Assembly (NCBI RefSeq): GCF_000374005.1
Contig: NZ_KB893134.1
Location: forward strand, 806,518-870,517
Length of the DNA: 64,000 nucleotides
From: Kiloniella laminariae DSM 19542
GTDB lineage: Bacteria; Pseudomonadota; Alphaproteobacteria; Kiloniellales; Kiloniellaceae
Direction of reading: 5' to 3'
Part shown: in pieces, positions 1 through 64,000 of the stretch
How positions within the stretch are numbered: the stretch's first letter is position 1
Layout of the letters: every line of letters starts with the position of its first letter
Notes under the pieces: model-generated
The model's database searches: none
Seen by the model: the letters and a program-made list of their open reading frames with translations, nothing else
What the model was told of the DNA's origin: nothing
Translations under genes and position numbers: made by a program

Positions 1-390
1 TGTTTTTCAGCCAAATCACCAGAGGGTGATTTTCTGGCAACCTTGCGTTTTTGGCCGGTTTTGATCGGGGGAGAGGAGGCTGTACTGCTCGGACCTCTGG
101 CGGTCCAGCCACATCTACAGGGTAAGGGGATCGGCAAGGCGCTTGTTGCCCACGGCGTGAAGAAAGCCAAAGACCTGGGGTACAGGATCTGTTTCGTGGT
201 TGGTGAGCAGCGGTATTATGCTCCCTATGGCTTCGTTCCGGCACATGCCCTTGGTTTTGATATGCCGGTATCTGTTGATACTGACAGATTCCAGGTCAAG
301 ACGCTGCAAGGCACAGATTTTGAGCTTTTGCCCAAAGGAGTGATTGAAATCTGGAACAGAGCTCCGGTCCGAAAGAGGAAGGCGCTTTAA
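1..390 (+). CDS. GNAT family N-acetyltransferase, C-terminal part (5' end outside window)
   Basis: The frame is open from the first base, so the gene begins upstream and only about 129 C-terminal codons are visible. The text LGPLAVQPHLQGKGIGKAL holds the GNAT acetyl-CoA motif (Q-x-x-G-x-G), followed by the helix and strand order typical of the fold; YYAPYGFVPA resembles YhbS-type (COG3153) acetyltransferases. The substrate cannot be inferred. The TAA stop overlaps the stop of the convergent gene by two bases, so the two genes meet tail to tail with no terminator between them. Confidence 0.85.
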   Translation, partial: CFSAKSPEGDFLATLRFWPVLIGGEEAVLLGPLAVQPHLQGKGIGKALVAHGVKKAKDLGYRICFVVGEQRYYAPYGFVPAHALGFDMPVSVDTDRFQVKTLQGTDFELLPKGVIEIWNRAPVRKRKAL

Positions 391-2456
391 CGCCCTTCGC
401 GGTACCAGGCGGCAATGGCCGTAAACAACATCAGACTCAGGAATAACCAGGGAGGCAGCAGATCTACTCTGCTGTCACCAATAACGCGTTCTGCTTTTCT
501 GGGTAAGAAGCCAAGCCAGTTATTTCCATGCAAGACGGTTCTGCCGGGAGTGAGGCGTAATTGAGGCACCTCTGCTTTTTGTAATGATATGATCCCACCT
601 CCCCGGCTTTCTATGAGTGGTGTCAGAGGGGCTGGGTCAGTAATGACCTTCTCATGTTCTGGGCCATTTTGGTGTTGCTGGGCCACAAGTGAGCGCGGAC
701 CGTCATTGATTGTGTAAACGCCGGGTTCCGGGGCCTCAATAGTCTTGATGGCGAGACCATTGTTTCCGGGTTCAAGGGGAAGAGGGAGAATCTTGCCGGA
801 AGGGGATTCGACTGTGAGCTCTACAGGGGTGTCAGACAAACTCTGCCGGTGGATTGTCAGGCGGTCATTAACCAGACTGGCTTTGAGCTGTTCTTCATCG
901 AGTTCAGGTTCTTTCATCAGCCAGTGCACCAAGCGGCGGATTAGCTCTGTTTGAGGGCCACCCCCTTCTACGTTTCGGCCCCAGAGCCAAATATGGTCAC
1001 TGGTAATTTGGGCGACCCTTCCTTTACCAAAGTGATCAAGCACGAGCAGGGGTTGGTCCTTTGCGCCTGTCATAACTGTCCATCCACTCAGGGTGTCTGT
1101 GTCTACCTGGCGGAACCAGCGCCCCCAGGTGGGGGGCTGAATGTTATCTGTATTGGCATCGGGCAGGGACGCAGTCACCGGGTGCCGTAGCCCCAATTCT
1201 GTGACGAGTGGATGAAAAGCTGTCTCGCTGATGGTGCCCAGAGGTTCTGCAGGCAGCATCGTACCCAGAGATGTATTGTAAAGGGATGCGGGGGACGCAT
1301 AACCCGGGCCTCCGACTTCGAGCAAGGCTCCTCCCTGTTCTACATAGCGTACAATGTTGGTGAGATAGTGGCTGGGCAGAAAACCTTGCCGTTGATACTG
1401 GTCGAATATGATCAGGTCAAAATCGGCGAGTTTGACTTCGAACAGTTCATGGATCGGGAAGGCAATGAGCGAAAGCTCCCGGATGGGGGTTCCATCCTGT
1501 TTCTGAGGGTGACGCAGGATAGTGAAGTGAATAAGATCAACGGATGGATCCGCCTTGAGAATATTCCGCCAGGCACGTTCACCGGGGTGCGGTTCTCCCG
1601 AAATCAAAAGAACTTTCAAACGATCTCTGACGCCATTGGTTTCGAAAATGGCCCGGTTATTGATCTCGGTAATTTCGTTAGGCAAGGGTTCTACTGAAAG
1701 ATCAAAGGTGGTCAGTCCCCGGTTTTCAAGGAACAGTTCCTGGGTAAAGGGAATGCCAACTGGAACCTGTATCTCTGAAATTTTTTCGCCGTTCTGCCGC
1801 AGGGTAACCCAGGCAGGTAACGAGAGATCCTCCGCATTGTCATCGATAATCCTGTAGGTGAGTTTGGCGGTTTGGCCGATAATGCTGAAAGCAGGGGCTT
1901 GCTCGATGATCAGTCGCCTGTCCTGACGCTCGGGGTTTCCGGCCAGAAGCAGGTGAAGCGGGATCTCATCTGGAATGTCTGTTTCTGCGACGGAAGCCGG
2001 GACATCATGAACCAGCCCATCAGAGATGAAGACAATACCGGACAAACGGTTTTTTTCTTCCTGGGTCAAATTGATGTTGGCAAAGATGTTTGTACCCTGT
2101 GCTTCGGTTCCGCTTACGCTGACTGTTTTTAAAACCAGGTCGCTGCGTTTGTTGACCTGGTTATGTAAGTCACTCAGTGCATCGGATGCCTGCCTGCGCC
2201 TCTGGCCATAGGTCATGGAGGGACTGTTGTCGACGACAGCCATTATCAGTTCAGGGAGAGGCTCGCTGATTTTCTCGTGCAGGGTCGGATTGGCAATAAA
2301 GAGAGTGATCAGGGCAATGAAAATGCTTCTGAAGAAACTGCCTTTGCTTTTGAGAAGAAAAAGGCCGAGCAGGGTGACAAGAGACAACCCGATAAACAGA
2401 TAAATCACTGCCCAGGGTAACAGAGGTGCCCACTCTATTCCGTAGTTGGTTATCAT
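387..2456 (-). CDS. Membrane protein with VWA-like MIDAS motif and amidotransferase-like domain
   Basis: 689 residues. Two N-terminal membrane helices (about 10-35 and 42-56) are followed by MAVVDNSPSM, a DxSxS metal-site motif (D76-S80) as in von Willebrand factor A domains. The middle of the protein carries a region resembling class I glutamine-amidotransferase-like folds (around 350-400, with GGALLEVGGPGY), and a last membrane helix lies at the extreme C-terminus. Its ATG overlaps the stop of the upstream DUF4159 gene (ATGA), so the two are translationally coupled. It is the last gene of the MoxR-DUF58-DUF4159 operon. Family members are mostly called hypothetical; a role in envelope or complex assembly is inference from the operon. 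Confidence 0.85.
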   Translation of the reverse strand: MITNYGIEWAPLLPWAVIYLFIGLSLVTLLGLFLLKSKGSFFRSIFIALITLFIANPTLHEKISEPLPELIMAVVDNSPSMTYGQRRRQASDALSDLHNQVNKRSDLVLKTVSVSGTEAQGTNIFANINLTQEEKNRLSGIVFISDGLVHDVPASVAETDIPDEIPLHLLLAGNPERQDRRLIIEQAPAFSIIGQTAKLTYRIIDDNAEDLSLPAWVTLRQNGEKISEIQVPVGIPFTQELFLENRGLTTFDLSVEPLPNEITEINNRAIFETNGVRDRLKVLLISGEPHPGERAWRNILKADPSVDLIHFTILRHPQKQDGTPIRELSLIAFPIHELFEVKLADFDLIIFDQYQRQGFLPSHYLTNIVRYVEQGGALLEVGGPGYASPASLYNTSLGTMLPAEPLGTISETAFHPLVTELGLRHPVTASLPDANTDNIQPPTWGRWFRQVDTDTLSGWTVMTGAKDQPLLVLDHFGKGRVAQITSDHIWLWGRNVEGGGPQTELIRRLVHWLMKEPELDEEQLKASLVNDRLTIHRQSLSDTPVELTVESPSGKILPLPLEPGNNGLAIKTIEAPEPGVYTINDGPRSLVAQQHQNGPEHEKVITDPAPLTPLIESRGGGIISLQKAEVPQLRLTPGRTVLHGNNWLGFLPRKAERVIGDSRVDLLPPWLFLSLMLFTAIAAWYREGR

Positions 2457-5191
2457 TGGCCCAATCTTTCAAGAATATGAGGGATGTGAACCTGATCCTC
2501 TTTATAATTTCCGGTCAGAGCGTACATAACAAGATTGATGCCAAAGCGATAGGCCAGCTCTCTCTGGCGTTCTCCTCCCCTGATCATGGGATAGAGGGGA
2601 AAGCCTTCAGGGGTCATTGCCCAGGCCTTGGCCCATTCATTTGATCCCACGAGAACTCTGGCAACCCCGTCATGTCTGTAGCGGTCAGTCTTTTCAGCCC
2701 AAAGATCCCTGTTGTTATGGTGTCCGGGGAAACTTTCCAGCAGATAGAAAGAACGGGTGAGCACGTGATCAGGGGGAATAAGCTCCAGATCAGGGATGGC
2801 AATTTCTTTTGTCAGCCTGAGGAGGTGCCCATTATTCCCCGCACTGCCGATGGCAGAATTTAAAAGGGCGGTGGCTTCTCTCAAATCAAACAGGATCAGG
2901 CCACCATTCTGGATATAGAGGTTAAGCCGACGTTTCGCCGCAATAGAGAGCAAGGGTTGAGATGGTGTAACTGGCCAGTAAAGCAGGGGATAAGGGGAAA
3001 GCTGGTTCAGATCCAGATCTATCCCGGTGACCTGGACATTCTCGACTGCTGTGCGCCGATGGAGCTGTCTGGACAGGCCTTCAAGCCCTGCCTGGCTATT
3101 CCTGTCCACCTCGAGATCTCCGGTAATGACAAAAGCCAGATAGGTACCAAGTGTGGCTTCAATTGCTTTGGGATCAAGAGGTTCTGATTGAGCTTTGAGA
3201 GGCTGAGGTACAAGTAAGGTCAGGAAAATCAGGGAAACAATAGAGATGGTGCTTTTGCTGAGTCCTCGTAATCCTATCAGGCCACGCAGCCAGAGCGAGA
3301 GCGTCTGGTCGAGCAAGAACAGCAGCAGGGCACAGAGAAGCAGTGGGATCTGCAGAGGGCTTTCCTGTTGGTCGCCGTAGATAATCTTGTCTTGTCCGGG
3401 CACAGTGACAGCCTGTTGAGGGGGGATTGATCCAGCAAGATTGACAGCTTTTTCAGGCTCGTTTCTGCCGTAAAATCCAGGAGGTGTTGCGGGGGTTGCT
3501 GTTACGTCCCGGGAAGAGATCGGGATAGACAGACTGCTGTTTTGTACCGGGGTGAGGACCCCGTAAGCGTCCATCATATCATGTAGAGGCAGATCTATCC
3601 CCCGGTCTTCGGGGCTGACAACACCCTGACCGTATTCCAAAATACGTTCGAGCATCTCGACAAACAATCCCGACAAAACAAGGTTTGACCACCTGGTATT
3701 GGCTGTGGTGTGGACCAGAATAATATGTCCCTTGCCCCTGGTTTGCGCGGTGATCAGGGGGGTGCCGTCAAGAAGGCTGGCCCAGGTCTGCTGCTCGAGC
3801 TCGGGGGTCGGTTGGGCGAGGAGCTGACCTGAAACAGTAACATCCGAGGGAATTTTCAGTCCCTTTAAGGGAGAGTTTTCAGCAAAGTCCTTAATGGCCA
3901 AAGGCTGTTCCCATGTCAGGCTCCCGGCAAGATTGCGGTAGCCACTGCGCAGGGGTACAGGCAAGAGACTATCTCGTTGTGCAGCAAGATTTGGGCCGGC
4001 AAACCTGAGCAACAAGCCTCCCTGTTCAACCCAGTTTTGCAATTTCACTTCTTCTGCGGGGGCAATAACTTCTTCGTCAATGACAACGATGGCCGAAAGT
4101 TCTCGGGAAAACAGCCGGTCGATCGGTCCGTCACGAACGTCCGTGAACAATCCCAGGGCTCTGTTGAGATAATAGTGTTCTCCGAGCAGAGTGCTGTCGT
4201 CAACAGCCCCTCCGCTATTTAACAGACCTACGGGGAAGCGTCGGTTGCTACGATCCATCAGATATTGTGTTGCTGCCGTTTCAATGCCTGAGATGCTGAT
4301 CTTATGTATCCGGTTGTGCAGTTCATTCGGAAGGGTAAGCAGAGCAGTTGCTTCTGTGATACCAGCTGAAAGAACAAGTTTCTGGGAGGCAAGAACCTCG
4401 TTGTTTTTTGACAGGGCAGTGATGGTTCGTTCGTCATCCAGACCAGAGGACAGCCGAGCCAGTTGTATACTAAGACCTGATCCTTCGGAGGTGATCTTTT
4501 CTATCCACAAGGGGAGAGAGATCGACGGAGGGGCGTAGAGAGAAACATCCCCCAGGCTGGTCAGGCGCTGATGCAGGATGTTGTCGGGATCAGCAGCTTG
4601 CAAGCCCGAGGACAGCCAGGAAATCTGGAGAGGAGATTCTTTTTTCAGGACGGTCTCTATTGATAGCAGGGCATTGTTCTGATCGGCTTCCCAGCCTTTG
4701 GGAGAGGGAAAGTGTGGTATCTCTGCCAACAAGTTCTCTACCTTTTGAAAACCAGTAAATTCAAAAGTGCCATCTGTGTCGGCTGCGGTGAAAAGAACGG
4801 CGACCTTTGTATTTGTAGCCTCAGTATGATCCAGGATTTGTCTCAGACGGTTGATCTGATTTTGCCAGCTTGATGCAGCTGACCAACCATTATCAAGCAA
4901 GATCAAAGTGGTCTGGCTGGTTGTTGACCTTTTGTCCGGTGCATATATGGGGTCGGCCAGGGCCAGAATAATGAGCAGAAGGATCAGGGAGCGAAGAAGA
5001 ATAAGCCACCAGACCGTTTTGAGGGGTTTGGCATTGGTACCCTTTAATCCCATCAAAAGACGCAAGGGCGGGAAAACTACTTTTCTGGGTGCGGGAGGGG
5101 TGATGCGAAGCAGGAGCCATAGAGCCGGGAAACTCAGCAAACCAAGAAGAAGCCAGGGATTGAGAAATCCGATAAGCCCGAGGTCAAGCAT
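2453..5191 (-). CDS. BatA-like N-terminal domain / DUF4159 C-terminal domain membrane protein
   Basis: 912 residues from the ATG at 5191. That start has a clear GGAGG Shine-Dalgarno sequence five bases upstream and overlaps the DUF58 stop by 8 bp; an earlier in-frame ATG at 5221 is less likely. The N-terminus (GLIGFLNPWLLLGLLSFPAL) is the aerotolerance-regulator BatA-type membrane anchor. The following region has a degenerate VWA motif (LLDNGWS instead of DxSxS). Two central helices (about 640-690) precede a C-terminal DUF4159 domain of about 210 residues. The molecular role is unknown; coupling to MoxR and DUF58 suggests a chaperone-like membrane complex. Confidence 0.88.
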   Translation of the reverse strand: MLDLGLIGFLNPWLLLGLLSFPALWLLLRITPPAPRKVVFPPLRLLMGLKGTNAKPLKTVWWLILLRSLILLLIILALADPIYAPDKRSTTSQTTLILLDNGWSAASSWQNQINRLRQILDHTEATNTKVAVLFTAADTDGTFEFTGFQKVENLLAEIPHFPSPKGWEADQNNALLSIETVLKKESPLQISWLSSGLQAADPDNILHQRLTSLGDVSLYAPPSISLPLWIEKITSEGSGLSIQLARLSSGLDDERTITALSKNNEVLASQKLVLSAGITEATALLTLPNELHNRIHKISISGIETAATQYLMDRSNRRFPVGLLNSGGAVDDSTLLGEHYYLNRALGLFTDVRDGPIDRLFSRELSAIVVIDEEVIAPAEEVKLQNWVEQGGLLLRFAGPNLAAQRDSLLPVPLRSGYRNLAGSLTWEQPLAIKDFAENSPLKGLKIPSDVTVSGQLLAQPTPELEQQTWASLLDGTPLITAQTRGKGHIILVHTTANTRWSNLVLSGLFVEMLERILEYGQGVVSPEDRGIDLPLHDMMDAYGVLTPVQNSSLSIPISSRDVTATPATPPGFYGRNEPEKAVNLAGSIPPQQAVTVPGQDKIIYGDQQESPLQIPLLLCALLLFLLDQTLSLWLRGLIGLRGLSKSTISIVSLIFLTLLVPQPLKAQSEPLDPKAIEATLGTYLAFVITGDLEVDRNSQAGLEGLSRQLHRRTAVENVQVTGIDLDLNQLSPYPLLYWPVTPSQPLLSIAAKRRLNLYIQNGGLILFDLREATALLNSAIGSAGNNGHLLRLTKEIAIPDLELIPPDHVLTRSFYLLESFPGHHNNRDLWAEKTDRYRHDGVARVLVGSNEWAKAWAMTPEGFPLYPMIRGGERQRELAYRFGINLVMYALTGNYKEDQVHIPHILERLGQ

Positions 5192-6158
5192 AGCGACCTC
5201 CGGCTTTATTGCGTGAATCATATTTTCTGGAACTTATGCTCTGGCGTTCGGACACGTCGCTATAAAGTGCCAGCAATGCCTTGCTTGCGGGTTGATCTGT
5301 CGCATGTATCAGGTGTCTCCACCCCAGTTTATTTGCCAAGAGAGCAAGATCTCTGTTGTGTTCTTCAATTCGCTCTTTGTAGCTTTCCCTGATTGAATCA
5401 ACATCAGGGTGCAGCCATTCATTACCGGGGTGATGGCCTTTGCTGTTCAGGCCTTCAAAAGGGAGCTGGAATTTCACACGCCCGCTATAAGGCAATTTCA
5501 GCTCTGCCGGGTCCAGAATCTGGACCAGCCAGACTTTCAGCTTCAGGGCAGCCAGTCGATCAAATGTTTCCTTTTGTTCTTCGATCGGGGACAGAAAATC
5601 AGAGAAGCAGATCAAGGCAGCATGCGGCGTGACGTGTAGATTGGCGGGGAGATTATCCGAATTCCCCGCTTTCTGTTCCAGTTGCTGTGCCAGAAACTGC
5701 ACCGTGGTTCTGGCCGATGACGGGGGGCGTCCGCTCCCGGCCAGAGCAATTTTTTCTCCGCCGCGGAGCAACAGGGTGGCGAGAGCGAGAGCGATGACAG
5801 AAGCTCTGTGGTGCTTGCTGCAAGATGACCAGGGAGACATCCAGTCCATACCAGGATCACCTGCGGTCCATAGCCAAAGGCTCTGGGCTGTCTCGCGTTC
5901 TTTCTGTCGGATAAAAACACCCGAGTTGTCAGCTGTGGAGCCCGCTTTGGCAGAGCGCCGCCAATCAATACTTCTGGGAGTGTCGCCGGGATTGTAACGA
6001 CGATACTGCCAGAACTCGTCGCCCTGTCCCGGATGGCGTCGGCCATGCGTTCCCTGAAACACTGTGGCTGCAACACGCTCTGCCTCGATTTGAAGCGGTG
6101 ATAATGTTGATGCCAGCTTCTCGGCTTCTGTCTCTCGCGTTGTCAACAGCTTGCTCAT
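5184..6158 (-). CDS. DUF58 domain-containing protein
   Basis: 324 residues. The DUF58 signature is seen around residues 45-75 (DEFWQYRRYNPGDTPRSIDW, then RRSAKAG), followed by a VWA-like remainder. DUF58 proteins almost always accompany MoxR AAA ATPases and are thought to be their partners or substrates. Here the gene follows moxR by only 11 bp and overlaps the next gene. It lacks membrane helices and is probably cytosolic or membrane-associated through its partners. Function beyond this association is unknown. Confidence 0.93.
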   Translation of the reverse strand: MSKLLTTRETEAEKLASTLSPLQIEAERVAATVFQGTHGRRHPGQGDEFWQYRRYNPGDTPRSIDWRRSAKAGSTADNSGVFIRQKERETAQSLWLWTAGDPGMDWMSPWSSCSKHHRASVIALALATLLLRGGEKIALAGSGRPPSSARTTVQFLAQQLEQKAGNSDNLPANLHVTPHAALICFSDFLSPIEEQKETFDRLAALKLKVWLVQILDPAELKLPYSGRVKFQLPFEGLNSKGHHPGNEWLHPDVDSIRESYKERIEEHNRDLALLANKLGWRHLIHATDQPASKALLALYSDVSERQSISSRKYDSRNKAGGRYA

Positions 6159-6169
6159 ACAGTGATCCG

Positions 6170-7201
6170 CTACGTCAGAGGAGTGATCAGGCGATTTATA
6201 ATATCAGTCAGGGTGATGCCTTCGGCACGTGCCGTGAAATCCAGATGTATCCGGTGACGCAAAACAGGCATGGCAAGAGCAACGACATCTTCCAGAGAAG
6301 GGCTTAATCGTCCCTGAAGAAGACAACGTGCCTTACTGGCCATCAAGAGCGCCTGGCTGGCCCGGGGGCCGGGTCCCCAGGCGACAAACTGGCGAACCAG
6401 TTCATCGTTGGTGTCTTCCGGACGACCGTTGCGCACCAGTGCCAGGATACCTTCAAGAACGTCCTCACCGACCGGGATCTCTCTCACTAGTCTCTGGGCT
6501 TCGAGCAGTTCCTTGGCTGTCAGAACGGTTTCTGCGGTGGGCTCACTAGTCCCTGTTGTGGCAAGAAGCATCTGGCGTTCGGCTTCTTTGTCGGGATAAC
6601 CGACATAGATCTCGAGCAGGAAGCGGTCAAGCTGTGCTTCCGGCAGGGGATAGGTTCCTTCCTGCTCCAGGGGGTTCTGGGTTGCCAGAACATGAAAGGG
6701 TGCTGGCAATTTATGGCTGATACCAGCAACGGTTACAGTATGTTCCTGCATCGCCTGTAGAAGGGCAGATTGCGTACGGGGGCTGGCCCGATTGATTTCA
6801 TCGGCCATCAGAAGTTGAGAAAAAACGGGGCCGGGAATAAAGCGAAAAGAGCGTCGCCCTGTTTCATTCTCTTCAAGAACCTCTGCACCGATGATGTCAG
6901 AAGGCATCAGGTCAGGAGTACACTGAATACGTTTTTCGTCCATGCCGAAGACGATACCCAGATTTTCGACCAGGCGGGTCTTGGCGAGGCCTGGAGCGCC
7001 AACCAGCAGCGCATGCCCCCCGGCGAGCAATGTTATCAGGACCTGCTCGATAACATCCTCCTGCCCAAAGATGACTTTGCCAAGGTTGGCATTGAGCTGG
7101 GCAAGGCGTTCACACAACAGATCGGCTTTCCGGGTAAGATCGTCGCTGGTTCCCTGGGAGTCCTGTCTCAAAGTATCCTTGCTCCTGTATTTGATGTCCA
7201 T
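6170..7201 (-). CDS. MoxR family AAA+ ATPase
   Basis: 343 residues, usual MoxR length. Walker A is GAPGLAKT, Walker B is LLMADEINRASP, and sensor 1 lies in VLATQNPLEQEGTYPLPEAQ; the C-terminal lid is present. MoxR ATPases act as chaperones in assembly or activation of partner complexes, typically with VWA and DUF58 proteins, which follow directly here. A GGGAGAG ribosome binding site lies nine bases before the ATG. It is the first gene of a four-gene minus-strand operon, and the promoter should lie between 7202 and 7398, divergent from the DUF1285 gene. Confidence 0.96.
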   Translation of the reverse strand: MDIKYRSKDTLRQDSQGTSDDLTRKADLLCERLAQLNANLGKVIFGQEDVIEQVLITLLAGGHALLVGAPGLAKTRLVENLGIVFGMDEKRIQCTPDLMPSDIIGAEVLEENETGRRSFRFIPGPVFSQLLMADEINRASPRTQSALLQAMQEHTVTVAGISHKLPAPFHVLATQNPLEQEGTYPLPEAQLDRFLLEIYVGYPDKEAERQMLLATTGTSEPTAETVLTAKELLEAQRLVREIPVGEDVLEGILALVRNGRPEDTNDELVRQFVAWGPGPRASQALLMASKARCLLQGRLSPSLEDVVALAMPVLRHRIHLDFTARAEGITLTDIINRLITPLT

Positions 7202-7398
7202 ATGTCATGCTCTCCCGGATAAATTGTCTTTGGACCGACGGGGTTTATTGCTCGGTGATATCCAAAGATAGTATCATGAGTCCTGCTACAGGTATGTTAA
7301 CACCTTGGTTATAATGGACAGAAACACGAACTCTGCCTAGGGGAATTACCTCTTTCAGACGATTGGGTGAAGGCAGTTACCCGGAGGAGAGGCTATTC

Positions 7399-7971
7399 AT
7401 GGAAAAAGATAAACAGAAAATAACTGATGACACTGCCATAAAAGAAGCTGTTGCTGCTCTGCCATTGACCAGTGATGTCGACATGAGAATCGCGCGGGAT
7501 GGGCAGTGGTATCACGAGGGCCGGAGGATTGAACGCAAACCTCTTGTCCGGCTGTTTTCAACTGTTCTTAGGCGGGATGCAGAAGGAGCCTACTGGTTGG
7601 TGACACCCGTTGAACGGGCCAGGATACTTGTTGAGGATAGTCCTTTTGTTGCCGTCGAAATACGCCATAGTGGCGAGGGGCAGAACAGGATTGTTTCCTT
7701 TCGAAACAATGTTGATAGCTGGTTTGATCTGGATGGAGATCATCCGATTCGGTTTGAGACGGAGAGTGGAGCTGCAGGAGAGATACAGAATAACAGTGAA
7801 AAAGAGGTTCCGGTTCCCTATCTATTGGTGAGAGACGGGCTGGAAGCACGTGTATTACGCTCGGTTTACTACCAACTCGTTGACCTCGCCGAGGTCCGAG
7901 AAGACAAAATTGGGGTCTGGAGCAAAGGAAAGTTTCATGTTTTCGGGAATGTCGAACAAATAGATGAGTGA
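7399..7971 (+). CDS. DUF1285 domain-containing protein
   Basis: 190 residues from the ATG at 7399, which has GGAGGAGA upstream; a longer reading from 7363 has no such support. The text DGQWYHEGRRIERKPLVRLF and VTPVERARILVEDSPFV matches the DUF1285 family, small proteins common next to the CoA pyrophosphatase gene in alphaproteobacteria. No catalytic motif is evident. The last 8 bp overlap the start of the Nudix gene, so it heads a four-gene operon (DUF1285, Nudix, DUF6111-like, cca). Confidence 0.9.
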   Translation: MEKDKQKITDDTAIKEAVAALPLTSDVDMRIARDGQWYHEGRRIERKPLVRLFSTVLRRDAEGAYWLVTPVERARILVEDSPFVAVEIRHSGEGQNRIVSFRNNVDSWFDLDGDHPIRFETESGAAGEIQNNSEKEVPVPYLLVRDGLEARVLRSVYYQLVDLAEVREDKIGVWSKGKFHVFGNVEQIDE

Positions 7972-8677
7972 CTGGGAAAGAGACTGGACCGCAGGACAGC
8001 TGTCATCCTTATTTGCTGGAATTTCGCTTGATGGAGAGAAACGAAATGCAGTATCTGGAGCTGTGATTGACAGTGCCCAGTCGCGGAACGAGATTTTTGT
8101 CCGTGGTGATCACGATATGAACCCCGATTTTTATGAACCGGATAAAGCTCTTGTTGCTGCTGCTGTCATTGTGCCCTTGGTCGAGCGCCCTGATGGTTTC
8201 ACGCTTTTGTTGACACGTCGTACCGATCATCTCCATGACCATGCCGGGCAGGTCAGTTTCCCTGGCGGGCGCATTGATCCGGGGGATCTGGATCAGGAAG
8301 ATGCCGCCCTGCGGGAGTTCGAAGAAGAGGTTGGTGTCCCTCGAAGCCATGTTTCCCTGATTGGTCGCCTGGATACCTACATTACCCGGACAGGTTTTGA
8401 GATTACGCCGGTTGTTGGCCTTATCAAACCACCTTTCCCTGTCGACCCGGACAGTTTTGAGGTTGCCGAGGTGTTTGAAGTCCCCTTGAGTTTCTTTCTC
8501 AAACCGGGAAGCCGCCAACGGCATAACAGGGAGTTTGAAGGGCGCAAAAGATATTATTATGCCTTCCCCTATCAGGAATACTTTATCTGGGGGGCGACAG
8601 CAGGGATGATTGTCAATCTCTGTGATATTCTTGCTCGCCCTGAAACTCTGGATTCTGAACGGATAGAAAACAGCTGA
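7964..8677 (+). CDS. CoA pyrophosphatase (Nudix hydrolase, NudL type)
   Basis: 237 residues. The Nudix box (GGRIDPGDLDQED, then REFEEEVGV) is preceded by LLTRRTDHLHDHAGQVSFPG, the UPF0035 signature specific to coenzyme A pyrophosphatases (NudL/NUDT7 family). These hydrolyse CoA or oxidised CoA to 3',5'-ADP and 4'-phosphopantetheine. The start overlaps the DUF1285 gene and the stop overlaps the next start (TGATG), so it is translated as part of a coupled operon. Confidence 0.94.
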   Translation: MSDWERDWTAGQLSSLFAGISLDGEKRNAVSGAVIDSAQSRNEIFVRGDHDMNPDFYEPDKALVAAAVIVPLVERPDGFTLLLTRRTDHLHDHAGQVSFPGGRIDPGDLDQEDAALREFEEEVGVPRSHVSLIGRLDTYITRTGFEITPVVGLIKPPFPVDPDSFEVAEVFEVPLSFFLKPGSRQRHNREFEGRKRYYYAFPYQEYFIWGATAGMIVNLCDILARPETLDSERIENS

Positions 8678-8973
8678 TGTTGACACGTCTCCTTCTGATT
8701 TTACTGCCTGTTGTTTTGCCCTTTGCGCTTTACTTTATCTATTATCTGCTGACGCGGAGCAAAAGAACCACTGTTGATGGAGAGCAGGACGAGGCCGAAC
8801 TTCCCTGGATCGAACGTGGCCCCTGGGCCGGGTTGTTTCTCGCGGGTGTTGTCCTGTCTGGAATGGCTCTTGCTTTCCATTTTTCCCGCTCTACTGGCCC
8901 TGCGCCAGGAGACAGTCTGACGCCGCCCAAATACACCCCCCCATCGATTGAAAAACCTGTCTCTGATTTATGA
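8677..8973 (+). CDS. DUF6111-like small membrane protein
   Basis: 98 residues with two predicted membrane helices (about 3-22 and 48-66) separated by a charged cytoplasmic or periplasmic loop; the C-terminus is proline-rich (TPPKYTPPSI). It resembles the short DUF6111-type proteins found between the Nudix and cca genes in alphaproteobacteria. The ATG overlaps the previous stop and the TGA overlaps the next ATG, so it is tightly coupled. Function unknown; the family name is given from context and shape. Confidence 0.8.
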   Translation: MLTRLLLILLPVVLPFALYFIYYLLTRSKRTTVDGEQDEAELPWIERGPWAGLFLAGVVLSGMALAFHFSRSTGPAPGDSLTPPKYTPPSIEKPVSDL

Positions 8974-10199
8974 CTGATACTTTCCAGCTAGAACCACAGT
9001 CCTGGATGCAGGTGCCGGAAACCTTGCGCGTTATGCGGGCCTTGAGTGCTGCAGGGCAGGACGTGAGATTCGTCGGCGGATGTGTCCGCGATGCCTTGGC
9101 CGGGCGCGAGATCAAAGATATCGATATTGCCACGCCGGATTTGCCAGAAGTTGTTATGGAACTGCTCAAGTCTTCAGGGATCAAAGCTGTTCCTACCGGG
9201 ATTGATCACGGAACCATCACCGCTGTCTGTAATCATAAAACCTATGAAATCACAACGCTGCGGCTGGATTTGGAAACCGATGGGCGGCATGCCAAAGTTG
9301 CCTATACCGATAACTGGGTGGAGGATGCGGCGCGCCGAGATCTGACGATCAATGCTCTTTCCTGTTCGCTCACCGGACGGGTTTTTGATCCTTTTGGTGG
9401 GGTTGAGGATCTGAAACAACAGCGCGTCCGTTTTGTTGGCGATGCAGCGACCAGGATCGAGGAGGATGCCTTGCGGCTGCTGCGGTTTTTCCGCTTTCAA
9501 GCTTGGTATGGTGGAGAGACGATAGATTCCCTCGGTCTTGCAGCAACACGGGACAAGGCGCATCTGCTCAAGGGGCTGTCGGCGGAACGTGTTCGATCAG
9601 AGTTGCTGCGGTTGCTGGCGGCTCCGAATCCTGTACATGCTGTTCAGTCCATGCTGGAAAACGGAATTTTCCGACACTTTCTGCCCGATGTTGAAGATAC
9701 CTTGGTCTTTGAGCGCTTTATCAAGCTTGAAGGGCGCCGGGATCCTCTGGCTCGGCTGGTTGCTCTGACGGCAGGGAGTGTGGAAGAAGAGCTAAAGAGC
9801 CTGCCTGAAAGGTTACGGTTCTCCGGTGCAGAGCAGCAACATTTCCTTTCTCTTGCCCTGCCGGAACAGAAGGTAAATCTGGAGCTGACACAGGAAGAAG
9901 TTCGCGCTGTGCTCTATCGTTTGGGAGCGGGGCTTGTATCTGATTTGCTGCGACTTGATATGGCTGTTCAGTCTCAGAACTTCGAGCCCGAAAATGCCCG
10001 GTGTATCAAGGAACAGATTGCACTTTGGCGTCCCGTCTTTTTTCCTCTTCAGGGCCGGGATCTTCTCGCTGCGGGGATGGCGCCAGGCCCCCGTGTGGGG
10101 CGTGTGATAAAAACAACAGAAGACTGGTGGATTGAACAGGATTTCAAACCGACAGTGTCAGAATGTGTGGCCTTTGCCTTGGGCAAGGAACGCCTCTGA
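8970..10199 (+). CDS. cca: CCA tRNA nucleotidyltransferase
   Basis: 409 residues, a class II nucleotidyltransferase. The active-site sequence GGCVRDALAGREIKDIDIAT contains the GG-RD motif and the metal-binding DxD pair; the RRDLTIN motif and the ERVRSELLRLL helix of the neck domain follow. It adds or repairs the 3'-CCA of tRNAs, and may also use poly(A)-type chemistry as in relatives. It is the last gene of the DUF1285 operon, starting with an ATGA overlap. Confidence 0.96.
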   Translation: MTDTFQLEPQSWMQVPETLRVMRALSAAGQDVRFVGGCVRDALAGREIKDIDIATPDLPEVVMELLKSSGIKAVPTGIDHGTITAVCNHKTYEITTLRLDLETDGRHAKVAYTDNWVEDAARRDLTINALSCSLTGRVFDPFGGVEDLKQQRVRFVGDAATRIEEDALRLLRFFRFQAWYGGETIDSLGLAATRDKAHLLKGLSAERVRSELLRLLAAPNPVHAVQSMLENGIFRHFLPDVEDTLVFERFIKLEGRRDPLARLVALTAGSVEEELKSLPERLRFSGAEQQHFLSLALPEQKVNLELTQEEVRAVLYRLGAGLVSDLLRLDMAVQSQNFEPENARCIKEQIALWRPVFFPLQGRDLLAAGMAPGPRVGRVIKTTEDWWIEQDFKPTVSECVAFALGKERL

Positions 10200-10263
10200 A
10201 GAAAGCGCGACAGAACAAATAGCTGAAGCACTTTTTTCCGTTTCTGATTATACCAAAGACGCT

Positions 10264-10782
10264 TTAGGCATAATAACGGCTATCGGTATCATATCCTTCA
10301 AGGCGGAATTCATAGAGGAATTTCAGGCCAATTTTTTCGAGTACTCTGGCTGAGGCCTGATTGTCGGGACTGGTTATTGCAACAATCTTATCAAGTTTCA
10401 GAATATTCCTGCCATAGTCGAGAACAGCTCTTGCCGATTCTGTGGCATAGCCTTTGGCACAGTGCTCGGGCATAAAGGCGTATCCGATATCAGGGTGATC
10501 AAGCCCGGGTCTGCTGACCAGCCCGCACATGCCGATAGGACTACCGTTCTCTTTTAATTCAGTGAGATAAAGTCCAAAGCCATTTTTCCGGTAGCTGGCG
10601 ATCGGGCCGGTTTTTATATAATCTCTTGCCTGTTCAAGGGTTCTGACGCCCTTGTCCACGATGTACTTGATGAAGGAGGGATCGTTGAGAAGCGCCAGGA
10701 TAAAAGGTGCATCGCCTTCGTTGAGTTCTCGCAGCCTCAAGCGGTCAGTTTCAATCAGTGCAGCACAGGAATGTTGGCTCAT
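10264..10782 (-). CDS. GNAT family N-acetyltransferase (RimJ/RimL type)
   Basis: 172 residues. The opening IETDRLRLRELNEGDAPFIL and the internal IGYAFMPEHCAKGYATESARA (acetyl-CoA loop) are typical of RimJ/RimL-like acetyltransferases (Acetyltransf_3), many of which act on protein N-termini or on antibiotics or amino sugars. It is convergent with cca and lies 16 bp downstream of hemF on the same strand, so it is probably co-transcribed with hemF. Substrate unknown. Confidence 0.92.
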   Translation of the reverse strand: MSQHSCAALIETDRLRLRELNEGDAPFILALLNDPSFIKYIVDKGVRTLEQARDYIKTGPIASYRKNGFGLYLTELKENGSPIGMCGLVSRPGLDHPDIGYAFMPEHCAKGYATESARAVLDYGRNILKLDKIVAITSPDNQASARVLEKIGLKFLYEFRLEGYDTDSRYYA

Positions 10783-10798
10783 TGTTTCAGGTCTCTGC

Positions 10799-11698
10799 TC
10801 AGGGCCAGGCTGCCTCGGGGGGCATGGACATTAGAATGGCTTCGACGTTGCCGCCGGTTTTTAATCCGAACATGGTGCCACGGTCATAAAGCAGATTAAA
10901 CTCGGCGTAGCGTCCGCGGCGGAACAGCTGATGTTTGCGTTGCTCGTCTGTCCAGCTTTTCCGCATGTGCCTGCGCACCAGTTGAGGATAGATCTCCAGA
11001 AAAGCACGGCCAATATCCTGTGTGAAGGAAAAATCGGCAGCCCAGTCACCAGTGTTGAGGTAATCATAAAAAATTCCGCCAACACCCCGCGCCTCGTTGC
11101 GATGAGGAATGAAGAAATATTCGTCACACCATTCCTTGAAGGTTGGGTAATAACCGGGATTATGCCTGTCGCAAGCCGTTTTGTATGCCTGGTGAAAGTC
11201 CTTTGTGTCCTGTTCGACCGGATACATTGGATTGAGATCACCGCCCCCGCCAAACCAGCTGGTCGTGGTTACAATGTGACGGGTATTCATGTGAACAGCC
11301 GGAACCAGGGGGGAGCGCATGTGGGCAACAAGTGAAATGCCACTCGCCCAGAAACGCCGGTCTTTGCTGGCTCCTGGAATGCGCTGGGCAAATTCTTCGC
11401 TGAATTCCCCCATCACGCTAGAGATATTGACGCCAACCTTTTCGAACAGGCGCCCATGCATGATCGACATTTCACCGCCTCCGCCACCATCTCGTTCCCA
11501 GACTTTGCGTTCAAATCGGCCTGCTGCCGGGCTGCCTTGCCCCTCAAGAACAGGGCCTGCCAGTTCGTCTTCCAGCGTTTCAAATACTGCACAGATCTGA
11601 TCACGCAGACTGCGGAACCAGTCCTGCGCCTGTTCTTTATGGTTTGCCGGAGCAGCGTGATCTGGAAAGTCTTTATTCGGAGCCTGGCGTTCGTACAT
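10799..11698 (-). CDS. hemF: Oxygen-dependent coproporphyrinogen III oxidase
   Basis: 299 residues from the ATG at 11698; a 317-residue reading would need a TTG start. It matches HemF across its length: [20 protein letters not shown] near the start, the central NPRHIVTT-like text ([15 protein letters not shown]), and [20 protein letters not shown] at the end. It decarboxylates coproporphyrinogen III to protoporphyrinogen IX with O2, for haem synthesis. Its position beside trmL and petABC is a common alphaproteobacterial arrangement and links haem supply to cytochrome bc1. Confidence 0.96.
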
Positions 11699-11762
11699 TA
11701 ATAATCTCGTCTGTTTCTTTTCAGATGATCTGGGGACAGAAGATGGGGGCAACGTAGAATTT

Positions 11763-12239
11763 TTATAGAACTTTCAGTTCAGGAAAGCTAGCTGTCTGGC
11801 GCAGAGCCTCACCCAGGACCATTGCAGCAGAAACCGCAACATTGAGGGATCGGACTCCTTGGGTCATCGGGATAATTATTCGAGCATCCGCATAGTTGTA
11901 AACATCTTCGGGAACGCCGGCAGATTCTTGTCCGACCATCAGAGTGTCGTTTGGTCCAAAGGCAAAATCGGTGTAGCTGCAGTCGGCTTTGGTCGAGAGC
12001 AGGACAAGGCGGCCTTTGGTTTCTTTTGTGTTTCTTTGGCTGAGGAAAGCGTTCCAGGAACTGTGGCGAAGCAGTTCGGCCTGTTCGAGATAATCCATGC
12101 CCGAACGTTTCAGCTTTTTGTCGTTAAGGACAAATCCGCAGGGTTCGATCAGGTCAACGGGAACCTTCATGCAGGCGGCAAGACGCAGCATGGTTCCGGT
12201 GTTTTGGGGGATATCCGGTTGGTAAAGAGCAAGGCGCAT
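11763..12239 (-). CDS. trmL: tRNA (cytidine(34)-2'-O)-methyltransferase
   Basis: 158 residues, a minimal SPOUT methyltransferase. The N-terminal [11 protein letters not shown], the GQESAGVP loop and the knotted C-terminal region [17 protein letters not shown] are diagnostic of TrmL. It methylates the wobble ribose of tRNA-Leu isoacceptors. It precedes hemF on the same strand (about 65 bp apart) and is divergent from petA. Confidence 0.96.
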
Positions 12240-12540
12240 GATGTAAAATCAGGAATATGAGGAGGTTGAAGGGTGCCAGCAGAGAAAAAAAACAACATTT
12301 TCCTGCCCGACTCACACTTAGAGTCTTTGCGTTTCGATGACAAATCCTTTATAGCCTGTCACTGAATATGGGACTAACCCTAACCGCGACAGGATGTCAC
12401 ATCCGAACCTGATCCTAGCAATGCTTAGATGGGGGCGCACAACGGGTTAGACAAGAGCGTTCGCTCAAATCGCCTGTATCATAATGCAGTTTCCTAATCA
12501 GGGGCTGTTTGATTGAGAGATGAAAATAGGGATTACACAA
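12240..12540. other. Intergenic region trmL/petA: promoter and leader
   Basis: About 300 bp without a gene, between divergent trmL and petA. It contains a plausible promoter for petABC (listed separately) and a leader of roughly 170 bp. The leader has a short hairpin (GGATG-TCA-CATCC near 12392-12404) and complementary arms CTAACC (from 12373) and GGGTTAG (near 12444-12450) about 65 bp apart, which could fold into a larger structure. No ORF or known riboswitch was recognised. Confidence 0.5.
12327..12355 (+). promoter_or_regulatory. Putative sigma-70 promoter of petABC
   Basis: TTGCGT and TATAGC are separated by exactly 17 bp, in the right orientation upstream of petA. This is a consensus match read by eye, and no start site is known. 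Confidence 0.45.
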
Positions 12541-13095
12541 ATGGCAGACGGCGCGACTCCTGCGAATTCCGCCCAAGGGTCCGGCGAGACCCGGCGTGAA
12601 TTTCTGTACCTAACGGCCGGGGCTATGACAGTAGTCGGTGCGGCCGGGGCTTTGTGGCCAATGATCGACTCTATGAACCCATCCGCGGATGTTCTGGCTC
12701 TATCCTCTACCGAGGTGGACCTGGCTCCGATCGAGGAAGGTCAGAGTGTGACCATTACCTGGCGTGGTAAACCAGTGTTTATCCGCCGCCGCACAGGTGC
12801 AGAGATCAATACAGCTGAAGAAACACCCCTGGCGGACCTGCCAGATCCTCAGCCTGATGCTGATCGTGTTGAAAAACCTGAATGGCTTATTCTTGTGGGT
12901 GTTTGTACACACCTTGGATGTGTGCCGTTGGGACAGAAAACGGGTGAATCCCGTGGCGAGTTTGGCGGCTGGTTCTGCCCTTGTCATGGTTCTCACTATG
13001 ACACTTCCGGTCGTATCCGTAAGGGTCCGGCACCAAAGAACCTGGAAGTGCCTCCGTATGTCTTCCTGACTGACAGTTCAATCAAGATCGGCTAA
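12541..13095 (+). CDS. petA: Ubiquinol-cytochrome c reductase iron-sulfur subunit (Rieske)
   Basis: 184 residues from ATG 12541 (AGGGA upstream); an alternative ATG at 12520 adds seven residues. A twin-arginine-like start ([12 protein letters not shown]) leads into the single N-terminal membrane anchor. The Rieske cluster ligands are in CTHLGC and CPCHGS. It transfers electrons from ubiquinol to cytochrome c1 in the bc1 complex. First gene of petABC; 10 bp separate it from petB. Confidence 0.97.
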
Positions 13096-13105
13096 GGGGC
13101 GCGTC

Positions 13106-14317
13106 ATGAGCTTTAAATCTAACAACAAAGTTGTTCAGTGGGTCGAAGATCGCTTGCCGATCATTTCCGTGATGCATCACAGCATCTACGAATACCCGAT
13201 GCCAAAGAACCTGAACTATCTCTGGAACTTCGGTTCTCTCGCAGGTTTTGCCCTGGTTACAATGATTGTGACCGGGATTATTCTTGCCATGCAGTATACC
13301 GCGCATGTCGATCTTGCCTTCAACTCGGTTGAGCGGATCATGCGCGATGTAAACAACGGCTGGTTGATCCGCTATATTCACATGAATATGGCGTCATTCT
13401 TCTTCATTGCCGTTTATATCCACATGTTCCGTGGGCTCTATTACGGGTCATACAAGGCACCGCGTGAGCTGCTGTGGCAGCTGGGTGTTGTGATCTTCCT
13501 GCTGATGATGGCGACTGCTTTCATGGGCTACGTATTGCCATGGGGCCAGATGAGCTTCTGGGGTGCGACTGTGATCACCAACCTCTTCTCAGCCATTCCG
13601 ATTGTCGGCGAGAACATCGTGACCTGGCTCTGGGGTGGTTTCTCGGTTGATAACCCGACCCTGAACCGGTTCTTTGCCCTGCATTACCTGCTGCCCTTTA
13701 TCATTGTGGCTGTTGTTATGCTGCACCTGATTGCCCTGCATACAGTGAGCTCAAACAACCCGCTGGGCATTGATATGAAGGGTCCACAGGACAGCCTGCC
13801 GATGCAGCCTTACTATACCATCAAAGATCTATTCGGTGTTGGCGTCTTCCTGCTGGCTTTCTCTGTCTTCCTGTTCTGGGCACCAAACTACATGGGACAT
13901 CCGGATAACTACATTCCAGCAAATCCGCTTTCGACACCTGCGCATATTGTGCCAGAATGGTACTTCCTGCCGTTCTACGCGATCCTGCGGGCGATCCCTG
14001 ACAAGCTTGGTGGTGTTCTGGCGATGTTCGGCGCGATTGCCGTGCTCTTCATTCTGCCATGGTTGGATCGTTCTCCGATCCGCAGTTGCAAGTTCCGTCC
14101 AGTTGCCCGGATTTTCTTCTGGGTCTTCCTGCTCAACGGTTTGGCGCTGGGGTATCTCGGTGGTCAGCCTGCTGAAGGTTGGTATGTTATCGCCAGCCGT
14201 GTTGCAACAGCCTATTACTTCTTCCACTTCCTGGTGATGATGCCTGTGATTTTGCCGATGATCGAACGTCCGCGGGAATTGCCGAGCTCAATCCATGAAG
14301 CCGTAATGAAGTCCTGA
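13106..14317 (+). CDS. petB: Cytochrome b subunit of the bc1 complex
   Basis: 403 residues, full-length cytochrome b with eight membrane helices. The haem-ligating histidines are in the second helix ([11 protein letters not shown]) and fourth helix (FALHYLLPF), and the Qo-site motif is present as PEWYF. It carries quinol oxidation and reduction in the inner membrane. The gene sits between petA and petC with short spacers, so the three are one transcript. Confidence 0.98.
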
Positions 14318-14331
14318 GAGAGGGAAGACCA

Positions 14332-15090
14332 ATGAAGAAAATTCTATCTGGCTTCTTCGCCGTATCGCTTGGTTGCCTTTCGCTTCCCGTTTTTGCTGCA
14401 GGTGATGCTGTTGAGCTGCCTGAGCAGGAGTGGAGTTTCGATGGTGTCTTTGGCACTTACGACAAGGCCTCCATGCAGCGTGGTTATCAGGTTTACAAAA
14501 ATGTTTGTGCCAACTGCCATTCTATGGACCTTGTTTCCTTCCGAAATCTGGTAGATTTGGGATATAACGAGGACGAGATCAAGGCATTTGCTGCTGAATA
14601 TACCGTTGAAGACGGCCCAAATGATGAAGGGGAAATGTTTGAGAGAGCAGCTCTTCCTTCTGATCGGTTTGTCGCACCTTATCCCAATGAAAAAGCTGCT
14701 GCGGCAGTAAACAATGGCAAGGCGCCTCCTGATCTCTCATTGATGGCGAAAGCACGTGTCGGTGGGCCTGATTATATTTATGCTTTGCTGACAGGCTATG
14801 AAGATGCCCCAGCAGATGTTGAAGTTGGTAATTTGACCTACAACAAATACTTCCCTGGCCACCTGATTTCAATGTCTGCGCCCCTTTTCGGTGATGACGT
14901 TGAATATGGCGATGGCACGGAAGCGACTGTTGAGCAGATGGCAACTGATGTTTCGCACTTCCTGATGTGGGCGGCTGAGCCTAAGCTGGAAGCCCGTAAA
15001 CAGACTGGTGTGAAAGTCATGATCTTCCTGATTATTTTCACCCTGATCATGTATGCGGCGAAGCGCAAGGCCTTCGCCAAGGTACACTAG
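14332..15090 (+). CDS. petC: Cytochrome c1
   Basis: 252 residues. An N-terminal signal peptide (MKKILSGFFAVSLGCLSLPVFA) is followed by the haem c motif CANCH in VCANCHSMDLVSFRNL. The sixth ligand Met region (HLISMSAPL) and a C-terminal membrane anchor (VMIFLIIFTLIMYAAKR) are present. It accepts electrons from the Rieske protein and passes them to soluble cytochrome c. Last gene of petABC, followed by a strong terminator. Confidence 0.98.
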   Translation: MKKILSGFFAVSLGCLSLPVFAAGDAVELPEQEWSFDGVFGTYDKASMQRGYQVYKNVCANCHSMDLVSFRNLVDLGYNEDEIKAFAAEYTVEDGPNDEGEMFERAALPSDRFVAPYPNEKAAAAVNNGKAPPDLSLMAKARVGGPDYIYALLTGYEDAPADVEVGNLTYNKYFPGHLISMSAPLFGDDVEYGDGTEATVEQMATDVSHFLMWAAEPKLEARKQTGVKVMIFLIIFTLIMYAAKRKAFAKVH

Positions 15091-15113
15091 GACAGCAAGC
15101 TGTCTGATTTAAG

Positions 15114-15148
15114 AAAAGGCCGTCCAACTGGGGCGGCCTTTTCTTTTT
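15114..15148 (+). terminator. Rho-independent terminator of petABC
   Basis: Perfect stem AAAAGGCCG/CGGCCTTTT followed by CTTTTT, starting 24 bp after the petC stop. Confidence 0.9.
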
Positions 15149-15267
15149 GGGACATGATATCTTGGGACAGGCAAGGGCAACAAAGGATGAGAGAATTCGC
15201 AGCACGTTGAAAATGTCGTATGGTCGTTGAAGAGAGCGCACAGGATTTTATCGTTGAGGAAGAAAGT

Positions 15268-16131
15268 ATGCTGTTTGCCGATACGTTACAGGGAATAGAT
15301 CATCTGCTGTTGGGTGTTGCCCAGCTTGAAGAGGCGCGCCATGCTTATCTGCGGCTCGGATTTCAGCTGACACCGCGGGGCAAACACATTGGCTGGGGCA
15401 CGGCAAATTACTGCGTCATGTTTCCGGACGATTATCTGGAATTACTTGGAATTGTTGATCCGGAACAGGATACCAACGGCCTAGACCAGTTTCTGAAAAG
15501 AGGGCAGGGAGGGCTGGGAGTTTCTTTCTGTGGAGAGGCGCTTGCCACAACAGCCGAGTTGTTAACTCAACAGGCTGTAGCAGTGGATGGCCCTCATATC
15601 CTGAAGCGCATTCTTGAGCTGGAAAGTGGTGATGTGATGCCCCGGTTCGAGTTGCTGCGTTATGGGCAAGAGGTCACGGCAGGTATCTCATCCTTTATAT
15701 GTCATCATAAAACGCCGGAGATCGTCTGGCAGAAACAATGGCTGGTTCATCCCAACGGGGCGCAGGGTATACGCAGGGTAGTCTATGTCATGCCGGATCC
15801 CGGTGAGGTCATTGAACGTTATGCCCAGTTCTTTGGCGAGGATGCCGTTATTGTCTCGGACGGCTTTCTTGAAATCCAGATTCAGGGAGCTAATCAGGTC
15901 ATCCGAATTATAGCAGAGGAGGATCTGGACCGTTTCTATCCGGGGATGGAAGCACAAAACCGTGATCGGGACCTCTATATGGCGGCAATACATCTTTGGT
16001 GTGCCGATATAAAGACCACTGAGGCTTATTTCGACCATTATAGAGTTGCGTATCGAAAAGAGGGAGATCAGCGGCTCAGGCTCGATAAAAAGGATGCCTG
16101 TGGTGTGGTACTGGCATTTGATGTTAGATAA
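15268..16131 (+). CDS. VOC family (glyoxalase-like) protein
   Basis: 287 residues from ATG 15268, which has GAGGA nine bases upstream; the reading from 15220 is an unsupported extension. The N-terminal text LQGIDHLLLGVAQLEEARHAY is the opening strand and helix of a vicinal-oxygen-chelate fold, and FPDDYLELLGIVDP continues it. It resembles the glyoxalase-like domain family PF13468, whose members are mostly uncharacterised. A second, weaker VOC half appears from about residue 165. Metal ligands and substrate cannot be assigned by eye. Confidence 0.85.
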   Translation: MLFADTLQGIDHLLLGVAQLEEARHAYLRLGFQLTPRGKHIGWGTANYCVMFPDDYLELLGIVDPEQDTNGLDQFLKRGQGGLGVSFCGEALATTAELLTQQAVAVDGPHILKRILELESGDVMPRFELLRYGQEVTAGISSFICHHKTPEIVWQKQWLVHPNGAQGIRRVVYVMPDPGEVIERYAQFFGEDAVIVSDGFLEIQIQGANQVIRIIAEEDLDRFYPGMEAQNRDRDLYMAAIHLWCADIKTTEAYFDHYRVAYRKEGDQRLRLDKKDACGVVLAFDVR

Positions 16132-16281
16132 ACGATACAGTAGAAGGCATATTGTTCAATTCTGGCGCGGTATTGTTTTGATTATAAGCTGATTGGTTTT
16201 TTCAAATAGAATGCCGGGCCTGTTCCATTATATCAGTTGTTCAGAAAATTTTCTCGGGCCCAACCTCCAGGTAACTTAAAT

Positions 16282-16791
16282 ATGAGACAGCATTTCGCTA
16301 AATATCGCGGACAGGGGGCAGCTGTGCCACCAATCCCCAATCGCCACTTCATTTTCTGGAGCTGGTTAGGGGCCTGTGTTGCGATCGCTGCTATTGCCTG
16401 GTTATCCAGTGCTGCTGGCGCCCCTTTTATCATGGCACCATTTGGCGCGAGCTGTGTTCTGATCTTTGGGCTACCCAACAGCCCATTGGCACAACCCCGA
16501 AATCTGGTTCTGGGGCACTTGATTGCAACAGTTGTCGGTTTGATCGTTATGGAAGCGTTGGGGGTTGGCTGGTTGTCCATGGGGATCGCCGTGGCCTCGG
16601 CCATTGCCCTGATGCAGATGACCCGGACTTTACACGCCCCGGCTGGTGCAACGCCTTTGGTTGTGATGCTGGAGAATGCTGACTGGTCCTTTCTTTTTAC
16701 ACCGGTTTTAAGCGGAACTCTTGTGCTTCTTGTGGTCGGGCTTGTTGCCAACAATCTGTCCCGTGAGAGAAGCTATCCTGAGTACTGGTAA
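16282..16791 (+). CDS. HPP family membrane protein
   Basis: 169 residues from ATG 16282 (TTG-started longer reading rejected). Four hydrophobic helices are visible, starting with FWSWLGACVAIAAIAWLSS, then FIMAPFGASCVLIFGLPNSP and HLIATVVGLIVMEALGVGW. The loop with PNSPLAQPRN matches the HPP family (PF04982), integral membrane proteins some of which are linked to nitrite transport. The gene stands alone between the VOC gene and a terminator. Substrate not inferable. Confidence 0.88.
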   Translation: MRQHFAKYRGQGAAVPPIPNRHFIFWSWLGACVAIAAIAWLSSAAGAPFIMAPFGASCVLIFGLPNSPLAQPRNLVLGHLIATVVGLIVMEALGVGWLSMGIAVASAIALMQMTRTLHAPAGATPLVVMLENADWSFLFTPVLSGTLVLLVVGLVANNLSRERSYPEYW

Positions 16792-16810
16792 GCAGGCTTA
16801 AATCGCCCAA

Positions 16811-16843
16811 TAAAAAAGGTGGCTTGCGGGCCACCTTTTTTAT
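16811..16843 (+). terminator. Bidirectional terminator between HPP gene and ychF
   Basis: Stem AAAAAAGGTGGC/GCCACCTTTTTT with a short loop. It can serve the HPP gene on the plus strand and the ychF operon arriving on the minus strand. Confidence 0.88.
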
Positions 16844-16868
16844 TGAGCTTGATCTGGGAACCTGAAAA

Positions 16869-17966
16869 TCAGACGTTAAAGCGGAAGTGGAAAATATCAC
16901 CGTCTTTGGTCAGGTACTCTTTACCTTCGGCCCGCATTTTTCCGGTATCTTTTGCGCCCTGTTCGCCATTGCAGGCGATGTAGTCATCATAGGCGATGGT
17001 TTCGGCGCGAATGAAACCGCGTTCGAAGTCCGTGTGGATTTCGCCTGCGGCATTTGGTGCTGTAGAGCCAGCCACAACAGTCCAGGCCCGTGCTTCTTTG
17101 GGGCCGACAGTGAAGAAGGTCAAAAGGCCGAGCAATTCGTAGCCTGCGCGGATAATTCGTTTCAGGCCGGTTTCCTCCAGTCCGAGATCAGCCAAAAACT
17201 CTGCCTTTTCTTCTGCATCAGAAAGGGAGGCAACTTCGGCTTCGATCGCTGCAGAAATGATAACGCAAATACCGCCTTCGGCTGTGGCGCGTTCTTCGAC
17301 CAGACGGGAATAGGCATTGCCTGTTGCCGCATTTTCTTCTTCCACGTTGGCAACGTAAAGAACCGGCTTGGCTGTCAGAAGTTGCAACTGGTCATAGATC
17401 GGCTTGTCATCTGCCGAGATGTCGGCTGTGCGTGCTGCCTTGCCGTCCTGAAGGACGTCGTAAACGATATTGAGAACAGCCAGCTTGGCTTTGGCTTCCT
17501 TGTCGTTCCCCTTGGCCTTTTTCGTGTTGGAGGCAATCTGTTTTTCTACGGACTCAAGGTCGGAGATAAGCAGCTCGGTCTCTACGGTTTCTGCGTCACG
17601 AATAGGGTCAACAGAACCATCAACGTGAGTGACTTCGCCATCAAAACAGCGCAGGACATGAACAATGGCATCAACAGAGCGGATGTTGCCGAGAAACTCG
17701 TTCCCCATACCTTCGCCCTTTGATGCACCGCGTACCAGACCGGCAATATCGACAAATTCGAGCTGCGTCGGAATGATTTTCTGCGAGTTGGCGATGGCAG
17801 CAATCTTGTCCAGGCGGGAGTCCGGGACAGAGACCCTGCCGATGTTGGGCTCAATTGTACAGAAGGGATAGTTGGCTGCTTCTGCTGCGGCGGTTTCCGT
17901 CAACGCATTGAAGAGGGTGGACTTGCCCACGTTTGGCAGGCCAACGATGCCGCAGTTGAAACCCAT
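16869..17966 (-). CDS. ychF: Redox-regulated ATPase YchF
   Basis: 365 residues, standard length. G1 is GLPNVGKST at the N-terminus, with the G3 and surrounding region in FVDIAGLVRGASKGEG; the C-terminal TGS-like end (FFTVGPKEARAW, then RAEGKEYLTKDGDIFHFRFN) is intact. YchF/OLA1 is an Obg-related P-loop protein that prefers ATP and binds ribosomes, with roles in oxidative-stress response. It follows pth, which is the typical pairing. Confidence 0.98.
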   Translation of the reverse strand: MGFNCGIVGLPNVGKSTLFNALTETAAAEAANYPFCTIEPNIGRVSVPDSRLDKIAAIANSQKIIPTQLEFVDIAGLVRGASKGEGMGNEFLGNIRSVDAIVHVLRCFDGEVTHVDGSVDPIRDAETVETELLISDLESVEKQIASNTKKAKGNDKEAKAKLAVLNIVYDVLQDGKAARTADISADDKPIYDQLQLLTAKPVLYVANVEEENAATGNAYSRLVEERATAEGGICVIISAAIEAEVASLSDAEEKAEFLADLGLEETGLKRIIRAGYELLGLLTFFTVGPKEARAWTVVAGSTAPNAAGEIHTDFERGFIRAETIAYDDYIACNGEQGAKDTGKMRAEGKEYLTKDGDIFHFRFNV

Positions 17967-18021
17967 TATTCTCGCCTTTCGCTTGTGTCCCCAGGCAAAT
18001 CATTGTGCTGGGGGCAGTGTG

Positions 18022-18792
18022 TTATTTTTCGTCTGAGCGCGTTTTACTATGAGTAAGCCAGCGCGCCAAGGAGGATTGCCATCCCCCGGCATGCTGTTTT
18101 GTTTTTTCTGTTTCAGTTTTAGCAGGCCTTGTTTGCTCGACGGGGGCGTTGCGCAGCTTGCTTTTGCCTGCCGTCACACCGTCAGTTGCCTTACTATTCT
18201 CGGTCTTGTCTTTTTTCGGGCGTGGCGGGGCAAGTTCCTGAGCGACCCGCGACATGAAACCGGAGTCGTCTCGCTGGGCAAGAAAGGCCGCATGTCGGGA
18301 AATGGCTTCGAGTTCTTTCTCCAGCCAGGCCTGTTCTGATTTGGCAAAGTCGCCCAGCACATGACCTGTCACCCGGTCCTTGTGTCCGGGGTGACCAATG
18401 CCCATACGAATCCGCCAGTACTCTTTGCCGAGGTGGGCATCAATGCTTTTGATGCCATTATGTCCTCCCGAACCTCCGCCTTGTTTGATGCGCAGTTTCC
18501 CGGGAGCAAGATCAAGCTCGTCGTAGAATACATAGATATCTTCGGGAGCAATCTTGAAGAACCGGGCTGCCTCGCCAACAGCGCGGCCAGATTCATTCAT
18601 ATAGGTTTCCGGCTTGAGGATGAGGATCTTATCCTCTCCAAGGCGGCCTTCGGAAACCTGCCCCTGAAAGCGTGCTTTCCAGGGCGAAAAACGATGGCGG
18701 CGAACGATATCGTCCACCGCCATGAAACCGATGTTGTGCCGGTTTTTTTCGTATTTCTGTCCGGGGTTGCCAAGGCCGACAAACATTAACAT
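18022..18792 (-). CDS. pth: Peptidyl-tRNA hydrolase with basic C-terminal extension
   Basis: 256 residues from ATG 18792, which has GAGGAAA upstream (ATG 18786 is also possible; 18807 is TTG). The catalytic region [20 protein letters not shown] contains the His of the active site, and [13 protein letters not shown] is conserved. It recycles peptidyl-tRNAs. Family members are usually about 190-200 residues; here about 60 extra residues rich in K, T, E and R follow the catalytic domain. rplY lies 38 bp upstream and ychF downstream on the same strand. Confidence 0.96.
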
Positions 18793-18830
18793 GTTGGCTT
18801 TCCTCAAGTTCTCCGGTCAGAAAGAAGAAA

Positions 18831-19463
18831 TTAAGCTTCTTCTGCTTCTTCTTCTGCTTCTTCTTCGTCAGCATCGCCGGATTTGGCAGACTTGACAGAG
18901 CTAGGTACTGCAATGGTCGCGATAGTGAAGTCACGATCAGAGATAACGGGCTCGGTTCCTGCTGGAAGTTTAACAGAAGAGATGTGAACGCTGTCGCCCA
19001 GTTCAAATCCGGCCATATCGACTTCGATATGCTCAGGGATCTGGTCGGCGCGACAAATCAGTTCGATGTCGTAGCGTACAACGTTCAGAACGCCGCCTTT
19101 TTTCAGGCCTGGGCAAGCTTCTTCGTTGATGAAGTGCACAGGAATGTCGACATGAACAGTTGTCTTGGCAGAAACGCGCAGGAAGTCAACGTGCTCAACC
19201 ATGTCAGTCACAGGGTGAAGCTGGATGTCGCGCGGAAGAGTACGCTCTTTCTTGCCATCAACTTCGATTTCCCAGAGGCGGGTACCGAAATGGCCAGTTG
19301 TGTACTCTTTCATGATTGCGCGCGGGTCCATGTTAATCATGGTTGGCTGCTTTTTCGCACCGTAGATGACGGCAGGAACCAATCCTGCGCGACGTGCGGC
19401 ACGAGCGGCCCCCTTTCCGGCTCGTTCACGAGCTTCTGCGCTCACTTTAATGATGTCACTCAT
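18831..19463 (-). CDS. rplY: 50S ribosomal protein L25/general stress protein Ctc
   Basis: 210 residues. The N-terminal 5S-rRNA-binding L25 domain (SAEARERAGKGAARAARRAG and VPAVIYG) is followed by the longer TL5/CTC beta domain, ending in a very acidic tail (GDADEEEAEEEAEEA). A GGAG Shine-Dalgarno sequence lies seven bases before the ATG. An intrinsic-terminator hairpin ends only about 20 bp before the start codon (see that entry), so expression probably depends on read-through. It heads or continues the prs-rplY-pth-ychF series. Confidence 0.97.
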   Translation of the reverse strand: MSDIIKVSAEARERAGKGAARAARRAGLVPAVIYGAKKQPTMINMDPRAIMKEYTTGHFGTRLWEIEVDGKKERTLPRDIQLHPVTDMVEHVDFLRVSAKTTVHVDIPVHFINEEACPGLKKGGVLNVVRYDIELICRADQIPEHIEVDMAGFELGDSVHISSVKLPAGTEPVISDRDFTIATIAVPSSVKSAKSGDADEEEAEEEAEEA

Positions 19464-19481
19464 TTTATTCTCCAGTAAGTC

Positions 19482-19517
19482 AAAAAACAGCGGCAGTGCG
19501 ATTACGCGCTGCCGTTG
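19482..19517 (-). terminator. Intrinsic terminator / possible attenuator in the rplY leader
   Basis: On the minus strand a 13-position stem (11 pairs, arms at 19505-19517 and 19488-19500, loop TAAT) is followed by six T. It lies between prs and rplY, but its T-run ends 18 bp before the rplY ATG, leaving space only for the Shine-Dalgarno sequence. It can therefore terminate the prs transcript, but any rplY transcript made upstream must pass through it. Confidence 0.8.
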
Positions 19518-19555
19518 CAGGTATCGGCCAGCCTCCAGGGGTGCTGAGCCGTAGA

Positions 19556-19582
19556 ATCCGCCCGTCTTTTATACGGGCGGAT
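19556..19582 (-). other. Perfect 10-bp hairpin between prs and rplY
   Basis: ATCCGCCCGT and ACGGGCGGAT flank a 7-base loop. No T-run follows on either strand, so it is not a simple terminator; it may be an alternative structure in the rplY leader, upstream of the terminator hairpin. Confidence 0.55.
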
Positions 19583-19616
19583 GCATTTCGTCAAATTAAT
19601 CCGTCAGCGGGGCTGA

Positions 19617-20549
19617 TCAGTCGAACAGACAGGAAACCGATTGTTCGTCACTGATCCGTCGCATGGCTTCCCCCAAAAGAGGCGCCACGGAGATCTGTCG
19701 TATGTTATGGGCAACGCGAACAGCTTCGGTCGCCTGGATTGAATCTGTCATAACCAGTTCTTCCAGTGGAGATGCTGTAACACGAGCAACGGCACCACCG
19801 GAAAGGACGCCATGGGTGATGTAGGCAGAAACGGCTGTTGCGCCAGCATCTTTCAATGCCATGGCTGCATTACACAGGGTTCCGGCTGAATCAACGATAT
19901 CATCGATCAGGATACAACGCTGGCCTTTGACATCACCAATAATGTTCATCACCTCGGAAACACCGGCTTTTTCACGGCGTTTGTCGATGATGGCAAGATC
20001 AGCATCAAGACGCTTGGCAATTGCCCGGGCACGCAAGACCCCGCCAACATCAGGTGAAACGATGGTCAGAGGTTCTTTTTTCATGCGCTCCTGGATGTCT
20101 TTACTAAAGACAGGTGCAGCAAAAAGATTATCTGTCGGGATGTCAAAGAACCCCTGGATCTGACCTGCGTGTAAATCCATAGTCAGCACCCGGTCCGCAC
20201 CGGCTGTTGTGATCAGGTTGGCCACCAGTTTCGCAGAGATCGGCGTACGGGGGCCGGATTTACGATCTTGCCGGGCATAGCCATAATAAGGAATCACTGC
20301 TGTGATACGGCTGGCTGAGCCCCGTTTCAACGCATCAATGGTAACCAGAAGTTCCATCAGATTATCGTTGGTAGGGTAGGAGGTCGGCTGAATGATGAAC
20401 ACATCTTCGCCACGTACGTTTTCGTGAATTTCCACAAAAACTTCCATATCTGAAAAACGCCGGACAGATGCTTTTGTCAGGGGCAGATTCAGATAGGCGG
20501 AAATGGCCTCGGCCAATGGTCGGTTGCTGTTACCCGTTAAGATTTTCAC
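19617..20549 (-). CDS. prs: Ribose-phosphate pyrophosphokinase
   Basis: 310 residues, full length. Signature motifs are the PRPP synthase text [17 protein letters not shown], the KRREKAG flexible loop and the phosphoribosyl-binding loop [13 protein letters not shown]. It makes PRPP from ribose-5-phosphate and ATP, feeding nucleotide, His and Trp synthesis. It precedes rplY on the same strand, separated by two hairpins. Confidence 0.98.
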
Positions 20550-20676
20550 GCCAAAATTCCCGGCTTAACTGGGCCTGAACTCGCTAAAAGTTGGGGCCCA
20601 TAGTTGTAAGTTTGGACGGGCGGAACTTATCAATCCCTGACATTCCTGTAAACGCCCATAAAGACTCATTTTTTTC

Positions 20677-21651
20677 TTAATTGAGAACAGATTGATTCTG
20701 AAGACTCTTTTGTTGCAAAAGATCGGCGATTCCAAGGGCGGCACCCTCTGCAATAACCTCGGCTGCAGGGTCAATGATACGAGAGAGCGGCAGGGCCGGT
20801 ACAGGGTTGGTTTGTTCTATCAAGCCAATTTGCTCTCCAGAGTTGTGATTCGTTACTGTCCAGCGCAAAGTCAGAAGCAACAGGTCGGTCTCAGGTTTCT
20901 GGTCAATCTCGAGTCTCAGGATCAGGGGGGCAGTGATGTCGCCTGTATCCAAGTCAGCTTCCGGCTGCAGATTAATTCCACGCAGCTTCAGGGAAGTCCT
21001 GAGCTCAATCATTAAATTTTCCTGGCTTTTCTCTGGCAGGCTATCGGGAAGAGCGCTGAGGTACAGGTTGTTTTGAAAATTGATTGGTTCTTCAAGTCTC
21101 ACAGGCTTTGAAGATTTTTCAGCAAGAATTTCCTGATTCAGGCGGGGGACAGTCCTGCTGATCAGTTCCTGCATCAGGATTTTGGGATTGGAGCGGAGAA
21201 CCTGCAGGGGAATTTGGGTTTGTTCCTGTAACTCGAAAAGAGGAGACGATATTGCGGAGTCACTGACACTTGTTTCCAGACTGAAGATGACATCCTCGGA
21301 CTCCAGAGCGGATGTGTCCTGGTTTAAGGGGGCATCAGAAAGTGGTGTGATATAGAAACGGCTTTCCAGATACAGGCTGCTGACTGTGGGATGGAATTTT
21401 GAGGCTGGCAATCCCTGTTCCAGCAAATCCTTGCTCAGTGTATCCTGGGCCCAGAGAGCCAAACGAGGTTCAAAAGGATGGCTTTCCACAAACTCAATGC
21501 GTGGAAGGGCAACGGACAGGGGCTGTGTTCCCGAAAGGTGAAGGAGCGGATTTTGGGTTGGTGCCGGATCGATAAAAGGTCGGGGGAGAGGGCCGCAGGC
21601 AGACAAAAAAGCAGCCAGTCCGATCAAGGATAGTAAAACGGAGACTCTCAT
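20677..21651 (-). CDS. Uncharacterised lipoprotein
   Basis: 324 residues with a lipoprotein signal: MRVSVLLSLIGLAAFLSACG, lipobox LSAC with Cys19. The mature part is proline- and leucine-rich and hydrophilic, with strands reminiscent of solute-binding or outer-membrane-linked lipoproteins (ATLRW-like segments such as LLLTLRWTVTNHNSGEQIGL). No family was recognised. It stands alone between prs and pgeF; a run with few purines precedes the ATG. Possibly an envelope assembly factor, but that is only a guess. Confidence 0.8.
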   Translation of the reverse strand: MRVSVLLSLIGLAAFLSACGPLPRPFIDPAPTQNPLLHLSGTQPLSVALPRIEFVESHPFEPRLALWAQDTLSKDLLEQGLPASKFHPTVSSLYLESRFYITPLSDAPLNQDTSALESEDVIFSLETSVSDSAISSPLFELQEQTQIPLQVLRSNPKILMQELISRTVPRLNQEILAEKSSKPVRLEEPINFQNNLYLSALPDSLPEKSQENLMIELRTSLKLRGINLQPEADLDTGDITAPLILRLEIDQKPETDLLLLTLRWTVTNHNSGEQIGLIEQTNPVPALPLSRIIDPAAEVIAEGAALGIADLLQQKSLQNQSVLN

Positions 21652-21766
21652 GTGTTTCTAGATATCTTTCTGATCACTCTTTTTCTGGGCGGGAAGGTTC
21701 ATACAAAAGTGCAGGTTGCGAGCAATCCAAGAAAACAGAGCAGGAAAAAGAACAGAAGATGCGGCA

Positions 21767-22537
21767 TTATTCTTCCAATACTATTGCTGAAAGACCTCGG
21801 CCATAATCGGCTTCCTTGAGGTGACAGGAGCGGCGGTAACTGAAAAAGAGGTCTGCTTCACTATAGGTATCATTTTTGGAAACCGAGAGCTGTTTGATGC
21901 CACTTTGTTTCAGCCTGCTGCCGACATAGCGGCGCAGGTCAAAGAGAAAGCGGCCTTCCCGGGGAGAGGGGATGAAATACTCCAGATTACTTTCCTGTTC
22001 TTCACAAAAACGCTGTGCGAATTCGGCACCAACTTCGTACGACATCTGTGCGATGCAGGGACCAATGGCGACATGAATGTTCTCACGTTTGGCGCCGAGC
22101 TTTTCCATTGCGAGCAATGTACTGTCTGTGACACCTTTGATCGCCCCTTGCCATCCTGCATGGGCTGCGCCGATTACCCCGGCAAGGGGATCCGCAAAAA
22201 GGACAGGTGTACAGTCTGCAGTCATGATGCCCAAAGCTATTCCAGGTCTGTTTGTAACCAGTGCATCTCCTCTGGGCGCCCCTTCCGGACTGGTCCAAGT
22301 CTGTTCGACAATATGTACATCGGCAGAGTGAAATTGATAGGCCGTTACAAGGCTGGCGTCAGGGCTGTCCATTCTGGCGAGCGCCCTAGAGCGATTTTCC
22401 AGAACATTTTCTCTTGGCTCGTCAGCGCCAAAACCACAGTTGAGGGAGCTGTACAGACCTGTGCTAACGCCACCTTGCCGGGTGAAAAAACCGTGCCGGA
22501 TGCCATTCAGATTTTCAAGAGCGGGGCTGTTCAGCAT
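21767..22537 (-). CDS. pgeF: Peptidoglycan editing factor PgeF (DUF152 / multicopper polyphenol oxidase family)
   Basis: 256 residues. Metal-binding residues lie in FHSADVHIV, MTADCTPVLFAD and HAGWQGAIKGV, the His-Cys-His set of the family. PgeF (YfiH) removes wrongly placed L-Ser from peptidoglycan precursors in E. coli; related proteins act on purine nucleosides. The start overlaps the end of the midA-like gene by 7 bp, so it is the last gene of the hldD-lgt-midA-pgeF operon. Confidence 0.93.
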   Translation of the reverse strand: MLNSPALENLNGIRHGFFTRQGGVSTGLYSSLNCGFGADEPRENVLENRSRALARMDSPDASLVTAYQFHSADVHIVEQTWTSPEGAPRGDALVTNRPGIALGIMTADCTPVLFADPLAGVIGAAHAGWQGAIKGVTDSTLLAMEKLGAKRENIHVAIGPCIAQMSYEVGAEFAQRFCEEQESNLEYFIPSPREGRFLFDLRRYVGSRLKQSGIKQLSVSKNDTYSEADLFFSYRRSCHLKEADYGRGLSAIVLEE

Positions 22538-23730
22538 GACGTATCCTTGTTGTGTTCATGGCCTGAAGCTTTCGGGAAGGCCGCAGGTGTTGGCAAACCT
22601 TGAGATGTCAGAGCCAACACCTTGAAGAGTTCGCCCATCTGGTCCAAAGCGGTGAGGCGATGTTCGGCTGCAGTAATATCGAGAACCTGTGCGTCGCTGC
22701 CGTTGCGGCGCAACATTTCTGCTCTTTGTTCAATGCCGAGAGCGCGGAGAAAATCGCCCTGAGTGATCGGGCCATGAGATTTACAGCGGGCCTTTTCAGC
22801 GCTTTCGATCAAGGCAGGAAAATCAACCAAGGCTGAAAGGTCTGCCGCCCCGGGTTGCTCCAGGACCGGATGATATTTGTGTGCTCTGACGGCCTGCAGG
22901 CTGGGGCGTGCCGTTGGCGTTATCCAGCCATAATCAATGATCAGGGCAGCGCCGCCCTGTTCGTCAAGGTGTGTTGCTATTTCGTGTGCATAGCTGGAGG
23001 CAAGAGGAGAGCGTTCGACAATCGCACCTTCTGCCGCTTCTCGGAGGCAAGAGGGCAAGAGAGTTTCAATGGCTTTTGACGGTGGGGAGAGTGTGAACTG
23101 CAAGCTGGGTGATACATCACCGGCAGGACTTTCTGCCCCTGTTGTTTCTTCAGCCCCTGTTGGCGTATCTGACAGAGTGACCAGACGTTCACACCATCCC
23201 TGGGGCGCACGTTCGAATTGCCGGATCGGCAGAGCGTCAAAGAATTCGTTTGCCAGGAAGAATGTGGGACCTTCGGGCAGGCTGGATAAATCCTCGTGCC
23301 ATGTCACAGGATATCCCGCGAGCGCTTCTTTCTGTTTTTTACGGAGGGTTGGGCTTATTTCCACAAGATGGATTTGCAGGCTTTGGACAAAGCCGGGAAC
23401 GCCGGGAAGCATGGTTGCGGTTCTGAGCAGGTCCGACATCAGAGTGCCTCGGCCAGGCCCAAGCTCGACCAGATTGATCGTGGTTGGCCCCCCCATGTTG
23501 TACCAGGTGTCGGCGAACCACAGTCCAATCAATTCGCCAAACATCTGGCTGATTTCCGGGGCTGTAATGAAGTCACCTTTTGTTCCGAAGGGCTCTCCTG
23601 CCATGTAATAACCGTGTTTGGGGCTGATGAGAACTTCAGCCATATAATCGGCCACTGTGATGGCCCCCTCCAGACGAATTCGGTTTGCAATGCGGGCAAA
23701 GGCCGGAGAACTTTCCTTTCGTGCAGTCAT
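22531..23730 (-). CDS. Class I SAM-dependent methyltransferase, MidA/NDUFAF7 family
   Basis: 399 residues. The opening IRLEGAITVADYMAEVLISP and the SAM-binding NLVELGPGRGTLMSDLLR are hallmark segments of COG1565. The mitochondrial member NDUFAF7/MidA dimethylates an arginine of the complex I subunit NDUFS2, and the bacterial role is likely similar but unproven. A Thr/Gly/Pro-rich insert (about residues 180-210) is unlike the core. It overlaps lgt by 4 bp and pgeF by 7 bp. Confidence 0.93.
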   Translation of the reverse strand: MTARKESSPAFARIANRIRLEGAITVADYMAEVLISPKHGYYMAGEPFGTKGDFITAPEISQMFGELIGLWFADTWYNMGGPTTINLVELGPGRGTLMSDLLRTATMLPGVPGFVQSLQIHLVEISPTLRKKQKEALAGYPVTWHEDLSSLPEGPTFFLANEFFDALPIRQFERAPQGWCERLVTLSDTPTGAEETTGAESPAGDVSPSLQFTLSPPSKAIETLLPSCLREAAEGAIVERSPLASSYAHEIATHLDEQGGAALIIDYGWITPTARPSLQAVRAHKYHPVLEQPGAADLSALVDFPALIESAEKARCKSHGPITQGDFLRALGIEQRAEMLRRNGSDAQVLDITAAEHRLTALDQMGELFKVLALTSQGLPTPAAFPKASGHEHNKDTSC

Positions 23731-24623
23731 TTTTTCCCTGATCCGGCTTTGTTTTTAGCAGCGTCAGCAGCCTTGGGGGAAATATCTTCCGGCTTGTGTT
23801 CCGGTCCCGTGATCTGTTGAGGCAGCCGGAAGGCAAGCACGGCAATCGCGAGGCCGACAAGAATCATGGGGACAGAGAGCAACTGGCCCATCGTTGCGCC
23901 ACCAAAGAGGAAACCGATGTGAGCATCAGGTTCGCGGAAAAACTCGACCGTTGAGCGCGAGAGACCGTAACCGATCATGAACAGGCCGGAAATTAGTCCC
24001 CGTCTTTTTAAGCCGTCCAGCCGAACAACGAGGTAGAGAACCAGGAACAGGGTCACGCCCTCAAGCCCGGCTTCGTAAAGTTGGCTCGGGTGCCGGGGCA
24101 AAGGTCCGCCATTGGGAAAGACCATACCGATTTCCGCAGTGGTGACGCGGCCAAAAAGTTCACCATTGATGAAGTTGGCAAGACGTCCAAGGAGCAGACC
24201 GATCGGCGCGGCACAGGCAATAACATCGGCCAGCGTGAAGAAATGGATTTTCTCGCGACGGGCAAAGAAGAACATTGCCGTAATCACGCCGATCAGGCCG
24301 CCATGAAAAGACATGCCGCCTTGCCAGACGGCAAAGATCTCAAGCGGGTTGCTGAGGAAATAGGTGAAATTATAGAACAGTACATAGCCCAAGCGGCCGC
24401 CAAGTATGATCCCGAGGGTTGCCCAGACCATAAAATCATCCATGGCAATCGGGCGTACCAGACGCGGTGCCTGGAAACAAAGCCAACGGCAATAGCGCCA
24501 GCCGATGACAATGCCGAAGATATAGGCCAGTGAATACCAGCGTATAGCGAAGGGGCCAATCGAAACGGCAATGGGGTCAATTTCGGGATAAGCCAGAGCG
24601 GTGAGCAGCAGGTCCTGTGTCAT
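23727..24623 (-). CDS. lgt: Phosphatidylglycerol-prolipoprotein diacylglyceryl transferase
   Basis: 298 residues, with about seven membrane helices. The Lgt signature GRLANFINGELFGRVT is present, and upstream GGMSFHGGLIGVITAMFFFA carries the conserved His and Gly residues. It attaches diacylglycerol to the lipobox Cys of prolipoproteins, such as those at 20677 and 50221. It has ATGA overlaps with genes on both sides. Confidence 0.97.
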   Translation of the reverse strand: MTQDLLLTALAYPEIDPIAVSIGPFAIRWYSLAYIFGIVIGWRYCRWLCFQAPRLVRPIAMDDFMVWATLGIILGGRLGYVLFYNFTYFLSNPLEIFAVWQGGMSFHGGLIGVITAMFFFARREKIHFFTLADVIACAAPIGLLLGRLANFINGELFGRVTTAEIGMVFPNGGPLPRHPSQLYEAGLEGVTLFLVLYLVVRLDGLKRRGLISGLFMIGYGLSRSTVEFFREPDAHIGFLFGGATMGQLLSVPMILVGLAIAVLAFRLPQQITGPEHKPEDISPKAADAAKNKAGSGKK

Positions 24624-25603
24624 CGGTAAGCATTTTCCCGGGCAAGGTGTTCCTGGACGTAGTGGGTGACACCTTCTTCGAGCGAGAGAAAGGGGTGGTC
24701 ATAGCCAGCTGCTTTGAGCTTGGTCATGTTCGCTTCGGTAAAATACTGGTATTTGTCCCGGATAGCTTCGGGTGTGGGCACATATTTGATGTTTTCATTT
24801 TTGCCCATCGCGGCAAAAACCGCACGCGCTAGGTCGGAAAAGGTCCTTGCCTGCCCGGTGCCAACATTGAACAGGCCGCTGACCTTGCGGTTGTCTTTGA
24901 GCCACAACATGACATTGATGCAGTCATCGACTGAAATGAAATCACGCAACTGGCCGCCATCGGAATAATCGGGATGATGAGACTGGAAAAGTTTGGCAGG
25001 CTCGCCCGTGGTGATCTGTTTAAAGAGGTGGTAGGGCACACTGGCCTGACCGCCCTTGTGGTACTCATTGGGGCCATAAACATTGAAAAATTTCAACCCG
25101 GCCCACTGTGGCGGTTGCGGCGCGTTGTTGGCAATCCGGCGTGCGACCCAGCGGTCAAACAACTGCTTGCTCCAGCCATAGCCGTTGAGTGGCAGCAGCT
25201 TGGCCAGATGCTCTATGCTCTGGTCGTCATCAAAGCCTTCTTCCCCGTCGCCATAGGTAGCGGCAGAGGAGGCATAGATGAAAGGAATGCGGCGAGTTGC
25301 ACAGATATTCCAAAGAGTTTTGCTGAGACGGAAGTTGTTGTCCATCAGGGCGTCACCATTGGTTTCAGTCGTTGCCGAAATGGCCCCCATATGGAATACG
25401 CCGCTGATTCTCTCCCCGTGCTGCGAGAGATAGTCTTTCATCTTTTCGGGAGGAATGATGTCTTCAAGTTCATGTCGTGCCAGATTACGCCACTTGTCAC
25501 CACTGCCCAGCCAGTCACAAACAACGACTGATTTACCTTGCTGAACCAGTGCGGCAACAAGGTTTGATCCGATAAACCCGGCTCCGCCAGTTACGAGATA
25601 CAT
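24620..25603 (-). CDS. hldD: ADP-L-glycero-D-manno-heptose 6-epimerase
   Basis: 327 residues from ATG 25603 (GAGGAAGG nine bases upstream). It starts with the NAD(P)-binding motif MYLVTGGAGFIGSNLV and has the YGWSK (YxxxK) catalytic pair. It makes the heptose donor of the LPS inner core, which implies a Gram-negative envelope with heptose-containing LPS. It precedes lgt with a 4-bp overlap and is divergent from ubiK. Confidence 0.94.
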   Translation of the reverse strand: MYLVTGGAGFIGSNLVAALVQQGKSVVVCDWLGSGDKWRNLARHELEDIIPPEKMKDYLSQHGERISGVFHMGAISATTETNGDALMDNNFRLSKTLWNICATRRIPFIYASSAATYGDGEEGFDDDQSIEHLAKLLPLNGYGWSKQLFDRWVARRIANNAPQPPQWAGLKFFNVYGPNEYHKGGQASVPYHLFKQITTGEPAKLFQSHHPDYSDGGQLRDFISVDDCINVMLWLKDNRKVSGLFNVGTGQARTFSDLARAVFAAMGKNENIKYVPTPEAIRDKYQYFTEANMTKLKAAGYDHPFLSLEEGVTHYVQEHLARENAYR

Positions 25604-25837
25604 GCGAGAGAACCTTCCTCTGTATTGCTTCATCCTCCCCTATATATGCTTTCTGCCACCGGGAGAGAAGCGCCGGAGGGGATATTTTTACGTATTCTTT
25701 CTGTTTCTAGGCTGTTTCTGGGCGCGGATGTGCGAACTCCGGTTGATGAAGTCGCCAGCAGAGGCCATATTAGGGACAGTTCAAAGCTGATTCAAATCAG
25801 CCGTCATGATGACAAGCACTGTGAAAGGCAAAGAGTG

Positions 25838-26170
25838 ATGCAGACCCAAAATCGGATTCTTGATGATATGGCAAAGGTCGCCAGCAGTGCGATGGGAGCT
25901 GCGGCAGGAATGCGTGGCGAGATAGAAGCAAGGGTACGCGAACAGTTCGAACGGATACTGTCCCAGATGGATGTGGTGCCGCGCGAAGAGTTTGAAGCGA
26001 TGAAAGCTGTTGCCATTAAGGCGCGCGAGGTTGGTGAAGATCTGGCTGATAAGGTTGCTGCCCTCGAAGCCCGGTTGTCCGAAATTGAGGCCGCTGCGAA
26101 ACCTGCGGCTGCAACGGTTAAAAAGACAGCGACCAAGGCAACTGTGAAAAGCGATAAAGCAGAAAGTTGA
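25838..26170 (+). CDS. ubiK: Accessory factor UbiK family protein
   Basis: 110 residues from ATG 25838 (AAAGAG upstream). The N-terminal amphipathic and coiled-coil segment (ILDDMAKVASSAMGAAAGM and LSQMDVVPREEFEAMKAVA) is the BMFP/UbiK family signature. The C-terminus is a Lys/Ala/Thr-rich tail. UbiK helps ubiquinone biosynthesis (UbiJ partner in E. coli) and binds lipid. It is divergent from hldD, a common alphaproteobacterial order, and is followed by a strong terminator. Confidence 0.9.
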   Translation: MQTQNRILDDMAKVASSAMGAAAGMRGEIEARVREQFERILSQMDVVPREEFEAMKAVAIKAREVGEDLADKVAALEARLSEIEAAAKPAAATVKKTATKATVKSDKAES

Positions 26171-26268
26171 CTATGCTGCTGGATCGGTCATTTATCACTG
26201 GCCGTGATTATTTTCTGGCGCAGATATGATCGACATGGGCGGAAGCCTGGCAGTGTAGCTGTAACGAA

Positions 26269-26302
26269 CAAAGCCCCGGAAAATTTCCGGGGCTTTGTTT
26301 TT
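26269..26302 (+). terminator. Rho-independent terminator after ubiK
   Basis: Near-perfect stem of about 14 bp (CAAAGCCCCGGAAA with its complement) followed by TTTTTAATC. One of the strongest terminators in the window. Confidence 0.92.
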
Positions 26303-26437
26303 AATCTTTTCACTTGTATCGCGGAATCATTTTATGGCAGTCTATATTTGGTAGTGCGTTGTCGGAGATGACCCATATCTTGGGTGCTTCAACGCCTATT
26401 TGATCTTGCCCGGCTATTCCAGTGAGGAGTCAGTGCA

Positions 26438-26938
26438 ATGAACTCAGACGCTACAAGTGAGCTGCTACCATTCAATCCCATTGATGTTATCGAAGAATGG
26501 GTCCTGGACTGTAACTGGGACTTTGAACGTGAGAGCGATTTCGAACTCATGGTGGTTATCGACGGGATCTGGTGTCCGCTTCATCTTCATTTCCAGTGGC
26601 AAAGTGAACTGGAAGCCATGTTCTTCGCCTGTCACGGCGAAGTTGAAATTCCCCAGGAGGTATATAGCCAAATTTGTGAGTTACTGATGAATGTCAATAA
26701 CCAGTTATGGTTGGGGCATTTTGATCTGATCCCGGAAACGGGGAGCCCGGCGTTTCGGCATACTGTTCCTCTTCGGGGGCAACAGGCTTTTAACGGGGAT
26801 TTGACAGAAGACCTGGTTGCAACGGCTCTGGCAGAATGGGATCGCCTGGTGCCAGCTATCCAACTTGTTTGTGCCGGAGACGCTGTGGAGAGCGCCGGGG
26901 TCGATCTGGCCTTGATGGAAGTCGCCGGAGAAGCGTAA
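26438..26938 (+). CDS. YbjN domain-containing protein
   Basis: 166 residues, no signal or membrane segment. The region FNPIDVIEEWVLDCNWDFER and FFACHGEVEIPQEVYSQICE matches the YbjN (PF10722) fold, related to type III secretion chaperones. In alphaproteobacteria a gene of this type commonly precedes proC, as here (33 bp apart). The function of the alphaproteobacterial members is unknown. The start has GTGAGGAG-like text (GAGGAG) upstream. Confidence 0.92.
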   Translation: MNSDATSELLPFNPIDVIEEWVLDCNWDFERESDFELMVVIDGIWCPLHLHFQWQSELEAMFFACHGEVEIPQEVYSQICELLMNVNNQLWLGHFDLIPETGSPAFRHTVPLRGQQAFNGDLTEDLVATALAEWDRLVPAIQLVCAGDAVESAGVDLALMEVAGEA

Positions 26939-26974
26939 AGTTCCTGTCTTGATAATCTGGACGGGATATGTGTG

Positions 26975-27796
26975 ATGTTGATTGATGGACCTTTGCTGCT
27001 TATCGGTTGTGGCAAAATGGGGGGAGCGTTGCTTCAAGGGTGGCTGGATCGAGGGCTGCCGGGCAGCTCTGTGACCGTTGTCGATCCCAGTGCCAGGGCA
27101 AGCTACATGGGGGTTTATCGTGATCAGGGGGTTGTTACCCTGGAAACACTGGCTGAAGTTCCAAAAGATTTCAGTCCTGTTCTCGTGATGTTTGCAGTTA
27201 AACCCCAGATGATTGATTCAACAATCGGGGAGTATCGACGCTTTGTCCGTTCCGAGACGGTTTTCCTTTCTGTCGTTGCCGGGAAAAAAATCTCTTTCTT
27301 TGAAGAGAAACTGGGCAAGGGTGTTGCTGTGATCAGGACCATGCCGAATACCCCCGCAGCGGTTTCACGAGGGATGACAGTTCTCTTTGCTAATCAGAAT
27401 GTAGATGAAAATCAGCAGGCTGCCTGTGGGGAACTCATGGCGGCTGTTGGTGAAATTGCCTGGCTAGACCAGGAAGAACACATTGATGCGGTCACCGGTG
27501 TTTCCGGGAGTGGGCCAGCCTATATCTTTTTCATGGCGGAATGTCTCGCGCAAGCCGGGATTGATGCTGGTCTGCCGGAAGCCTTGGCGAGGAAATTGGC
27601 AGATACAACTGTTTCCGGGGCTGGGGAATTAATACATCAGTCAAAAGAAAGTCCTTCTCAGCTGCGTATCAATGTGACCAGCCCGAACGGAACGACCCAG
27701 GCAGCACTTGAGGTGCTGATGTCGGAAGACGGGCTCCAACCACTCGTGACGAAAGCTGTTGCGGCTGCAACGAGCAGAAGCCGGGAGCTGTCCTAG
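26975..27796 (+). CDS. proC: Pyrroline-5-carboxylate reductase
   Basis: 273 residues from ATG 26975; a GTG one codon earlier is also possible. The Rossmann start LLLIGCGKMGGALLQGW and the C-terminal signature VTGVSGSGPAYIFFMAE are diagnostic. It catalyses the last step of proline synthesis. It follows the YbjN gene and probably shares its transcript. Confidence 0.97.
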   Translation: MLIDGPLLLIGCGKMGGALLQGWLDRGLPGSSVTVVDPSARASYMGVYRDQGVVTLETLAEVPKDFSPVLVMFAVKPQMIDSTIGEYRRFVRSETVFLSVVAGKKISFFEEKLGKGVAVIRTMPNTPAAVSRGMTVLFANQNVDENQQAACGELMAAVGEIAWLDQEEHIDAVTGVSGSGPAYIFFMAECLAQAGIDAGLPEALARKLADTTVSGAGELIHQSKESPSQLRINVTSPNGTTQAALEVLMSEDGLQPLVTKAVAAATSRSRELS

Positions 27797-27917
27797 AATA
27801 ACTTGAAGCTCAATTTGGTTCGAGAAGGCAAGGGGGCTGTTGATGTAAAAGGAGCTTGGGGAAGAGTTTTTTGCTACTATATATACCCTGTGGATTCTTC
27901 ACTTAGGGAGGTAGACC

Positions 27918-28520
27918 ATGAAAAAAACGGATATTCCCAAGCATATTCTGCAAACGGCGATGCATCTTTCGACTGAGCAGGGCTGGCAGAATCTTTCCCT
28001 TGCCGAAATCGCGGTTGCAGCAAAGCTGCCGCTGTCTGAACTTTACACAATCTTCCCCTCCAAGGCTGCTATCTTGAAGTATCTGGCAGCTCAAGCTGAT
28101 CTTCAGCTTATGGATGGGGAGGAAAAAGACCGCCTGGAGCAACCTGTTAAAGACCGTTTGTTTGATCTCTTGATGAACCGCTTCGATACGCTTAGCCCTT
28201 ACAAACGAGGTTTAAAAGCCGTGATCAAGGCCGAGAACGGCGATCCATTTGCTGCGGTTGCCCAGTTGTGCCATCTGCGCCGTTCGATGGGGCTGGTGTT
28301 GGAGGCGGCAGGGATCTCGACCAGTGGACTTCGAGGCGTTTTGAGAACCAAGGCGTTGAGCGCTGTTTATCTCGCGGCTTTTCGCGTCTGGTTGAAAGAT
28401 GATAGCGAAGATATGGTCAAGACAATGGCCTCACTCGACAAGGGGCTGGGCAAGCTTGATAGCTGGGCGCGGAGGTGTTCGGGAACATTTTGCAGCAAAC
28501 GAAATGAAAAAGCGGCCTAG
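27918..28520 (+). CDS. TetR-fold protein with COQ9-like C-terminal region
   Basis: 200 residues. The N-terminal helix-turn-helix region (QGWQNLSLAEIAVAAKLPLS followed by ELYTIFPSKAAIL) is TetR-like. The C-terminal RVWLKDDSEDMVKTMASLD recalls the COQ9 family's WL-D-SED---T---LD pattern. It is therefore either a TetR regulator or a COQ9-like ubiquinone-biosynthesis/lipid-binding protein; the sequence alone does not decide. GGGAGG lies upstream of the ATG. csaA follows 62 bp later. Confidence 0.85.
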   Translation: MKKTDIPKHILQTAMHLSTEQGWQNLSLAEIAVAAKLPLSELYTIFPSKAAILKYLAAQADLQLMDGEEKDRLEQPVKDRLFDLLMNRFDTLSPYKRGLKAVIKAENGDPFAAVAQLCHLRRSMGLVLEAAGISTSGLRGVLRTKALSAVYLAAFRVWLKDDSEDMVKTMASLDKGLGKLDSWARRCSGTFCSKRNEKAA

Positions 28521-28582
28521 AGATCTTGTCATTATAAAAGCGCCTCTTCACTATGTGCCGGATGAAGAAGGAGTTTTAAATA

Positions 28583-28933
28583 ATGGCAGAAGCGACTGAC
28601 CAGATCGGCTTTGATGATTTTTTGAAGGTTGATATCAGGGCGGGGACCGTGATTGATGCCCAGCCTTATCCCGAAGCACGTAAACCGGCGATCAAGCTGT
28701 GGGTCGATTTCGGAGAGGAAATTGGTGTACGCAAGTCCTCGGCACAGATCACGGTGCACTATCGTCCTGAAGATCTGATTGGGCGTCAGGTTATGGCCGT
28801 TGTAAACTTTCCCCCGCGCCAGATCGGCAGTTTTATGTCTGAAATTCTGGTGCTGGGCGCGTCTGATTCCGAGGGGGCGATTGTCCTTCTGGCGCCAGAC
28901 AAAAAAGTCCCTAACGGAAGCCGTATGCACTAA
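28583..28933 (+). CDS. csaA: tRNA-binding protein CsaA
   Basis: 116 residues, a single EMAP/Trbp111-type tRNA-binding domain. FDDFLKVDIRAGTVIDAQPY and IGSFMSEILVLGASD are diagnostic of CsaA. CsaA binds tRNA as a dimer and has been described as a protein-secretion chaperone in Bacillus. AAGGAG lies close before the ATG. It is convergent with the histidine kinase gene. Confidence 0.94.
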   Translation: MAEATDQIGFDDFLKVDIRAGTVIDAQPYPEARKPAIKLWVDFGEEIGVRKSSAQITVHYRPEDLIGRQVMAVVNFPPRQIGSFMSEILVLGASDSEGAIVLLAPDKKVPNGSRMH

Positions 28934-28950
28934 CCCAAGGGATAATGCAG

Positions 28951-30363
28951 CTAGAACGGTAGAAGTATCCTGGCCCGCAGCCCGCCTCCGGGGGCGTCTT
29001 CCAGAGACAAGTCACCCCCATGGTTGCTGATTACATCGTTGGCGATGGAAAGCCCAAGACCTACACCTCCCGTTGCCTGATTGCGGGACTGTTCAAGCCT
29101 GAAGAAGGGCTTAAGGACATCAAGACGGCTTTCGGGAGGAATGCCGGGGCCGTCATCGTCAATGGTAATTTCAAGCAAATAACCGGAAGCCGATTTTCGT
29201 TTTCTGGCACAGACCATAACGTGCCGGGCATAGCGTTGGGCGTTGGTGACCAGGTTGCTAACGGCACGTTTGAAGCTTTCCTTGCGTAACTGGATGACGA
29301 TGTCTTCTTCAATATGAAGGTCGATCGGGTTATTGTTTTGCCCAAGCTGATCCATCAAATCCCGGAGCAGACCGCTTATCTCGCAACTGGTGGTTTCCTC
29401 GCGCCCCTCGCCACGGGCAAAAGCCAGATACCCATTGATCATCTGCTCCATCTCGATCACATCGGTCTGCAGGTTTTTTATATCCTCATCCTGTCCTGAC
29501 ATAGCAAGTTGAAGCTTCATCCGGGTGAGCGGTGTTCGCAGGTCGTGGCTGACCCCGGCCAACATAGCTGTGCGTTGCTCGACCTGTCTCTTTATCCTTG
29601 ATCTCATGCGGATAAAGGCCCCGGAGGCTTGTCTGACCTCAGTCGCTCCCTCTGGTTTGAACCCCTTTACATCCCGCCCTTTACCAAAACTTTCTGCCGC
29701 TCGGGCGAGCCGTTGAATGGGACGAACCTGGTTGCGCATGAAAATTACCGCAACCCCGAAGGTGATAACGGAAGAGCCGACCATCCAGAGAATGACAAGG
29801 TAAGTTGTCGAGGTGAACAAACGTTTACTAGGGACCAGGATCAACAGGACGCCGTTGTCGAGCTGGATCTGTATCTTGACCTGATCCTCGAGGCTGACAG
29901 TGTCGATTTCATACTGGTGTATGAAATCAAAATTTTTAATCATCTGCTCGCTGATTGCTTGATCAAGCCGGCGTTCCAGTACAGACCAGTCAGGAGTCCA
30001 GGCAGTTGGCGGCAGGGTTATGTCATGGTGCAGAGTCAGGGAGAGATCTGTGGTTTTTTGCATCAGGCGAAAGATACGGGCCTGTTCATAGGGGGTCTCA
30101 GCTTTCTCGAGCAGCAGGATCGCCATTGAGATGTCCCCAGCCAGACCCTGGGCCAGGCGCTTGGTTACTGTCTCGTAATGCCGGTCATAAAACACCCATA
30201 CTGAAATGGCCTGAACCAGCAACAGAGGGGTGATAATAATCAGCAGGGATCGTCCCAGAAGGGAACGCGGCAGAAAACGCTTCAAAAATGAAGGGGATCT
30301 TGTCGTCAGATCGGTGGTGACGTTCTGATCCGGACTGTCCTGAGCTGTTGTATCTCTTGCCAT
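28951..30363 (-). CDS. EnvZ-type sensor histidine kinase
   Basis: 470 residues. Membrane helix 1 (about 35-57, SLLIIITPLLLVQAISVWVF) and helix 2 (about 190-212) flank a periplasmic domain; then HAMP, the HisKA motif AGVSHDLRTPLTRMKLQL with the phosphorylated His, and HATPase with DDDGPGIPPE and GGVGLGLSIA. It is partner to the OmpR-type regulator 18 bp upstream. Compatible with EnvZ or the kinase found next to PetR/CenR-type regulators in alphaproteobacteria. Signal unknown. Confidence 0.94.
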   Translation of the reverse strand: MARDTTAQDSPDQNVTTDLTTRSPSFLKRFLPRSLLGRSLLIIITPLLLVQAISVWVFYDRHYETVTKRLAQGLAGDISMAILLLEKAETPYEQARIFRLMQKTTDLSLTLHHDITLPPTAWTPDWSVLERRLDQAISEQMIKNFDFIHQYEIDTVSLEDQVKIQIQLDNGVLLILVPSKRLFTSTTYLVILWMVGSSVITFGVAVIFMRNQVRPIQRLARAAESFGKGRDVKGFKPEGATEVRQASGAFIRMRSRIKRQVEQRTAMLAGVSHDLRTPLTRMKLQLAMSGQDEDIKNLQTDVIEMEQMINGYLAFARGEGREETTSCEISGLLRDLMDQLGQNNNPIDLHIEEDIVIQLRKESFKRAVSNLVTNAQRYARHVMVCARKRKSASGYLLEITIDDDGPGIPPESRLDVLKPFFRLEQSRNQATGGVGLGLSIANDVISNHGGDLSLEDAPGGGLRARILLPF

Positions 30364-30381
30364 CTATCCGTTCACCCGGGT

Positions 30382-31092
30382 TCAGTCTGTTTGCAAGACA
30401 TAGCCGATGCCCCTGACTGTCTGAAGGTACCGGGGATAGCGGGGATCCTGTTCGATTTTACGCCGCAAGCGTGTCACCTGAACATCAACGGTCCGGGCAC
30501 TAGAAAGTTCTACGCCTTCTTCGATAAGCTCGTCCCGGCTGACGGGCATTCCTGCCTTGCTGGCCAAGGTTTTTAACAAAGTAGCTTCTACATCGGTCAG
30601 GTGGATGAAGTCATCTTTCTGCCAGAGCTGAGATTTACGCATGTCAAAACGGAATGAGCCAAATACAATATTGTCTGTGGCTTGTTGGGTTTCCGGCACT
30701 ACGGATTGAATCCGCTTGAGGATGGCATTAATTCTCAAAACCAGTTCCCGTGGTTCGAAAGGCTTGCAGAGGTAATCATCGGCACCGGTTTCAAGCCCGG
30801 TTATCCGATTTTCAGTTTCCGCCATGGCTGTAAGCAGCAGTATGGGGACTTGAGTGTTCTCGCGAAGCGAGAGAGTCAGATCTAGACCGCTTTCACCGGG
30901 CATCATGATATCGAGAACCAGCAGGTCAAAAGAAAGGGAAGCCAGCTGTGCCCGTGCCTCGGATGCATTGCCGGCTGTGGTGACAATAAACCCCTGGTCG
31001 CTGAGGAATTTTTGCAGGAGATTTCGAAGGCGGGTGTCATCATCAACAACCAGCAGGTGGGGGGGCATTTCCTGTATATTTCCCGTTATCAT
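30382..31092 (-). CDS. OmpR-type response regulator (PetR-like)
   Basis: 236 residues. The receiver domain has VVDDDTRLRNLLQKFLSDQG, the phospho-acceptor Asp in LLVLDIMMPGESGL and the conserved Lys in DDYLCKPFEPREL. The winged-helix output domain ends in TVDVQVTRLRRKIEQD and YLQTVRGIGYVL. An ATG eight codons inside (31068) is an alternative start. The order MarR - OmpR - kinase parallels petP-petR of Rhodobacter capsulatus, needed there for cytochrome bc1 expression; this equivalence is an inference. Confidence 0.94.
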   Translation of the reverse strand: MITGNIQEMPPHLLVVDDDTRLRNLLQKFLSDQGFIVTTAGNASEARAQLASLSFDLLVLDIMMPGESGLDLTLSLRENTQVPILLLTAMAETENRITGLETGADDYLCKPFEPRELVLRINAILKRIQSVVPETQQATDNIVFGSFRFDMRKSQLWQKDDFIHLTDVEATLLKTLASKAGMPVSRDELIEEGVELSSARTVDVQVTRLRRKIEQDPRYPRYLQTVRGIGYVLQTD

Positions 31093-31206
31093 TTTGACCA
31101 GTATAGCGTTAGGCTGTTGTTTGCCCAGAGGGAGTTTATGTTGGAGCGTCCAGCAGGAGAGAGCTGTTTTCCTGAAACTGTGCAGGAAGCACTTCTGGTT
31201 TCGAGC

Positions 31207-31686
31207 TTAACGGCTGAAGCGTTGTCGATCATTTTCTTCCATCATGTTCAGCAAGACCGAACGAAAACCTGCGACGGCTTCTGCCCCGGATTCTTTGTAG
31301 GCCCGGACTATACGTTGCCGCTGGACCTCGAACAGCTTGTCATCAAGCTCTTGTCCTTTAGCGGTTAGCTTAAGTAACCGTTGGCGCCGGTCAACTGGAC
31401 CGGGGGTCTGGCGGATGAAACCTTCGCGAACCAGTTGTCCCAAAACGCGAGACAGACTTTGCTTGGTGATGCGCAAAATAAGAAGCAGTTCGCTTACCGT
31501 AATGCCTGGATGACGACCGACAAAGTGAATAACACGATGATGAGCCCGGCCAAAATTGTATTCGGCCAGGAGTTCATCGGGCTCACCTGTGAAATCACGA
31601 TAGGCAAAAAACAGCAGTTCTATCGCCTGCATTATTTCGTCTGTGCGGAGGAAAAGGGGATTGGTTCCAGATTTTATGTCAGTCAT
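31207..31686 (-). CDS. MarR family transcriptional regulator (PetP-like)
   Basis: 159 residues. The winged helix contains HPGITVSELLLILRITKQSL and VLGQLVREGFIRQTPGPVDR, then RQRLLKLTAKGQEL (wing). It lies upstream of the OmpR-type gene on the same strand, like petP before petR. A perfect 9-bp inverted repeat upstream (31727-31751) may be its operator and would allow control of both this gene and the divergent aminotransferase. Confidence 0.93.
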   Translation of the reverse strand: MTDIKSGTNPLFLRTDEIMQAIELLFFAYRDFTGEPDELLAEYNFGRAHHRVIHFVGRHPGITVSELLLILRITKQSLSRVLGQLVREGFIRQTPGPVDRRQRLLKLTAKGQELDDKLFEVQRQRIVRAYKESGAEAVAGFRSVLLNMMEENDRQRFSR

Positions 31687-31726
31687 GTTGACTTATCTAT
31701 CAGTGTAATGTTACTTATTAAAAATA

Positions 31727-31751
31727 AATTTTGATACAAATGATCAAAATT
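31727..31751. promoter_or_regulatory. Perfect inverted repeat in the marR/ilvE divergent region
   Basis: AATTTTGAT - 7 bp - ATCAAAATT, 41 bp from the MarR start codon. MarR regulators often bind such palindromes near their own promoter. A smaller palindrome GTAATGTTAC lies close by at about 31705. Confidence 0.5.
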
Positions 31752-31864
31752 ATCGGAAATTGAAGAATTATTTTACCTTTTTCTGTTGTTCAAATCCGAT
31801 CGGATGATCCGGATGGGGAGATTCAGTTAAGGGTGAAGACTATACCACCTTGGACGGGAAAGCT

Positions 31865-32743
31865 ATGACTATGCTGCCATTTGATGATCGCGACGGGTTT
31901 ATCTGGTACAACGGCGAAATAACTCCCTGGCGAGACGCCAAAATTCACATCCTCAGTCATGGCCTGCATTATGCCAGCAGCGTCTTTGAGGGAGAAAGAG
32001 CTTATGGCGGCAAGATTTTTAAAATGAAAGAACATCACGAACGTCTGTTGCGTTCAGGTTCGCTGCTTGGTTTTCAGATTCCCTATTCCGTGGCCGAGAT
32101 AGATCAGGCCTGCGAGAAGGTTTTGAAGGCGAATAATATCGTAGACGGCTATCTGCGCCCTGTGGCCTGGCGGGGCAGTGAAATGATGGCGGTTTCTGCC
32201 CAGAAATCAAAGATTCACCTCGCAATTGCTGCCTGGGAATGGCCGGCCTATTTTTCGGCAGAGGCCCGGCTTGAAGGTATCAGACTGGATTTTGCCGAGT
32301 GGCGACGCCCGGACCCGGCGACAGCACCTGTTGCTTCGAAAGCGGCTGGTCTCTATATGATTGCAACGCTTTCCAAGCATGCGGCTGAGGCCAAGGGATA
32401 CAATGATGCGCTGATGCTCGACTACAGGGGGCAGATTGCCGAAGCAACCGGGGCCAATATTTTCCTGGTTCAGGATGGAAAGATACATACACCAATACCG
32501 GATTGTTTTCTGGACGGTATAACCCGGCAAACTGTCATCGCACTGGCTCGCTCAAAGGGCTATGAGGTTGTCGAGCGGGCGATCATGCCGGAAGAACTGG
32601 CCAATACACAGGAAGTTTTTCTGACAGGTACAGCCGTAGAGGTGACGCCGGTACGTGAAATCGCCCAACACCACTTTACCCCGGGGACGATTACCCGGGA
32701 TCTGTTGCTTGGTTACGATGAAATGGTTCGCAAACCAGGCTGA
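31865..32743 (+). CDS. ilvE: Branched-chain amino acid aminotransferase
   Basis: 292 residues from ATG 31865 (GGGAAAG upstream); the TTG start at 31850 is unlikely. Fold-type IV aminotransferase: ILSHGLHYASSVFEGERAY at the N-terminus, the PLP Lys in APVASKAAGLYM, and AEATGANIFLVQDGKI and LTGTAVEVTPV later. It transfers amino groups in Leu, Ile and Val synthesis. It is divergent from the MarR gene and followed by a terminator. Confidence 0.94.
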   Translation: MTMLPFDDRDGFIWYNGEITPWRDAKIHILSHGLHYASSVFEGERAYGGKIFKMKEHHERLLRSGSLLGFQIPYSVAEIDQACEKVLKANNIVDGYLRPVAWRGSEMMAVSAQKSKIHLAIAAWEWPAYFSAEARLEGIRLDFAEWRRPDPATAPVASKAAGLYMIATLSKHAAEAKGYNDALMLDYRGQIAEATGANIFLVQDGKIHTPIPDCFLDGITRQTVIALARSKGYEVVERAIMPEELANTQEVFLTGTAVEVTPVREIAQHHFTPGTITRDLLLGYDEMVRKPG

Positions 32744-32770
32744 CAGGCTGGTAACGATGCTTATATGATA

Positions 32771-32804
32771 GGGGCAGTTCCATTTGGGACGGCCCCTTTT
32801 GTTT
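32771..32804 (+). terminator. Terminator after ilvE, directly before the Gre-like gene
   Basis: Arms GGGGC and GCCCC enclose inner pairs GTTCC/GGGAC and are followed by TTTTGTTT. The T-run ends 13 bp before the ATG of the Gre-like gene, leaving only the Shine-Dalgarno region, so it may act as a leader attenuator. Confidence 0.75.
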
Positions 32805-32817
32805 GCAGGTGATGGGA

Positions 32818-33348
32818 ATGAGCAGAGCTTTTGTCAAGGAACCGGATGGAGATCAGGTGCCGGATGATCAACCTGAACTGCCGGTTTCCGCGCATCCAAA
32901 CTTTGTAACCGTTGAGGGTTTAGCCCTGTTACGTGGGCGACTGGAAGACGTGCGACGAAACCTCTCTGTCTTGCGGACTGCAGATCAACAGGACATGAAA
33001 AACAAAATGCAGCAGAGCAAGCTTGGCCGGGACATGAGATATCTGGAATTGCGACTGGCCAGTGCAATTCTGATCGATGCTGCGCAACAGCCTGAAGCGC
33101 AGGTGGCGTTCGGAGCATGGATGCTGCTGGAGGATGCGGCAGGAAAACGTTATCGCTACCGGATTGTGGGAGAGGATGAGGCTTCCCCTGTTGAAAACAA
33201 GATCAGCTGGGTGTCTCCATTGGCGAAAGCAGTTCTGGAGGCAGAGGTTGGTGAGTTAATTGTCTGGCAGAGACCTGTTGGCAATCTGGAGCTGGAGCTG
33301 CTTGCACTGTCCTATACAGGGCCTTGTCAGGACATTCTGCCCGGGTGA
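32818..33348 (+). CDS. GreA/GreB-family elongation factor-like protein, short coiled coil
   Basis: 176 residues from ATG 32818 (AGGTGATGGGA upstream). The C-terminal FKBP-like Gre domain is clear: VAFGAWMLLEDAAGKRYRYR, IVGEDEA, ISWVSPLAKAVL. The N-terminal coiled coil is shorter than in E. coli GreA by about 14 residues between LRGRLEDV and the return helix. The acidic tip motif DLKENAEY is absent. It should enter the RNA polymerase secondary channel, but whether it stimulates transcript cleavage is doubtful. It is convergent with moaE. Confidence 0.9.
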   Translation: MSRAFVKEPDGDQVPDDQPELPVSAHPNFVTVEGLALLRGRLEDVRRNLSVLRTADQQDMKNKMQQSKLGRDMRYLELRLASAILIDAAQQPEAQVAFGAWMLLEDAAGKRYRYRIVGEDEASPVENKISWVSPLAKAVLEAEVGELIVWQRPVGNLELELLALSYTGPCQDILPG

Positions 33349-33801
33349 TCAGCTTTTAAGCCAGCGCTCTGTTGCCTCTGTATCGCCATCCCGTGCATCG
33401 ACCCATTTGCCACCTTCAGGCGTTTGTTCCAGTTTCCAGAAAGGGGCCTTGGTCTTGAGGAAATCCATCAGGAATTCGCAACTTTCAAAAGCGGCCTGTC
33501 GATGCTTGCTGCAGGTGACAACCAGAACAATCTGGTCTCCCGGTGCCAGCTGACCATAACGATGAATGATCAGGCTGGCATCAAGCTCCCAGCGCTGGTG
33601 GGCTTCGGTTTCAATTTCCCGCAGCATTTTTTCTGTCATGCCGGGATAGTGCTCAAGCGTCATGGAAGAGATCTCTGTATCTCCGGCAATATCCCTTACC
33701 AGCCCGATAAAGGCGGTGACGGCACCAATAGCTGGATTGCCTTCTGTCAGTTTGCGGACTTCCAGGGCCAGATCAAAGTCTTCAGACTGTACACGGATCA
33801 T
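33349..33801 (-). CDS. moaE: Molybdopterin synthase catalytic subunit
   Basis: 150 residues. AVTAFIGLVRDIAGDTEISS, MTLEHYPGMTEKMLREIE and HRYGQLAPGDQIVLVVTCS are typical MoaE segments, with catalytic Lys residues in FLKTKAPFWKLE. With MoaD it converts cPMP to molybdopterin. It lies 1 bp after moaD and ends the mobB-moeA-moaD-moaE operon. Confidence 0.96.
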   Translation of the reverse strand: MIRVQSEDFDLALEVRKLTEGNPAIGAVTAFIGLVRDIAGDTEISSMTLEHYPGMTEKMLREIETEAHQRWELDASLIIHRYGQLAPGDQIVLVVTCSKHRQAAFESCEFLMDFLKTKAPFWKLEQTPEGGKWVDARDGDTEATERWLKS

Positions 33802-33802
33802 A

Positions 33803-34054
33803 TCAGCCCCCGGTTACCGGCGGAAAAATGGCAACTTCATCACTGTCCCGAATTTCCTGGTCAAGGTCAGCGTAATCCTGGTTAACGGCAATCCGAAGCA
33901 AGTCACGTTTCTTCAGAGCTTGCGTATAGCTGTTGCCCAGTTCAGGCAGCCAGTTCAGCAGGTCGTTGACTGTCCGAACATTTGTCGGGAGAGAAATGTC
34001 TTCCGAGGACTTGCCGATTTCAGTTCGCAACCAGGCAAAATAAAGAATTTTCAT
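33803..34054 (-). CDS. moaD: Molybdopterin synthase sulfur carrier subunit
   Basis: 83 residues, a ubiquitin-fold protein ending in the required double glycine (IFPPVTGG). The C-terminal Gly is thiocarboxylated and donates sulfur through MoaE. The start overlaps the moeA stop by 4 bp. Confidence 0.96.
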   Translation of the reverse strand: MKILYFAWLRTEIGKSSEDISLPTNVRTVNDLLNWLPELGNSYTQALKKRDLLRIAVNQDYADLDQEIRDSDEVAIFPPVTGG

Positions 34055-35310
34055 AGGCCAACCTCATTAAAGGGCAGGTAGGTGATGGTCTGTCCGGGCT
34101 CAACAGTAAGGAGATCTTCAGGTAGCTCTGCGAAGCCGTCAGAAGCACAAACTGAGGAAAGCACACCTGCCCCTTCTCTGGGAAATTTATGAGCCTCGAG
34201 CCGGCCTTCATTATTATTGCGTAAATGTACCCTGATCCATTCACGTCGATCTGCCTTTTTTCGATGGGAGAAGGCAGCGGTGACGGGAAAACAGTGTGGA
34301 GCTTGAATGTTCCCGCCTGACAGTAGGGTAATGAGCGGCCTGACAAAGTTGGCAAAGGTAACGATCACAGCCACCGGGTTGCCAGGAAGGCCGACAAAGG
34401 CAGTTGGGCCGATCTGGCCCAGGGCGATAGGGCGGCCCGGTTTGATGGCCAGGCGCCAGGCATGCAGGCTGCCCTGGCATTCAACGGCCTGTTTGACATG
34501 ATCTTCCTCGCCGACAGAAACTCCCCCGGAGGTCAGGATCAGGTCAAACTTTCCCGCGGCCTCGCCAAGGGCTTGCCGGATGGTCTCAAAGTCGTCGTTT
34601 AAGATTCCGAGATCGGTTACGGCACAACCCAAATTTTGCAGAAGCCCGGTAATGGTAAAGCGGTTGGAATCATAAACCTGGCCGCTTTTAAGCGTTGTTC
34701 CGGGGTTCTGTAGCTCATCGCCGGTTGAGAAAAGGGCGACCTGCAAGGGGCGTCGAACCGGAATTTCTGTTATCCCGACAGCTGATATCAGACCAAGATC
34801 CTGAGGTTTGAGCGAGTGTCCTGCTGAAAAAATGGTGGTTCCGGCTGTAACATCTTCTCCAGCTTTGCGCGAATTCGCGCCACGCTTGATCCCGCTCGGG
34901 ATAGAGACGTTGCCCTTTTGATCCAGTGTGCAGTCTTCCTGCATCAAGACTGTATCTGTTCCTTGTGACATGACGGCTCCGGTGAAAATCCGGACGGCAG
35001 TCTGCGCTTTTATCTTGTCGGGTAACGGTGTTCCGGCAGCCATGCGCTCGCTGATGGGCAGGACTGTGGATGTCCCAGGAACCAGATCATCATAAGCAAC
35101 GGCATAGCCATCAACCGCTGAGTTGTCATGTGGAGGAACATTCACAGAAGAAAGCAGATCAGAGGCAAGAATACGGCCCAGACAGAGAGGAACCGCTTTA
35201 ATCTCGATGGGGGCAATACAGCGGACTTTCTCGGCAAGAAGCGAAAGAGCCTCTGCTGTCGTCATCAGCTTGCCGCCATGGGCAAAGCAGTCATCTGATA
35301 ACTGTGCCAT
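34051..35310 (-). CDS. moeA: Molybdopterin molybdenumtransferase
   Basis: 419 residues. The N-terminal DNSAVDGYAV, the MPT-binding ILTSGGVSVGEEDHVKQAV and GLPGNPVAV are signature segments. MoeA inserts molybdate into adenylylated molybdopterin. The gene has a 1-base-scale overlap with mobB and a 4-bp overlap with moaD, so the Mo-cofactor genes are translated as a coupled unit. Confidence 0.96.
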   Translation of the reverse strand: MAQLSDDCFAHGGKLMTTAEALSLLAEKVRCIAPIEIKAVPLCLGRILASDLLSSVNVPPHDNSAVDGYAVAYDDLVPGTSTVLPISERMAAGTPLPDKIKAQTAVRIFTGAVMSQGTDTVLMQEDCTLDQKGNVSIPSGIKRGANSRKAGEDVTAGTTIFSAGHSLKPQDLGLISAVGITEIPVRRPLQVALFSTGDELQNPGTTLKSGQVYDSNRFTITGLLQNLGCAVTDLGILNDDFETIRQALGEAAGKFDLILTSGGVSVGEEDHVKQAVECQGSLHAWRLAIKPGRPIALGQIGPTAFVGLPGNPVAVIVTFANFVRPLITLLSGGNIQAPHCFPVTAAFSHRKKADRREWIRVHLRNNNEGRLEAHKFPREGAGVLSSVCASDGFAELPEDLLTVEPGQTITYLPFNEVGL

Positions 35311-35831
35311 TAATCGGCTGCCTTTCTGATCTGTTTATCAAGTTCACAGGTCATACAGATAAAATCGGCTATGGCTTCAGGATCATTAAGGTCAAGCACA
35401 GGCAGCTGTGTATCGGAAAAGGGTTCGTCTGTGGCAATGGCTATAATCTGGGGGTCGTCCAGATGCAGCATGCGTTTGCCGACCGAGGGGCGGTAAATTT
35501 CCAGTTTCTGGTGGCTTTCTCTTTTGAACCCTTCGACAAGGAGGAGGTCAACGGGAGACATATGGGGGATCAGCTCTTCCAGAGTTGGTTCTTTTTCGTC
35601 GCGTAACTCGTGCATCAGGGCCCAGCGATTACCGGAAGAAATCATGACTTCAGATGCACCGGCTTCCCGATGTTCATAAGAATCCTTTCCGGGTTTATCC
35701 ACATCAAATCTGTGGTGTGCATGCTTGAGCGTTGACACCTTGAGGCCTCTGTTGACCAGGGTCGGTATCAACTGTTTAAGCAGGGTGGTTTTGCCGCTAC
35801 CGCTCCAACCAGCAAAGCCGAAAATCTTCAT
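35310..35831 (-). CDS. mobB: Molybdopterin-guanine dinucleotide biosynthesis protein B
   Basis: 173 residues. The P-loop GWSGSGKTTLLKQL and DLLLVEGFKRE are typical of MobB, a GTP-binding adaptor for MobA in making the guanine-dinucleotide form of Mo cofactor. No mobA lies in the window. It heads the mobB-moeA-moaD-moaE operon. Confidence 0.95.
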   Translation of the reverse strand: MKIFGFAGWSGSGKTTLLKQLIPTLVNRGLKVSTLKHAHHRFDVDKPGKDSYEHREAGASEVMISSGNRWALMHELRDEKEPTLEELIPHMSPVDLLLVEGFKRESHQKLEIYRPSVGKRMLHLDDPQIIAIATDEPFSDTQLPVLDLNDPEAIADFICMTCELDKQIRKAAD

Positions 35832-35963
35832 GCCGTTTCCTCTGGCTTAATCATTGAGTTTGTTGAGTGCGATATAGCCCGTCATCAATCATGTTTCTAT
35901 GTTATAGATCAAATCACACAATGGCGATTACAGATCTTGGGCCAGAGTTGCAGAGCGGGAAGC

Positions 35964-38060
35964 TTACTCGGTATTGAAGTAGTCGTAAATTGACTGGGCC
36001 ACGACCCGACTGATCCCTTCAACCGCCGCCAGATCCTCAATACCAGCCCGGGCAACCGCATCCGCTGATCCAAAACGGAACAAAAGGGCTTTTTTTCTTT
36101 TGCTGCCGATACCGGGAACTTCATCGAGACTTGATTTCAGGCGAGCTTTGCTCCGCCCCTTTCTGTGTGTTTCGATGGCATAACGATGGGCCTCGTCCCG
36201 CAGGCGCTGGATAAAGTAAAGGACTGGGTCTTTCGGATCGACCAGGAAAGACGGGCGATCCGGGAGAAAAATCCGCTCCCTTCCTGCATTTCGATCCTGC
36301 CCTTTTGCAATGGCAACAATGGGAATGTCCGAGAGCCCCAGCTCTTCAAGAACTTCCATCCCGATGGTCAACTGTCCCTGTCCACCATCCAGTATCAGGA
36401 GGTCAGGCCATTGATCGCCCTGTCTGTCGGGATCTTCCTTCAGACTGCGAGAGAGACGGCGGGTCAGGACCTCGCGCATCATGGCGTAGTCATCTCCTCC
36501 CGTATAGTTCGCTTGTGCGGGAGTCGCTTCTGAAGCAACGGACGGCTTGTCACCCCGTATCTTGAATTTGCGATAAGCCTTTTTCAGAAAGCCCTCAAGC
36601 CCTGCCACAATCATGCCACCGTAAGCTTCGCTTCCTTGTGTATGGCTGTTGTCATAGACCTCGACACGTTCAGGCGTGCTGTCGAGCGAGAGCATTTCGG
36701 CCAGTCCTTCGAGCAGACGGCGCTGGCTGGCGCTTTCTGCCATGCGTCTGGCGAGGGCTTCGCGGGCATTGCTTGTGGCGTTATCAAGGAGTTTGCGTTT
36801 GGCTCCCCGCTGGGGGTGGTTAACCTCGACCTTTGATCCTGCCTTGCTGCTGAGCGCTTCTGCCAACACGGTTTCTTCGGGAAGTTCGTGGCTGGTGAGA
36901 ACTTGTTTCGGCACCGGCTTGTTGGCGTAAAACTGCGCGATAAAAGAGGTCAGTACCGTTTCTGAATCGATTGTTCTGTCATGGCTGGGAAAGTAAGAGC
37001 GGTTACCATAATTTCGCCCTGCCCGGAAAAAGAAGACCTGTATGCAGGACTGTCCGGACTTTTCATAGAGAGCAAAGACATCGGCATCACCAAGATCTGG
37101 AATATTGATTTCCTGTTTTGACTGAATGTTGGTCAGGGCACGGATGCGGTCGCGGTAAATGGCAGCTTGTTCGTAGTCCTGTGCCTCGGCAGCCTGTTGC
37201 ATCTTTTCTGCCATCCGCTGCTGAAAGGCAGTGGATGAACCCGAAAGAAACTCTTCAGCCTCCTGGACATGTGTTGCATAGCTTTGCAAGGAGACCCGGC
37301 CAACACAGGGCGCGGAGCAGCGTTTGATCTGGTACATAAGACAAGGGCGGGTGCGCAGGGAATAGACACCGTCACTGCAGGAGCGGAGAAGGAAAGCTTT
37401 CTCGAGTGCTGTAATGGTGTGGTTTACGGACTTTGCATCGGCAAAGGGGCCAAAATAGCGACCTTCCCGCTTTTGTGCCCCACGATGTTTCGTGACCTGA
37501 GGAGCTTCGTGGTCACCTGTGATGAGGATATAGGGAAAGGATTTGTCATCCCTCAGAAGAACATTGTACCGCGGTTTAAGGCGTTTGATCAGGTTACTTT
37601 CCAAGAGTAACGCTTCCGCTTCGGTATTGGTGCGCACGATTTCCATCGAACGGGTTTCCGAGACCATACGCTTGAGCCGATAAGGAAGCTGATCTGTTCG
37701 CGTATAGGAAACCACCCGTTTTTTCAGGCTTTTTGCTTTGCCGACGTAGAGCGCATTCCCTTTGCTATCAAGCATGCGATAGACACCAGGAGAATTGGGA
37801 AGTGTCTGTACAACTTGCTGGATAACAAGAGTGCCCCGGGCAATGTTGCCTGATGACTGCTGGCCTGTACCCTCGCTCTCATCTGTAACATCTTCGGGCT
37901 GTTCCCAGATGATTGCCGCGTCTGACAGGCCCGAGAGGCGGGATGATGCCTCTTCTGTTGGTGCGGCATAAACGTCGGTTTCCTGTTCGGCCATCGCCGA
38001 GCGTTTCCCTCCCTGTGAAGGGTCTTTCTTACTTGATCGGGGGGATGGCGTTTTTGGCAT
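35964..38060 (-). CDS. uvrC: Excinuclease ABC subunit C
   Basis: 698 residues. The GIY-YIG domain starts at about 85 (NSPGVYRMLDSKGNALYVGK); then come the UVR motif (AEKMQQAAEAQDYEQAAIYR), the RNase H-like domain with YDNSHTQGSEAYGGMIV, and the C-terminal helix-hairpin-helix repeats. It makes the dual incisions in nucleotide excision repair. About 75 residues before the GIY-YIG domain are Ser/Glu-rich and not conserved in UvrC generally. uvrB lies 4 kb upstream on the same strand. Confidence 0.97.
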   Translation of the reverse strand: MPKTPSPRSSKKDPSQGGKRSAMAEQETDVYAAPTEEASSRLSGLSDAAIIWEQPEDVTDESEGTGQQSSGNIARGTLVIQQVVQTLPNSPGVYRMLDSKGNALYVGKAKSLKKRVVSYTRTDQLPYRLKRMVSETRSMEIVRTNTEAEALLLESNLIKRLKPRYNVLLRDDKSFPYILITGDHEAPQVTKHRGAQKREGRYFGPFADAKSVNHTITALEKAFLLRSCSDGVYSLRTRPCLMYQIKRCSAPCVGRVSLQSYATHVQEAEEFLSGSSTAFQQRMAEKMQQAAEAQDYEQAAIYRDRIRALTNIQSKQEINIPDLGDADVFALYEKSGQSCIQVFFFRAGRNYGNRSYFPSHDRTIDSETVLTSFIAQFYANKPVPKQVLTSHELPEETVLAEALSSKAGSKVEVNHPQRGAKRKLLDNATSNAREALARRMAESASQRRLLEGLAEMLSLDSTPERVEVYDNSHTQGSEAYGGMIVAGLEGFLKKAYRKFKIRGDKPSVASEATPAQANYTGGDDYAMMREVLTRRLSRSLKEDPDRQGDQWPDLLILDGGQGQLTIGMEVLEELGLSDIPIVAIAKGQDRNAGRERIFLPDRPSFLVDPKDPVLYFIQRLRDEAHRYAIETHRKGRSKARLKSSLDEVPGIGSKRKKALLFRFGSADAVARAGIEDLAAVEGISRVVAQSIYDYFNTE

Positions 38061-38643
38061 GGCTTAAAAGATTGAACCTGAAGCGGAGGACATTGTTTAA
38101 CCGGCGTTGATCATAGCGCTGTCAGAATATTATCTGAAAGAAAAGCTGTACACCTGTTCTAAATGGCGATTTCCTGTGAACAGGTCAAGAACACTTTATT
38201 AACGCTGAAAGGGGACTCTAGAGCTCTACAAGGATTCGTGGAGGTCAGAGGAAAATGGCCTTTTTTGGAAAAAAAACATATCCACGATTCCTGTGGATAA
38301 CTATGTGGCTATCTTGTGAGCCTGTCTCTATGGCCCTTGAAAACCTTGGGGTTCTCATAGGCTGCTTAAAAAATAGGCAAAATATATAACGTATTGATAT
38401 TGTTGGTGATAATTAAAGTCAACGGCTCCTGAGATAAAAAAAGTAGATTTTTTTGACTTGACGATGACAGAAGTGTTTCTCCTGTGCACAAGTGAAATTA
38501 AATTACAGCGAAAGCAGTTGTTTTCTATGGATTCCCGCCAAGCTCTTTCTGAGAATCCGGGGGAGGACAAACGGATTGGTGGAGATAAGGAGTTTCGAGG
38601 GCTCGTTAATTTTTGCGAAGAAGTCGACCAAGCGCTGAAACAG
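38061..38643. other. AT-rich intergenic region upstream of uvrC
   Basis: About 580 bp between folB and uvrC with lower GC than its surroundings. It must hold the uvrC promoter on the minus strand. One weak small ORF is noted separately. The plus-strand frame 38458-38751 runs through a terminator and into the antisense of folB and is not taken as a gene. No RNA family or repeat was recognised. Confidence 0.4.
38255..38389 (+). CDS. Possible small protein, 44 residues
   Basis: ATG at 38255 is preceded by GGAGG ten bases upstream and AGAGGA closer in. The product begins MAFFGKKTYPRFLWITMW and has a mildly hydrophobic middle. There is no recognisable family and no strong promoter upstream. The good ribosome binding site is the only support. 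Confidence 0.2.
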   Translation: MAFFGKKTYPRFLWITMWLSCEPVSMALENLGVLIGCLKNRQNI

Positions 38644-38673
38644 AAAAGGCCGAGGAAAGTATCTCGGCCTTTT
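38644..38673 (-). terminator. Terminator downstream of folB
   Basis: Perfect 11-bp stem AAAAGGCCGAG/CTCGGCCTTTT with an 8-base loop, 27 bp past the folB stop. The symmetric A/T ends make it potentially bidirectional. Confidence 0.8.
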
Positions 38674-38699
38674 CAACAATCAAGTATCGCGGGGATATC

Positions 38700-39095
38700 T
38701 CAAGAGCGTGTTCGTGTAATCTCGATACCAACCCCTGCAACATCAGGATAGCGATCAAGTTTTTCTATTCGCATGGCGACAGTCTTGATCCGCTCATCAA
38801 AAAAACAGGCTTCTGAAATTTGAGTGGCAAGCGTTTCAAGTAAACGGACATTGTTTTTAAGGCAGACATCCCGAACTTTTTTGACCAGTGTACCGTAGTT
38901 CACAGTTTCATCGATCTGGTCATCGTTTACGGCTACAGGGTTGAGCGAGAGCTCCAGGCTCACACGCAGCCTCTGGGGGCGCAGGCGCTCTTCATCGGTC
39001 AGACCGATATGACAGCTGAGGGTTAAATCCCGAACGACAAGCCTCTGCTCTGTCAGATTGCTTTTTATCGCGGGTAATTTCTTTTCGGGAGCCAT
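38700..39095 (-). CDS. folB: Dihydroneopterin aldolase
   Basis: 131 residues. LVVRDLTLSCHIGLTDEERL and VNYGTLVKKVRDVCLKNNVR with LLETLATQIS are the conserved folate-aldolase segments, including the Glu-containing active site region. It converts dihydroneopterin to 6-hydroxymethyl-dihydropterin in folate synthesis. No other fol gene is adjacent. Confidence 0.92.
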   Translation of the reverse strand: MAPEKKLPAIKSNLTEQRLVVRDLTLSCHIGLTDEERLRPQRLRVSLELSLNPVAVNDDQIDETVNYGTLVKKVRDVCLKNNVRLLETLATQISEACFFDERIKTVAMRIEKLDRYPDVAGVGIEITRTRS

Positions 39096-39250
39096 AGGTG
39101 ACTGTCCTTCCGTTTCTTTGAGCCATGCCTGTGGTTTTTCTATTTTCAGGCTTTTTCTGACGCCAATCTATGGACTCAAGGGGCCAAGGTCAAAACCCAT
39201 TTCGCGGACCGAGGGGCTTTGGAAAAGGGGAAGGCTCACCTGTATGTAAA

Positions 39251-40222
39251 CTAGCTCAAGAAAAGCTTGTCCCTGAACTGGTAAAGGATATAGGCCACAT
39301 AGAGAACCAGAAAAAAGACGCCCTTGGAGCGGCAGATTTTCCCGCCCAAGGACATGACGGGAATAATCAGAAGGCTGACTCCAGCCATCACCCAGATATC
39401 AAACTGCAAGATGGAAGGGGAAACAGTGAAAGGAGTTACGACGGCCAGAATACCAATGATCAGCAAAAGGTTGAATATATTCGAACCAAGAGCATTCCCG
39501 AGGGCAACTTCGGTATGTTTTCGTAGACCGGCAACTATTCCCGTTGCCAGTTCTGGCAGGGAAGTTCCCAGAGCAACCAGGGTAACACCGATAACGGTTT
39601 CGGAAATTCCTGCTGCCCGGGCAATGCTCTCTGCGCCGTCAATCAGCAGCTCTGATCCAAAAATCAGGAAGAGAACACCAATGACAAGGAGAAAGGCGGC
39701 AAGCGGGACGGAACCCGGGGCAGCGGCAAGCTCTTCTGCCAGTTCAGGATCGGCTTCCTCTTTCGGATTACACTTCTTTTCCCGGTAGTAACTCCTGCCA
39801 ATGTAGAGAACCAGGAGTGCAAGCATAAACAATCCATGCCAGAGGGTGAATTCCCCCAAAAAGGCAAAGATAATGAAGACTGCGGTTGCCAAAATCATGG
39901 CAATGGTATCGCGCATCACATCACAAGGCTTGGTCTCAAGGGGGTAAATCAGGGCGCCGACCCCAAGTATCAGCAGAATATTGGCGATATTGGAGCCGAC
40001 AATATTTCCGACCCCTATGTCTGTTGACCCCTCCAGTCCGGCGGTCACAGTTACCATCAGTTCAGGCATGGAGGTGGCGCAGGCGACAATGGTCAGGCCG
40101 ATCAGCATGGGAGAAAGCCCCAAATGTCGGGCTATACTGATGGCTCCTCGCAGCAGAATCTCTCCTCCAACCGCCAAGAGAACCAGGCCGCCGCCTACCA
40201 TCAGAAATGCCATTGCCGTCAT
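39251..40222 (-). CDS. Calcium/sodium antiporter (CaCA family, YrbG type)
   Basis: 323 residues with about ten membrane helices in two inverted halves. The two alpha-repeat motifs are GLTIVACATSMPELMVTVTA with NIVGSNIANILLI, and GVTLVALGTSLPELATGIVA with NALGSNIFNLLLI. It exchanges Ca2+ for Na+ at the inner membrane. A linker with KCNPKEEADPELAEELAAAP separates the halves. A hairpin lies 30 bp upstream of its start (40252-40284). Confidence 0.95.
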   Translation of the reverse strand: MTAMAFLMVGGGLVLLAVGGEILLRGAISIARHLGLSPMLIGLTIVACATSMPELMVTVTAGLEGSTDIGVGNIVGSNIANILLILGVGALIYPLETKPCDVMRDTIAMILATAVFIIFAFLGEFTLWHGLFMLALLVLYIGRSYYREKKCNPKEEADPELAEELAAAPGSVPLAAFLLVIGVLFLIFGSELLIDGAESIARAAGISETVIGVTLVALGTSLPELATGIVAGLRKHTEVALGNALGSNIFNLLLIIGILAVVTPFTVSPSILQFDIWVMAGVSLLIIPVMSLGGKICRSKGVFFLVLYVAYILYQFRDKLFLS

Positions 40223-40251
40223 GAAAAAATGCCTTTGGTTAATCCATAGCT

Positions 40252-40284
40252 TATGTGCCGCGCAAATTTACTGCGCAGCACATA
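40252..40284 (-). promoter_or_regulatory. 13-bp hairpin upstream of the antiporter gene
   Basis: Arms TATGTGCCGCGCA and TGCGCAGCACATA pair with one mismatch around a 7-base loop, 30-62 bp before the antiporter ATG. No T-run follows on either strand. It may be an operator palindrome or a leader structure. The rest of the 299-bp gap (40223-40521) shows nothing recognisable. Confidence 0.45.
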
Positions 40285-40521
40285 TCAGGCTTTTAAATGC
40301 CTCTGCGTTGCTGGTTTTTCAATAGCTGATCACGATTATTGCCAGTTTCTCATGATATTCACTCTGTCAGGCCGATCTTTCCTGCAGTTGGATGAAAGAC
40401 CTTTCGATCTGAAACTTTGCTGTTTTGATGCAAATCCAGCTGTTTCGCTTATGTAGTATTGATCCCCATGTGGCCCTGGAATCACATTATTGTTATGCTC
40501 GGGGATACAGGCACCAGGGAT

Positions 40522-42054
40522 TTAGTCGCGGGTTTTTTCTCGAGGCATGATTACTGACACTTTTGTGCCTTTTCCCTCTTCGCTGGAAATTTTTAGTTCG
40601 CCACCATGTGCGGCGACCAGCTGTGAAGTGATATAAAGCCCCAAGCCGACACCCTTGCCTGCGGCCCAGGATGAACTTGCAGCCTGGGTAAAGGCTTTGC
40701 AGACATCATGAAGGCGGTTTTCAGGAATGCCGATACCATTATCAATAACAGTGAAGATCAAATTCATGTCCTTGTCACGAGTAATGACGAGAGAGACTTC
40801 GCCCCCTTCAGGGGTGTACTTGACGGCATTGGCAAGCAGGTTGGTGAGAATCTGTCTGAAACGGCGTGCATCGCCAATCAGGAAGAGGCCGGGAACAGTA
40901 TTGCTGAGCTTAAAGGCCTGGTCTTTTTTTATGGTTTCAATTTCAAAGGTGGCCCGGCAATAATTAACCAGTTGCTCAAGACCAAACTGTTCCTCGTAGA
41001 GTTTAAGCTCTCCCTGCTCAATTGTTGAGGCATCAAGAAGTTCATTAATCAGTTCGAGCAGATGGCGAGCACTTTGATCTATGTCCTTCAGGGCATTTAC
41101 CTGTCGCTCATTGACCGGGCCATAGATTTGGTGGCTGAGCATTTCGGTGAAGCCAATTATTGCATTCAGGGGCGTTCTGAGCTCGTGGCTCATGGTGGCC
41201 AGAAAATTTCCTTTGGATTCATTTGCTGTCTCTGCTTCCTGTTGTGCCAGAGAGAGTTTGTGCGTTCTCTCGCTTACTCTTTTCTCGAGATCAAGGTTGA
41301 GGCGGCGAAGATCTTCCTCAGCCTGAACGCGCTGCGTGATATCTTCTTCAGTGATGACAACGACTTTCCCTCCTGAAACAGGATCAAGCCCTACCTCAGC
41401 AGTAAGGGTGTGCCACTTTTCTCCGAGAGATGTCTGAAGCATGAGATCGGTTCGAAAACGCTTCCGGTTTTTATAGCGTCCAAGAATTCGCTTGAGAATT
41501 TCTGGATCATTATAGCGAGTTTCCAGGGTGACTTGTGTATTGTTTCCATGGTCGTGAACGTTGGCGGCAGCGGGATTTTGAGCCAAAAGTCGGCCATCCA
41601 TGGCAAAAGTGCTGATCATCAGAGGGGTATATCTGACAGCCTCGAGAATACGTTGTGCCCTGTGATCAAGCGTGCCCTGAGTTTGAGGCGTGGATTCAAT
41701 GAGAACAGCTTTTTTATTGTCTTCTACTGTGACTGGGGTAAAGGTCATGACAACCATCTTTGGGCTGCCATTGGGATAAAGTGTCCAGTGCTCCTCTACC
41801 CTTTCCCCCTGCGATGTATGTGAGAAAATTTCCTGTAGCCGCGTGCGGACGATCATGGAATCTGTGGAAAAATCTCGGGAAACAAGATCCGCTAAAGTTT
41901 CTGCTTCCCAGAAATGCAAGGCGGCCTCATTACCCCACCAGATATTATGATCTGTCATGTTGAAAACCCAAATTGGGGTACTCAAACGATTAAAGGCAGA
42001 GAGATCCTGCCAATTCTGAAAACGGGGTAACTGTTCCTTAATCGTGGGTTGCAT
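40522..42054 (-). CDS. PAS-domain sensor histidine kinase, soluble
   Basis: 510 residues without membrane segments. Two PAS-like domains (about 25-130 and 140-250; FNMTDHNIWWGNEAALHFWE is the first) are followed by a coiled coil, the HisKA box NFLATMSHELRTPLNAIIGF with its His, and HATPase motifs DNGIGIPE and GKGVGLGLYI. Cognate regulator unknown; no receiver gene is adjacent. The architecture is like PleC/DivJ-related alphaproteobacterial kinases, but the assignment is not made. Confidence 0.93.
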   Translation of the reverse strand: MQPTIKEQLPRFQNWQDLSAFNRLSTPIWVFNMTDHNIWWGNEAALHFWEAETLADLVSRDFSTDSMIVRTRLQEIFSHTSQGERVEEHWTLYPNGSPKMVVMTFTPVTVEDNKKAVLIESTPQTQGTLDHRAQRILEAVRYTPLMISTFAMDGRLLAQNPAAANVHDHGNNTQVTLETRYNDPEILKRILGRYKNRKRFRTDLMLQTSLGEKWHTLTAEVGLDPVSGGKVVVITEEDITQRVQAEEDLRRLNLDLEKRVSERTHKLSLAQQEAETANESKGNFLATMSHELRTPLNAIIGFTEMLSHQIYGPVNERQVNALKDIDQSARHLLELINELLDASTIEQGELKLYEEQFGLEQLVNYCRATFEIETIKKDQAFKLSNTVPGLFLIGDARRFRQILTNLLANAVKYTPEGGEVSLVITRDKDMNLIFTVIDNGIGIPENRLHDVCKAFTQAASSSWAAGKGVGLGLYITSQLVAAHGGELKISSEEGKGTKVSVIMPREKTRD

Positions 42055-42178
42055 GCATAAATTCCCAAAGGAGACGAGCAGACTATCACCGCGTAGCAGG
42101 GCGGTCCAGTTTAAGAGGGGTCCCAGCCATTTTTACAACACGCCATTTTTACAGCAGAGTGGCCACAGGCTACGGTTA

Positions 42179-44308
42179 TCATCGCTTTTTCCCGCGGGCG
42201 TATTTCCTGCTTTTTGACTGGGCATCAGCCTGTGCGATCCGCGCCGTCAAAGAGTCCCCTGACGGGGTGCTCAGTCCAAGTTCGCTATCCTGCAGCTGTT
42301 TGATTTCGTCTCGGATACGGGCTGCCTCCTCAAATTCGAGATCTGCGGCAGCTTCATGCATCCGTTTGGTCAGATCCTCTATGTAACTTTTGAGGTTGTG
42401 GCCAACGCGGTGAGGTGAAGCTGTATCATCAAGCGGTACGGTAACGTGATCACTTTCATAGACAGAGCCGAGAATATCCCCGATCTGTTTGCGGATTGTT
42501 TCCGGCGTTATGCCATGTTCCTCGTTATAGGCCTGTTGTTTCTCGCGACGGCGATTGGTTTCTTCCAGGGCTCCTGTCAGAGAACGGGTCATCTTGTCTG
42601 CGTAGAGGATGACTCGGCCATCGACATTACGTGCCGCGCGGCCAATGGTCTGAACCAGGGATGTTTTTGAACGAAGGAACCCTTCTTTATCTGCGTCCAG
42701 GATACAGACAAGGCCGCATTCAGGGATATCGAGGCCTTCCCGGAGAAGGTTGATCCCAACCAGAACATCAAAGATGCCTTTGCGAAGATCTCTGATGATT
42801 TCCATTCGTTCTATGGTGTCGATATCGGAATGGATATAACGGACCTTGAGACTGGCTTCGTGGAGATACTCCGTCAGGTCTTCTGCCATGCGTTTGGTCA
42901 GAGTCGTGACCAGAACCCGCATGTTTTTGGCAACGGTTTCCTTACATTCCTTTATGAGATCATCAACCTGGCTCTCTGTCGGGCGAATGTCACAAGGCGG
43001 ATCGAGCAAGCCAGTGGGACGGATGACCTGTTCGGCAAAAACACCACCAGTTTCATTGAGCTCCCAGGGGCCCGGGGTTGCTGAAACAAACACGGTTTGG
43101 GGGCGCATTGCCTCCCATTCCTGGAATTTCAGAGGGCGGTTGTCGATACAGGAAGGCAGGCGGAATCCGTATTCCGACAAGGTGGACTTTCTGGCAAAGT
43201 CACCATTGTACATGCCGTTGAGCTGACCGATGGTCACGTGGCTCTCGTCAACAAATAACAGGGCATTGTCCGGGAGGTATTCAAACAAGGTGGGCGGTGG
43301 TTCCCCCGGAGCCCGTCCCGTAAGATAACGGGAATAGTTTTCGATGCCAGCGCAGGCACCCGTCGCGTCGATCATCTCCAGATCAAACATGGTGCGTTGT
43401 TCCAGACGTTGGGCTTCAAGCAGTTTGTTTTCCTGGTTGAAGCGTTCCAGCTGGACTTTGAGATCAGCACGTATGCCTTTGGCAGCCTGTATCAGGGTTG
43501 GCCGCGGTGTGACATAGTGGCTGTTGGCATAGATACGAATACCGTCGAGGTCGGCTGTTTTTTCACCTGTTAGCGGGTCAAACTCGCTGATCGCCTCAAT
43601 CTCGTCCCCAAACATGGAAACCCGCCAGGCCCGGTCTTCATAGTGCGCAGGAAAGACTTCCAGGGTGTCTCCGCGAACCCGGAAGGTACCACGTCCAAAG
43701 GCAATGTCGTTGCGGGTATATTGTAACTCTACAAGTGATTTGAGGATGTCGCGCATGTCGACTTCCTGTTCGACCTTCAGCCCCAGCGTCATCTGGGCAT
43801 AGGTTTCTGGTGAACCGATACCGTAGATGCAGGAAACCGAAGCCACGATAATAACATCTTCGCGTTCGAACAGGGCACGGGTAGCCGAGTGGCGCATCCG
43901 GTCAATCTGTTCGTTGATCGAGCTGTCTTTCTCGATATAGGTGTCTGTACGGGCGACGTAGGCTTCCGGCTGATAATAGTCATAGTAAGAGACAAAATAC
44001 TCGACCGCATTATCAGGGAAAAAAGACTTCATCTCGGCATAGAGCTGCGCTGCGAGCGTTTTGTTATGGGCCAGAATCAGAGCGGGGCGCTGCAATGTCT
44101 GTATGGTCTGGGCCATAGTGAAGGTCTTGCCTGATCCCGTGACACCAAGCAGCACCTGACTGCGTTCTGCGTTCTTCAGCCCGGCGCAGAGCTCGGCAAT
44201 GGCCTGGGGTTGATCACCAGAAGGAGCAAATTCTGATTCAAGCCGAAAAGGGCGGGAATCGTCTCTCGAGAAGCTGTCGGTGATCCGTTCAATCAGTGAA
44301 GAAGTCAT
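42179..44308 (-). CDS. uvrB: Excinuclease ABC subunit B
   Basis: 709 residues. Walker A is [13 protein letters not shown], the beta-hairpin region is [20 protein letters not shown], the DEAD-like box is LFVDESHVT, and the C-terminal UVR motif lies near [18 protein letters not shown]. It verifies DNA damage and loads UvrC. The C-terminus ends in a basic [11 protein letters not shown] tail. Confidence 0.98.
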
Positions 44309-44364
44309 AGGCAGTCCGGTATGTTTAGCAGTTAGCTCTTCCTGCGAAAAGCAGCTGCAGGGTT

Positions 44365-45636
44365 TCAGATTATATCTTCATTGTTGTTCTGTTGTTCAAG
44401 CAGTGTCTTGTAACGTTCTTGATCCATGGCCCCCTCACTGTTGATGAGAAGAATACGCGAATCTGCTGAGAGATGAAGAATATCTCTGGAATCTTCATGA
44501 GTTGCGACCATCATCAGGGCAGCCAGGCCTGCAATACTTGATTCCCCGGCAACCAGTACAGGGTCGGAAAACGGTGGGTTGGCCAGCAACCGCATGGTAG
44601 GGCCGGTAACATTATCCGGAATAGTTATAAAGGCATCGGCGCCGCGAAAGAGGATTTTCCAGGCGAGGGGGGAGACCTCGCCACAATCCAATCCAGCCAT
44701 AATAGTATGAACTTCACCTGTTTTCTTGTCTCCGCTTGCCCGGGTCGGAACACCCGCTGCGGCTGAGGCATAAAGACAGGCGGCGTTTTCCGGTTCAACA
44801 ATAATTATCCGGGGTCGCCGTGGCCCCAGAAGCTGCCAGAGATATCCGGTGATTGCGGCGGCCATTCCGCCAACTCCGGCTTGAATGAATATATGGCTCG
44901 GGGGCACAGCTTCACGAAAAGGTCGCTTGAAGTACTGGATGAATATTTCGCGGGCGATGACGCTGTAGCCATGCATCACCTGCCCCGGGATCAAGTGATA
45001 TCCTTCCCAGGAAGTGTCCGAAATTACATGATAGTTCCCGGCTCTGGCAGTATCTGCACAATGGCGGACGGTATCATCGTAATTCAGTTCTGTCTGGATG
45101 ACTTCGGCGCCAAATTCGGTGATGGCAGCGATGCGTGCCTTGCTGCAGCTTCGGGGAACAAAGATGATTGCTTTGCAGCCGAACAGCTGGGCGCCCCAGG
45201 CGACGGATCTGCCGTGGTTACCATCTGTTGCTGTCGTGACTGTAATTTCCCTGACCAATTCCTTGTGTTGCCCCCGGCGTAAATCTTCTGCGCTGCTTTC
45301 GAAACCGCCGTTTTCATGAAGCAATCTCTGTAACAATTTCAGGACAGCATAGGCTCCGCCCAGCGCTTTGAAGCTGCCCAGAGAAAATCTTTCACTTTCA
45401 TTCTTGAAACTGATGTCTGCCAGATTAAGTGTTTCTGCAAGGCCGGGGAGCTGGATCAGATTGCTGATCTGGTATCCGGGCCAGCTCTGGATTTCTGCCT
45501 GTGCTGCTTCGCAGCCTGCCTGTGAAAAGATATCCTGTAATTCTGCCGGATAAGGGGCATTGTGTTCTGCATCTGGATTAGGCAGAAGGCTAAAAGGGGA
45601 TTTTCTCCAGAGGGATAGGGCAGGGTCTAGGGGCAT
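44365..45636 (-). CDS. dpaL: Diaminopropionate ammonia-lyase
   Basis: 423 residues, fold-type II PLP enzyme. [10 protein letters not shown] holds the PLP Lys; [19 protein letters not shown] and [19 protein letters not shown] are specific to DpaL/YgeX. It converts 2,3-diaminopropionate to pyruvate and ammonia and may serve D-Ser or related substrates. It stands alone, with no adjacent ureidoglycine or purine genes as in E. coli. Upstream, a GGGGG/CCCCC hairpin lies near 45714-45732. Confidence 0.93.
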
Positions 45637-45749
45637 GGGCTATTTATGTCTGACGCGAGGGGTGATCTGGTTTGTTTCGGATCTGTTCTTATATTGATAC
45701 TCTTTTTTATAGGGGGACGAAAAGCCCCCAGAAGCGAAGTTAGTTGTAA

Positions 45750-45766
45750 ATTAGAATTAATCTAAA
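45750..45766 (+). promoter_or_regulatory. ICE-like (Irr-type) palindrome upstream of ahpC
   Basis: ATTAGAA-TTA-ATCTAAA matches the rhizobial iron control element TTTAGAA-N3-TTCTAAA at 12 of 14 positions. A TTGACT -35-like hexamer starts 6 bp downstream with a weak -10 (TTAAGT at 45796) 17 bp further on. Whether an Irr homologue exists in this genome is not known from the window. Confidence 0.4.
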
Positions 45767-45921
45767 AAATATTTGACTTTGTTCAAGCTGGACGATTAAG
45801 TAGGCCCGTCGCGCAAGAGCCCTTGCGCGGAATTCATAACATCATCGCGTAATTCGATGCGCGATCTGACGAATGACCTGCCCCGGATCCCGTGGGCTTA
45901 ACGAGAAGGACTTGCGCAGCA

Positions 45922-46461
45922 ATGCTGACTATTGGTGATAAGTTTCCAGAGTTCGCTCTGACAGGTGTTGTATCCAACAGCCCATCCGATGCTTTTATCG
46001 ACATCACAGACAAAAGCTACGAAGGTAAATGGAAAGTCGTTTTCTTCTGGCCAAAAGATTTCACCTTTGTCTGCCCGACTGAAATTGCTGCTTTTGGTGC
46101 GCTGAACGAAGAATTCGCCGACCGTGATACGCAGATCCTGGGAGTTTCCACGGATAGTGATTTTGTTCACATGGCTTGGCGCAAGGATCACGCGGATCTG
46201 AATGATCTGCCTTTCCCGATGGTGTCCGACATCAAGCGTGAACTCTGTGAAGCACTGGGTGTTCTTGATCGCGATGCTGGCGTTGCTCTGCGTGCGACCT
46301 TTGTCGTTGATCCTGACGGTATCATCCAGCATGTGGCGGTTAACGGCCTGAATGTTGGTCGTAACCCGCAGGAAACTCTGCGTATTCTTGACGCGCTCCA
46401 GACAGATGAACTCTGCCCTTGCAACTGGAACAAGGGTGACGAAGTTCTTCGCGTCGCCTAA
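45922..46461 (+). CDS. ahpC: Peroxiredoxin (AhpC type)
   Basis: 179 residues from ATG 45922, matching the family start MLTIGDKFPEFALTGVV. The peroxidatic Cys is in FTFVCPTEIAAF, and the resolving Cys is in the C-terminal LCPCNWNKGD. It reduces H2O2, organic peroxides and peroxynitrite. ahpD follows after a terminator, suggesting the AhpD-linked reduction route rather than AhpF. Confidence 0.96.
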   Translation: MLTIGDKFPEFALTGVVSNSPSDAFIDITDKSYEGKWKVVFFWPKDFTFVCPTEIAAFGALNEEFADRDTQILGVSTDSDFVHMAWRKDHADLNDLPFPMVSDIKRELCEALGVLDRDAGVALRATFVVDPDGIIQHVAVNGLNVGRNPQETLRILDALQTDELCPCNWNKGDEVLRVA

Positions 46462-46484
46462 TTCGGTCAAGCAGACCAGTTTGG

Positions 46485-46522
46485 AAAAGGCGGACACGGG
46501 TAACCGGGGCCGCCTTTTCTTT
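46485..46522 (+). terminator. Terminator between ahpC and ahpD
   Basis: Stem AAAAGGCGG/CCGCCTTTT with a 16-base loop that contains a small inner pairing, followed by CTTTTG. It should reduce read-through from ahpC into ahpD. Confidence 0.85.
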
Positions 46523-46639
46523 TGTCCATTTGCACTCCAGATTTTCTGCCAGGTTCTCTGCCAAATTCTCTGGTTGCGAGAAAACCCCCGCTCCCGGAAG
46601 CATCAAGCTTCTGCCTGAAATAATGAAAAAGGGATAGTC

Positions 46640-47173
46640 ATGTCTGTAAGTGACCTGAAGGCGATGTTGCCGGAATATGCCAAGGATCTGAAGCTCAATA
46701 TTACCAACGTCCTGACCTCGACTGTTTTGAATGAGCAACAGATCTGGGGCGCAGCTCTGGCTTCGGCTCTGGCCAGCCGCAATGCTGCTGTGATCCGGGC
46801 AATCGAGTCTGAAGCCAAAGAAAAGCTCTCGGCTGATGCCTATACGGCCGCCAAGGCCGCTTCGGCCATCATGGGAATGAACAACATTTATTACCGCTTT
46901 GCCCATCTCAGTGGCAATGAAGACTATCTGAAACTGCCTGCACGTTTGCGGATGAACATTATTGGCCGACCCGGTGTGGACAAACTTGACTTTGAGCTTT
47001 GGTCGCTAGCGGTCTCTGCCATCAATGGCTGTGGTATGTGCATTGAATCGCACGAAAAGCAGGTTGCTGCCGGTGGTATCAGCAAAGAGGGTATCCAGGA
47101 TGCCGTTCGCATTGCTGCTGTTATGCATGCCGTTGCTGCCACGCTGGATGGGGAAGCAGCCCTGGCGGAGTGA
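46640..47173 (+). CDS. ahpD: Alkyl hydroperoxide reductase AhpD (carboxymuconolactone decarboxylase family)
   Basis: 177 residues. The catalytic pattern E-x11-C-x2-C-x3-H is complete in [13 protein letters not shown] and CGMCIESH, matching Mycobacterium AhpD. AhpD is the disulfide reductant of AhpC, itself reduced through lipoamide enzymes. It sits 178 bp after ahpC with a terminator between, so it may have its own promoter; none was obvious by eye. Confidence 0.95.
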
Positions 47174-47312
47174 TCCATATCCTGAGAGTATTCTGTGCAT
47201 AAGGAGCGCATTATGTGCTCCTTATTGCGATTAATCTCAAAGGTGTTTCGTCGTGTTACCACGTTTGGAAAGCTGTTTCGGGCTGGTGCCGCTTACCAAA
47301 ACGGGAGATATG

Positions 47313-47519
47313 CTACTTTTGGGGGATGACTGTCACGTCTCCGCTGTCACTGACTACGACCCGTTCGGCAAGGAAACTTTCCGGCGAGAGGATGGCGGCG
47401 AGGGATACCGAGACGGTCGAGAGGAAAATGATCGACAGCAAAATAGCCGTCAGGCCAAGCAGGCCGGTTCGTCTGCTGCTGAAGGAATTTTTATTGCGAA
47501 CAAAGCCTGTTCTGATCAT
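47313..47519 (-). CDS. Small single-pass membrane or secreted protein
   Basis: 68 residues. A basic N-terminus (MIRTGFVRNKNSFSSRRTG) is followed by a strongly hydrophobic stretch (LLGLTAILLSIIFLSTVSVS) and a short polar tail. GGGGAG lies eight bases before the ATG. No family was recognised; it could be an uncleaved anchor or a small exported peptide. The opposite strand also has open frames here, so this call rests on the signal-like profile and the ribosome binding site. Confidence 0.5.
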   Translation of the reverse strand: MIRTGFVRNKNSFSSRRTGLLGLTAILLSIIFLSTVSVSLAAILSPESFLAERVVVSDSGDVTVIPQK

Positions 47520-49053
<1,534 letters not shown>

Positions 49054-49086
49054 GAGGCTGATAATCCAACCTCTCGCGAGAATAAC

Positions 49087-49121
49087 AAAAGGGCGTGCCG
49101 TTATGGTGCGCCCTTTTGCTG
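49087..49121 (+). terminator. Terminator after the aminotransferase gene
   Basis: Stem AAAAGGGCG/CGCCCTTTT with a 13-base loop and a GCTGTTT tail. Confidence 0.88.
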
Positions 49122-49208
49122 TTTATGCTGCACCTCGCGCAGTGGTGATTTGTCCGTGAGGGCATCGGGAGCTATCTCTGTTACAGTACAAGACAGAGGA
49201 AACGGTCA

Positions 49209-50210
49209 ATGTTTATCAAAATTCGCAAGCGCTGGGAACTGAAGGAGCATCAGGCAACCTCAGAGAGTGTTTACATAAACAGGCGTCAGTTTATGCAAAA
49301 GGCCGCAATTGGCAGTGCAATCCTTTCTGCCGGGCTGATTGCAGGCTGTGAAGAGCAGAGTGCTGAAGCCACCACGCCAGCGGGCGAAAAGACATCAAAC
49401 CTTGATCCTTCTGCCCACTACTATCCGGCAGGCCGAAATGAACTCTATAAACTTGATCGTGCTCTGAGCGATGAACGTCTGGCGACGACTTATAATAATT
49501 TTTACGAGTTTGGCTCTTCCAAGAACATCTATCAAAAAGCACAGGCCTTGCCGATCCGCCCCTGGGATATTGTTCTTGATGGCATGGTTGAAAAACCATT
49601 GACGCTGGCAATTGACGATCTGCTGGCCAAAGTTGAACTGGAGGAACGCCTTTATCGCCACCGCTGTGTTGAGGCCTGGTCAATGGCCGTGCCCTGGACC
49701 GGTTTCCCCTTGCGCAAGCTTCTCGCACTGGCCCAACCCCTTTCTTCTGCCCGGTATGTCCGGATGGAAACCTTCAATCTGCCTGATGTTGCTGTTGGGC
49801 AAAAGGCCAGCTGGTACCCCTGGCCCTATATCGAGGGACTGACCATCGAAGAAGCCAGTAATGATCTGGCATTTCTAGCCACGGGAATTTATGGCAAGCC
49901 GATGCCGAAACAGAATGGAGCTCCGCTGCGTTTGGTGACCCCCTGGAAGTACGGTTTTAAATCTAGCAAATCAATCGTGCGCTTTACCTTTACCGATGAA
50001 CGTCCGGTTTCTTTCTGGGAGGAAATCCAGGCATCGGAATACGGCTTCTGGGCCAATGTTAACCCGGAAGTTCCCCATGCCCGCTGGAGCCAGGCAACAG
50101 AACAGCCGCTGGGCCAAAGTGACCGTATCCCAACACTTCTGTTCAACGGCTATGCAGAAGAGGTCGCAGGCCTCTACAAAGGGCTGGAAAACGAGCGTCT
50201 TTATGCATGA
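49209..50210 (+). CDS. msrP: Protein-methionine-sulfoxide reductase catalytic subunit MsrP
   Basis: 333 residues. A twin-arginine signal (NRRQFMQKAAIGSAILSAGL) exports the folded enzyme. The Mo-ligating Cys is in YRHRCVEAWSMAVPWTGFPL, and YGKPMPKQNGAPLRLVTPWK is the conserved C-terminal region. MsrP (YedY) repairs oxidised Met in periplasmic proteins and takes electrons from the haem protein MsrQ. No msrQ follows; the next gene is on the opposite strand. Mo cofactor could come from the genes at 33.3-35.8 kb. Confidence 0.95.
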   Translation: MFIKIRKRWELKEHQATSESVYINRRQFMQKAAIGSAILSAGLIAGCEEQSAEATTPAGEKTSNLDPSAHYYPAGRNELYKLDRALSDERLATTYNNFYEFGSSKNIYQKAQALPIRPWDIVLDGMVEKPLTLAIDDLLAKVELEERLYRHRCVEAWSMAVPWTGFPLRKLLALAQPLSSARYVRMETFNLPDVAVGQKASWYPWPYIEGLTIEEASNDLAFLATGIYGKPMPKQNGAPLRLVTPWKYGFKSSKSIVRFTFTDERPVSFWEEIQASEYGFWANVNPEVPHARWSQATEQPLGQSDRIPTLLFNGYAEEVAGLYKGLENERLYA

Positions 50211-50220
50211 ATGTTAGAAG

Positions 50221-51378
50221 CTAATAGGTACAGGTAATAAATACCGAAAAATCCTTCATATGAAGGTTTAAGTCTTCGGGCATATATTCTCGTTTTTGGG
50301 AGCTGCTATCCTTATAAACAATATCGGCTCGACCTAATAATTCCATTAATCGGGTGGCCTTAACAGCAAAATTGACGTTTTGGGGGATATCTCCTGTCAT
50401 ATGCGCAACCGCAACGGCGTTTAACTTAGCAGCTATAACCCCGACCAATTGACCATATTTGTTCACAAGGGCTCCTCCGCTGTTTCCAGGTTGAACCGGT
50501 ACAGAAACCTGGATGTAGTTATTATCACTTCCAAGGCCTTTGAGGGCATTGATCCTGCCGTCACTGTAACTGCCACCATCAGATAGGACACCTGATAGAG
50601 GGAAACCGTAAGTAGCGACATATTCCCCTTGCTGTGGTGAGGCGGAAAATGTGGCATACTTTTTTGAGATTAGGCTCGTTTTTATCACAGCAAGATCGTC
50701 ATCTTTTGATGAGACAGCTACTGTCGCAGCAGGTTTTGCACCAATATTAGACTGGACCGAAATGGTTTTACATTCGTCAATAACATGATGGTTTGTTGCA
50801 ATATATCCCTTATCATTAACAAAAAAACCTGTGCCTGTAGAAGATCCTGCCTTTTCTTCGGGGGGATGTTTTTTTGTTTCAACAAAGTTTGTGGCTAATT
50901 CTTGAAGTGATATTATTCGGCCGACTTCTTTGGTGCTGCTAATATTTCTTAGTGCTGCTGCCGTTGCCCCGATGAAATCATCCTCTTCAAAATCGCCCAT
51001 GTGTTCGCCAAAACCAGTGTAGACTTGTTTGCCAGTTTGGTAATCTACGGCTGAGCAGCTTACTTTTTGAGATATCCCGATTACAGCTCTTTCCGCTGTT
51101 CCTGCTGCGTTGCACTGGAAGACAAGAGCATCTTCAATTTCAAAGTTTTCAAGAACGGTTGTGTAGAAGTTATCAGGGATAACAATATAGCCTCTTTCAA
51201 GGAGAAAGCCCTGCATTTCTTGTTTCGAGAGCGGATGGGATGCTGGAGATAAGACAGCATAATTATATTGGTTGGGGGTGCTGGTTGTGTAATTACCCGT
51301 TGATTGATATGTCGCTGACACGCCGCAGCCCGTAAGCATTGTCACCAGAGTTACGCTGAAGAGCCGAAATGCCAGCAT
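50221..51378 (-). CDS. Trypsin-like serine protease lipoprotein (S1C type)
   Basis: 385 residues. A lipoprotein signal with lipobox LTGC (Cys18) anchors it. Residues about 20-165 form an unrecognised N-terminal domain. The protease domain has the complete triad: ATNHHVID (His), KDDDLAVIK (Asp) and VQPGNSGGALV (Ser). No PDZ domain is seen, so it differs from DegP. The coding sequence looks AT-richer than its neighbours, which may signal transfer. The role is probably envelope proteolysis. Confidence 0.88.
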   Translation of the reverse strand: MLAFRLFSVTLVTMLTGCGVSATYQSTGNYTTSTPNQYNYAVLSPASHPLSKQEMQGFLLERGYIVIPDNFYTTVLENFEIEDALVFQCNAAGTAERAVIGISQKVSCSAVDYQTGKQVYTGFGEHMGDFEEDDFIGATAAALRNISSTKEVGRIISLQELATNFVETKKHPPEEKAGSSTGTGFFVNDKGYIATNHHVIDECKTISVQSNIGAKPAATVAVSSKDDDLAVIKTSLISKKYATFSASPQQGEYVATYGFPLSGVLSDGGSYSDGRINALKGLGSDNNYIQVSVPVQPGNSGGALVNKYGQLVGVIAAKLNAVAVAHMTGDIPQNVNFAVKATRLMELLGRADIVYKDSSSQKREYMPEDLNLHMKDFSVFITCTY

Positions 51379-51501
51379 GATGAAATCCAGTATCTTATGT
51401 GGAATAGGCGGAGTTTTTTCTTCAGAAATGTAGGAGTCGATTATGAAACGATATGCCTTGTTTTATAATTTCTGAGGCCATTTACTCCGAAATTTTGACT
51501 G

Positions 51502-52068
51502 TTAACCAGTACCTTCATCGGAGATCATATTGACCTCTTTGTCGGATGGCTTGCTTTCGGCGTTTGCTCCTAGCTCGGTTTTTTTAGAGAGCCCGGGAGG
51601 TTTTTGTGGTTCGCTGATTTTGGGGATGCGAGGACCCTTTTTGAGGATGTGCTCTATACGTTTGTACAGCAGGAGGGGAGACACTGGTTTGACCAGAAAG
51701 TCATTGATGCCAGCCACAACGGCTTCCTCTACGTTTTCTCTCTCGGAGTGACCCGTTAACATCAGAATGGGAGCCTGGGATATTGACGGAACCTTGGCGG
51801 CCCTGATGGCTTTGACGAGCTCTATGCCACTCATAGGTTTCATGGCCCAGTCGATGATGATGATATCTGGAACTTTTAAAGAAAGGCGCTGGAGGGCTTC
51901 CTTGCCACTCGGGGCAATGTGAATGTCCTTGGCACCAAATGTTGTCAGAATCGTTTTAACGATTTTTTGCATGTATTCATTATCTTCGACCACCAGAAAC
52001 TGGATCGGCTCAAAATCTAATGTACTTTCCTCAATCACCTCTTGTCTGGTGCGGTTAAGTGTTCCCAC
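51502..52068 (-). CDS. Single-domain CheY-like response regulator
   Basis: 188 residues from GTG at 52068. The receiver domain spans about 20-145: acidic pocket VVEDNEYMQKIV, phospho-acceptor in IIIIDWAMKPMSGIELV, Thr in LMLTGHSE and Lys in DFLVKPVSP. The C-terminal 40 residues are Pro/Lys-rich and without an output domain. There is no kinase beside it. It may act by protein-protein contact. Confidence 0.9.
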   Translation of the reverse strand: MGTLNRTRQEVIEESTLDFEPIQFLVVEDNEYMQKIVKTILTTFGAKDIHIAPSGKEALQRLSLKVPDIIIIDWAMKPMSGIELVKAIRAAKVPSISQAPILMLTGHSERENVEEAVVAGINDFLVKPVSPLLLYKRIEHILKKGPRIPKISEPQKPPGLSKKTELGANAESKPSDKEVNMISDEGTG

Positions 52069-52248
52069 AAGACGCTCAAGATCCTTTAGTAAGTAATATC
52101 CTCTTCTTTAAATAAAGTAAATTTTCCTTCACTTAATGCGAGGTTTTCTGTTCTGGCTTGTAGGTATGGGTTGTGACGAAGCGGCTGGTGACAGGTCGTT
52201 GGCGAATCCATTAAACGGGCCAGGAAGGGACGGTGAAGACAGGAGGCC

Positions 52249-53049
52249 TTATTGGCTGCCAAAGTAAGCTGCAGGTGGTTTGCCCAATGAGCGCTTGAAC
52301 ATGGCGATGAAGGCGCTGGGGCTGTCATAGCCAAGGTCGATGGCCACCGTCGTCACCTGCTCGCCGAGAGCGAGCCGCTCCATGGAGGCCATCAGGCGAC
52401 ATTGGCTGCGCCACTGACGGAAAGTCATGCCAAGTTCCCTGGAAAACAACCTGGCCAGTGTACGGCTGCTGGCACCAACTTCACCAGAGAGGTCTTCGAG
52501 CCCGCGGGGGTCAGAAGGATCGCTGATAAGACACTCGGTAACGCGGCGCAATCTTGCATCCTCAGGCATGGGTAAGTGTAGCGGTACGGTTCTGGCCGCC
52601 CGGATCTGATCCATCAATACCTGCATCAAACGCCCATCCGGCCCATCTTCATCATATTCTACCGGCATGGTCGCAGCATGGATGAGCATCTCTTTGAGCA
52701 AGGGAGAGACTGAAATCACACAACAGCTGTCTGGCATCCGGTGGGCAAAATCATTGTCGAGGTGTACTGCCCGCCATTTCGAGCCATGAGGGGAGTATAC
52801 CTCGTGCACGGTATCATGAGGAATCCAGACTGCGCGCTGGGGAGGGACAACCCAGCTGCCTTGTCCTGTATAAACCGCGAGAACCCCCTCAGAGGCATAG
52901 GCCAACTGACACCATTTATGGCTATGGGGTAATACCCTGCGACCCGGGCGCATGTTGGCGGCACGAACCATTACCGGGCGAAGCAGCTGATCAGGCATAT
53001 CACTTGGTTTTGATACGAGGGGTTGGCCGGGTTCGGGTTCAATGCGCAT
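52249..53049 (-). CDS. AraC family transcriptional regulator, cupin N-terminal domain
   Basis: 266 residues. The N-terminal half is a cupin-like sensor (RVLPHSHKWCQLAYASEGVL, then VVPPQRAVWIPHDTVHEV). The C-terminal half is the AraC double helix-turn-helix, ending in VAIDLGYDSPSAFIAMFKRS and LGKPPAAYF. It is divergent from the MFS gene by 76 bp and is the obvious candidate to control it. Confidence 0.95.
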   Translation of the reverse strand: MRIEPEPGQPLVSKPSDMPDQLLRPVMVRAANMRPGRRVLPHSHKWCQLAYASEGVLAVYTGQGSWVVPPQRAVWIPHDTVHEVYSPHGSKWRAVHLDNDFAHRMPDSCCVISVSPLLKEMLIHAATMPVEYDEDGPDGRLMQVLMDQIRAARTVPLHLPMPEDARLRRVTECLISDPSDPRGLEDLSGEVGASSRTLARLFSRELGMTFRQWRSQCRLMASMERLALGEQVTTVAIDLGYDSPSAFIAMFKRSLGKPPAAYFGSQ

Positions 53050-53125
53050 GAGGCTCGTGCATTTCTTTAAGTTGTCCGTTTGTCGCTATCATGTGGCATG
53101 ATAGCGCAAGACAGTCGGCAATGTC

Positions 53126-54391
53126 ATGCCTAGTGTGGCGGACAAGAATAATTTAGATGGAAATTTTGCGGCTATGAAACCATTCAGCCATTATCTCAAG
53201 CCTGAAGTCTGGCGCACGCCGGAAGGCTGCCTGATCATCCTCTCTGCCGCGATGCCTTTGGCCTTTGCCACCTGGATGAGCCTTCTGAACAACTTTGTTG
53301 TTGAAAAAGCCGATTTTGGCCTGGTCGAGATCGGTATCTTGCAGTCTGTGCGTGAAATCCCCGGTCTGCTGGTGGTGAGCGCTCTCTTGTTCCTGCTTTT
53401 TATAAAAGAACGTACCTTTGGTCTGATGTCTCTGATTCTTCTGGGAATTGGCGTTGCGATCACAGGTTTTTTCCCCAGTGCTTTCGGATTGTATGTGACG
53501 ACGGTGATTATGTCGGTGGGGTTCCATTATTATGAAACCGTGCAGATGTCCCTGACCCTGCAATGGGTTGATAAATCCCGGGCACCTCTTTCCATGGGGC
53601 GGCAGCTCTCGGCGCGCTCTATTGCGTCGATTGTTGCCTATGGAATGATCTGGGTGATTTTTACCTTCTTTGGGCTGGATTATAAATGGGTCTATCTTGC
53701 TGGCGGCACGATGACCATTCTGCTGGTGCTGTTTGTCGTGGTTGCCTTTCCATCCTATCAGGCCAAAGAAGTGCAGCATAAGAAGATGCTGCTGCGCAAA
53801 CGCTATTGGTTGTTCTATGCTCTAACTTTCATGGGCGGTGCCCGCCGGCAGATCTTTGTTGCTTTCGCCAGTTTTATGATGGTGGTGAAATTCGATTTTT
53901 CGGTCGCCGAGATCACCATGCTCTATCTGGTTAACCAGGTGTTCAATTTCTGGCTGGCCCCCAAAATCGGTAAATTTATTGTCACCTGGGGCGAACGTCG
54001 GGCGCTGATCTGTGAATATATCGGTCTTATTGTGGTGTTTAGCGGTTATGCCATGGTAACGGAGGCCTGGATCGGCGCTGTTCTTTACATACTTGATCAC
54101 CTGTTTTTCTCCTTTGCGATGGCCCAGAAAAGTTATCTACAGAAAATCGCAGATCCCAAGGATATTGCCTCAACTTCCGGTGTTAGCTTCTCGATCAACC
54201 ATATCCCGGCTGTATTTATCCCTGTGTTGTTTGGTTATGCTTTCCCCGATGAAGCCATGTGGATGGTCTTTGCCGCCGGAGCCGGCATGGCTGTGATATC
54301 CCTGATACTGGCATTGAACGTCCCCCGACATCCAATGCCTGGTAACGAAGTTATCTATGGGGCCTCTCCCTTGCCACAAGCAGCGGAATAG
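53126..54391 (+). CDS. MFS transporter
   Basis: 421 residues with about twelve hydrophobic helices, e.g. GCLIILSAAMPLAFATWMSL and VSALLFLLFIKERTFGLMSL. The start may also be ATG 53174 (MKPFSHYLKPEVW). The protein belongs to the major facilitator superfamily; the substrate is unknown. It is paired with a divergent AraC regulator, a typical arrangement for inducible exporters or uptake systems, and is followed by a strong terminator. Confidence 0.92.
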   Translation: MPSVADKNNLDGNFAAMKPFSHYLKPEVWRTPEGCLIILSAAMPLAFATWMSLLNNFVVEKADFGLVEIGILQSVREIPGLLVVSALLFLLFIKERTFGLMSLILLGIGVAITGFFPSAFGLYVTTVIMSVGFHYYETVQMSLTLQWVDKSRAPLSMGRQLSARSIASIVAYGMIWVIFTFFGLDYKWVYLAGGTMTILLVLFVVVAFPSYQAKEVQHKKMLLRKRYWLFYALTFMGGARRQIFVAFASFMMVVKFDFSVAEITMLYLVNQVFNFWLAPKIGKFIVTWGERRALICEYIGLIVVFSGYAMVTEAWIGAVLYILDHLFFSFAMAQKSYLQKIADPKDIASTSGVSFSINHIPAVFIPVLFGYAFPDEAMWMVFAAGAGMAVISLILALNVPRHPMPGNEVIYGASPLPQAAE

Positions 54392-54433
54392 ACAGATAGA
54401 GGTGATGGTGTAATAGATCACTGTTGTTGTAAG

Positions 54434-54467
54434 GGGCGCTGGACATCGAATGTCAGCGCCCTTTTTT
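54434..54467 (+). terminator. Terminator after the MFS gene
   Basis: Stem of GGGCGCT + GACAT paired to ATGTC + AGCGCCC (single G bulge), loop CGA, then six T. Confidence 0.92.
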
Positions 54468-54614
54468 CTGTTTTGCTGTCCGGGCAACAGCAATGGAGAG
54501 AATCCCCGGGAACAGCTTTGCCTGCTTTGCTGGTCGATGCCAGTTTGAAAAAGATCTGGTTCTTGGGAGGGTTGGTGCTTGAGAAGACGTGACAGGTGAG
54601 AAAACGGGCAAGGC

Positions 54615-54747
54615 AAAAAAAAACCGGGCCACGAAGGCCCGGCAAGTTGAACAGGGAGGCTTCACGTCTGGGAAGACGTGGGGTCCGAAGACCCTCCAGG
54701 CCGAAGCCTGGAAAAACAGACCAACCGGAGCATGGCTCAACAGCTAA
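54615..54747 (-). ncRNA. Candidate structured small RNA with UUCG hairpins
   Basis: The minus strand of this otherwise gene-free 515-bp gap folds into four consecutive hairpins. From 5' to 3' they are: 54712-54695 (7-bp stem, UUCG loop closed by C-G), 54694-54681 (5-bp stem GGGUC/GACCC, UUCG loop closed by C-G), 54680-54663 (7-bp stem CACGUCU, 4-base loop), a single-stranded stretch with CCUCCCU, and 54642-54624 (7-bp stem CCGGGCC, 5-base loop) followed by nine U. The last is a rho-independent terminator. A -10-like TATACA lies near 54750. No Rfam family was recognised; coding potential is poor. The 5' end is a guess. Confidence 0.62.
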
Positions 54748-54906
54748 TCTGTATAAGATATTGCAAAGCAACATCTGATGACATGAATGTAGCGTTTTTT
54801 CTGATGATGTCGATTTACATTATTACAGTGCCGATATGCATTGAGCGCATAGCTTTTAACTCATTGTAATAATTTATGTATTTTTGAAATATTGGTTAAT
54901 TAAGTC

Positions 54907-55797
54907 TTAGAATTTGGATTCCGCGACCTTGCGCAGAAGGAAATCACGGAAGATCGATATGCGTTTTGAAGAGCGCATCTCTTCGGCATAGACGAAATAG
55001 GCATCAAACTGAGGCCCTTCGATCTCGGGAAGGACCTGTACCAGGTCGCTTGTTTCCTGGGTCATGAAATCTGGCAGGGCGCCCAGTCCGGCACCTGATC
55101 TCAGGGCTTTCATGATGGCATAGACATTGTTGATGGTCATGGAGGGCGTGCGCATGTGCCCGCCTTTGGTTCCAACCCGGAGCAACCAGTTGATATCCGG
55201 CAGCGGTGGCCGTGAATCATCCCCATAGACAACGATTCGATGCGCAGAGAGGTCTTCTACCGTTCGAGGCATACCGTGTTTTTTGATATAGCTGACTGCG
55301 GCATAGATGTGCATTTGCGCGGTCAGAAGGTGGCGTTGAATAAGATCTGCCTGGCGCGGGGGATGCAAACGTACAGCGATATCGGCTTCACGCATGGAAA
55401 GATCAAGTTCAGCGTCCGTAAGGACAAGGTGGACCTGAATATCAGGGTAAAGTTCGATAAATTCCTGAAGCCGCGGGGCGAGCCAGGTTGAGCCAAAAGC
55501 TACGGTAGTCGTGATTTTGAGCGGGCCTTTGGGGCGATCTTTGCTTTCGGTCAGCTGTGCTTCCGTCATGGCGAGTTTGCCAAAGACATCATGCGCAGTG
55601 CGATAAAGCAGCTCGCCCTGTTCTGTCAGGATCAATCCACGGGCGTGGCGATGAAACAGAGATACCTTGAGGCTGTCTTCCAAGGCGGATATCTGGCGAC
55701 TCACGGCAGATTGGCTCAGGTTCAGTTGCTCTCCGGCATGGGTGAAACTTCCTGCCTCAGCCACGGCATGGAAAATTCGCAGCTTGTCCCAGTCCAT
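54907..55797 (-). CDS. LysR family transcriptional regulator
   Basis: 296 residues from ATG 55797, which begins with the family start MDWDKLRIFHAVAEAGSF; the longer reading would need TTG. The helix-turn-helix is HAGEQLNLSQSAVSRQISAL. The ligand-binding domain follows, with FIELYPDIQVHLVLTD. It lies downstream of trxB on the same strand, a frequent alphaproteobacterial order, but its ligand is unknown. Confidence 0.93.
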   Translation of the reverse strand: MDWDKLRIFHAVAEAGSFTHAGEQLNLSQSAVSRQISALEDSLKVSLFHRHARGLILTEQGELLYRTAHDVFGKLAMTEAQLTESKDRPKGPLKITTTVAFGSTWLAPRLQEFIELYPDIQVHLVLTDAELDLSMREADIAVRLHPPRQADLIQRHLLTAQMHIYAAVSYIKKHGMPRTVEDLSAHRIVVYGDDSRPPLPDINWLLRVGTKGGHMRTPSMTINNVYAIMKALRSGAGLGALPDFMTQETSDLVQVLPEIEGPQFDAYFVYAEEMRSSKRISIFRDFLLRKVAESKF

Positions 55798-55954
55798 GAT
55801 GGTTGCCCCAAGACGTCCCCGGCGTTTTGAGCCCTCTGGCAAGACCGTTCTCCCTAATTTTCCGTGCGTTGTACCGCAACAGCGATTCGTTGAATTGCGC
55901 TCATGATACTTTAGGCTGAGGTTCTTAACAAATCATGCCTGCTTCGAGCTATGC

Positions 55955-55992
55955 AAAAAAAAACAGTGGAGACCAGCAAGGCTCCACTGTTT
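55955..55992 (-). terminator. Terminator after trxB
   Basis: Stem AAACAGTGGAG with its complement CTCCACTGTTT, followed on the minus strand by about nine T. Confidence 0.9.
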
Positions 55993-56011
55993 CGTTTGAA
56001 TCAGATGAAAC

Positions 56012-57007
<996 letters not shown>

Positions 57008-57112
57008 CTAATGAATTTTGAAAAATAGAGAGACTTGCGTGTCGCTTCAAGAGGAGGTTCACGAACTTTTGTCGCAAAAAGTCGAATTTTCCGTAGTTTT
57101 CAGATTTTAGTT

Positions 57113-58120
57113 TTATGTCGTAATACTTCTGGCTTCCTTGTGCTGTGCAAGCCTTTCGGAAACCTTTTCTGCAATTCTCCGGCTTTCTGACAAGGGGGGG
57201 TAGTGCCAGTGTTCCAGAGTGCCTGTAAAGTTACGAATGATGCCCCTGTCCTTAAGTTGCTGATGAAAGCGGGAGAATTTTTTATTACCCCCTTCAAGAT
57301 CAACAACATAGACTGGTTTTCCGGTCGAGGCAGCCTCTGTGACCATGTTCACAGAATCGCTTGTCACAATAAAGGCGTCGGCACTGCCGAGAAACCCAAA
57401 GTAAGGGTTGTCACCCGTGCCATCCCAGAAGAAACCGGGAAGGTCGACGAGGGCCTGTTTCAGCTGGGCCTCATGTTTTTTTCCGGTGCGGCGAGAGGTC
57501 GTGACGAGAAAGCTGCAGCCGCTGTCCTGCTGTAGTTTGTGAAGTTGTTTCGCCAGGTTTTGCATAATGGTTTCTGTCAGGTGATAGGCTTTACTTTTTC
57601 CGCCGACAAGCACGGCAACCCGGGGGCCGGGTAAGGCACTGATCGTCGGTGAGAGATCGGCTGCTGCGTCTTTGAGCCGAATAGCTGTTACCCGGTTGAT
57701 TCCCCCGGTTGTGAGGAGGACGTTGCCACCGCGCAGGGTGTCATGTTCGGGGGTAATGACAAGATCGTAATGTCGGGGAGAAATTTTGGGGTCCTGTACC
57801 TGAATAACAAAAGTTTTACCGTGGCTTTTCCTGCGTACAAGAGCATTGAAGATAGCGGCCTGGCGCCCACAGGCAATGGTTATATCGGGCCATTCGTCCA
57901 GTGCTGTGCTGCCCGGAAAGTCGGGAAATATATTTCCGTAGACAGCAGGGTGTAATGGCACGAGCGCAGGAGGCAGCCACTTCCAGGGCCTGACCATTTC
58001 GACTTGTTTGATAAGGGGTTCAAGACCCATAGCTTCCGCCAGTCCGGTACACTGTACCTGGATCCCGGCACGTCCATCGCTGATTACCCAGCAGGTAAGT
58101 GGTTTTTCGGTCTGTTTCAT
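57113..58120 (-). CDS. ELM1/GtrOC1 family protein (DUF1022)
   Basis: 335 residues. WVISDGRAGIQVQCTGLAEA and VQDPKISPRHYDLVITPEHD are diagnostic of the mitochondrial-fission ELM1 family (COG3660). Plant ELM1 recruits dynamin; bacterial homologues look like GT-B-type glycosyltransferases (e.g. DSVNMVTEAASTGKPVYVVD), and their role is unproven, possibly in LPS or sugar transfer. It is divergent from the Lrp gene. Confidence 0.92.
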   Translation of the reverse strand: MKQTEKPLTCWVISDGRAGIQVQCTGLAEAMGLEPLIKQVEMVRPWKWLPPALVPLHPAVYGNIFPDFPGSTALDEWPDITIACGRQAAIFNALVRRKSHGKTFVIQVQDPKISPRHYDLVITPEHDTLRGGNVLLTTGGINRVTAIRLKDAAADLSPTISALPGPRVAVLVGGKSKAYHLTETIMQNLAKQLHKLQQDSGCSFLVTTSRRTGKKHEAQLKQALVDLPGFFWDGTGDNPYFGFLGSADAFIVTSDSVNMVTEAASTGKPVYVVDLEGGNKKFSRFHQQLKDRGIIRNFTGTLEHWHYPPLSESRRIAEKVSERLAQHKEARSITT

Positions 58121-58344
58121 GACAGATGGAATATCGCGCCAGATCCTGATCTGTGCAAGGGAAAGCCCGGTTAAAGAATGTTTTGCAGTGATAATGTACG
58201 AGAATAATTATGTAATGCGCCTTGAACTTGCGAGCACCGCGGGTAATATTGTTACCCAAATCTCATCGATTCGCTCCGAAGCTTATAAAGAAGTGGTTTG
58301 TAAGCTTCGGGGTGTTACCGGAAATCAGTAAACAGGACCTTTGT

Positions 58345-58845
58345 ATGCGCCGCGTAAAACTAGATCGTATTGATCTTCGTATCCTTCAGGATCTTCAGGA
58401 AGACGGACGTGTCACAAACGTTGAGCTTGCCCGACGTGCTGGAATCTCGGCTCCTCCCTGCTTGCGGCGGGTCAGGGCTCTTGAAGAGGCTGGCTATATC
58501 AAGGGATATCATGCGGAACTTGAGGCAGAGGCATTGGGGTATGAAGTTGCCTTTTATGCTCTGGTTGGTTTGGCCGGCCAGTCCGAGCAGGTGCTTCAGG
58601 AGTTCGAGAGTTATATGAAGGAATGGCCAGAGGTCCGCGAATGCAGCATGACCCGCGGTTCGAATGACTTTGTGCTCAAACTGGTGGCCCGGAATACGGC
58701 GCATGAGAACCAGTTGACGGGCAAGCTTACTGCAGCTCCCCACGTTGCAACAGTCCAGACGATTCAGGTTATCCGAACTTCGAAGAGTACACCGGGTGTG
58801 CCGATTGATGACAGCGATGCGACCCTGTTGAACGGACACGACTGA
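58345..58845 (+). CDS. Lrp/AsnC family transcriptional regulator
   Basis: 166 residues from ATG 58345 (AGGA eight bases upstream); the 207-residue reading has no such support. The winged helix reads LDRIDLRILQDLQEDGRVTN and VELARRAGISAPPCLRRVRA, followed by the RAM effector domain. It commonly lies near trxB in alphaproteobacteria. Followed by a terminator. Confidence 0.94.
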   Translation: MRRVKLDRIDLRILQDLQEDGRVTNVELARRAGISAPPCLRRVRALEEAGYIKGYHAELEAEALGYEVAFYALVGLAGQSEQVLQEFESYMKEWPEVRECSMTRGSNDFVLKLVARNTAHENQLTGKLTAAPHVATVQTIQVIRTSKSTPGVPIDDSDATLLNGHD

Positions 58846-59198
58846 GTAAAGCCATAATTAAGGATCGGGGCAAGTTGTTCTCGAGAAGTACAAGGGGCGT
58901 AGAGGATGACTTTTCTCTATGCCCTTTTGTTATTGATTTTATTGCTCAGAGGTGAGGAATCGCACCATCTTCACTCCTGGATTGATTTCGGTTTATACTG
59001 GAAGCTAAACAAGGAGGGGGCCCTGTTTATCAAATCTCAGGGTTCATCGAGCCTCAGGGTTTATCTAGCGTTATGACGTGTTCTTTCCTTGTTTCTGACA
59101 TTGCATTGAAAAAGTGATCTTCGATTTGGGGTTACCTGATTGTAAGAGTCTTCCAGGTGATCCGGTGCCTAGATATATTTTCTGGAAGGTTTTAAGCG
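58846..59198. other. Intergenic region lrp/cfa
   Basis: About 350 bp with the Lrp-gene terminator at its start. The rest (58931-59198) presumably holds the cfa promoter and leader; no ORF, repeat or known RNA was recognised. GGAAGG lies before the cfa ATG. Confidence 0.45.
58892..58930 (+). terminator. Terminator after the Lrp gene
   Basis: Arms AAGGGGCGTAGAG and CTCTATGCCCTTTT pair with one wobble around a 10-base loop, ending in TTTTG. Confidence 0.85.
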
Positions 59199-60443
59199 AT
59201 GAGCTTTCTGCAGGAAAACCGATTTTTCAAACACACTGCCTGCGACGGCCTTGGATCGTCTCTGGCGCTATGGTTACTTTCAAAAATTGTCCGAAGTGGT
59301 CGGCTCGAGGTGACCTTGCCCAAAGGTGCCGTTGTTGAGCTGGGGGATGGCAGCGGGAATATCTGTGGTATGACCCTGCCGACTTTGAAAAACGTGCTGC
59401 TGATGTTCCTTCGGCCTGATCCTTCCCTGCCGAATGCTTTTGTCGCCGGGAAGTGGTGGGTAACAAAAGGAGAGTTGGAAGACCTTATTTTCCTGTTGCT
59501 TGAGAATGAGAAACAGGCTCCCTGCAAAGCCTTTCGCGGAATGATTTCCCGGATAAAAAAGAGATTTTTTCACCTGCGTCAATACAGTCCTGTGCATCTT
59601 TCCAGTCACAGAGTGCGTCATCACTATGATCTGGGGAACAGATTATATCGCGCATTCCTGGATCCGGAGATGTTTTATTCCTGCGCTTTTTTTGAAAAAG
59701 AAAGCGACGATCTGGAGCGGGCACAAAAAAACAAGGTCTGTACCACCCTGGAGCGTCTTGCGCTGAATGACAAAACCCAAACTGTACTTGATATAGGTTC
59801 GGGCTGGGGGGGATTAACCCGTGCTCTTGCGCTGGCCAGTGATGCTGAAGTGACGGGGATTACGCTTTCCCGTGAACAGTTCGAACTGGCCAATCTGCGA
59901 AAAGAAGAAATCGGTGAGGAAAAGGCGGGAAAGCTGGTTTATGAACTCTGTGATTATCGGCAACACAGGGAAGGGGAGTCTGCTTATTATGATCGAATTG
60001 TCTCTGTCGGTATGTATGAACATGTGGGGATGACACAATATCGGATCTTCTTTGACACAATTTTCCGTTTATTGAAACAAGACGGGCGGGCTGTTGTCCA
60101 CAGTATTGTTCGGCGTGAATCAGATACCACCAGCCGCTGGATTGATCAGAATATTTTTCCTGGAGGCTATATTCCTGCCATTTCCGAGATGATCAGGCCG
60201 GCAGAAGAGGCAGGCCTGAATGTTGAAGCTGTCTACAGTCATGCGGGCGAAAATTATGCCCGGACCCTCAGATTCTGGCGCGAGCGCTTTCGCCGGGCAA
60301 AAACGGCGTTGGCTGAAGAGGGGTATGATGAAGAATTCTGTCGTATGTGGGAGTTTTATCTTGGAGCCTGTATCAACAGCTTTGATGCACGTCAGGAGAA
60401 TCTCAGGGTGGCCCAGGTTGTGTTTACCAAGGCGCTACTGTGA
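59199..60443 (+). CDS. cfa: Cyclopropane-fatty-acyl-phospholipid synthase
   Basis: 414 residues. The SAM-binding motif VLDIGSGWGGLTRALALA and the Cfa-specific HYDLGNRLYRAFLDPEMFYS (bicarbonate/lipid site region) and EHVGMTQYRIFFDTIFRLLK are present. It methylenates double bonds of membrane fatty acids, usually under stress or in stationary phase. The gene stands alone and is convergent with the diguanylate cyclase gene. Confidence 0.95.
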   Translation: MSFLQENRFFKHTACDGLGSSLALWLLSKIVRSGRLEVTLPKGAVVELGDGSGNICGMTLPTLKNVLLMFLRPDPSLPNAFVAGKWWVTKGELEDLIFLLLENEKQAPCKAFRGMISRIKKRFFHLRQYSPVHLSSHRVRHHYDLGNRLYRAFLDPEMFYSCAFFEKESDDLERAQKNKVCTTLERLALNDKTQTVLDIGSGWGGLTRALALASDAEVTGITLSREQFELANLRKEEIGEEKAGKLVYELCDYRQHREGESAYYDRIVSVGMYEHVGMTQYRIFFDTIFRLLKQDGRAVVHSIVRRESDTTSRWIDQNIFPGGYIPAISEMIRPAEEAGLNVEAVYSHAGENYARTLRFWRERFRRAKTALAEEGYDEEFCRMWEFYLGACINSFDARQENLRVAQVVFTKALL

Positions 60444-60469
60444 AAAGAGGCCTCTATCTTTGTTTTTGA

Positions 60470-61678
60470 TTAGTTCCGGATAACGCAGTTGCGGCCTTTA
60501 TCCTTGGCTTTGTAGAGTGCCCGATCAGCATTTTTCATAATGTCTTCAGGTTCATCCTGTTTGTCTTTGCGCTCGGATATGCCGATTGAAACGGTAATCT
60601 TGACCCTTTTGTTTCCGGATTGACCCGGGGCTCTTTTGGGCTTTTTGTTCGGACGATCCTGGCCTCTGACCACAAAAGCCGTTTTTTCGATCCGCTCTCT
60701 GACATCTTCAAGATAGTCGATGGCTTCTTTGGCGTCCTTGCCAGGAAAAAGCAGGGTAAATTCTTCGCCGCCATAGCGATAGGCCCGACTGCCCCCCCCC
60801 GTCTGGTTGAGACGGGAAGCGATCATGCGCAGGACCTGGTCACCAACATCATGACCATAGCTGTCGTTGAATTTTTTGAAAAAATCGACATCGACCATGG
60901 CCAGTGAATAACGCCGTCCGAGCTTCTTCATATCGGCAAGCAAAGCACGACGGCCGGGTATCCCGGTCAGTTCATCGAGAAAGGCCATGCGATGAGATTC
61001 CTGGAACAGGGCCAGAATCAGGAGCAGGGAGATCAGGATCAGGAAAATGGCTGTTGCGCTCTGATCACCTTGACGCAGGCCCCCGCCAAAAAGGGCGATT
61101 AACGCCCCGAGATAGCCAGCATCCAAAGGGCGATGTTTCCTAGCCAGACGCACAGTGAGAAACAGGGTTGCCAGGGCGAAAGTCGCCAACGCCAAAGCTG
61201 GAAGAGCGAGTCCCGGCCCCCAGCTCGGGCGCCAGTGCAGGACATAGTGCAGATCAATCCAGAAGTTCGCAAAGATCCCGAGATCATCCGCGGGATAGTC
61301 GAGAGACATAATGACAAGGGCAAGAACAAGAAGACTGACGGCCTTGGTAAAACCTGCGGGGGTGAGCAAGCCGCGTTCTTCACTTAACGCCAGGACAAGC
61401 CAGCAGAGGGGAAGGACGATATAGACGGCGACTGTCTGCGTTGCCGAAAGAGCATCAACAAAATAGGCGAAGATGGCAACAAGGGAAAAGACAAAGACAG
61501 GGTTTGATTTTCTAATCCAGAAACAGATACTTGCCCCGAAAATGGGCAAAGCGACAGGAGCACCCTCCAGAAGAAGGGAGACCGGGGCAGGGTAGCTTTG
61601 GGGATAAAGAGCAAGATATACTGCGACCGAAAGTAAAACCATCGAAGGCAGGTACAGCTTTAGAAAGTGTGAGATCAC
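60470..61678 (-). CDS. Membrane-bound diguanylate cyclase (GGDEF)
   Basis: 402 residues read from a GTG at 61678 that lacks a clear ribosome binding site. About seven hydrophobic helices fill residues 5-215. The GGDEF domain has LAMVDVDFFKKFNDSYGHDV and the active-site RYGGEEF. The inhibitory I-site RxxD is absent (text SRAYRYGGEEF). The codons upstream of the GTG in the same frame remain hydrophobic down to the previous gene's stop, without a usual start codon, so the true N-terminus is uncertain. Confidence 0.9.
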   Translation of the reverse strand: MISHFLKLYLPSMVLLSVAVYLALYPQSYPAPVSLLLEGAPVALPIFGASICFWIRKSNPVFVFSLVAIFAYFVDALSATQTVAVYIVLPLCWLVLALSEERGLLTPAGFTKAVSLLVLALVIMSLDYPADDLGIFANFWIDLHYVLHWRPSWGPGLALPALALATFALATLFLTVRLARKHRPLDAGYLGALIALFGGGLRQGDQSATAIFLILISLLLILALFQESHRMAFLDELTGIPGRRALLADMKKLGRRYSLAMVDVDFFKKFNDSYGHDVGDQVLRMIASRLNQTGGGSRAYRYGGEEFTLLFPGKDAKEAIDYLEDVRERIEKTAFVVRGQDRPNKKPKRAPGQSGNKRVKITVSIGISERKDKQDEPEDIMKNADRALYKAKDKGRNCVIRN

Positions 61679-61762
61679 GTTGTTCTGGCTCTGGAGTCTG
61701 GCGCTGGAATAAAAGACCGCAATCAGCGTAACGAAGCCGTAAGCTGAGTAACGGTGAAGAGG

Positions 61763-62725
61763 TCAGTCATTTTGTGCCAGTGCCTGTTTGCTGATTCTTT
61801 CCATAATATCCTCGATTTCCGGTTTGGCAGGAGGTGTTTCATCCTCTTGGGCATTCTTCTCAAGGAAACTGTCGATACTGTCAGAGAGATTTTCTTCGGA
61901 ATCGTCCGCCCCGATGTCATCGCTTTCTGCATCTTCAGCTAGTCCGGCATTTCCGTCGCTAGCTTCAAGCCCGGCATCTTCAAGTTCCATATCAGCAATT
62001 TCAAAAGAATCGTCTTCTTCCTCTGCAGAAGCTGTGTCATCACTTTCCTCACCAGAATCCTCACCAGAATCCTCACCAGAATCCTCGTCTGCGAAATCCT
62101 CGGGAAGAACTTCCTCAAGATTTTCTGCAATCTCGGCAATCAGGGCATCTTCAGAGTCGTCGTCCAAAGCAAAGTCATCAGCCTCATCGTCTGGGGCTTC
62201 ATCTTTTTCCTCATTTTCAGAGGTCGGCGTTTCGTTGTCTGCAGTTTCATCTGTTTCGAGCGCGGTAGCGGGTGCTTTGTCCTGGTCTGCGGTAACGTCA
62301 CTTTGCTCTTCAGCAGAGGCTGCGTCTTCTTCGGTTACTTCGAACTCTTCAACACCACCTGCTTCTTCTGCAATCTCTGAAATTTCCTGGTCGTCAATCT
62401 CCAGGTGATGAATTTCATCATCCGTCTCTGTGTTTTCTTTCGCTGTAATTGCAAGGGTTTCCCCGGTCATGGCTGAGATCCGGGCATCCATATCGTGCAG
62501 CGTATCACTGGTGTTTCCGCTCTCGATTGCCTGCAGGAGAGAGAAGAGCATGGAGCGCAGCTGTTCATTTTCTCCCTCAAGTTTGACAATCACCTGATCT
62601 TTCTGCTCAGTCACATTGAGCAGGGCAATCAGGCGTTTACTATAACCTTGCTGCTGATCAGCAAGAAGGCCAAAACGGCCCTCGGCGGCTTCCACTCTTT
62701 GGCGAAGTTCTTCTAAATCAGACAT
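61763..62725 (-). CDS. Acidic coiled-coil protein of unknown function
   Basis: 320 residues from ATG 62725. The N-terminal 100 residues look like a coiled coil (MSDLEELRQRVEAAEGRFGL and KDQVIVKLEGENEQLRSML). The rest is dominated by Asp, Glu, Ser and Ala with no fold visible. It contains a 12-bp tandem repeat encoding GEDS units. No family was recognised. The diguanylate cyclase gene follows on the same strand and in the same frame. Its function is unknown; low-complexity acidic tails often act in protein binding. Confidence 0.8.
   Translation of the reverse strand: MSDLEELRQRVEAAEGRFGLLADQQQGYSKRLIALLNVTEQKDQVIVKLEGENEQLRSMLFSLLQAIESGNTSDTLHDMDARISAMTGETLAITAKENTETDDEIHHLEIDDQEISEIAEEAGGVEEFEVTEEDAASAEEQSDVTADQDKAPATALETDETADNETPTSENEEKDEAPDDEADDFALDDDSEDALIAEIAENLEEVLPEDFADEDSGEDSGEDSGEESDDTASAEEEDDSFEIADMELEDAGLEASDGNAGLAEDAESDDIGADDSEENLSDSIDSFLEKNAQEDETPPAKPEIEDIMERISKQALAQND
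62047..62082. repeat. 12-bp tandem repeat, three copies, inside the acidic protein gene
   Basis: Three perfect copies of CCTCACCAGAAT plus a partial fourth. On the coding strand they encode repeated GEDS-type residues. Copy number may vary between strains without breaking the frame. Confidence 0.9.
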
Positions 62726-62834
62726 ACCAGAATCCCAAATCATAAGCATTTGAGATAAGTATTGGTCGAAAAAGGTTTTAAAATCCCTAATTCTCCATAT
62801 TAATAAGCGGCTCAGGGAAGAAGGAGTTGGTTAT

Positions 62835-63257
62835 ATGGGACAGGATTACGCAGGCGATGTATCTGTTGCGGCCGCCTGGAAGGCTTTGCAAGAAGATCAA
62901 AGCGCCATTCTCGTCGATGTGCGGACAATCCCGGAATTCCAGTTTGTTGGCGTGCCGGATCTTTCTGCTGCAGGGAAACAGGTTCACTGTTTGTCGTGGC
63001 AGGTCTATCCACAGATGCAAGTGAACCCGAATTTTGTTGAAGCGGTGCGGGAGCTGGCCACCCAGAAAGATCAAGCTGTTTACCTGCTTTGTCGCTCTGG
63101 TGTACGGTCTGTGTCGGCCGCGGTTGCACTGACCGCTGCAGGCTATACAAACTGCTACAATATCGAACAGGGTTTTGAAGGCCCTCCTGATGCTGAGGGG
63201 CACCGCGGAGCGGTTGCCGGGTGGAAAGCATCCGGACTTCCCTGGAAACAGAACTGA
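62835..63257 (+). CDS. Rhodanese-like domain protein
   Basis: 140 residues, a single rhodanese domain. SAILVDVRTIPEFQFVGVPD is the conserved substrate-side segment, and the active-site Cys is in YLLCRSGVRSVSAAVAL. It may transfer sulfane sulfur. It stands directly before metZ, a common neighbour, suggesting a link to sulfur amino acid metabolism. Confidence 0.93.
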   Translation: MGQDYAGDVSVAAAWKALQEDQSAILVDVRTIPEFQFVGVPDLSAAGKQVHCLSWQVYPQMQVNPNFVEAVRELATQKDQAVYLLCRSGVRSVSAAVALTAAGYTNCYNIEQGFEGPPDAEGHRGAVAGWKASGLPWKQN

Positions 63258-63277
63258 GAAACGGTTTTCCCAGATGA

Positions 63278-63345
63278 AAGCAGCCTGAAGGCTGCTTATA
63301 GGCTCTCCAGCCTGAAGCGGCTGGATAATAATATGGATGAGAGAG
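63278..63345 (+). promoter_or_regulatory. Hairpins in the metZ leader
   Basis: Hairpin AAGCAGCC-TGAA-GGCTGCTT (63278-63297) is followed by TCCAGCC-N6-GGCTGGA (63306-63325). CTCTC at 63303-63307 can pair with the GAGAG just before the metZ ATG. No T-run is present. The arrangement could control translation, but no known SAM riboswitch consensus is seen. Confidence 0.4.
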
Positions 63346-64000
63346 ATGACAGATAGTACTTCAAAGGTTTCAGCACGCAGACTTCGCCCCCAGACAGAAC
63401 TGGTGCGTGGCGGGCTCATGCGCAGCGGATTTGATGAAACCAGCGAGGCAATGTTTCTCAACTCGGGTTATGTCTATGCCTCTGCAGAAGAAGCTGAACA
63501 GGCCTTTAACGGAGAGCGCGAGCGCTATGTCTATTCCCGCTATGCCAACCCGACGCTCTCCATGTTTGAAGAACGGATGCGGTTGCTTGAAGGGGCTGAA
63601 GTCTGCCGTGGAACAGCCAGCGGGATGGCAGCGGTTAGTGCAGCTCTCTTGTCTCAGGTAAAGGCAGGGGATCGGGTTGTTGGTGCCAAGGCGCTCTTTG
63701 GCTCGTGCCTCTATATTCTCAATGAACTTCTCCCGCGGTATGGCGTAGAAACCGAAGTCGTTGACGGCACGGATCTGAAAGCCTGGGAAGCCGCGCTGTG
63801 CAAGGGCGCAAAAGCCGTTCTTGTGGAGACACCTTCCAACCCCGCGCTGGATATCATTGACCTCAAAGCAGTTTGTGACATGGCGCATGCTGCAGGGGCG
63901 CTGGTGATTGTCGACAATGTTTTTGCCACACCCATGTTGCAAAAGCCGTTGGAATACGGCGCAGATATTGTTGTCTATTCCACAACCAAGCATATTGATG
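63346..64000 (+). CDS. metZ: O-succinylhomoserine sulfhydrylase, N-terminal part (3' end outside window)
   Basis: 218 codons are visible, open to the window end. RPQTELVRGGLMRSGFDETS, YVYSRYANPTLSMFEERMRL and VETPSNPALDIIDL are typical of MetZ, a Cys/Met-metabolism PLP enzyme; the window ends at YSTTKHID, right at the PLP Lys. It makes homocysteine from O-succinylhomoserine and sulfide. The start ATG is preceded by GATGAGAG; it follows the rhodanese gene by about 90 bp. Confidence 0.95.
   Translation, partial: MTDSTSKVSARRLRPQTELVRGGLMRSGFDETSEAMFLNSGYVYASAEEAEQAFNGERERYVYSRYANPTLSMFEERMRLLEGAEVCRGTASGMAAVSAALLSQVKAGDRVVGAKALFGSCLYILNELLPRYGVETEVVDGTDLKAWEAALCKGAKAVLVETPSNPALDIIDLKAVCDMAHAAGALVIVDNVFATPMLQKPLEYGADIVVYSTTKHID

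Follow-up and report, generated by a model that had tools for sequence, protein, structure and literature searches.

The hairpin array on the minus strand of a 64,000-nucleotide stretch of the Kiloniella laminariae DSM 19542 genome (hereafter, the window) is, judging from comparison with its relatives, a real and conserved sRNA gene and belongs to a large family centred on the Rhodospirillales. We consider it probable that the locus encodes a trans-acting anti-Shine-Dalgarno (anti-SD) sRNA of ~165 nt, activated by a LysR-type regulator and gated by PhaR, which would be the Rhodospirillales counterpart of AbcR1. The preliminary description had reported the span 54615-54747, which holds the hairpins and leaves out the promoter and ~30 nt of the 5' end; the RNA probably starts at about 54779, and its promoter elements extend to 54850. 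The parts of the predicted gene are collected in Table 1.

Table 1 Predicted parts of the sRNA gene and the genes upstream of it (positions in the window)
Feature	Position	Strand	Sequence on the minus strand	Support and remarks
Predicted full-length sRNA, ~165 nt (five hairpins, unpaired core, terminator)	54615..54779	-		Fold, -76.3 kcal/mol; start (54779) placed from the -10 box
PhaR-operator-like palindrome; can form the first hairpin of the RNA	54757..54775	-	GATGTTGCTTTGCAATATC	
Second predicted 5' hairpin	54716..54752	-		Fold only
H1, UUCG cap	54695..54712	-	UCCAGGC-UUCG-GCCUGGA, 7 bp	Sequence and loop vary outside the genus
H2, UUCG cap	54681..54694	-	GGGUC-UUCG-GACCC, 5 bp	Helix covaries; 5/5 pairs with two-sided changes, 60.7% of cells paired
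H3; C-rich loop is the putative first anti-SD motif	54663..54680	-	CACGUCU-UCCC-AGACGUG, 7 bp	Near-invariant sequence; 95.3% of cells paired
Unpaired core, with putative second anti-SD motif CCUCCCUGUU	54641..54660	-	GCCTCCCTGTTCAACTTGCC	Unpaired probability 0.73-1.0
Intrinsic terminator	54615..54643	-	CCGGGCC-UUCGU-GGCCCGG (54642-54624), then nine U (54623-54615)	Terminator scan; 5/7 pairs compensatory, 90.2% of cells paired
-10-like hexamer	54786..54791	-	TACATT	Promoter scan; kept across Kiloniella
-35-like hexamer	54808..54813	-	TCGACA	Promoter scan; kept across Kiloniella
ATGC-N7-GCAT dyad, putative LysR-type recognition site, centre -64	54836..54850	-	ATGCGCTCAATGCAT	
LysR-type regulator in the LsrB/VtlR position, upstream	54907..55842	-		Pfam LysR_substrate and HTH_1
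trxB, thioredoxin reductase, upstream of the LysR gene	56012..56959	-		TIGR01292, 416 bits (cut-off 343)

All four of the minus-strand hairpins that had been claimed (H1 to H3 and the terminator stem) were there at the positions given, with CCUCCCU unpaired at 54659-54653, between H3 and the terminator. The minus strand from 54747 to 54613 folded at -59.0 kcal/mol, compared with -42.1 kcal/mol (s.d. 3.7) for 200 dinucleotide shuffles, none of which was as low (z = -4.6). Since the plus strand folded equally strongly (z = -4.9), the strand had to be called on other evidence. Only on the minus strand does the U9 tract lie 3' of its stem, the promoter is also on that strand, and the orientation behind the LysR gene was the same in every relative in which the LysR gene was found. 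In addition, the helix deviations in relatives were mostly of the G-U rather than the A-C type: 52 versus 1 in H3 and 34 versus 5 in the arms of the 5' palindrome, counts that are not phylogenetically independent. The terminator helix, with 6 versus 3 in relatives, carried no strand signal.

Conservation is highest in H3 and in the 20-nt core. The UUCG loops, previously put forward as a hallmark, proved incidental, as only 29 of 82 relatives had C(UUCG)G in the 5' part (H2 region); at the H1 position both sequence and loop vary in relatives and are often C-rich. The H3 loop reads UUCCCA in the Kiloniella window and UCUCCCA in most relatives, and the hairpin was kept with a different sequence at two loci (L062 and L092). 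A long-range pairing, GUUGA...UCAAC, which appeared in the first fold, was rejected, being disrupted in a G006 copy (L008, UUUGACUU). A coding role was likewise rejected, because indels of 1-2 nt within the genus disrupt any reading frame. The first genus alignment mixed the strands and was not usable as a whole.

The RNA was found in 9/9 genomes of the genus Kiloniella, one of which holds two copies ~550 bp apart. The covariance model R1 matched in all of the family genomes searched (20/20), each with at least one second, weaker copy, and in 139 of the 289 sampled Alphaproteobacteria. A total of 114 stretches carried exact GCCTCCCTGTTYRACTTGCC, almost all of them belonging to Rhodospirillales and relatives (Kiloniella, Nisaea, Pelagibius, Thalassobaculum, Tistlia, Dongia, Roseomonas and others); the invariance of the core in these stretches follows by construction, since the core was the search pattern. 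Conservation nonetheless extends to parts that lie outside that pattern: the hairpin ACGTCTCCCAGACGT flanking the core, the terminator and the elements upstream. On 82 rows, the three-helix structure had 84.3% of its cells paired, a value that fell to 23-44% when the helix partners were slid, and two-sided changes occurred at 12 pairs, in 156 cells versus 55.5 in shuffles. The stems are therefore conserved and covarying in relatives, the outcome of a check that the preliminary description had proposed. Its reading of the C-rich stretch as anti-SD was likewise supported. With a conserved promoter of its own, an intrinsic terminator and conserved stems, the locus has the predicted make-up of the stand-alone sRNA gene that had been suggested.

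In the promoter scan, the -35/-10 pair had a 16-nt spacer and 9/12 matches. The ATGC-N7-GCAT dyad was found upstream of 87 of 100 relatives, 84 of them with exactly N7, compared with 7% of random 300-nt control stretches. Its centre in the window, 54843, is at -64 from the predicted start, 54779, in the region where the recognition site of a LysR-type regulator usually lies. GCATATCGGCACT, at -60 to -48 of the predicted start site, has one mismatch to the published LsrB box GCAT-N3-TG-N3-T (-61 to -49), which was exact in very few of 70 relatives. We propose that the adjacent LysR protein, in the LsrB/VtlR position, would bind the dyad at -64 and activate transcription of the sRNA.

Of 105 relatives, 66% had a YTGC-N3-GCAR palindrome in the 150 nt upstream of the core, versus 3% in the random control, and its spacing from the dyad was 75-81 nt in nearly all relatives carrying both. 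The invariance of TGC/GCA in the counted sites is a product of the search pattern. The PhaR motif of S. meliloti is YGCRNYGCR (PMC12542648), and its central RNY fits 48 of the 56 distinct palindrome sites; the window's own palindrome, TTGC-N3-GCAA, has TTT at its centre, not RNY. A PhaR equivalog (148 bits, cut-off 109) and hfq are encoded in the genome, and two PhaR-like palindromes (L175, 1089 and 1146) lie upstream of its only detected phasin gene (PF09361), as PhaR sites lie upstream of the phasin genes in S. meliloti (PMC12542648). PhaR would bind the palindrome just past the start site and block transcription until PHB draws PhaR off, and the sRNA, once made, would bind Hfq via its U-tail. 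The arms of the palindrome tolerate G-U, so that it is probably part of the transcript, as its first hairpin. By this pattern of substitutions it also behaves as an RNA hairpin, and PhaR binding is not needed to explain it.

The same LysR gene (56-92% identity) lies upstream on the same strand in 69 of the ~83 relatives with enough flank, and the usual order on one strand is trxB–LysR–sRNA, with trxB in 56 alignments of relatives. As NCBIfam gives the LysR protein no name above cut-off, its assignment as LsrB/VtlR is based on gene order and the literature: the order in A. tumefaciens is trxB-vtlR-abcR1-abcR2 (PMC7486931), and AbcR1 and AbcR2 of S. meliloti adjoin lsrB (PMC8844928). The Rhizobiales RNAs AbcR1/AbcR2 (alpha-r15) thus resemble the Kiloniella RNA in being located downstream of trxB-vtlR/lsrB, and both have a LysR-type box upstream, a putative one in the Kiloniella RNA. 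In three other genomes of the class (L266 in G190, L267 in G286 and L268 in G063), the RNA stands behind the LysR gene in two or three tandem copies with C-rich loops, recalling AbcR1/AbcR2. The layout is also alike. In AbcR, the loop of the 5' hairpin holds one anti-SD motif and the stretch between the stem-loops another (PMC8844928), and the two motifs of the Kiloniella RNA are in a hairpin loop (H3) and in the single-stranded GCCUCCCUGUU before the terminator. The anti-SD sequences are CUCCUCCC/UUCCCCUC in AbcR, and UCUCCCA or UUCCCA together with GCCUCCCUGUU in the Kiloniella-type RNA, which differs from AbcR in its extra 5' hairpins and in the PhaR-like palindrome. The ar15 (AbcR) family was not among the cmscan matches of the RNA up to E = 5, and the ar15 genome search returned zero matches anywhere, controls included, and hence carries no information. 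As membership in the ar15 profile is not shown, we class the RNA as AbcR-like by position and layout, and not as a member.

At the gathering thresholds, Rfam matched the RNA to no sRNA family, either in the window or in the relatives tested; the preliminary description had recognised no known family. As a statement about kinship, that description gives way to the AbcR-like position and layout and to two sub-threshold matches, to SorX (RF02784), the best Rfam match (38.1 bits, gathering 46.6), and to MmgR/alpha-r8 (RF00519; 29.5 bits, gathering 41). The second of these matches would fit a true alpha-r8 (MmgR/SisA) member, a PHB-responsive, phasin-repressing sRNA with an incidental LysR neighbourhood, which we regard as unlikely. 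MmgR and SisA-D (alpha-r8) share with the Kiloniella RNA the succession of hairpin, CUCCCU anti-SD core (here CCUCCCU) and terminator; PHB genes are encoded in the genome, and the PhaR-like operator has its parallel in the mmgR promoter, which PhaR binds in S. meliloti (PMC12542648). However, the score is under gathering, and the core reads AAGCCUCCCUGUU in the Kiloniella RNA and UUUCCUCCCU in alpha-r8/MmgR. No alpha-r8 core was seen beside the four FGase genes of the genome, which lie elsewhere than the RNA, and the phasin leader gave no duplex signal versus 200 shuffles, so that the phasin mRNA was rejected as a target. Moreover, sister genera of the same family have their canonical alpha-r8 RNA (50-63 bits, UUUCCUCCCUAAACUUGG) at another place in the genome than the present RNA, which indicates two separate genes. 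Only RF00519 hits above cut-off were used, as the genome search at E <= 1 matched in 13/14 control genomes. In the sister genera (L012-L016, L036 and L038), PhaR-motif matches, TATTGTGCASTGCGRYATG, precede the core of the canonical alpha-r8 RNA by ~54-58 nt.

SorX is derived from the 3' UTR of RSP_0847 (PMC6238624), and this Rhodobacter RNA shares with the Kiloniella RNA a ACCUCCCUGUU core with a GCCGGGC-type terminator after it. The Kiloniella RNA could similarly be released from the LysR mRNA and have no promoter of its own, the more so as the LysR gene ends ~128 nt upstream of the predicted start site and the scan found no terminator between them. Such an origin is very unlikely in our estimate, since the dyad and the palindrome accompany the RNA even at several loci where the LysR gene is 1.3-3 kb off; SorX, which arises by excision from the 3' UTR of a gene of the OmpR type, also has another hairpin, and the conserved promoter of the Kiloniella RNA argues against such an excision. 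That the array is only a long structured terminator or a set of REP-like hairpins of no regulatory role, which strong hairpins and a terminator would suit, is hardly credible when the unpaired core and H3 are best conserved, when the RNA occupies one or two places per genome in a fixed gene order and is not dispersed, and when the converging MFS gene comes with a terminator-like hairpin of its own (AAGGGGCGCTG...CAGCGCCCTTTTTT, window 54431-54469 (+)) and thus does not need that of the sRNA.

SorY (RF02651) of Rhodobacter scored 18.6 bits in the window, far under its gathering threshold of 111, and the Kiloniella sequence is different. In genome G044, a SorY-like RNA lies downstream of the LysR gene (L278, 166-247) with 62.1 bits, also under 111, and was matched weakly by R1. 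Going by these resemblances, SorY may be a counterpart of the RNA in another order.

For an anti-SD sRNA of the AbcR type, the mode of action would be pairing of the two C-rich motifs with ribosome-binding sites, leading to less translation of transporter and metabolic mRNAs. Both motifs were unpaired in the predicted full-length RNA according to fold and accessibility. Targets were sampled by sequence pattern only, as ACAGGGAG upstream of starts; this pattern stood 4-12 nt before ATG 43 times in the genome versus 4 times for the reversed pattern, an imperfect control. The starts preceded by ACAGGGAG include three of ABC transporter parts, namely open frames for two solute-binding proteins (SBP_bac_1 and SBP_bac_3) and a binding-protein-dependent permease. 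The permease is at L313, and solute-binding proteins are at L308 and L317. Among the eight duplexes tried, only three were better than the best of 200 shuffled leaders: L323 (-24.3 versus -18.4 kcal/mol, 5.9 better), L316 (-18.4 versus -17.4, 1.0 better) and L313 (-23.4 versus -22.7, 0.7 better). This predicted target set is weakly suggestive of an AbcR-type role.

AbcR sRNAs are known mainly from Rhizobiales and have a role in interactions with plant and animal hosts. The present RNA falls under the Rfam cut-offs, and so was missed by them, and it carries an operator like that of a PHB regulator. Its AbcR-like position and layout, kept in Rhodospirillales and further afield, suggest a circuit of greater age and wider distribution than has been described. 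The RNA also offers a link from redox sensing and carbon storage to the control of nutrient uptake that can be tested directly. More tentatively, an LsrB-activated, PhaR-gated anti-SD sRNA behind trxB-lsrB might be an ancestral module of the Alphaproteobacteria that couples nutrient uptake to redox state and to carbon storage, with AbcR, SorY and perhaps SorX and MmgR as its diverged descendants, although we lean against so broad a reading.

Other RNAs were observed in the course of the analysis. A short sibling RNA consisting of GATGCCTCCCTGTTGACTTGCC and a terminator (L028; G000:C37:185660-185732, minus strand) lies close to an Hsp20-like gene, ~240 nt downstream of the gene for 3-hydroxybutyrate dehydrogenase. 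L229, L231 and L235 (about 1470-1600) hold another sibling type, with CCTTGTAACGCCTCCCTGTTAAACTTGCC and, upstream, GCCCTCCCCGGGTCCTCCC stretches that resemble repeated anti-SD loops. Finally, the locus of one relative holds an FMN riboswitch (L053, 7138-7284 (-), 108 bits).
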